This document shows, piece by piece, positions 1 through 32,430 of a stretch of DNA of 32,430 nt. The DNA lies in assembly GCA_023539395.1 (NCBI GenBank), contig JAKCEX010000011.1:1-32430 (forward strand), in the 5' to 3' direction. Position 1 is the first letter of the stretch; every line of letters begins with the position of its first letter. Origin of the DNA: Candidatus Geocrenenecus arthurdayi. Its GTDB lineage: Archaea > Thermoproteota > Nitrososphaeria_A > Caldarchaeales > Wolframiiraptoraceae. Both the position numbers and the translations under genes were made by a program. The notes under the pieces are model-generated. The model had not been told where the DNA came from. It saw only the letters and a program-made list of their open reading frames with translations, and searched no databases.

Positions 1-1165
1 GTATTGGTTCTTCTTCTGTTACTACTGAGTGTATTCTTATATCGTATTCTCCTAGGTTTTGGAGTATCGGGGTCGGGGATAGATATTCGGGTGGGTAGAC
101 CCCCCTCGACTTGATCTCTCCTTCTCCAAGCATTACTGCTAGTACTGCTGGTGGTGTCCCAGTTAGGTATGATGTAGCAGTCGTATCGAATTCTTCATAT
201 GCTTCCTCATGGCTCATCAATGTATAGATAGTATATTTTACGTGTTTTCTACCCTTCTTCCCTTTAACTTCTACAGCTATTCCAGCGTATCCTGAGACTT
301 TTCCAGCAAGTTCTTCTGGATTCGGTAAAACAGCGTAGAGAACTTTAGCAGGTGAGACTTCCTGCCCATCTACTCTAACTTTCTTCCTACTAAGTAGCCC
401 GATTACTTTTAGCACTCTAAGTATCTGGACAACGTCTTTAGGTATGAAGAGTTTAAAGTCTACGTATCTTACGTTTTTAATGTACTTGGGGATCGTAAAA
501 ACTTCTTCATGTGAGACAGCGTATACTGGTAGTCTATTGATAGGTTGAGGGAATTCGTATTCTTCGTATCCGCTTAGAGGTGGGAGCTTCTTGAACTTTC
601 CATTTTGGTAGATGTATGCAGCTTCGAATAGTTCTGCGAAGTATACTTCTTTAGAGAATAATGGTGTTAGATGGCTTCTCATACCCTTAACTATACTGCT
701 TTCACAGTCTCTAATCCTTATTGACTCGACTTTTGTTAATTGGTCTGCTGCATATCTAGCGAAGATGTTTGATAGCCCAGGGTCTTCACCCATACATATT
801 ATTCCTGTTAATCCTTCTTCTTTAAATGCTTCATGGAATTTTAACTGCTGGTCTGGATCATCGCTTGCTAAGTCTATGTAGTGTGTTCCAGCTTTAAGAG
901 AAGCTTTCATTAATTGTATATTAAATCTAGGGAGAGTAGCATTAATCAATACATCTGAATTCTTAATAAGTTTAACAACCTGCTCTATATTCGCCGCATT
1001 TACTCTCTTTGGGATGACCTTCCTCCTACCTATCTCTAAAGCTACCCTCTTAGCCCTATCATAATATTTATCTGCAAGTATTAATTCTTCGACTTCCTCA
1101 CTTTTCGCGAGATGTTTAGCTATAACTGAGCCTACAGCGCCTACTCCAACAATAACTGCTTTCAG
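1..1165 (-). CDS. Saccharopine dehydrogenase / L-lysine dehydrogenase-like protein (3' end truncated by window edge); probable CTG start
   Basis: Manual reverse-strand translation is open from 1165 to 1: (M)KAVIVGVGAVGSVIAKHLAKSEEVEELILADKYYDRAKRVALEIGRRKVIPKRVNAANIEQVVKLIKNSDVLINATLPRFN...; N-terminal GxGxxG Rossmann motif. Not in the ORF track because it runs off the edge. Confidence 0.85.
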   Translation of the reverse strand, partial: MKAVIVGVGAVGSVIAKHLAKSEEVEELILADKYYDRAKRVALEIGRRKVIPKRVNAANIEQVVKLIKNSDVLINATLPRFNIQLMKASLKAGTHYIDLASDDPDQQLKFHEAFKEEGLTGIICMGEDPGLSNIFARYAADQLTKVESIRIRDCESSIVKGMRSHLTPLFSKEVYFAELFEAAYIYQNGKFKKLPPLSGYEEYEFPQPINRLPVYAVSHEEVFTIPKYIKNVRYVDFKLFIPKDVVQILRVLKVIGLLSRKKVRVDGQEVSPAKVLYAVLPNPEELAGKVSGYAGIAVEVKGKKGRKHVKYTIYTLMSHEEAYEEFDTTATSYLTGTPPAVLAVMLGEGEIKSRGVYPPEYLSPTPILQNLGEYDIRIHSVVTEEEPI

Positions 1166-1419
1166 AGTTTCACCTCTCGAAGATTAATCCAGGAAAACAG
1201 CATCTCAAGTAATAGATTGGAGAAGCCACTCCAATAATAATCCATAAATCTTCACCAAGCCAGCTATCACAGGCTACATCTAGGATATCCAGTGGGGATT
1301 TATTTATTTTTCTAATTTAAGAAACCTACCAATTTATAAGTATCTTGTCTTTAAGGTATTACCTTTAATAAGCGTTTCTTAACTTAAGCTTCTTCTAAGA
1401 CCAATTTATGGGTGGATAA

Positions 1420-2184
1420 TCATGCTCCTTCTATTCTTGGTGCTATTAGGTATTCTAGTTTTCCCGAGGGTATTGGGAAGCCTAGTTTTATAGGTTTGTT
1501 AGTTGAGAGGTTCATGATTACTTCTTCTGAGAGGTCGCTTCCAGCCTTCATAATCTTGTCGAGGTATGTTATGCTGAAGTTAGCCCATACTTCTTTATCA
1601 GTCTCTATCTCATATACTGCTGCACCCATTTTAGTAAGCTTTGTCTGAACCGTTCCAAGCTCCCCTCTAGCTAGGAATATTACTTCATTAGGGTTAATAG
1701 TTATCTTTACATAATCACTTACGACATCACTATCTTTTATAGCATCTATCACTGCATCTACATTTAATCTTGCTTTTGCATCAAAAGACAGCTTAGGCGT
1801 TGTACTCCTCGCTTCAACAGTCTCTAGAGTATTCAGAGTGAACATCCTCTCTCTTGAGCTGGTTGCATCCATTAATATTATGTTAAGCTTTCTCGCTTGA
1901 TCATCATATACTATTGTTAGAGTCTCACCTTTCTTTATCCTCTTAAGAAACTTCATCATCTCAGATATGCTGAGAGTCATCTGAAGCTCTCCACTACACT
2001 CATATTCTTCAGCAGCTGAATTACTTAACTCGAAATCAACTAGAGATATATGGGCTGGATCCATCGCTATCAACCTAATGCCTTCCTCGGTAATCTTGAA
2101 TGTTCCTTCATCTACTACAGCATGTACAGCTTTTATTAAATCTGAAAAGTAATCTGCACTTGGCAACCTCATCCTAAAAGACAT
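1420..2184 (-). CDS. pcn: DNA polymerase sliding clamp (PCNA)
   Basis: 254 aa, MSFRMRLPSADYFSDLIKAVHAVVDEGTFKITEEGIRLIAMDPAHISLVDFEL..., C-terminal LEYLIAPRIEGA; typical archaeal PCNA. Confidence 0.95.
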   Translation of the reverse strand: MSFRMRLPSADYFSDLIKAVHAVVDEGTFKITEEGIRLIAMDPAHISLVDFELSNSAAEEYECSGELQMTLSISEMMKFLKRIKKGETLTIVYDDQARKLNIILMDATSSRERMFTLNTLETVEARSTTPKLSFDAKARLNVDAVIDAIKDSDVVSDYVKITINPNEVIFLARGELGTVQTKLTKMGAAVYEIETDKEVWANFSITYLDKIMKAGSDLSEEVIMNLSTNKPIKLGFPIPSGKLEYLIAPRIEGA

Positions 2185-2451
2185 CTTCTCTCCAGTTTGA
2201 AGATTATATTGGAGATTAAAAAAGTTGACTCTAGGAAGAAGGTTGGGAAATTCCTCTGTCTTACTCTGAGTAAACGTAGAGTCAAACTCTCTATTACAAA
2301 ACCCTTAAAAATAAAATTCACTTAGATTCAATAATCCATCAATATAGGGTACCTTAAACAGCAAAGGAGACATCTCCACTTTATGGAGGAATCAATTAAA
2401 ATATTTATTTTTAAGCTTGATAGAAAGTATTAGATTGCATGGCGTTGTGAC

Positions 2452-4005
2452 ATGGAGTTGAGGATTGAGCTAGAGGGATACTTTGAATTAACCATGGATG
2501 TAGGTAATTTAGCATCCCAGATATCTGAGTTGGTTAGAGAAGCTAATGAAAAGTTTAGGGAGAGTGTTCAGGGGAGGGAAGCTTCTGAAGCAGCAGTAAT
2601 CGTAGAGTATAGTGGAGAAGGAAGGAGATTAAAAGTTAGGATAATTTCTGGAGGTAGGCTTAGAGCACATGATGCATTCCTTAGGTTTAAGAATATATTG
2701 GTAGAGAAGCTTGGACCATCAATGAAGGTTGGTGTAAGAGAGATATTCGTAGACAAGCTTACAGTCAAGGTTGCTGGAGAACATGTAAGCTTACCAATTG
2801 CAGAGGAGAAGCTTAAAGGCGTTGCTGAAGTATCAACTGAAGATGATACATTAGTTTTAATCTTTAGAAATCTATCCGACCACGATATACGTGATAGAGT
2901 AGTAGACCGAGCTATAAGATTAGTGAGAATTGAAGAGAAATCCATAGAGGAAGCTGAGAAACTTGCACCATTCGGCACAGTCTTAATAAGAGGTGTAGAG
3001 AAGCCATTTACGTTTAGTGGCGAGATCTCCGCTGAAGCCGAGAGGCTTAACTGGGCTAAACGTTACCCAGGTAGAGGTCAATGGATCTTCACAAGCCCTA
3101 TGACTGCACTACTTAGAACATTATCTGAGATGCTGATAGATTATGTTGCAAGACCTCTCGGTTTTCAAGAATGGATGTTTCCACGTTTAATGCCTTTCGA
3201 AGTATTCAAGAAACTTTCAACATACATAGAACATCTACCAGAAGGGTTATTCTACGTCTGTGCTCCACCTAGGGATCCCTCAGTTTTTGAAGAATTCAAG
3301 AGAGAATATACATTGAGGAGAGAGTTAAGAAGAGATTTACTAAAGAATGTTTTAGAAGAGCCTGGATATGTTTTAGAAGCTGTACAGTGCCCACCATTCT
3401 ATCAATATTTCTCAGGAGAGATAGTTAGGCTGGAAGACCTACCCATCAAGGTTTTCGATGTTCTAGGTGGATGGACTTGGAGGAATGAAGCTGGAGGGGT
3501 TGAAGGTATTGTTAGAACAAATGAGTTCTGGAGGATGGAGATGGTCTTCTTAGCAAGCCCAGAAGAAGTAGTTGAGATAAGAAATAAAGTAGTAGAAAAA
3601 TCATTAGAATTAGTTGATAAGATTCTAGATATGGAGTGGAGGCTAGTAGCTGGAGCACCCTTCTTCCTATCTCCTGAGGAAGCTTCTAAACGCCTCATAG
3701 ATGTATCCAGCTTTGATAAGATACCTACACTCGATATAGAAGTCTATCTACCTTACAGGGGGGAGAGAGATAAAGCTGAGTGGCTTGAGATAACAGCTGC
3801 AACAGTTCATAGAGACTATTATGTTAAAGCATTCAAGATAAGAGAAGCAAAGAATAGAGAGATATGGACTGGATGTGTAGGTCATGGATTAACAAGGTGG
3901 GCTGCAGGCTTCCTAGCTAGACATGGCTTCAATTTTGAAGATTGGCCTAAAGAAGTAAAGGATAGAATAAGAGAGCTACCGCAACCGCCGAGGACAGTTA
4001 CCTAG
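2452..4005 (+). CDS. serS: Seryl-tRNA synthetase, type 2 (methanogen-type)
   Basis: 517 aa; PGRGQWIFTSPMTALLR, EAVQCPPFYQYFSGE, RTNEFWRMEMVFLASPEE, GCVGHGLTRWAAGFLARHGF; candidate zinc ligands Cys/Glu/Cys as in the methanogenic-type class. Confidence 0.8.
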   Translation: MELRIELEGYFELTMDVGNLASQISELVREANEKFRESVQGREASEAAVIVEYSGEGRRLKVRIISGGRLRAHDAFLRFKNILVEKLGPSMKVGVREIFVDKLTVKVAGEHVSLPIAEEKLKGVAEVSTEDDTLVLIFRNLSDHDIRDRVVDRAIRLVRIEEKSIEEAEKLAPFGTVLIRGVEKPFTFSGEISAEAERLNWAKRYPGRGQWIFTSPMTALLRTLSEMLIDYVARPLGFQEWMFPRLMPFEVFKKLSTYIEHLPEGLFYVCAPPRDPSVFEEFKREYTLRRELRRDLLKNVLEEPGYVLEAVQCPPFYQYFSGEIVRLEDLPIKVFDVLGGWTWRNEAGGVEGIVRTNEFWRMEMVFLASPEEVVEIRNKVVEKSLELVDKILDMEWRLVAGAPFFLSPEEASKRLIDVSSFDKIPTLDIEVYLPYRGERDKAEWLEITAATVHRDYYVKAFKIREAKNREIWTGCVGHGLTRWAAGFLARHGFNFEDWPKEVKDRIRELPQPPRTVT

Positions 4006-4091
4006 CTCTATTACTCAATATTGTTTTATCTTGAAGTACCTGCTAGTTGAACGTTATAGTTATAGGAGAGCTAACCATAATATATTGAGAA

Positions 4092-5042
4092 TTGAAGCTC
4101 TCAATTAGAGGGATATATTCTACAGCTCTTGCTAAGCTATTGATAGATAAAGGATTTAAGATCGTTAAACCTACTAAGTCTCAGATTGAAAGATTCGGGT
4201 TAACAAATCTAGTCGTAGAGCCTGATGCAGTAATTACAGATTCACCTGATAGACACTTCATAGAAGTGAGGGGAGCTCTAGAAGTTGTTACCCCTCTAGT
4301 ATGTGAGATAAGGAATTTCTTCGAAGACTTGATTATCTTGTGGAGAATGAAAGATATGAATAATTCATATGTTAGAGTAGGTTTCCCAGTTGAGGCTATG
4401 AAGAAGCTTGACGAATTAAGGTCTATGGTAACGTATACTGTTCCATGGCATCATTATTGTAGAGCAGGCGGGGAAGCACTTTCAAGTATGGTTAGTTTTG
4501 CTGAAGACCTAGTTGAGAGAGGGCTTGTTTCCCCAGAAGAAATGAACAAGATGTTTGAAGAACAAGTCAGACAGTTCACTCCAAAACTGGGTTCCAAGGT
4601 TAGGATAGTTCACGTAAAACTTCACGGTGGAAGGATTATCCTGGGACCAGGTAAAGTCGTCTGGAGGAGTAATGAAACTATTAAAGTTCTTAGGAGGATT
4701 ATGAGCTCTGGCATATATGATGGACTAGGTATACCGAAGCAAGTTGGAGATTATGCTGTTACAGAAGCTAGAAAACTAGAGATGTGGACTAAGACAAGCT
4801 ATTACAGCTTCTCAGGAAATTTTAAAGGTGCATACTATAATATCTGCACACCCGTTGCATTCTATCCCGATCAGATACATTACTTCGACTTAGAAGTAGA
4901 CGTAGTCTATCTCCCAAATCTTGAAGTTAAAATAATTGATAGAGAGCTTCTTGAACAAGCACTTAATGAAGAGATCATAAGTAGTAAGCTTTTTGAGAAA
5001 GCATTAAGACAAGCTGAGAAAATCTCCTATGAAAGACCTTAA
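4092..5042 (+). CDS. FAU-1/AU-1-like RNA-binding protein or ribonuclease (DUF402 region), short form; TTG start
   Basis: 316 aa; N-terminal LSIRGIYSTALAKLLIDKGFKIVKPTKSQIERF and C-terminal PWHHYCRAGGEALSSMVSFAEDLVERG...YYDLEVDVV-type DUF402 pattern. Confidence 0.75.
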   Translation: MKLSIRGIYSTALAKLLIDKGFKIVKPTKSQIERFGLTNLVVEPDAVITDSPDRHFIEVRGALEVVTPLVCEIRNFFEDLIILWRMKDMNNSYVRVGFPVEAMKKLDELRSMVTYTVPWHHYCRAGGEALSSMVSFAEDLVERGLVSPEEMNKMFEEQVRQFTPKLGSKVRIVHVKLHGGRIILGPGKVVWRSNETIKVLRRIMSSGIYDGLGIPKQVGDYAVTEARKLEMWTKTSYYSFSGNFKGAYYNICTPVAFYPDQIHYFDLEVDVVYLPNLEVKIIDRELLEQALNEEIISSKLFEKALRQAEKISYERP

Positions 5043-5692
5043 ATTTTCTTCTGCTTGATTAACGCGATTATCCATGGTTGTTTGAGATTTAGGAATAGTC
5101 CTTGTTTAGAAAGATTCTTTACGAGGAATATTGATGGGAACAAGCTTAATGCTACATGTAATACATTGTAGACTGCGGTGAAGGCTAAGACTAGGATTAA
5201 GCCTCCTAACCCAGCTTCCATCTCTAAGCCTAGAGTTATCGATAGAGATTTTACAGCAAATTCTAGGAAGAAGGGTGCAATGACTACTAAGACTAGGTAG
5301 TTGGAGACGGTTGTAGCTAGAACTCTCAGCAGGCTACCGAATATGAATACTGAGATGTACGGTATCCTAAATCTTAAAGCTAGCTTATAGCTTACCCATA
5401 AACCTAATAGCATAGAAGCTACTGCAATAAACTTCATCGCTGGACCGATAGGCGTCCACTCCCCGAATACATTGAGAACAAGCCAGTAAGTCAGTGCAGA
5501 GATAAATCCAGGTACTGGACCGAAACCTAAGAAAGCTGTAACCACGGGTAGCTCAGCTATATCGAACTTTAAATAGGGTATTAAGGGAAAAGAGAAGCTG
5601 AAAGGCATCATTGCTAGGACTGCTGAAAAAGCTCCGAAAACTGTTGAAATAGATATTACTAGGGATATTCTAGCCTCGGAATTTCTAGGCAC
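5039..5692 (-). CDS. ECF transporter S component-like membrane protein (paralog of 11020..11628)
   Basis: 217 aa hydrophobic protein; FSFPLIPYLKFDIAELPVVTAFLGFGPVPGFISALTYWLVLN and IGPAMKFIAVASMLLG resemble ECF S components. Confidence 0.7.
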   Translation of the reverse strand: MPRNSEARISLVISISTVFGAFSAVLAMMPFSFSFPLIPYLKFDIAELPVVTAFLGFGPVPGFISALTYWLVLNVFGEWTPIGPAMKFIAVASMLLGLWVSYKLALRFRIPYISVFIFGSLLRVLATTVSNYLVLVVIAPFFLEFAVKSLSITLGLEMEAGLGGLILVLAFTAVYNVLHVALSLFPSIFLVKNLSKQGLFLNLKQPWIIALIKQKKI

Positions 5693-5764
5693 GTATATAA
5701 GCTGGCTCTACTATTACTTAAACCTGAGTATCTACAAAAAAATGAGTAGGATTATAAGTTTATA

Positions 5765-6610
5765 TCATGATAGTAAACCGTTGAAGAAGTCTTTAACAGC
5801 TTTCTCATAATCTGATTGGTCGCCTACATCAATCCAGTAGCCATTATGGAGGTAAGCATATAGTTTATTCTGGTCTGCGAGCTCCGGGAATACATCTTCT
5901 TCTAGAGATGAAGGTCTATCAGATGGTATGTAATCGAATATTGCAGGTTCAAATACATATATTCCAGCATTAACGAATCCTGGAACAGCTTGTCTAGGCT
6001 TCTCTCTAAATGCTATAACCCTTCCTTCTTCATCTACTGAGACTAACCCGAATCTTCTCGCATCCTCAACTCTCGTTAAAACAATTGTTGCAACACCATT
6101 CTTCTCTCTATGATACCTGATTAAGCTGGATATATCTAACCCAGTAAATATTATGTCTCCATTAACAGTTAAGAATGTACTATCCAATTTCCTTTCAGCA
6201 TTCTTTACCGCACCCGCTGTTCCAAGGGGAGTTTTCTCAATAGAGTAATCTATTGATACACCTAAAAGCCTACCATCTCCAAAATATTTTATTAAATGTT
6301 CACCTAGGTATCCTATTGCTAATATGAAGTTGTAGATTCCCTGCTTCTTCAAGTATGTAATGATATGCTCAGTTATTGGCTTGTAGCCTATGGGTATCAT
6401 CGGTTTAGGTATACTGTATGTGAGAGGCGTTAAACCCGTACCTCTACCACCACATAAGATAACACATTTTAATGATTCTTTCATCAACTTCTCTCTAACT
6501 GCTTCAATAATGAATGAGCTCCTCTTCCTAGCGGGTACATGCTTCTTTAATGCATCCCAAACCTCAATAGGAAACTCTATACTCGTTCTATGCTTAGACA
6601 TCATGCACAC
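5765..6610 (-). CDS. Ribbon-helix-helix domain fused to sugar-1-phosphate nucleotidyltransferase domain (noncanonical GTGL signature)
   Basis: N-terminal RTSIEFPIEVWDALKKHVPARKRSSFIIEAVREKL (RHH-like) followed by LKCVILCGGRGTGLTPLTYSIPKPMIPI...VNGDIIF...EKP...VNAGIYVFEP...SLEEDVFP...WIDVGDQSDY. Likely start MSKHRTS (6601). Confidence 0.85.
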   Translation of the reverse strand: MCMMSKHRTSIEFPIEVWDALKKHVPARKRSSFIIEAVREKLMKESLKCVILCGGRGTGLTPLTYSIPKPMIPIGYKPITEHIITYLKKQGIYNFILAIGYLGEHLIKYFGDGRLLGVSIDYSIEKTPLGTAGAVKNAERKLDSTFLTVNGDIIFTGLDISSLIRYHREKNGVATIVLTRVEDARRFGLVSVDEEGRVIAFREKPRQAVPGFVNAGIYVFEPAIFDYIPSDRPSSLEEDVFPELADQNKLYAYLHNGYWIDVGDQSDYEKAVKDFFNGLLS

Positions 6611-6710
6611 CTTAATTAAAAAATTGTATGTGTATATAATAAATATTTTTATGGTCCTATTTTCTAAGAGAGCTAGTCTCCAAACTATTTTAATACTGTT
6701 TAGAGTAGCT

Positions 6711-6726
6711 TTCCCCTTATGGGGAA
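6711..6726. repeat. Short perfect hairpin TTCCCC-TTAT-GGGGAA in the non-coding region
   Basis: Read directly: ttccccttatggggaa. Confidence 0.6.
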
Positions 6727-6965
6727 GTCTAATAACCCACCCCCTTAACCTCTCACAGCCCAGAGATACTTATCTTCGTAGCCTCCTCCACGCTTGGTCA
6801 TCCCCGTCCAAACACTAGCCTCCTACTCATCCCTACTCTCAGCCATATCATTCCTTAAAATAAAACAACATACCACTCTCTAGGAAGATAAAACAGAGTA
6901 AAACCCATGTCCACACAACCCCAACTCAGACACCACCAAGCCATAACAAAAATTTAGGGAGAGTG

Positions 6966-7079
6966 GCTGGCCGATGAGCCATAGTAGCTGTGGCTTGCGG
7001 GGAACATACATATAACCCTATTATTAGGAGTCTAAGCATAACCCTACCAGCTGACAGCTTTTACTACTCATCGGCCAGC
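6966..7079. repeat. 114-bp element bounded by a perfect 13-bp inverted repeat (GCTGGCCGATGAG / CTCATCGGCCAGC); candidate structured RNA or MITE-like element
   Basis: Arms 6966-6978 and 7067-7079 are exact reverse complements; internal hairpins GCCATA-GTAGC-TGTGGC, CCTA-TTAT-TAGG and AGCT-GAC-AGCT. Confidence 0.65.
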
Positions 7080-7176
7080 AGGGTTTGTCGTTAGGAGATA
7101 TGCTATCCTCAAAGACTTCAAAATCATCAATTGTATTCTGTAGATCGCTCGCTCTTTTGGTAGACGAATAGAGTAA

Positions 7177-7863
7177 GTATCTCTATATGTTAAACTTCTC
7201 TCTGAGCGTACTAGAATACTTGAATCTAAACCTTATGTGAAATGTGTTATTCCATTTAAGAATAAAGGCTCAATTATAGGTGTCTCATTAACCCACCCCC
7301 ATAGCCAGATCTATGCTCTACCATTCATTCCTCCTAGAATAATGAAGGAAATAGAGTCCGCTCAAAGATATAGAGATGAATATGATGGAAACTTATTTGA
7401 AGACATTTTGAGAAATGAATTGGAAGAAGGTACAAGAATTATCTATGGAAATAAGTCTTTCATGCTTTTCTTACCTTTCTTCGTTATGTGGCCCTATGAG
7501 GTACACGTCTATCCCAGGAGAAGTATAAAATCATTGAATCAACTAGATCAAGAAGATGCGTTAATGCTTGCAGATGTAATTAGAGTGGCTGTTGCGGTGT
7601 ATGAAGAGATGTTTGGAGAAGATTGTGCGTACATGATGGTTTTCCATCAATCACCAGTAGGTGAATACGATGATTATAGATTACACATTGAATTCTACAC
7701 TCCATATATCTCAAGGGATAGGATTAAGTATGCTGCAGGAATAGAATGGGGTGCATGGATCTTTACATATGATGGTGTACCAGAAGAAAGAGTGAAAGAG
7801 CTTAAACAAGCTACATGGAAAATTATGAAGAATTTAGACCATCTAGGAGAAGCTTTTACATAA
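7177..7863 (+). pseudogene. galT: N-terminally truncated galactose-1-phosphate uridylyltransferase (GalT); ORF track CDS is 7237..7863
   Basis: HPHSQIYALPFIPPRI (HxH active site), FFVMWPYEVHVYPRRSIKSL, HQSPVGEYDDYRLHIEFYTPYISRDRIKYAAGIEWGAWIF. Homology-like residues SERTRILESKPY are encoded upstream of the GTG start, back to TAA at 7174-7176. The N-terminal half is absent. Confidence 0.75.
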
Positions 7864-7963
7864 TCCTAGGCAAGTTATACTTGTCTAGAGCATATAGATG
7901 CATAATTACAAAATAACAAGTTTATCTATCATGTTTAAATTATAATTCCATCTTGAAGAAAAT

Positions 7964-8473
7964 ATGAAACGGCGTAATCTCCTCATAACTATTTTTGCAG
8001 TTGCAGGAGGTGCTATAACAGCATTCTTTACATGGTTCACTCAGCCTAGTATAAGAGGTCAAACTCCTACTCATACTGAGACGTTGACCCAGCCTAGATA
8101 TCAAAAGAAAAAGATTCTGAATATCTCTGAGCTTAAACCAGGATCGTATATTGTATTTAATTGGCCTACTGAGACTGAACGATATCATGTAAATATTTTG
8201 ATCAGAGGAAAAGAAGGAAAAGGTATGGGTCGGAGAGCCGATCTATACGCATATAACCTAGTCTGCACTCATCTACAATGCCAGGTTAAGTATGATGAAA
8301 ACACAGACATGCTAGTATGTCCATGCCACGGAAGTATTTTCGACCCTAGTAATGATGCAAATGTAGTTAAAGGACCAGCTGCAAAGCCTCTAGCGAAGAT
8401 CTTGGTAGAAGAGGATGATAAAGGAGACATATATGCTGTAGACATGATCGGGGAGCCAGGTCAAGGAAGATAA
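7964..8473 (+). CDS. Rieske [2Fe-2S] protein with N-terminal membrane or Tat-like anchor
   Basis: CTHLQC ... CPCHGSIFDP Rieske motifs; N-terminal KRRNLLITIFAVAGGAITAFFTW. Confidence 0.9.
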   Translation: MKRRNLLITIFAVAGGAITAFFTWFTQPSIRGQTPTHTETLTQPRYQKKKILNISELKPGSYIVFNWPTETERYHVNILIRGKEGKGMGRRADLYAYNLVCTHLQCQVKYDENTDMLVCPCHGSIFDPSNDANVVKGPAAKPLAKILVEEDDKGDIYAVDMIGEPGQGR

Positions 8474-8603
8474 TAATATTACAGTATACGTTTATATCAG
8501 ACATGCTTAAATACACCTATGTCCTTGATTAAGTTTATAATGATATTTAAAATTTGTCTATGCATAAAACTAAAAAGATAGCTTCTACTATTTTTGTTTG
8601 AAC

Positions 8604-9626
8604 ATGGTTCTGAAAGTTGGAATTAATGGAATGGGTAGGATTGGTAGATTGTTTCTAAGAGCTGCATTGGAAGACCCAGGGTATGGTAAGAATTTCGAGG
8701 TTGTAGCTTTCAATGAGCTTGCAGATACGAAGACTACTGCACTACTCTTAAAGTATGATTCAGTTCATCGAAGATGGAATAGAGATGTATCATATACAGA
8801 TAGAAGTGTTATAGTAGATGGAAGAGAGTTTAAAGCTTACAGTATACGTGATCCATCTCAAATACCTTGGAAAGAAGAAGGGGTTGAACTAGTTGTAGAA
8901 GCAACTGGAGTGTTTACGAGCAAAGCAGATGCTTCAAAACATATTAGAGACACTGTTAAGAAAGTTCTAGTTACAGCTCCATGTAAAGACGCAGATGTCA
9001 CGATAGCTCCAGGTGTAAATGATCACATGCTAGACTTATCTAAGCATGATGTTATCTCTGGGGCCTCATGTACAACAAACTGTCTTGCACCAATGGTTAA
9101 AGTACTCTTAGACAACTTTGGAATAAAGAAGGGGTTCATGATAACTATTCATGCTTATACGAATGACCAGAGGCTTCTAGACCTAGTACATAGAGATTTA
9201 AGAAGAGCTAGAGCTGCATCTCTATCAATAATACCTACAACTACTGGAGCTGCATCTGCTCTACACTTAGTAATCCCTGAAGTAAAAGGGAAGATGGATG
9301 GGATAGCCCTTAGAGTACCTGTCCCAGATGGCTCAGTTACAGATTTAACAGCTATACTTGAGAGAGAAGCAACAGTAGATGAAGTTAGGAGAGCATATAA
9401 AACAGCGGCTGAAGGTAAGATGAAGAAGATACTAGAGTATACAGAAGACCCGATTGTCTCAGCAGATGTAATAGGTAATCCACATTCATGTATTATTGAT
9501 GGATTGAGCATAATGACTATCGGAGAGAGAAGCGATATAGTAAAAGTTCTCGGATGGTATGATAATGAGTGGGGGTATAGCTGCAGACTCGTTGACATAG
9601 TAAACATGATTGCAGAGAAGCTCTGA
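8604..9626 (+). CDS. gap: Glyceraldehyde-3-phosphate dehydrogenase, bacterial (class I) type
   Basis: VGINGMGRIGR, GASCTTNCLAP, DLRRARAASLSIIPTTTGAA, GWYDNEWGYSCRLVD: class I GAPDH signatures. ATG at 8604 preferred over TTG at 8598. Confidence 0.95.
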   Translation: MVLKVGINGMGRIGRLFLRAALEDPGYGKNFEVVAFNELADTKTTALLLKYDSVHRRWNRDVSYTDRSVIVDGREFKAYSIRDPSQIPWKEEGVELVVEATGVFTSKADASKHIRDTVKKVLVTAPCKDADVTIAPGVNDHMLDLSKHDVISGASCTTNCLAPMVKVLLDNFGIKKGFMITIHAYTNDQRLLDLVHRDLRRARAASLSIIPTTTGAASALHLVIPEVKGKMDGIALRVPVPDGSVTDLTAILEREATVDEVRRAYKTAAEGKMKKILEYTEDPIVSADVIGNPHSCIIDGLSIMTIGERSDIVKVLGWYDNEWGYSCRLVDIVNMIAEKL

Positions 9627-9725
9627 ATACATCAATTTAATGAGTGGTTCCTCAAATTATTTTTTAAGATTCAAATCTTAATAGATACTTCAAGTAATGT
9701 TTCATGATGATTGGGGTTGGATAAG

Positions 9726-10949
9726 ATGTGGTTTAAGACTTTAGATGATGTAGATGTTTCAGGTAAAACTGTTATCGTAAGGGTTGACTTAAACTCGCCT
9801 ATAGATCCCGAGACTGGGAAGATTAGAGATAATGAGAGGCTTAGAGCTCATGCTGAAACGATACGGGAATTATCTGAGAAGAATGCTAAAATTGTTCTCC
9901 TAGCACATCAAGGAAGAAAGGGGGATCCAGACTTTCTTCCACTGAAAGACCATGCTGAACTCCTATCAAGACATGTTGGTAGGCAAGTTAAGTATGTGCC
10001 AGACTTAATAGGAGAAGAAGCAGTAAAAGCAGTAAAATCATTAAAGAATAGTGAGATACTCCTTCTTGAAAATGTTAGAATACTTGATGAAGAAACGAAG
10101 GAAGCCTCTCCTGAAGAGCACTCCCGTGGGAAGCTAGTATCTACTCTTGCACCTTTAGCAGATATATTCATATTAGATGCATTCTCTGTAGCTCATAGAG
10201 CACATGCATCTGTTGTAGGATTTTCACATGTACTACCTACAGTAGCTGGAAGGATAATGGAGAGAGAGCTTAGAGCTTTAACAACTGTTCTTGAAGAGGA
10301 TAGAAAGATAATTCTAGTTATGGGTGGAAATAAGCCTGAGGAATGCATCGAAGTCATAAATGGAATAATGTCTAAAAACATTGAAAACATTAAGTATGTT
10401 TTATCTGCTGGAATACTTGGACAATTATTCTTGATGACTGAGAAGAGGAATCTTGGAGAACCCTCCGAATCATATATTAAAAAGAAGAAATTTGATACGT
10501 ACCTAGAACGCCTAGCTGGGATACGTGAAGCCTTAGGAGAAAAATTAAAAACACCGTTAGATGTAGCCTATGAGGAAAATGGTAGGAGAGTAGAGATAGA
10601 TGTAGAGAAGCTTCCCGCACCTGGAACAATATATGATATAGGAGAAAAGACAGCCAAGAAATATGCTGAGCTAATCCTAGATACTTCAGAGAAAGATGTA
10701 ATAATAGTTAAGGGTCCAGCTGGAGCATATGAGAGAGAAGAATTTAGGAGGGGAACTAAGATAATATATGAGGCATTAGCAAGATGTAGAGCATTCACAT
10801 TGATAGGTGGAGGAGATTCTTCGACAGCTATAGAGCTTGTCGGTTTAAGCCCAGCTAACTTTTCCTACGTAAGCCTTGGTGGAGGAGCTTTAATCACATA
10901 CATCTCGAAGAAGACTCTTCCTGGAGTAGAGATACTAAGGAAAAAATAG
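9726..10949 (+). CDS. pgk: Phosphoglycerate kinase (archaeal type)
   Basis: VRVDLNSPIDPETGKI, LLENVRILDEE, DAFSVAHRAHASVVGF, GGGDSSTAIE. ATG at 9726 preferred over TTG at 9711. Confidence 0.93.
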   Translation: MWFKTLDDVDVSGKTVIVRVDLNSPIDPETGKIRDNERLRAHAETIRELSEKNAKIVLLAHQGRKGDPDFLPLKDHAELLSRHVGRQVKYVPDLIGEEAVKAVKSLKNSEILLLENVRILDEETKEASPEEHSRGKLVSTLAPLADIFILDAFSVAHRAHASVVGFSHVLPTVAGRIMERELRALTTVLEEDRKIILVMGGNKPEECIEVINGIMSKNIENIKYVLSAGILGQLFLMTEKRNLGEPSESYIKKKKFDTYLERLAGIREALGEKLKTPLDVAYEENGRRVEIDVEKLPAPGTIYDIGEKTAKKYAELILDTSEKDVIIVKGPAGAYEREEFRRGTKIIYEALARCRAFTLIGGGDSSTAIELVGLSPANFSYVSLGGGALITYISKKTLPGVEILRKK

Positions 10950-11019
10950 TAGATAGGATAACAGATTTATTTCTCAATTTTTACATGATAGAATCTCAGC
11001 TGACCATTAATCTCTAATC

Positions 11020-11628
11020 TTATCTTACTATTCTTCTGTAGAGAGCATATACTGATGCTGCTGGAAGAAGGGATAAGGGGACGTGTAGGAGATTGAAGAA
11101 AGCTGTAAGAATTACTGTTATTAATGCTACTAGGAAGCTTGATTCTACTTCTAGCCCTAGAACATTCTTTAATACTTGCGTAGATGTTGGAAGATAGACT
11201 TCGGGAAAGAATACATAGTATAGGAGGAAGGTTACCAGAGACATTAATCCTACTCTTACCAGGCTTCCAGAAATAATCATGTATAATAGGTTTCTTCTAT
11301 CCAAGGTTACTTTAGATTTATTAAATACTATCCTGAAACCTATCAGCATAGAGATAACTGCAGTTAACTTCATTAATGGACCTATTAGAACATGGTATGG
11401 TTTACCGAAATTCAGTGTTAACCAATGGATTACAGCTACAATGAAAGCTGACTTAAAATCGAATACTAAGAGTGCAAGAACAGTGGGTATCTCTGCGAGG
11501 TCAAAACTAAGGAATGGTAGAAGAGGGTAGGGGAATCTAAAGCGGAGTAGAGATATAACTATTGCTGTTGAAGCTAGAAGAGATGTTCCAGCAACCCATC
11601 TACTAACCCTGACTTGTAACGTCTGCAT
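11020..11628 (-). CDS. ECF transporter S component-like membrane protein (paralog of 5039..5692)
   Basis: 202 aa hydrophobic; FRFPYPLLPFLSFDLAEIPTVLALL, IGPLMKLTAVISMLIG. Confidence 0.7.
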   Translation of the reverse strand: MQTLQVRVSRWVAGTSLLASTAIVISLLRFRFPYPLLPFLSFDLAEIPTVLALLVFDFKSAFIVAVIHWLTLNFGKPYHVLIGPLMKLTAVISMLIGFRIVFNKSKVTLDRRNLLYMIISGSLVRVGLMSLVTFLLYYVFFPEVYLPTSTQVLKNVLGLEVESSFLVALITVILTAFFNLLHVPLSLLPAASVYALYRRIVR

Positions 11629-11700
11629 TAACCTTAAAGAATTCAGATGCTTATATAAACATGATCTTGATTGGAGAGGATTTATTTTCGGGGTTTTATA

Positions 11701-13602
11701 CTAGGATATTCTTGAAAGGACTTCTCTTAATGGTGCTCTCGCTGCACACACGTATGTGTCTGCTCCACCATAGTAGAGGTAAACTATACCATTTTTAACT
11801 ACTGCACCACATGGAAATACTACATTCTTTACGTATCCTTCCTTCTCATAGTATTCTACTGGTTCTAGAAGTGGGTGAAGCGTTCTACCGATGACCTTCT
11901 CAGGATTCTCTAAGTCTAGTAGGAAAGCTCCAACTCTATAGACATTATCATGTGAGAGACCATGATAGAAGACTAGCCAGCCTTGAGATGTCTTGATAGG
12001 TGGAGCTGCTAAACCAATCTTCTTTCCATCCCACATACCCTGCCTAGGAGCCAGCAGAGTTATGCTTAGTAGCTCACTCGTATTAACTGATTCTAGAGAT
12101 TCAATATAATCATAGCATATATTTATTCCTCCTGCTCTATGAATAAACAGATATTTACCATTTATCTTCTCTGGGATTACACATGCATTCTTATCATCTA
12201 TATCTGGTGGAGATATTATCTTAGGAGTGGCCCACCTCCAATTCCTATTTAAGAAATCTTCTACGGTAATCCAGGTTACAGCAACCTTAGGGGGGTGAAC
12301 ATTATCATAAGCTGTATAAAACATGTATAATCTATCGTCTATCTTGACTATTCTTGGGTCTTCGCATCCCGAGTGCCCAGGCGTTAACTTCATCTCAAAT
12401 TTTTCACGTGGAACATATATTGGCTCATCTAATCTCTCAACTATATTAAATCCATCTTCTGTTACTGCTAAACCTATAGTTGAGGTTTTATCACTTGATA
12501 AAGCTCTATAGAGGATGTATATTTTTCCTTCAAGCTCTATTGCTGCTGGGTTAAATGTACTTACACTCTCCCAGTCATGTTCAGGTCTAGGTTTTATGAT
12601 AGGATTCCCAGAATATCTTTCAAAAACTCTATTCAATTCTCCATCCATGATTTTAATGATCTCATTAGTCTTTGCAGTTAATAAACAACATGTAGTATCT
12701 GCTGCACCATAATACAATCTTATAGTATCTCTCCCTCGGATAACAGATGTAGGGAAGACTACATTAGGTACGTTTCCATACTTCTCATAGAATTCTTCTG
12801 GAACCATGAATGGATAACTAGTCTTCTTAATGATTTTCCTTGGATCGTCTAAGTCTAGGAGTAGTGCTTCTACCCCGAAGATTCTATCTTCTATTCTAGG
12901 TGAGAAATAATTCTGTATATAGGAGTATATGAGAAGCCATCCATCGTTGAGCTTTATAGGTGGTGCTCCAACTTCAATATGGTCTAGCGGTGACCTTCTA
13001 GGATCAGGTGTAAGTACATAGTTCATGAATTCACGATACCATTCATTCATCTCGTATATCCATTGAGAAGGGTCATCGCTTAACTGTGCTATAGCAATGT
13101 ATGCTGGGGGTTTATCTGTATGGACCGTGAGGATTGCTGTTAATTTCTTATTGATTCTCTCGGGGAAGAGGGCCATAGCTTTAGCATTAAAAGAAGTTAC
13201 TAGATATTTTTCTTCAACTTGTTTTAAATCTCTACTTACTGCTACACCAACTCTAATTCCTTCAGCAGTTGGTGGAAGAGTAGATATAGCTGTATAGAAG
13301 ATATAATATCTACCCTCAAGATATGTTGCTCTAGGGTCTTCACATCCAAATATTTCCCAATCTTTCTCAGGTATAATGAACCTTCTACGTTCATAGAAGT
13401 GTACTCCATCCCTACTCTTAGCTATACCTATTGAGCTATAGCTTGAACCCTGCTTCTTCAATAAGTCAGAAGAAGAAACAGCACGATAAAGCATATAGTA
13501 GTATCCACCTTTCTTAATTACGGATGGGTTAAAGACTGCATAAGCTTCCCATGAATGTTCTCTTACAGGATACAGTATAGGATTACTACTACATCTCCTC
13601 AT
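11701..13602 (-). CDS. Tandem-domain GH130 protein (beta-mannoside phosphorylase-like, two GH130 domains)
   Basis: 633 aa. Domain 1 NPILYPVREHSWEAYAVFNPSV...GCEDPRATYLEGRYYIFYTA...YYGAADT; domain 2 NPIIKPRPEHDWESVSTFNPAA...GCEDPRIVKIDDRLYMFYTA...YYGGADTYVC. The same motif set occurs twice. Confidence 0.88.
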   Translation of the reverse strand: MRRCSSNPILYPVREHSWEAYAVFNPSVIKKGGYYYMLYRAVSSSDLLKKQGSSYSSIGIAKSRDGVHFYERRRFIIPEKDWEIFGCEDPRATYLEGRYYIFYTAISTLPPTAEGIRVGVAVSRDLKQVEEKYLVTSFNAKAMALFPERINKKLTAILTVHTDKPPAYIAIAQLSDDPSQWIYEMNEWYREFMNYVLTPDPRRSPLDHIEVGAPPIKLNDGWLLIYSYIQNYFSPRIEDRIFGVEALLLDLDDPRKIIKKTSYPFMVPEEFYEKYGNVPNVVFPTSVIRGRDTIRLYYGAADTTCCLLTAKTNEIIKIMDGELNRVFERYSGNPIIKPRPEHDWESVSTFNPAAIELEGKIYILYRALSSDKTSTIGLAVTEDGFNIVERLDEPIYVPREKFEMKLTPGHSGCEDPRIVKIDDRLYMFYTAYDNVHPPKVAVTWITVEDFLNRNWRWATPKIISPPDIDDKNACVIPEKINGKYLFIHRAGGINICYDYIESLESVNTSELLSITLLAPRQGMWDGKKIGLAAPPIKTSQGWLVFYHGLSHDNVYRVGAFLLDLENPEKVIGRTLHPLLEPVEYYEKEGYVKNVVFPCGAVVKNGIVYLYYGGADTYVCAARAPLREVLSRIS

Positions 13603-13811
13603 ATGCCAATCTCTCTCTATAATCTCTTGATACTTATTAATATGTCTAAGGAAAGATTAGTTTATATTCAGCCTTTCATGGATGCGTCAATATTTCATAG
13701 TATAAATAGTTAGTTTGATTTAATGATGTATATTTTATGTGGGTGGATATAAAAAGTTTTTGTATATGCAGAATAATATCTAGCCAGTGACTCGGAGACT
13801 AGAGGCTAAAA

Positions 13812-15029
13812 ATGAGGAAGCAGAAATCCAAGAAGCCTAAAAAGAGGAGTAGTGCAAGAAGACCTAGAGCCCACTATATTCCAAAGAAATACTATAAAGC
13901 CGAGAAGATGGAGTTCGAAAAACTCCAACTAGAAATCTCTCAAGAAGTATCAATGAAAACTATTGAAGAAAGTATACCAGAGATTTATAGGTGGGAGGAA
14001 TCTAGAAGGCTATTGCTAAGGAAATCTCCATTAAACCCGATACTTAGACCTAGAAATGAATATCCATGGGAAGCTTACCAAACGTTTAATCCTGGAATTC
14101 TACTTCTAGACGGGAAAGTCCATATAATCTATAGAGCTATCGGTGTTGATGGAATATCTAGATTCGGTTATGCAGTTTCAAACGATGGATTCAAGATAGA
14201 TGAAAGACTACCAAACCCAATATATCAACGTAAGATGAATAATCCTTCATATTATCCATCTCCTTCAGGTGGAGGATATGGTGGATGCGAAGACCCAAGA
14301 ATAGTAGTGATGAGGGAAGACGGTAAAATCTATATGACTTATAATGCTTTTGGACCAAGCGAGCTGAGGGTAGCTTTCACATCTATAGATATAAATGACT
14401 TCATAAATAGAAGATGGAACTGGAGAGAAGAAAAAATAATATCGAATCCTAGTGAAGTTCATAAAAACTTTGTAATATTTCCAGAGAAGATCGATGGTAG
14501 ATACGCTATACTACATAGCATATCACCTAGAATCCAGGTAAGCTATCTCGATGACCTTGAATTCAATGATGGAGAATATATAGAGAGCTACCATTTCCCC
14601 AACTCTAACCCTAATGGATGGGAGGGCAGAGTTAAGAGCCCTGGAGCCCCACCGCTTAAAACTGATGAAGGATGGCTTCTATTCTATCATGGTTTAAGTA
14701 AGAATGAGCCGTGGAAGTATAAGATAGGTGTTATGCTTCTAGACTTAGAGAAGCCAGAAGAAGTATTATATGCTTCAAGTTTCCCAGTTATTCAACCTGA
14801 TCAACCATATGAATACTCAGGTTTTAAGCCAGGCGTAACATACACATGCGGGGCCATAATAAAAGATAGAGAACTAATGGTATACTATGGAGCAGCGGAT
14901 ACATATGTATGTGTAGCACATTCACCTCTAGATGAATTCTTAGATGCATTAAGAAGGGATAGAGACGTGAAAGAAAAAATTGGTTTAAGTAAACTCTTTA
15001 TTAATGGATTTAATGAATCCTATGGTTAG
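13812..15029 (+). CDS. GH130 (beta-mannoside phosphorylase-like) with Lys/Arg-rich N-terminal extension
   Basis: MRKQKSKKPKKRSSARRPRAHYIPKKYYKAEK... then NPILRPRNEYPWEAYQTFNPGI...GGCEDPRIVVMREDGKIYMTYNAF...VYYGAADTYVCVAHSPL. Confidence 0.88.
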   Translation: MRKQKSKKPKKRSSARRPRAHYIPKKYYKAEKMEFEKLQLEISQEVSMKTIEESIPEIYRWEESRRLLLRKSPLNPILRPRNEYPWEAYQTFNPGILLLDGKVHIIYRAIGVDGISRFGYAVSNDGFKIDERLPNPIYQRKMNNPSYYPSPSGGGYGGCEDPRIVVMREDGKIYMTYNAFGPSELRVAFTSIDINDFINRRWNWREEKIISNPSEVHKNFVIFPEKIDGRYAILHSISPRIQVSYLDDLEFNDGEYIESYHFPNSNPNGWEGRVKSPGAPPLKTDEGWLLFYHGLSKNEPWKYKIGVMLLDLEKPEEVLYASSFPVIQPDQPYEYSGFKPGVTYTCGAIIKDRELMVYYGAADTYVCVAHSPLDEFLDALRRDRDVKEKIGLSKLFINGFNESYG

Positions 15030-15065
15030 AACTCTAAAATACTTGGATAACGTTTCTGCTTATGT

Positions 15066-15674
15066 ATGATGGGGAATGAAGGATTCTTTATTGCTATTGA
15101 GGGGATTGATGGTTCAGGTAAGACAACCCATTCGAGAAGACTAGTTAAATGGTTAAGTAAACATGGTTTAAAGTCTCTTTATACTAGAGAGCCTACAGAT
15201 AGTGCCATAGGTAGGATGTTGAAGAAGATGGCTAGACAAAAGAATGTAGACTCTAGGATTGAGGCATTACTCTTTGCTGCAGATAGGCTTGAACACTTGA
15301 ATAAAGTCATCCTACCATATGTTAAGAAGAAATATGTAGTCGTCTCAGACCGGTATGTCTACTCTTCTCTAGCATACCAGACTGTAGCGATAGGCGACCC
15401 AGAATGGGTTGTAGAGATAAATAAATTTGCTCATAAACCTGACTTAACAATACTTTTAGATGTTAAACCAGAGATTGGGTTAAGCAGGATTAAGAAGCGT
15501 AAGACAAGATTTGAGAAAGAAGATTTCCTACAGAAAGTTAGGCAAGAATACTTAAGGCTAGCTGAGAAAGATGGATTAAAGATAATTGATGCATCAAAGA
15601 ATATTGAAGAAGTATTCTATGAAATAATCAGCATAGTCCAAGAATGCCTAAAAGATAAGCTAGTAAATGTTTAA
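15066..15674 (+). CDS. tmk: Thymidylate kinase
   Basis: FIAIEGIDGSGKTTHSRRLVKWL (P-loop), TREPTDSAIGRMLKKM, DRYVYSSLAYQ. Confidence 0.92.
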   Translation: MMGNEGFFIAIEGIDGSGKTTHSRRLVKWLSKHGLKSLYTREPTDSAIGRMLKKMARQKNVDSRIEALLFAADRLEHLNKVILPYVKKKYVVVSDRYVYSSLAYQTVAIGDPEWVVEINKFAHKPDLTILLDVKPEIGLSRIKKRKTRFEKEDFLQKVRQEYLRLAEKDGLKIIDASKNIEEVFYEIISIVQECLKDKLVNV

Positions 15675-15703
15675 TCATCAACCATACCCAATCGAGGGTA
15701 GAA

Positions 15704-16891
15704 TCATTCTACTACATGCTTACTCTTCAACTCTATTATTTCTTCATCATCGAAGCCTAGCTCTCTAAGTATCTCAAAAGTATGCTGACCCCTGGTTGGC
15801 GGTGGACTCCTAACCACGCCAGGGGTTACAGACATCTTGAAAGGTGTTCCAAGCATCTTTATTACTCCTGCTTCTGGATGCTCAATCTCGAGCACCATCC
15901 CCCTATATCTTACATGTTCATCATTCAATACTTGACCTACCGTTAAGATTGGTGCAGCAGGTACTCCAGCCTTCTCCAACTCTTCTATCCAGAAACGTGT
16001 AGGCTTAGGTTTGAAGACCCTCTCCAATTCTTCTATGAGTTCTTCTCTATTGATTACTCTATCAGCGTTAGTTCTAAATTTAGGGTTTTCGATTAAGTCG
16101 GGTCTCCCTATAGCTTTGCAGAATTGTTCCCAGAGTTTCTCACTTCCAACTGTTACTATAATGTATCCATCGCTTGTCTCAAATGCTTGGTATGGTACGA
16201 TGTTTGGATGCGCTGAACCCATCCTCCTCGGTTCTTCACCTGTTGCGAAATAGTTGAATGCTTGATGACTCAGTAATAAGACTTGAGCATCAAGTAAGGC
16301 CATATCTATATACTGACCTCTACCCGTCTTCTCCCTCCAGTAGAGTGCTGAGACTATTGAGAGAGCTGCAAATAATGCTGTGGTTAAGTCTGCTATAGGT
16401 ACACCGAATTTTACTGGAGGTCTATTAGGCTCACCCGTAATACTCATAAGCCCGCTCATCGCTAAAGCGATTAAGTCGTATCCAGGCTTATCACGGTATG
16501 GTCCACTCTGCCCAAACCCAGATATACTACAATATATTATTCTAGGGTTTATCTTTGAGAGATTATCATAGCTTATACCTAGTTGTTCAGCTACTCCAGG
16601 TCTAAAGTTTTCTACTACTACATCAGACTTCTCAACTAGCTTCTTAACGATCTCTCTACCTTCAAGCTTCTTCAAGTCTATTATTATGCTTCTCTTATTC
16701 CTATTAGCACTCATAAAGTATGCTGAGTCTCCACCTATCCATGGTGGCCCCCATCCCCTAGTATCATCCCCACCTGGAGGTTCAATCTTGATTACATCTG
16801 CTCCAAGATCACCAAGAAGCATAGTTGCAAAAGGACCAGACATAACCCTAGTAAAATCCAATACTCTAATACCTTCAAGAGGTAAAGCCAT
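15704..16891 (-). CDS. Family III CoA-transferase (CaiB/BaiF)
   Basis: LPLEGIRVLDFTRVMSGPFATMLLGDLGADVIKIEPPGGDDTRGWGPP..., DVVVENFRPGVAEQLGI, RTNADRV. Confidence 0.93.
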   Translation of the reverse strand: MALPLEGIRVLDFTRVMSGPFATMLLGDLGADVIKIEPPGGDDTRGWGPPWIGGDSAYFMSANRNKRSIIIDLKKLEGREIVKKLVEKSDVVVENFRPGVAEQLGISYDNLSKINPRIIYCSISGFGQSGPYRDKPGYDLIALAMSGLMSITGEPNRPPVKFGVPIADLTTALFAALSIVSALYWREKTGRGQYIDMALLDAQVLLLSHQAFNYFATGEEPRRMGSAHPNIVPYQAFETSDGYIIVTVGSEKLWEQFCKAIGRPDLIENPKFRTNADRVINREELIEELERVFKPKPTRFWIEELEKAGVPAAPILTVGQVLNDEHVRYRGMVLEIEHPEAGVIKMLGTPFKMSVTPGVVRSPPPTRGQHTFEILRELGFDDEEIIELKSKHVVE

Positions 16892-16975
16892 AACACTAAC
16901 CCTCCGAGGAAGCTCTGGAAAAATAGACTTAGTAAAAGATAAAAAATATATGGTTAAGATTTTTAACCAGTTTTA

Positions 16976-17224
16976 CTAGATGTCTTTAATGTACTCTTCT
17001 AATCCTGCCTCCCTTAGTGTACTCTTTAATGGCTTACCTGTATTTTTCATCTCTCCTATAATCCTACGTGTTTCTTTAACCATACTTTCTCGTATAGGGG
17101 CCACGGGTTTAACTGGAGCTTTACTGTTAAGTGTGGCATTAAAGATTCTAGGCGAAATACATACCTCATCTTCTACCGTTAATCCATGCTTTATATTAAA
17201 TAATACTCTTTCTGGACGCACCAA
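16976..17224 (-). CDS. Small hypothetical protein (82 aa)
   Basis: MVRPERVLFNIKHGLTVEDEVCISPRIFNATLNSK...; alternative ORF 16980..17372 on + is mutually exclusive. Family not recognised. Confidence 0.4.
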   Translation of the reverse strand: MVRPERVLFNIKHGLTVEDEVCISPRIFNATLNSKAPVKPVAPIRESMVKETRRIIGEMKNTGKPLKSTLREAGLEEYIKDI

Positions 17225-17320
17225 CCTCTCACATATTTGTAATGCTTCTTTAACACCTCATATAAAAGAGTACTTGAGTATTCTTTTATATCTTCTAGAA
17301 GATACTATTTTTGGTCTAGG

Positions 17321-18517
17321 TTGGAGAAGTTTAAGCTTGTTAAGGATCCTGTCCATGGATATATTGTTTTAGATGAAGATATGTTAAGGATTGTTGATTC
17401 AACTGCTTTCCAGAGGCTTAGGAGGATTAGCCAGCTACCCTTCGTCTACTTAGTTTACCCAGGAGCTAGGCATTCTAGATTTGACCATTCTCTAGGGTGT
17501 ATGCATCTAGCTAGGATGTTTGGGGAAAAGCTTGGTTTAGATGAGTATAAGCTTAGAGTCTTAACTATTGCAGGACTGGTCCACGACCTAGGTCATACAC
17601 CATACTCTCATCTCCTAGAGGCGTTGCTTAGAGAGAAGGGTTTAACCCATGAAGACATGACCTTGAGAATACTAGAAGAAGATAACGAGGTATCCAGCAG
17701 TATTGAGAAGTGCGGTGTATCAGTTAAAGATGTTAAAAGTATACTTGAGAAGAAGGATCCTCTTGGAAGCATTATTAGTGGTCCGGTAGATGTAGATAAG
17801 CTAGATTTCCTGCTTAGAGATTCCTACTTCACGGGTGCTTTCTATGGTGTAATAGATATTGCTAGAATAATATATACGAGTAGACTGATCAATGGGAGAG
17901 TTGCGTTAAGTACTAGGGCTTTAGGGGTTCTGGAGGAATTAGCTATAGCAAGATATCAGAGCTTCATGAATATCTACTTCCATCATACTGTTAGAGCTGT
18001 ACAAACAATGTTCTTGAGAGGTGTTAGGATGCTTAGAGATATACTTGATTTCTCCCATATGAGTATTGAAGAGTATCTAAGTCATGATGACTTTACAGTA
18101 TGGTGTCTCATGCATCAAAATGAAGAGACAAGAGAAGTAGTAAGAAAAATCGAGAAGAGGATACTGCCGAAAGTTGCATACGAGTATAGAGTATATGAAA
18201 GAAGAGAACACCTTGAATTGATTAGGGATGCTGAAGCAATCAAGAATATCGAAGAATTGATTGCTGGAGAAGCTGGAGTCCCCCGTGAATATGTCTGGAT
18301 AGATACACCATACATTCCACCTCTACCGTACGTTAACCAAGACAGGATAGAGTTCTACGTAGAAGAAGATGGAAAAACAATACTGAGAGAATACATCTCC
18401 CCACTCCTTAAATTTACTTCAGAAATCTATGAAATCCTTAGAGTATACACTATGAAGGAGTATCTAGATAGAGTCAGTAAAGCCTCAGCTAAGATTCTTA
18501 ATAGAAAGCTATTCTAG
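17321..18517 (+). CDS. HD-domain phosphohydrolase (dGTPase/SAMHD1-like); TTG start
   Basis: [74 protein letters not shown]. Confidence 0.9.
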
Positions 18518-20191
18518 TCCTGCTCCAAGAGATGCTGAAAGAGCATACTTAGCGTATCTAGCAAGTATCCCAGAGGTGTATCTTGGTTTCGGTGGAGACC
18601 ATTCTGAAAGCCTCTTCTCTATCTCATTCTTATCTAACTCTACATCAATCCTACTGCTTGGAACATCTATAATAATAGTATCCCCGTTTCTTAGAGCTGC
18701 TATTGGTCCACCTACTGCTGCTTCAGGGGATACATGCCCAACCATTAAGCCTCTCGTGGCCCCTGAGAATCTTCCATCTGTGACTAGTGCTACTTTATCT
18801 CCTAGACCTTGACCTACTATAGCTGCTGTAACTGAGAGCATCTCTCTCATACCAGGTCCTCCTCGTGGTCCCTCATACCTAATTACGACTACGTCTCCAG
18901 CTTCTACCTGCTTATCTATTACTGCTTTAAATGCTTCTTCTTCTGAATTGTAAACTTTCACTGGACCTTTATGGTATAGGTTTTTTACACCGCTTATCTT
19001 TACTACTGCTCCTTCAGGTGCTAGGTTACCTTTTAAGATTACTATGGACCCATGCTTAGATATTGGGTTACTAGGTTCTCTAACTACTTCTCCTACCTCT
19101 CTTACTGGAGGCTTAAACTCTTCTAGGTTTTCTTTAACTGTTTTTCCTGTTACTGTTAATGCTTCACCATTTATGAGACCTTCATCTAGAAGCTTCTTCA
19201 TTACTACTGGTAGCCCCCCAATTCTATCAAGTTCTTCTACTGGATATCTACCTCCAGGTATCAAGTCTACAATGTATGGTGTCTTCCTACTTATTCTATC
19301 AAAGTCTTCTAATGTTAGTTTTATTTTTGCTTCTCTAGCTATAGCTAGTAAGTGTAAGATAGCGTTTGTCGATCCACCCATAGCTGCATCTACTGCGATA
19401 GCATTCTCAAATGCTTCAAATGTAAGTATATCTAGAGGTTTTAAGCTTGTTTCAAGCAATTTCATAAGAGTTAACCCTGTCTTATATGCTACTTCAAGCC
19501 TCCTAGAATCTAAAGCAGGAATAGTTGAAGCTCCTGGAAGCATCATTCCAAGAGCTTCAAAGAGTATAGCCATAGTATTCGCAGTATACAATCCAGCACA
19601 TGACCCTGGACCTGGACAAGCATACTTCTCGATAAGCTTTAATTCTTCAAGGGTTATCTTTCCTGCAGAGTATCTTCCAACTGCTTCAAATACGTCTCCT
19701 GTGCTCAACCTTCTATCTCCAAGCCTCCCCGAGTACATTGGTCCACCATTCAAGAATATAGAGGGTATGTTAAGGCGGGCCACAGCCATCATCATCCCAG
19801 GTTCGATCTTATCACAGCTTGATAATACAATTAATCCATCAAATCTATGTGCTTCAATCATTATCTCAACACTATCAGCTATTACTTCTCTACTAGCAAG
19901 GCTGAAACGCATACCTTCATGACCCATAGCTAAACCATCACATACAGCTATAGTATTGAATTCAAACGGAGTACCTCCACCATTTTTTACACCATCTTTA
20001 ACTCTTCGACTGATAGTGTTTAAGTGGATGTGACCTGGGACGACTTCATTCCACGAGTTGGCTATAGCTATTAAGGGCTTAGAGAATTCTTCATCTGCTA
20101 ATCCTAAAGCTCTGAGGAGAGCACGATGAGGTGCACGCTCCACACCCTCAAGTATAACACTACTTCTCCGTTTCACCCCTAGACTACTCAT
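18509..20191 (-). CDS. ilvD: Dihydroxy-acid dehydratase
   Basis: [83 protein letters not shown]. Confidence 0.95.
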
Positions 20192-20238
20192 TTCGGTTAA
20201 ACATCTTTCTTAGAATTATTAAGAATTTCCATACCACT

Positions 20239-20835
20239 CTATGATATGAGTGTGGCCACTGTTTTCCTTATCTGTGGTTTTATTCTCTCCAGCTTTGTCT
20301 CAATCCTATTATCGAAGCTTATTGAGCCATCTATACTCTTAACTATGACCCCGAATACTGTTTCAACTGGCTCATCCATAATTGTTATCTCTATATTCTT
20401 CTTCCTCGATAAATTCTCAGATATTCTTCTTAAGCTCTCTCTAAGATGCTCATTAGTGTAAACCTTAACATTCCTAACATTAACTATATCTATAGCTTCT
20501 TCAAGAATCTTCTCAAGATACTTATCTAGCTCTCTTCTAACTGCTTTCTCCCCTACTAACTCCAAGACTTTCCTGATTAATTCATCTATACATTCTTCAA
20601 TTTGTTCAAGCTTCTTCCCCCTGATCTTTACTTGGGTTAAGCTTTGTATCCTAGACTTTATCATCTCACTCTTCTTCTCAGCTTGTTCAACCATTTCATC
20701 AACAATCCTCAGAGTCTCTTCAAGCTCTCTCTCAATAATCTTTCTAACATCTCTAGATAATTCCTGAAAAGAAGAATCAAGGCTTTCAATGATCTTCCCA
20801 GCAACCTCATCAACTACTTTAGCTAAACCATGCAT
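20239..20835 (-). CDS. atpE: A/V-type ATP synthase subunit E
   Basis: Long charged helix MHGLAKVVDEVAGKIIESLDSSFQELSRDVRKIIERELEETLRIVDEM... and C-terminal VETVFGVIVKSIDGSISFDNRIETKLERIKPQIRKTVATLIS. The ORF-track extension to 20919 is probably not translated. Confidence 0.85.
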   Translation of the reverse strand: MHGLAKVVDEVAGKIIESLDSSFQELSRDVRKIIERELEETLRIVDEMVEQAEKKSEMIKSRIQSLTQVKIRGKKLEQIEECIDELIRKVLELVGEKAVRRELDKYLEKILEEAIDIVNVRNVKVYTNEHLRESLRRISENLSRKKNIEITIMDEPVETVFGVIVKSIDGSISFDNRIETKLERIKPQIRKTVATLIS

Positions 20836-20908
20836 AACCAATATTACACGCTCCCAAAACCATGTACTAAAGCTACAATTTATACTCAATACATCGGTAC
20901 TATTAGCT

Positions 20909-21205
20909 CTATACTCCAAGTATCTTTCTAAGAGCTGCTCTATAATCTATTTTCTCTTTTTCAAGTTTAATACCAGATAATTCATAGATTAGTGGAACTG
21001 CACGCTCAGCTCTAATCTTGTTTATTCTATCTCTAACATGCTTAGAAAGATCTTCATCAACTATGATTAACCCAATATCTTCTCTAAGAATATTCTTCTC
21101 AACCTCCCTAATCAACTCTTCAGGTGTACCCACTTCTATCCCTCCAATACCTGAAAGCCTAAAACCTGAAACAAACGGCTTAGAACCAATAACTACAACC
21201 TTCAA
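20909..21205 (-). CDS. atpF: A/V-type ATP synthase subunit F
   Basis: MKVVVIGSKPFVSGFRLSGIGGIEVGTPEELIREVEKNILREDIGLIIVDEDLSKHVRDRI; typical size and pattern. Confidence 0.85.
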   Translation of the reverse strand: MKVVVIGSKPFVSGFRLSGIGGIEVGTPEELIREVEKNILREDIGLIIVDEDLSKHVRDRINKIRAERAVPLIYELSGIKLEKEKIDYRAALRKILGV

Positions 21206-21305
21206 GTTGTTTCGAGACTTTCTAGAGATTATCTATATTTATGGTTATTTGTATGGGAGTTTCTCTAAATCTTCCCTTTCCAAGAAGAAATGAAGAATTG
21301 AATTT

Positions 21306-21878
21306 TTAATTCTGCTCAAGAGCTTTAATTACAATAGATAATCCTTTTATTGAGATGAGTATATCTTTCTGGGATGCTCTGTTGATAGCTGTCTTCAAGT
21401 ATCTCCAAGCTTTCTTTGCTGCTTCTTCTCCTAGAATTCTCTCTACTAGGTCTCCTACTTCTTCATCTAGATTCTTAACTTTACCTGCTAGTGCGACGTA
21501 AAGGCTTAACTTTCTATATCCACGGGTTAAAGATAAGAAAACTGCATCACCACCCAATCTCTCCTCTTTTTCAATTGTAAATCCATGACCTTTAAGCCAT
21601 TCCTTTACTACCTCAAATGACTGGATATGTTCTCTATCTACATAAAATAATGCTTTCTTAACAGCAAACCCTTTATCCATTATCAAGATTAATCCTTCTA
21701 GTGCCGAGACTCCTGTAGGTTTTCTTCTAGGTAATGGATGAGATATACTACATAAGAATAAACTCTTACCATTAAATTTTGGAGCAACTAATCTAACTAG
21801 TTTCTCATCTTTACGACCGTCTCCAAATATTAATAATACTTGATGCTCACCACCCTCAAAGCTAGGCGTGAACTTCAT
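21306..21878 (-). CDS. Partner protein of the AAA ATPase; possible divergent TOPRIM-like domain (unassigned)
   Basis: 190 aa, overlaps the upstream ATPase gene by 17 bp; LLIFGDGRKDEKLVRLV ... KKALFYVDREHIQSFEVVKEWLKGHGF could match TOPRIM E...DxD positions, weakly. Confidence 0.5.
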   Translation of the reverse strand: MKFTPSFEGGEHQVLLIFGDGRKDEKLVRLVAPKFNGKSLFLCSISHPLPRRKPTGVSALEGLILIMDKGFAVKKALFYVDREHIQSFEVVKEWLKGHGFTIEKEERLGGDAVFLSLTRGYRKLSLYVALAGKVKNLDEEVGDLVERILGEEAAKKAWRYLKTAINRASQKDILISIKGLSIVIKALEQN

Positions 21879-22884
21879 CCTGCCTCACTGGAGCAAACAA
21901 TCTTCTTACATCTAGACCCTCCTCAAACATCTTCTCTAAATCTTCAAGAGTATATTCCCTGTAGGATAAGACATCATATTGGTTCTTATTTAATTGGATT
22001 ATTCGAGTATCTTCAGGCTCTACCATGAGGACTTCATGTAATACATCAATTGAATGTGTAGAGATGATTACTTGCCAATCATGGTTTGCAAGCCATTTAA
22101 TACAGAAATGTATTAAGGCTGGATGAGCAGAAGATTCAATGTCATCCCAGAGAACAACTTTCGGCTTCACAGCCTCGATCCAAAAAGCTGTAGTTAAGAA
22201 TCTTTTAACACCATCACCTAAATCTTTTAACCTAATATACGCTACATCCTTCTCAAGCTCTTTTCTTAAAACTAACTCATTACGTTTTAAGAGTAACTCT
22301 GTAAATCTATCGCTTACAACATTCCCAGATAATTCCCTCACTAGAGAAACGTGAACCCCAGTTCTTTCAATTGCCTCCCAATTTTCCATAAGCCAATATT
22401 CAAGAGTAGACCTAAATGAATCGCTACTTGGTATGAAGATGACGTATCCTCGCAACTTTGTTTCCGCTTCTTCTATGCTTTCTATCTCAAAAACATTAGA
22501 AACTGTGGGAAGCCAAGAATAAAAAGAATCCGAGCTTGTTATTTCTTCTTTGTTAGAATACAGATGGAATGAACCATCTTCGTGAATCTGATATTCTAAT
22601 TCTAAGCTGTTTATACTGGATATTACTGTAGCCTTCCCATAATAACGGTAGATGAGAGCTTGAGTAAGCTTTCCTAGATACTTAGAAAGGAAGATAAATT
22701 TGTCTTCTTTTAGTATAGGTAACCCCCATAATTGAGGTGGGTAGGGTAGTAAGAACAGTGCCATCATGATTGTTGTTTTCCCAGAATTGTTAGGGCCTAT
22801 TAGAACGTTAAATCTATGGAAGTTCAACCTCTCACTACATGAATATACTCCACCAAATTCTTTCAATATAAGATGCTCAAACAT
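21862..22884 (-). CDS. AAA (OLD/RecF-like, ABC-type) ATPase
   Basis: FNVLIGPNNSGKTTIMMALF (Walker A), LKDLGDGVKRFLTTAF (signature-like), KVVLWDDIESSAHPALIHF (Walker B/D-loop), WQVIISTHSIDVLHEV (switch His). Confidence 0.85.
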   Translation of the reverse strand: MFEHLILKEFGGVYSCSERLNFHRFNVLIGPNNSGKTTIMMALFLLPYPPQLWGLPILKEDKFIFLSKYLGKLTQALIYRYYGKATVISSINSLELEYQIHEDGSFHLYSNKEEITSSDSFYSWLPTVSNVFEIESIEEAETKLRGYVIFIPSSDSFRSTLEYWLMENWEAIERTGVHVSLVRELSGNVVSDRFTELLLKRNELVLRKELEKDVAYIRLKDLGDGVKRFLTTAFWIEAVKPKVVLWDDIESSAHPALIHFCIKWLANHDWQVIISTHSIDVLHEVLMVEPEDTRIIQLNKNQYDVLSYREYTLEDLEKMFEEGLDVRRLFAPVRQDEVHA

Positions 22885-23096
22885 TAGTTAATCTCCTCAT
22901 TCTAATTCATGGAATCTTAGTCTCTTATAAAAATCTATATTTTTAGAGAGAATGTATTCTTATGTTGGGTAGATCCCAGAGTTCCCTTAAATTTACTAAC
23001 TCGATGCTACTCACAAAATATTCTTACTGATGTATTGTTGATGTTTATATTGTGCATACGTTTAGATCGATTTAACGGGGTTAAGGGAGGTCTTCT

Positions 23097-25133
23097 TTGG
23101 GGCTTACAGAGCTTGTGAAGACTGTACTGGTTGTTCCTGAGCATAGGCTTACCGAGGTTATTAGGGAGCTTTATGATTTTGAGTGGTTTCATGTTGAGGA
23201 AGCGGAGGCAGGGCTAGATGAAAAAATTAGCAGAGCATATGATGTTCTACGGAGGCTTAGTCTAGAGCTTGATACATTGATATCTTCACTCAATATATCT
23301 GTAGAAGCTGGGATAATAAATCAGCTTGTTAAGAGTTACCGTGTATATAGAGAGAGGATAGAAGTTGAAGATATTGAAGAATTAATCTCGAAGTTAAAGA
23401 GTGATGCTGAGCCACTTATACGTGAAGCTAGAGAGTCTATGGAGAGTCAGAGAAGAATAAGAGAAGAACTTAAGCAGATTGAGGCTCTCCATTCTACTCT
23501 TAAGATTCTACTAGACTTCAATATAGACCCATCTAGACTTCAGAAGCTTAAGAGATTCTATGCTGTCTTCACGGTAGTCGAGAGTAGGAGCGTTGACGAG
23601 ATTAAGAAGAGTCTACTTACATCCTATACTATAGATACTCCAATCGGTAAGAACTACTCTGCACTCTTAATAATATCTCTGAGAGAAGAGGAAGAGAAGG
23701 TTGATAGAGTTTTAAGAGGGTTCGGTGTTAAGCCTTTCACTATACCTCTAGACCTTCCACAGAATATCAATGAAGCATATAATCTAATTATTGAGAAGCA
23801 GAAGAAGCTTGAAGAAGATTTGAAGAAGGCTGAAGAAAGCCTTGTTAAGATTAGAGAAAAGTCTGGACCGAGGATTATAGCATTAAGAGAAGCTGTTCAA
23901 GTAGTTGAAGAACTTCTAGACCGCCTTGGAAGAAAGAGCGGGTTAAAGAGGTTTAAACTGATAAATGGGTATATTCCGAGAGATATGAAGGGAGAGTTTG
24001 AGTCAAGGTTTGGAGAGAGATATGGAGTATTCTTCGAGGAAGAAGATGGAGGGCATGAAGACCATTCTCCAACCCTCTTAAAAAATAATGGCCTGGTTAA
24101 GAGTTTTGAGAATATTACATTGATTCAAGGGTATCCTAGAAGTAATGAAGTCGACCCTACACCATACATAGCAGTATTCTTCTCAATATTCTATGGTATA
24201 ATGTTTGCAGATTTAGGTCAAGGTTTAGTGCTTGCATTGTTTGGGATATTCATGTATAGGAGGGTTTCTGAAGAGAATCTCAAGCAGTGGGCTAAACTCC
24301 TCACTATTCTAGGCATCTCTGCAGCTATAGCAGGATTCATACTTGGAGAAGCTTTCGGGTTTAAGGTGCATTTCCCATTCCCTAAGCCTGAAGTACTCCA
24401 TCTAGTTGAAGAACATGGTGAAGGAACCCAGTTTAACATGGTTGAAGTCCTCAAGCTTATACAGTTTACATTATTTTTAGGGGCCATACATTTAACAACA
24501 GGCTATACTCTAAGCTTTAAGAAAGCCTTAAAACATAGAGAATACATCGAGGCATTTACTGCTAAGCTTCCAACAATAACCATGTATATCTTCGGCATAC
24601 TTTTTGCATTATGCTTTTTCGGAGCAGGTGGAGACATGAGTGGAATAATGTCTTCAGAGAACCCCGTACCATACCTAGGTATCCCAACAAAGAATATTGC
24701 ACCAATAGCAGTTGGAGGAGCAATCTCAAGTATACTCATAATAATCTTAGGTAGAGGGATAATAGAAGGTGTACTTGAGAAGAAGGGGGGAATAGTTGGA
24801 TTAATAGGTGGAGGATTACTTGAAGTATTAGAGAATATTATACATTTTATGTCTAATAGTCTTAGCTATGTTAGGATTACAGTACTCCTGCTTGTTCACT
24901 CAGCACTACTGATGCTACTTAACGCTTCATGGCATGCATTAGGATGGAATAGCTTACCCATCCTAATAATAGGTAATCTTGGAATCATGGCTCTAGAAGG
25001 GTTAATGGTATTCATCCAAGCTCTCAGGCTCCATTTATACGAGTTCTTTACAAAATTCTATGAAGGAACAGGTACACCCTTTAAGAAGATAAAACCAATT
25101 ACAAGCTACGTAGAGATAGTATTCAAAAAGTAA
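23097..25133 (+). CDS. atpI: A/V-type ATP synthase subunit I (a-subunit); TTG start
   Basis: 678 aa: N-terminal coiled-coil region followed by YIAVFFSIFYGIMFADLGQGLVLALFG, GGLLEVLENIIHFMSNSLSYVRI, LRLHLYEFFTKFYEGTGTPFKKI. SD-like GGGAGGT upstream. Confidence 0.95.
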   Translation: MGLTELVKTVLVVPEHRLTEVIRELYDFEWFHVEEAEAGLDEKISRAYDVLRRLSLELDTLISSLNISVEAGIINQLVKSYRVYRERIEVEDIEELISKLKSDAEPLIREARESMESQRRIREELKQIEALHSTLKILLDFNIDPSRLQKLKRFYAVFTVVESRSVDEIKKSLLTSYTIDTPIGKNYSALLIISLREEEEKVDRVLRGFGVKPFTIPLDLPQNINEAYNLIIEKQKKLEEDLKKAEESLVKIREKSGPRIIALREAVQVVEELLDRLGRKSGLKRFKLINGYIPRDMKGEFESRFGERYGVFFEEEDGGHEDHSPTLLKNNGLVKSFENITLIQGYPRSNEVDPTPYIAVFFSIFYGIMFADLGQGLVLALFGIFMYRRVSEENLKQWAKLLTILGISAAIAGFILGEAFGFKVHFPFPKPEVLHLVEEHGEGTQFNMVEVLKLIQFTLFLGAIHLTTGYTLSFKKALKHREYIEAFTAKLPTITMYIFGILFALCFFGAGGDMSGIMSSENPVPYLGIPTKNIAPIAVGGAISSILIIILGRGIIEGVLEKKGGIVGLIGGGLLEVLENIIHFMSNSLSYVRITVLLLVHSALLMLLNASWHALGWNSLPILIIGNLGIMALEGLMVFIQALRLHLYEFFTKFYEGTGTPFKKIKPITSYVEIVFKK

Positions 25134-25152
25134 GCTTAAGACCACAACATAT

Positions 25153-26634
25153 TTATGTAAACTTCTTTAGCTTAACCGATAATGTTTTCAAGTTTACTAA
25201 TACTGCTGTTCCAACCGTTGGCTCTAATCCTACTTCCCTCTGGTAGCTTGTCTGCTCCTGCCATGTTCCACTATTAACTAAGACTACGTCACGGTAATTC
25301 CCAGCATATGCAACATGTACATGACCCGTATGGAGTATATCTGGGATATCTTCTATGACCAGTAGGTCTTCAGGAGTAGGTAGGATAGGTGTATTCTCAC
25401 CATATATTGGTGCAAGATGCCTACATTGAATTAGCATTTCAAGAACATTTCTAATCTCTCTATCTAGTATAGAGTATGATGTATTTGGAAGATACTGTAT
25501 AATATCATCTAAGCTTTGACCATGATATACGAGTATTCTTCTATCTTCAACCCTGATCACTGCAGGGTTACCCACGAAGATATACTCTCTATATTTCTCC
25601 AGTATCTTTCTATATTTTTTAGGTAGAGGAGGCTGAGGAAGGGCTTTCACTACGGGGTCGTGGTTTCCAATAGAGATTATCAACTTGATCTCTTTAGGTA
25701 CCTCAGAGAGAAGTTTAGCTACTTCTTCCATCTGCTGTGTAACCGAGGTATATTCAAGCTCTCTATCCTGCTTAGGAAAGACTCCTACACCGTCAACAAT
25801 ATCTCCTGCAATAATCATGTATCTAATTCTCTTAACTTCAGCGTCGCGTGTATTACTTAACCAATCTAGAAAGTTCTCCCAAAGGTCTCTCCTAAACTTT
25901 CTACTACCTACATGGAGGTCTGAGATTAAGACTATATAGACTTCTGGAGCATTCTCATTCACGCTCCTCCACTTTAAAGGTACATCTGGCATAAAAACAT
26001 CCCTAACAAACAAAACATTATTGACCTTAACTACTCTAACTCCTAAGACTTGGTCTACTAGAAGTCTTTCAATCTTCCTTGTTAGCTCACTATCCCTCTT
26101 AGGGGCCACAAGCTTAACTGTAGAAGTATCATCTTCAACTTGGAGTATTATTGATTGTTCCTTCTCAATCTTCTCTAGTAACATAACTATTAATGTCGAT
26201 TCACTTCCCTTAGGACTCTTTAATACATCAATTATCTTCGAGAAAGATTCTCCTCTCTTCTCAAGGATGCTCTTTAACTTCATATATCGACTCTTGAAAT
26301 AGTTTTGGAATTCTGTTATATTCCCTTCAATTCTGTAGTTCTTCAAGAATTTATCATCCACCTCAATCTTCGGAGCCCATTCTTCTAGAGGCTCTTTCTC
26401 AATCATTATATCGGAGACTATGTATCCAGCTTCATTAGTCTTTAAACCTACTTCCATGATGTGGCTTGAATCAACTACAATAACTTCTGGTCTACTTATT
26501 TTCAGATAATTGATAATCTGTCTAAGTGTTTCTAGAGGTTTCTGCTGAGACTCGATTATAGATATGGCCTCAGCAGTTAGATTGTATCCTTCTCTTAAAG
26601 CTTCTTCAACAATCTTCTTCCTCAACAGCTCCAT
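25153..26634 (-). CDS. polB: DNA polymerase II (PolD) small subunit DP1
   Basis: VLISDLHVGSRKF, AGDIVDGVGVFPKQ, ISIGNHDPV, LVYHGQSLDD, HTGHVHVAYAGNYRDVVLVNSGTWQEQTSYQ: calcineurin-like DP1 signatures. Confidence 0.93.
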   Translation of the reverse strand: MELLRKKIVEEALREGYNLTAEAISIIESQQKPLETLRQIINYLKISRPEVIVVDSSHIMEVGLKTNEAGYIVSDIMIEKEPLEEWAPKIEVDDKFLKNYRIEGNITEFQNYFKSRYMKLKSILEKRGESFSKIIDVLKSPKGSESTLIVMLLEKIEKEQSIILQVEDDTSTVKLVAPKRDSELTRKIERLLVDQVLGVRVVKVNNVLFVRDVFMPDVPLKWRSVNENAPEVYIVLISDLHVGSRKFRRDLWENFLDWLSNTRDAEVKRIRYMIIAGDIVDGVGVFPKQDRELEYTSVTQQMEEVAKLLSEVPKEIKLIISIGNHDPVVKALPQPPLPKKYRKILEKYREYIFVGNPAVIRVEDRRILVYHGQSLDDIIQYLPNTSYSILDREIRNVLEMLIQCRHLAPIYGENTPILPTPEDLLVIEDIPDILHTGHVHVAYAGNYRDVVLVNSGTWQEQTSYQREVGLEPTVGTAVLVNLKTLSVKLKKFT

Positions 26635-26688
26635 AACCTATACACTATCCAAGATAATGATACAGCTATACTAAGAGTTTTACCGACT

Positions 26689-27993
26689 CTACAAACTATA
26701 CTTATCTTTTACAATGGGTTTATAGTTTAAAAGAGATTTGAGTAGTTCATCACTCTCTATTACTTGCTGTACTTCATCAAGAGGGGTCATAATCGTTATC
26801 CTTCTAGTTCTACCATATCTACCTAGGCTTACGACTTCACTCTTTAATACACCTAGCATATCAAGCTCCGAGATGAGAGTACTAACTCTCCTATCACTTA
26901 GAGGCTCTATACCCAGTAGAGAACATATCTCACGGTATGTCTCGTAGAGGGGGCCAGAAGTAAGATTATGTATATCGTTTCTTGCTAAAAGGTATAGTGT
27001 TGTCAAGACAAGCTTACTGTGGAGGGGAAGTGTAGATAATGCTTCGAATATTCTACCTCTCTCAATCATGTTCTGAGCTAACCTAACATGCTTCTCCTCT
27101 ACAATATGCGCACCGCTTCTCTCAGCTATCTCAGCTGCAACCCTTAATAGGTCTATGGCCCTCCTAGCATCTCCATGCTCTTGTGCTGCAAGTGCTGCAC
27201 ATAGTTTAACTACTTCTTCTGGGACTGTCCCTGGATAGAAGGCTATAGTTGCTCTCTCCATCAATATGTCCACTAGCTCTGGTGCTGTATATGGATGGAA
27301 GACAAGCTCTTCTTCACTTAAACTACTTAATACTCTTGGGTCAAGCAATTCTTTAAAGTGTAGGTCGTTTGATACACCGACTATGTTTAAGCCTCCTGTG
27401 TCAAAGCTTTCATTAACTCTAGTTAGCTCATATAAGAGGTTGTCACCGTAATTTTTAACTAGTATGTCTATCTCGTCAAGGCATGTTATCAAGATTGTAT
27501 TCTTTTCTCTCAGTGAACTCCTAAACCTATTGAATACTTCTGCTTTTGATAAACCTGTAAAAGGAACTTTAACACCTATCGATTCACATAGCTCAGCTAA
27601 TACTCGGTATTCTGTTCCAGCAATACGGCAGTTAATATATGTAAATTGTAGTGGAAGACCCTCAAGCTCAGCAGCTTCTCTAAACCTATTGAATACGTAT
27701 TTTACGACAGCCGTCTTACCTGTACCAGTCTTCCCATATATGAAGACATTACTTGCTCTAGAAAGACGTAACGATGGAGAGAGAATCTCCCCAAGCCTTC
27801 TAATATGCTCAGACCTGTGGGGGAGATTTCCAGGTATATAATCTGAACGCATAACCCTCCTGTCCTTGAAAATTCTTGGTTTCTGGAGAGCCTTCCTAAC
27901 AACATCTTGTAATGGGTCCTCCGAACCCCATTGTTTCAATTGGAGATTAAGCCCCCGAAATGATTTATCTTCAATTTTTGTATTTTCTTTCAT
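26689..27993 (-). CDS. cdc6: Orc1/Cdc6 replication initiator
   Basis: VFIYGKTGTGKTAVVKYVFNRF, LITCLDEIDILV, GVSNDLHFKELLDPRVLSSL, HGDARRAIDLLRVAAEIA, C-terminal winged-helix region. Confidence 0.95.
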   Translation of the reverse strand: MKENTKIEDKSFRGLNLQLKQWGSEDPLQDVVRKALQKPRIFKDRRVMRSDYIPGNLPHRSEHIRRLGEILSPSLRLSRASNVFIYGKTGTGKTAVVKYVFNRFREAAELEGLPLQFTYINCRIAGTEYRVLAELCESIGVKVPFTGLSKAEVFNRFRSSLREKNTILITCLDEIDILVKNYGDNLLYELTRVNESFDTGGLNIVGVSNDLHFKELLDPRVLSSLSEEELVFHPYTAPELVDILMERATIAFYPGTVPEEVVKLCAALAAQEHGDARRAIDLLRVAAEIAERSGAHIVEEKHVRLAQNMIERGRIFEALSTLPLHSKLVLTTLYLLARNDIHNLTSGPLYETYREICSLLGIEPLSDRRVSTLISELDMLGVLKSEVVSLGRYGRTRRITIMTPLDEVQQVIESDELLKSLLNYKPIVKDKYSL

Positions 27994-28115
27994 TATTTAG
28001 CCCCCAATAGATCTTTCCCCTAGAGAAATTAGAAACTGGCTCACTAGAAAATTATACTTCTCTCGCTACTTTATTCGGGAAACCTGTCATTTTAGATAAG
28101 TTAAAGGTTGTTAAG

Positions 28116-28137
28116 CTTCCAATGGAAATAAAGGGGT
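28116..28137 (+). promoter_or_regulatory. Candidate origin recognition box (ORB)
   Basis: CTTCCAATGGAAATAAAGGGGT: TTCCA-N-TGGAA core plus downstream G-string. Confidence 0.7.
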
Positions 28138-28157
28138 GGAAGAGTATCCAATCCAGC

Positions 28158-28170
28158 GTTCCAGTGGAAC
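28158..28170. promoter_or_regulatory. ORB-core-like palindrome without clear G-string
   Basis: GTTCCAGTGGAAC, perfect inverted repeat around a central base. Confidence 0.5.
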
Positions 28171-28285
28171 CCAAGATACTTCACAATCTGTTAACACAGA
28201 TGTAAAATCTCCATCAAAAAACGTTATTCTAGCTTTTCTAGATGATGAGTAACTAGATAAAGCTTCTTCACAGGAAATCTGGCTA

Positions 28286-28306
28286 ACCCCTCTCTTTCCA
28301 ATGGAG
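28286..28306 (-). promoter_or_regulatory. Candidate origin recognition box (ORB), opposite orientation
   Basis: Minus strand CTCCATTGGAAAGAGAGGGGT; 17/21 identical to 28117-28137. Confidence 0.7.
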
Positions 28307-28773
28307 AATAAAAGCATCTTCAGCATATCGATTTATTTCAATGTGAAGTGCTGAGAGCCGCATAAACAAACATGGGCTGAACTTAATCGGATTATGCTTG
28401 AATGATTATTTTAACCATTTTCTAAGCATATCTATACCATGATGTAGTATGAGTACTCAGGATATGGTTATTGTTATGGCCACATCACTCGCTAGACTCA
28501 CTTTACAGCTTCCTACATGTTGTTAAACACCATAAACAGGTCACCCGATGGTATGCTTCAGAGAAATACGTAGATATTAACCCTAGTTGATGTAATGTGT
28601 AAAGCTTTTCACTAATTCTAAGGATTTCTCAGAAGGTCTAAGATATTAATCTTATTCTTAATCTGGGGTGAATATCATTCCCAAATAGAATGAATAAATA
28701 CTGTCATGACATGTTTTCCTAATTGGCCACATTATAAAGATTGGAAGATATGCAAGTTAATGCTCTACGATCT

Positions 28774-29151
28774 TCAGGTCTCTTCTTTCAGAAGCCTTCT
28801 TACTTTAAGCGTTTGCTCAAGAGTCTTCAGTAATACTTCAAGAGTCTCCGAGATTTTTCTTATCTCATCTACTTCAATAGCTCTAGAGAGAAGTATTGTT
28901 AACTCTTCTATTTTCACTGATATAATAGATGCTGTATTCATTAGAGTATATACTGATAATGCTGAACCTACTTCTTCATCTGACTTAACTTTTACCACCC
29001 TCTTATTACATCTTAAACACCATAATTCTTCTTTAATCTCGAAGATTGGGCTACCACATATAGGGCAATGTTCTGAAAGCATCTTAGCTCCACTCCTCAA
29101 TGCATCAGTCATCCTCTTCATGTAATTATCCTCACTCATTTCTCTCACCAC
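28774..29151 (-). CDS. UPF0148-type zinc-ribbon protein (Sjogren's/scleroderma autoantigen 1-like)
   Basis: HCPICGSPIFEIKEELWCLRCNKRVVKV zinc ribbon plus helical C-terminus. Confidence 0.75.
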   Translation of the reverse strand: MVREMSEDNYMKRMTDALRSGAKMLSEHCPICGSPIFEIKEELWCLRCNKRVVKVKSDEEVGSALSVYTLMNTASIISVKIEELTILLSRAIEVDEIRKISETLEVLLKTLEQTLKVRRLLKEET

Positions 29152-29251
29152 TTCTAAACTAAACTCTAACTTCTAAACGATCCTCCCGATAACCTACTTA
29201 AAAAGTTCACCATGAATATTCTACAACTACTAAAGAACATCCTAACCTTTT

Positions 29252-29962
29252 TCATACTCTAAGTCTTCTTCTTAGAGCTGGATCTCTTGCTTCTAGAAAG
29301 CTAAGAATCTCTTCAAAGCTTTCTTCCCTGGATACATCCACCTCTCTGTAGACTCCTGTTCTCCCATGCTCCATTCTCTTCTTCAATACTCTTATCCTAT
29401 TCCTTATCGTCTGAGGATTGAGACCTATAACTTTAGCAGCTAATTCTACATTAGATTTTAAAGGTATTTCTACATGACCTTCTTCTACTGGGATTATTAA
29501 TTTTAGTTCTTTGTTTATTCCAGGGACTCTATTATTTTCTTTCAACATATTATAATCGAGCTGACCTGCTAGTCTATAGAATTCAAGTTCTTCTTTTCTC
29601 ATCTTGGCTAATGGAAAGCTTACCGAGGTCAATTCTTCTTCATCAAGATAAATATAAGCTTTAGGAACATAGCTTGGAGTAGCTTGAACTAGCACCTTCC
29701 TGTATATCTTGAGATTATTTTCTTCTAGATAGACTTGTAGTAGTGTTGAGCTGACTGGGTAAGGTATGAAGATATCAACATCACTTGTAGGTTTCACATC
29801 TCCACGAGCTATACTCCCATAAACTATCGACTCCATACTTCTAGCCGCTAAGATACTCATTATCTTCTCAGCTTTACTCCTAAGATTCTTTAACAACACC
29901 CATCTATCCTCGCTATAAACGACTTTTACCTCCAAGCTCCCATCCACTATACGTAGTCTCAC
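29252..29962 (-). CDS. Nucleotidyltransferase-fold protein with C-terminal HTH-like region
   Basis: IVYGSIARGDVKPTSDVDIFIPYP (GS..RGD..SDVD minimal NTase motif); VELAAKVIGLNPQTIRNRIRVLKKRMEHGRTGVYR. Confidence 0.8.
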   Translation of the reverse strand: MRLRIVDGSLEVKVVYSEDRWVLLKNLRSKAEKIMSILAARSMESIVYGSIARGDVKPTSDVDIFIPYPVSSTLLQVYLEENNLKIYRKVLVQATPSYVPKAYIYLDEEELTSVSFPLAKMRKEELEFYRLAGQLDYNMLKENNRVPGINKELKLIIPVEEGHVEIPLKSNVELAAKVIGLNPQTIRNRIRVLKKRMEHGRTGVYREVDVSREESFEEILSFLEARDPALRRRLRV

Positions 29963-30015
29963 TCAATGATATTTATTATTCCCTTATTCTGATATTATCC
30001 AGTAGATGGTAATGG

Positions 30016-31131
30016 GTGTTCAGAGTGAAGATTCAGCAGGTCGATTTATTAAAGAAGTTTATTAGGGTGCTTCCTGAGAATACTTTAGACCTACTAAATA
30101 TTTTCAGGCTCGTTAGTATAGGCGACATCATTTATTCTGAGACTAGTAGAGAAGTTAAGAAGGAACGTGCGGACGGTAGATATGATAGTGAGAGAGTACT
30201 TGTAACGCTAGGGGTAGATGTTGAGAAGAAATCTATTGACTCCCTCTTAAAGAGGATAAGCTTTACAGGACGCATAGTCTACGAAAGTAGAGAGTTAGGC
30301 TTAACTGGAAAATACCATACAATCCATGTACACCCAGGTTTAGAGTTAAAGATAGAGAGTAAGGAGAGATTCGATAGACTATACTCTTTCTCATTAAGCT
30401 ATCCAAAGAAGAAGAGTAAGAAGATTCTATGTATAACCATAGATGACGAAGGAATCGCAGTTTCAGAATTTAGTAACCTAGGATTAAAGACACTGTATTC
30501 CAAGAATATTCCCTCTAGGATAAAGATGTACGAAGAACCAGTTGAAGACTTAATATATGATAGATTCAGTGAAGTAGTTAAGCTGGTGCTAGATATCTTA
30601 AAAGAAGACGAAGATGTAGAAGTAGCAATACTAGGCTCAGGTATTATTGTTGAAGAATTTATAAACTATCTAAAAAAGAGGAACATAAAGAACATTCTGA
30701 ATAAGATCAAGAAGAAAGGCTACACATCTACTGGTAGAGAGGAAGGGTTAAGGGAAGCTCTTAGAAGTGGGGAGCTGAAAGAATATGCTGAGGAGATCAA
30801 ACCAGTTGAAGACTCACTTGAAGTAGAAGATTTTATTCAGAAAATGTCTAAGAACCCTGAAAAGGTTGCACTTGGATTAAGAGAAGTACTAGAAGCTATG
30901 AAGATGAAGACCGTAGAGAAGATTCTTGTCTCAGAGAGCTTCTTATGGGAGAACATTGTAGATGAACGGTTATCATCTCTATTAGATGAAGCTGAGCATG
31001 GACGAATAAAATTAAGAGTTATACTTGACGGATTAGAAGCTTCAGAAAAAATACGTGGACTAGGAGGAATAGTGGCCACATTATACTATCCAGCAAGATT
31101 AACTAATACTCAGAATAAAGAGACCATTTAA
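30016..31131 (+). CDS. pelA: Pelota (Dom34) mRNA surveillance protein
   Basis: VLPENTLDLLNIFRLVSIGDIIYSETSREVKKERADGRYDSERVLVTLGVDVEK...FTGRIVYESRELGLTGKYHTIHVHPG. Confidence 0.92.
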   Translation: MFRVKIQQVDLLKKFIRVLPENTLDLLNIFRLVSIGDIIYSETSREVKKERADGRYDSERVLVTLGVDVEKKSIDSLLKRISFTGRIVYESRELGLTGKYHTIHVHPGLELKIESKERFDRLYSFSLSYPKKKSKKILCITIDDEGIAVSEFSNLGLKTLYSKNIPSRIKMYEEPVEDLIYDRFSEVVKLVLDILKEDEDVEVAILGSGIIVEEFINYLKKRNIKNILNKIKKKGYTSTGREEGLREALRSGELKEYAEEIKPVEDSLEVEDFIQKMSKNPEKVALGLREVLEAMKMKTVEKILVSESFLWENIVDERLSSLLDEAEHGRIKLRVILDGLEASEKIRGLGGIVATLYYPARLTNTQNKETI

Positions 31132-31182
31132 TATATTACCATTTCTAGATTCTATTTTAACTATCTTCGGATTGAATGTAAT

Positions 31183-32334
31183 CTATATTCTACTGGAGAT
31201 GAGCATGTGAATTTTAGGTGATGGGTTTACTACATCTCCTACTCTGACACCTATCATGTATACTTCTCTTGGTGCTTCTGAGAGTATATCTATTAAGCGT
31301 TGTGTTATTATTCCATCGAAGACTACGTATTTTACTTCATTCTTTAATTCTTCTAGCTTCTGAGCAAGCTCGCTTACTGGTACTCTGGCAAGCTCTACAA
31401 GGTCTTCATTTAACAATATAGATAATAGTTTCCCATCAACTTCTCTTACATACTCCTTGACTTGGGGTGGTAACTCTAATTCTTCTACTTTAGGCTTAAT
31501 CTTTAAGCTTTTAAGTACCTCTTGTATTGGAGCTGCCTTCTGTAATGCTTCAAATATCTCTTTCCCTGTAAGTTCTTCAACTTCCCTACCATGTGGTGCT
31601 CTAGCAACCTGGTCTATCTTGACTTCCATTCTTAAAAGTTCACTGAGTATCATGTCTCCTCCTCTATCTCCATCTAAGAAAGCTATTACCTTCTTCTTTT
31701 TATTTGCGAGAGATTGTATGGTTCTCGGGATCTTTACACCTTCAACGGCAACTACATTCTTGAATCCATGCCTGAGAAGGTTTATTACATCTGCTCTCCC
31801 TTCAACTATTATTAATTCTTCACTTGATTCAACTTCAGGTCCAGCTGGAAGCTTTTCTGGACCATACTCTACTACTTTTGCTTTCAATACTGCTTCTTCA
31901 AGCTCTTTTAATAGCTGATCGTCTTCGGGGACTTTACTCTTCTCCCATTCATAAAGTATTGCTCTAGCTTTTTCCAGTATCTTCTTTTTCTTTTCTGCTC
32001 TTACATCTTCTATTTTCTCTATCTTTGTTCTAGCTGGGTATGGTCCTACTCTATCAACGCTCTCAATCATAGCTGCTACTAAGGCTGTTGCATACTTATC
32101 TAATGCTGATGGTACAGTGATTCTTCCAATAATTTTATCTCCATGCGTGCTTGTATAGATCTCTATTCTACCTATTCTTCCAGCTTTCTGGAGCTCTCTT
32201 AAATCTAGCTCACTACTGAATAATCCTTCCGTTTGACCGAATATTGCTCCAATAATATCGTTTCTATCAACTATTCCATCTACTTCTATCTTAGCTTCAA
32301 TAATATACTTTATAGCTGGTAGACCTGCACTCAA
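31183..32334 (-). CDS. dnaG: Archaeal DnaG-type primase
   Basis: IDRNDIIGAIFGQTEGLFSSELDLRELQKAGRIGRIEI, TOPRIM EELIIVEGRADVINLLRHGFKNVVAVEG and VIAFLDGDRGGDMI. Confidence 0.95.
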   Translation of the reverse strand: MSAGLPAIKYIIEAKIEVDGIVDRNDIIGAIFGQTEGLFSSELDLRELQKAGRIGRIEIYTSTHGDKIIGRITVPSALDKYATALVAAMIESVDRVGPYPARTKIEKIEDVRAEKKKKILEKARAILYEWEKSKVPEDDQLLKELEEAVLKAKVVEYGPEKLPAGPEVESSEELIIVEGRADVINLLRHGFKNVVAVEGVKIPRTIQSLANKKKKVIAFLDGDRGGDMILSELLRMEVKIDQVARAPHGREVEELTGKEIFEALQKAAPIQEVLKSLKIKPKVEELELPPQVKEYVREVDGKLLSILLNEDLVELARVPVSELAQKLEELKNEVKYVVFDGIITQRLIDILSEAPREVYMIGVRVGDVVNPSPKIHMLISSRI

Positions 32335-32430
32335 CTAGATCCTCACCCTCGATTACCTACCCTACTAGAACCCGTTAAGCAGATCTTCTCCTCCTCTACT
32401 ATAATGGTCTGTAATCAGAGACTATTTAAG

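Follow-up and report, generated by a model that had tools for sequence, protein, structure and literature searches.

Is a sugar nucleotidyltransferase that begins with an RHH-like domain, and that has lost the arginine anchoring its nucleotide phosphates, still an enzyme, or has it become the sensor of a transcription factor? The question is raised by one gene in a 32,430-nucleotide stretch of DNA from Candidatus Geocrenenecus arthurdayi (hereafter the window), for which the initial annotation had proposed a nucleotidyltransferase repurposed as the sensor of a DNA-binding protein. The open reading frame spanning 5765–6610 on the reverse strand was confirmed as real. The codon of the motif M-x-KHRTS is the first codon in all relatives, and the start of the gene is therefore likely at 6601, possibly at 6604, rather than at the GTG codon at 6610 that the annotated frame had implied. 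Read from 6601, the gene comprises 278 codons (5768–6601, −), followed by a stop codon at 5765–5767, and is intact in 16 genomes of the window's family (f1), a family of Caldarchaeales whose members are titled Geocrenenecus and placed by NCBI in Wolframiiraptoraceae. The RHH-like N-terminal domain (residues 1–43; 6473–6601, −) contains the strand segment HRTSIEFP and helices at residues 12–21 and 24–43, and is followed by a nucleotidyltransferase domain (residues 44–278; 5768–6472, −) that lacks the C-terminal left-handed β-helix present in many pyrophosphorylases. Within the family, dN/dS lies between 0.04 and 0.10 in both domains for those pairs that allowed a calculation, values indicating that the gene is under strong purifying selection and ruling out a decaying pseudogene. 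A search of the window against Rfam returned no match.

The identity of the nucleotidyltransferase domain is certain. The protein scores 166 bits against PF00483 (NTP_transferase), well above the cut-off of 21.2; its AlphaFold model has a mean pLDDT of 92.5, and a Foldseek search with the predicted structure matched GDP-mannose and glucose-1-phosphate pyrophosphorylases, with an E-value of 1e-26 to PDB entry 8x7s. To these enzymes (PDB 8x7s, 7x8j, 7d72) residues 44–278 are homologous in sequence and fold, with most motifs intact, the differences being the RHH N-terminus, the absent β-helix and the exchange of the signature arginine for glycine. The closest NCBIfam model, NF052502 (man1P_GTase), is matched at 216.8 bits, below its curated cut-off of 440; mannose-1-phosphate, named in the initial annotation, would be one candidate ligand. 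In the window protein the signature reads GGRGTGLTPLT (GGRGTGLTPL at 6422–6451, −), with Gly56 (GGT, 6434–6436) in the otherwise conserved position at which the PDB relatives shown align an arginine. This arginine, the phosphate anchor of the GGxGxR(L)xPL signature, is likewise glycine in 16/16 family members, which confirms the substitution first noticed in the window and rules out a sequencing error or a one-off change. In the GDP-mannose pyrophosphorylase of Leishmania, the equivalent residue is described as absolutely conserved and as the principal anchor of GTP's phosphate groups, while the lysine of the EKP motif touches the sugar phosphate and two aspartates hold the Mg ion (PMC9424295). 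The arginine is the only one of these residues lost in the window protein: the signature lysine (K66), D149 of the NGD motif (6155–6157, −; by homology the first Mg-binding aspartate, PMC9424295), K201 of EKP (5999–6001, −; the sugar-phosphate contact by homology, PMC9424295) and W256-I257-D258 (5828–5836, −; containing by homology the second Mg-binding aspartate, PMC9424295) are all retained, the last three motifs having been noted as intact at the outset. Residual activity of the window protein is thus possible, since Lys66, both aspartates and the EKP motif are in place.

How the arginine was lost becomes clearer from the distribution of the fusion, which the initial annotation had suggested seeking in other archaea, where it indeed occurs. 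Among 84,980 species genomes scanned, it was detected in close relatives and in one Heimdallarchaeon. Whole-genome searches, which covered Thermoproteota and Asgard archaea, recovered it from 16 of the 22 genomes of the window's family, among 398 Thermoproteota genomes from two that belong to family f20 and a single one from f39, and from three groups in 228 Asgard genomes: group I (Heimdall-type, 20 rows), group II (11 rows) and group III (2 rows). The signature arginine is missing in 30 of these 52 fusions; among the 99 unfused nucleotidyltransferases retrieved, it is kept in 98 and the signature lysine in all. Its replacements differ between lineages, being glycine in f1 (16/16), lysine and asparagine in f20 (2/2), serine or glycine in Asgard group II (11/11) and serine in a single group I protein (1/20). 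The other 19 group I fusions keep the arginine, and the EKP lysine is absent from the whole group; in group II the signature lysine has become alanine, and the EKP motif and the aspartate of WxD are also lost. In the fusions of genome G180 and of Asgard group III the active site is complete. At the group II loci L186, L187, L189, L192 and L195–L201 we observed that the arginine, the lysine, EKP and the second Mg-binding aspartate are all gone, and the dead domain there probably serves as a regulator.

On a maximum-likelihood tree of the nucleotidyltransferase domain, built with the trait columns excluded, the state of the arginine requires four changes, and a branch with 84/90 support has all fusions but those of Asgard III on the same side. 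The AU test rejected a single clade of all arginine-less proteins (p-AU 3e-34), ruling out one shared loss, and did not reject a single origin of all fusions (p-AU 0.385). By this phylogeny fused proteins are estimated to have lost the arginine on at least four separate occasions; the four changes and the AU results together make repeated loss of catalytic residues after fusion most likely.

These observations bear on an alternative in which the protein is a trigger enzyme, still making a sugar nucleotide, slowly or from another substrate, while its RHH domain represses its own and neighbouring genes. The precedent is trifunctional PutA, an enzyme with an N-terminal RHH domain that is an autogenous repressor of its own regulon (PMC5293562). 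The catalytic motifs other than the arginine are all intact in the window's family, and the full active sites of G180 and Asgard group III make an enzymatically active fusion plausibly ancestral. We nevertheless regard this alternative as unlikely for the window protein: the residue exchanged is the absolutely conserved anchor of the NTP phosphates described above (PMC9424295), it has been replaced throughout the family and separately in other lineages, and the same genome encodes at least two further nucleotidyltransferases with the signature arginine intact. The reading of the domain as a repurposed sensor, put forward in the initial annotation, remains the best one and is strengthened by what appears to be repeated, independent loss of the arginine.

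A sensor of this kind would act through the N-terminus, and single-sequence searches of Pfam, NCBIfam and the PDB with that segment gave only sub-threshold matches, the best curated Pfam model being RHH_4 (12.8 bits against a cut-off of 25, E 0.12), so that a profile comparison was needed. With hhalign, the family profile of the N-terminus matched PF01402-like RHH proteins of the same genome in register over 37 columns (E 2.4e-5), with a score reached by none of 200 column-shuffled controls. RHH domains dimerise via an intermolecular β ribbon. In the AlphaFold model residues 1–11 are extended, ahead of helices at 12–21 and 24–43, as would be expected of a single RHH chain, the ribbon forming only upon dimerisation. 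Foldseek on the N-terminus gave the RHH antitoxins TacA2 and ParD2 as the sole good geometric matches, with TM scores of 0.59–0.68 and E-values that are not significant. The strand positions carry invariant basic and polar residues, a feature shared, together with an N-terminal strand-helix-helix some 43 residues long, with CopG/MetJ/Arc regulators such as NikR and CopG; the known members of that superfamily have other effector domains or none, and we found none with a nucleotidyltransferase. Asgard group I and II fusions have an N-terminus homologous to that of the window protein (H-[KR]-x-[ST]-[IV]-E-F; hhalign E 1.5e-8). A different, CopG-like N-terminus, with weaker support, is found in f20, f39 and Asgard III: the f20/f39 segment (alignment A3) matched the RHH profile weakly, one of 200 shuffles scoring as high, and its few PDB matches include CopG, ArtA and NikR. 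Cumulatively, the profile match, the predicted extended-helix-helix layout and the TacA2/ParD2 geometry support the proposed RHH–nucleotidyltransferase fusion, though every Pfam cut-off was missed, and the N-terminus is likely an RHH domain predicted to bind DNA.

If the protein is a regulator, the conserved neighbourhood suggests its target. The gap gene, encoding a type I GAPDH (8604–9626, +), is head-to-head with the fusion gene in 13/16 family genomes; pgk (9711–10949, +) lies downstream of gap in the window, often adjoins gap in family genomes with the head-to-head arrangement, and is a candidate target together with it. In the window, the fusion gene is separated from gap by a Rieske gene and what is left of galT. 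In the sister genome G001 an intact galK-galE-galT cluster adjoins the fusion gene and gap is on another contig, and in G005 about 9 kb of unrelated genes have been inserted between fusion gene and gap (L114, about 3200–12300). The two f20 genomes are otherwise differently arranged, with gap, pgk and the fusion gene in that order, in one direction and with short gaps, which by its layout is probably one operon. The six family genomes without the fusion, all of genus g4, have gap, in the order pgk-gap in 4/4 looked at, and the adjacency of gap within the family is partly general synteny. Neighbours differ in the Asgard archaea, where gene names were read from the sequence by eye: an aminotransferase and rpl30e/nusA in group I and, where flanks were seen, a polyprenyl synthase and a GT2 glycosyltransferase in group II. 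The gap-pgk link is therefore, as far as gene order indicates, a feature of Thermoproteota, and the target is not universal. At the group I loci L203, L204 and L231–L235 the adjoining aminotransferase is HisC-like and mostly head-to-head with the fusion gene, which is usually followed by rpl30e/nusA.

A candidate operator accompanies this arrangement. The inverted repeat TACAT-N9-ATGTA lies 35–44 bp upstream of the fusion start in the family and occurs within two mismatches upstream of 13/16 genes, compared with a mean of 2.0 and a maximum of 7 in 300 dinucleotide shuffles, a conservation due in part to the promoter, because the repeat overlaps a TATA-like core. The window copy is degenerate, with three mismatches, and in G005 the repeat remained beside gap after the insertion. 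Across three genomes, TRCAT-N9-ATGTA was no commoner than its reversed control, which rules out a wide regulon and, since the repeat is not enriched genome-wide, suggests that any regulation by the fusion protein is local. Upstream of gap, CTATGCATAAAAC (8558–8570, +) is a weakly indicated candidate regulatory element, kept in genus members whether fusion gene and gap are adjacent or separated, and diverged in L111.

The targets originally proposed, the GH130 genes and the long palindromic intergenic region, were not supported. The stretch 6940–7100 contains a 12–13 bp inverted repeat (CTGGCCGATGAG...CTCATCGGCCAG) and has 12 matches in the genome, itself included, at 73–100% identity; it is a dispersed repeat, possibly mobile, which rules out an operator in that palindromic region, and it sits in a scar beside galT, a gene truncated at its 5' end here and intact in the sister genome. 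The GH130 intergenic region holds no candidate site. The galT gene of the window (7177–7863) lacks about 99 N-terminal residues, and the sister genome has an intact galK-galE-galT there (L110); because the cluster is intact in that genome, the comparison suggests that it is decaying in the genome of the window. In the same sister locus the Rieske-type gene is divided over two frames (L110, 1476–1961). The window region 11701–13602 encodes a 633-residue protein that resembles two tandem GH130 units in two matched stretches, and this gene adjoins a divergent single-unit GH130 gene.

A second alternative would leave DNA aside: the N-terminus may be the oligomerisation arm of a non-catalytic regulatory nucleotidyltransferase subunit that controls a paralogous enzyme. 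Such subunits are known (PMC3585822), the Pfam cut-offs for RHH domains were missed, and the helices would fit mere RHH-like dimerisation. We consider it decidedly unlikely in view of the match of its profile with genuine RHH proteins, the invariant basic and polar strand residues, the linkage of the gene to gap-pgk rather than to nucleotidyltransferase paralogues, and the inverted repeat that its own promoter carries in relatives. Very improbable is an ordinary active nucleotidyltransferase with a functionally replaced arginine and an N-terminal extension of no special role, for which the conserved Lys66, D149, K201 and D258 would speak, but which must contend with the lack of a conserved compensating basic residue in the f1 signature (R53 of g1 is P, L or F elsewhere), with the retention of the arginine in almost all unfused relatives (98/99), and with an N-terminal domain that is itself under strong purifying selection and common to the Asgard fusions (E 1.5e-8).

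We therefore return to the repurposed sensor, and lean towards a one-component archaeal regulator of its own gene and of gap-pgk, in which an RHH domain would bind DNA and a nucleotidyltransferase-derived domain, its useful turnover lost, would sense a phosphosugar, NDP-sugar or nucleotide. We infer for the fusion protein that it binds DNA and has lost catalysis, and likewise its kind of ligand and the direction of regulation; the proposed scheme would run as follows. The RHH dimer would bind the inverted repeat that covers the BRE/TATA region of its own gene and, at the shared promoter, would block or tune both divergent transcription units, the fusion gene and gap-pgk. The nucleotidyltransferase domain, deprived of the arginine anchoring the NTP phosphates and retaining the motifs for Mg, the sugar phosphate and the base pocket, would no longer turn over usefully; a phosphosugar, NDP-sugar or nucleotide in its pocket may then alter promoter occupancy by the dimer.

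This plan has known counterparts. CggR, the SorC-family repressor of gapA in Bacillus, likewise lies alongside gap and other triose-phosphate genes and likewise joins a DNA-binding domain to an effector domain derived from a sugar-phosphate enzyme, its NagB-derived domain sensing fructose-1,6-bisphosphate to control the gapA operon (PMC11229326). The HTH and NagB-like effector domain that characterise the CggR/SorC family are not those of the fusion protein, which has an RHH-like N-terminus and a nucleotidyltransferase fold, so that the two are analogous, not homologous. With PutA only the RHH-on-enzyme plan is shared: PutA is a proline-oxidising enzyme that stays active, whereas the fusion protein is a nucleotidyltransferase without a catalytic residue. 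The parallel with both is one of plan, not descent. The large subunit of plant ADP-glucose pyrophosphorylase and GMPPA also have nucleotidyltransferase domains that have lost catalysis and kept a ligand-responsive regulatory role, but what they control is a partner enzyme rather than transcription, and they are without a DNA-binding domain.

Enzyme-derived sensors on DNA-binding domains are thus already known from CggR and PutA; in the open-access full-text literature we found no description of an RHH domain joined to a sugar nucleotidyltransferase or mannose-1-phosphate guanylyltransferase. More tentatively, the fusions may form a deep family of one-component regulators that spans Thermoproteota and the Asgard archaea; in it an RHH-borne nucleotidyltransferase would have repeatedly decayed to a dead sensor, and its Caldarchaeales branch would regulate gap-pgk as a counterpart of CggR made of unrelated components. 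Active sites in the family range in a natural gradation from intact to wholly dead, and the transition from enzyme to sensor can therefore be traced in it residue by residue. The Wolframiiraptoraceae genome of W. gerlachensis encodes both a predicted route through a tungsten GAPOR and GAPDH/PGK (PMC9246946), and a gap-pgk regulator, if true, would bear on when the GAPOR or the GAPDH/PGK route runs in these organisms; in the Asgard archaea the fusions constitute a candidate class of regulators.
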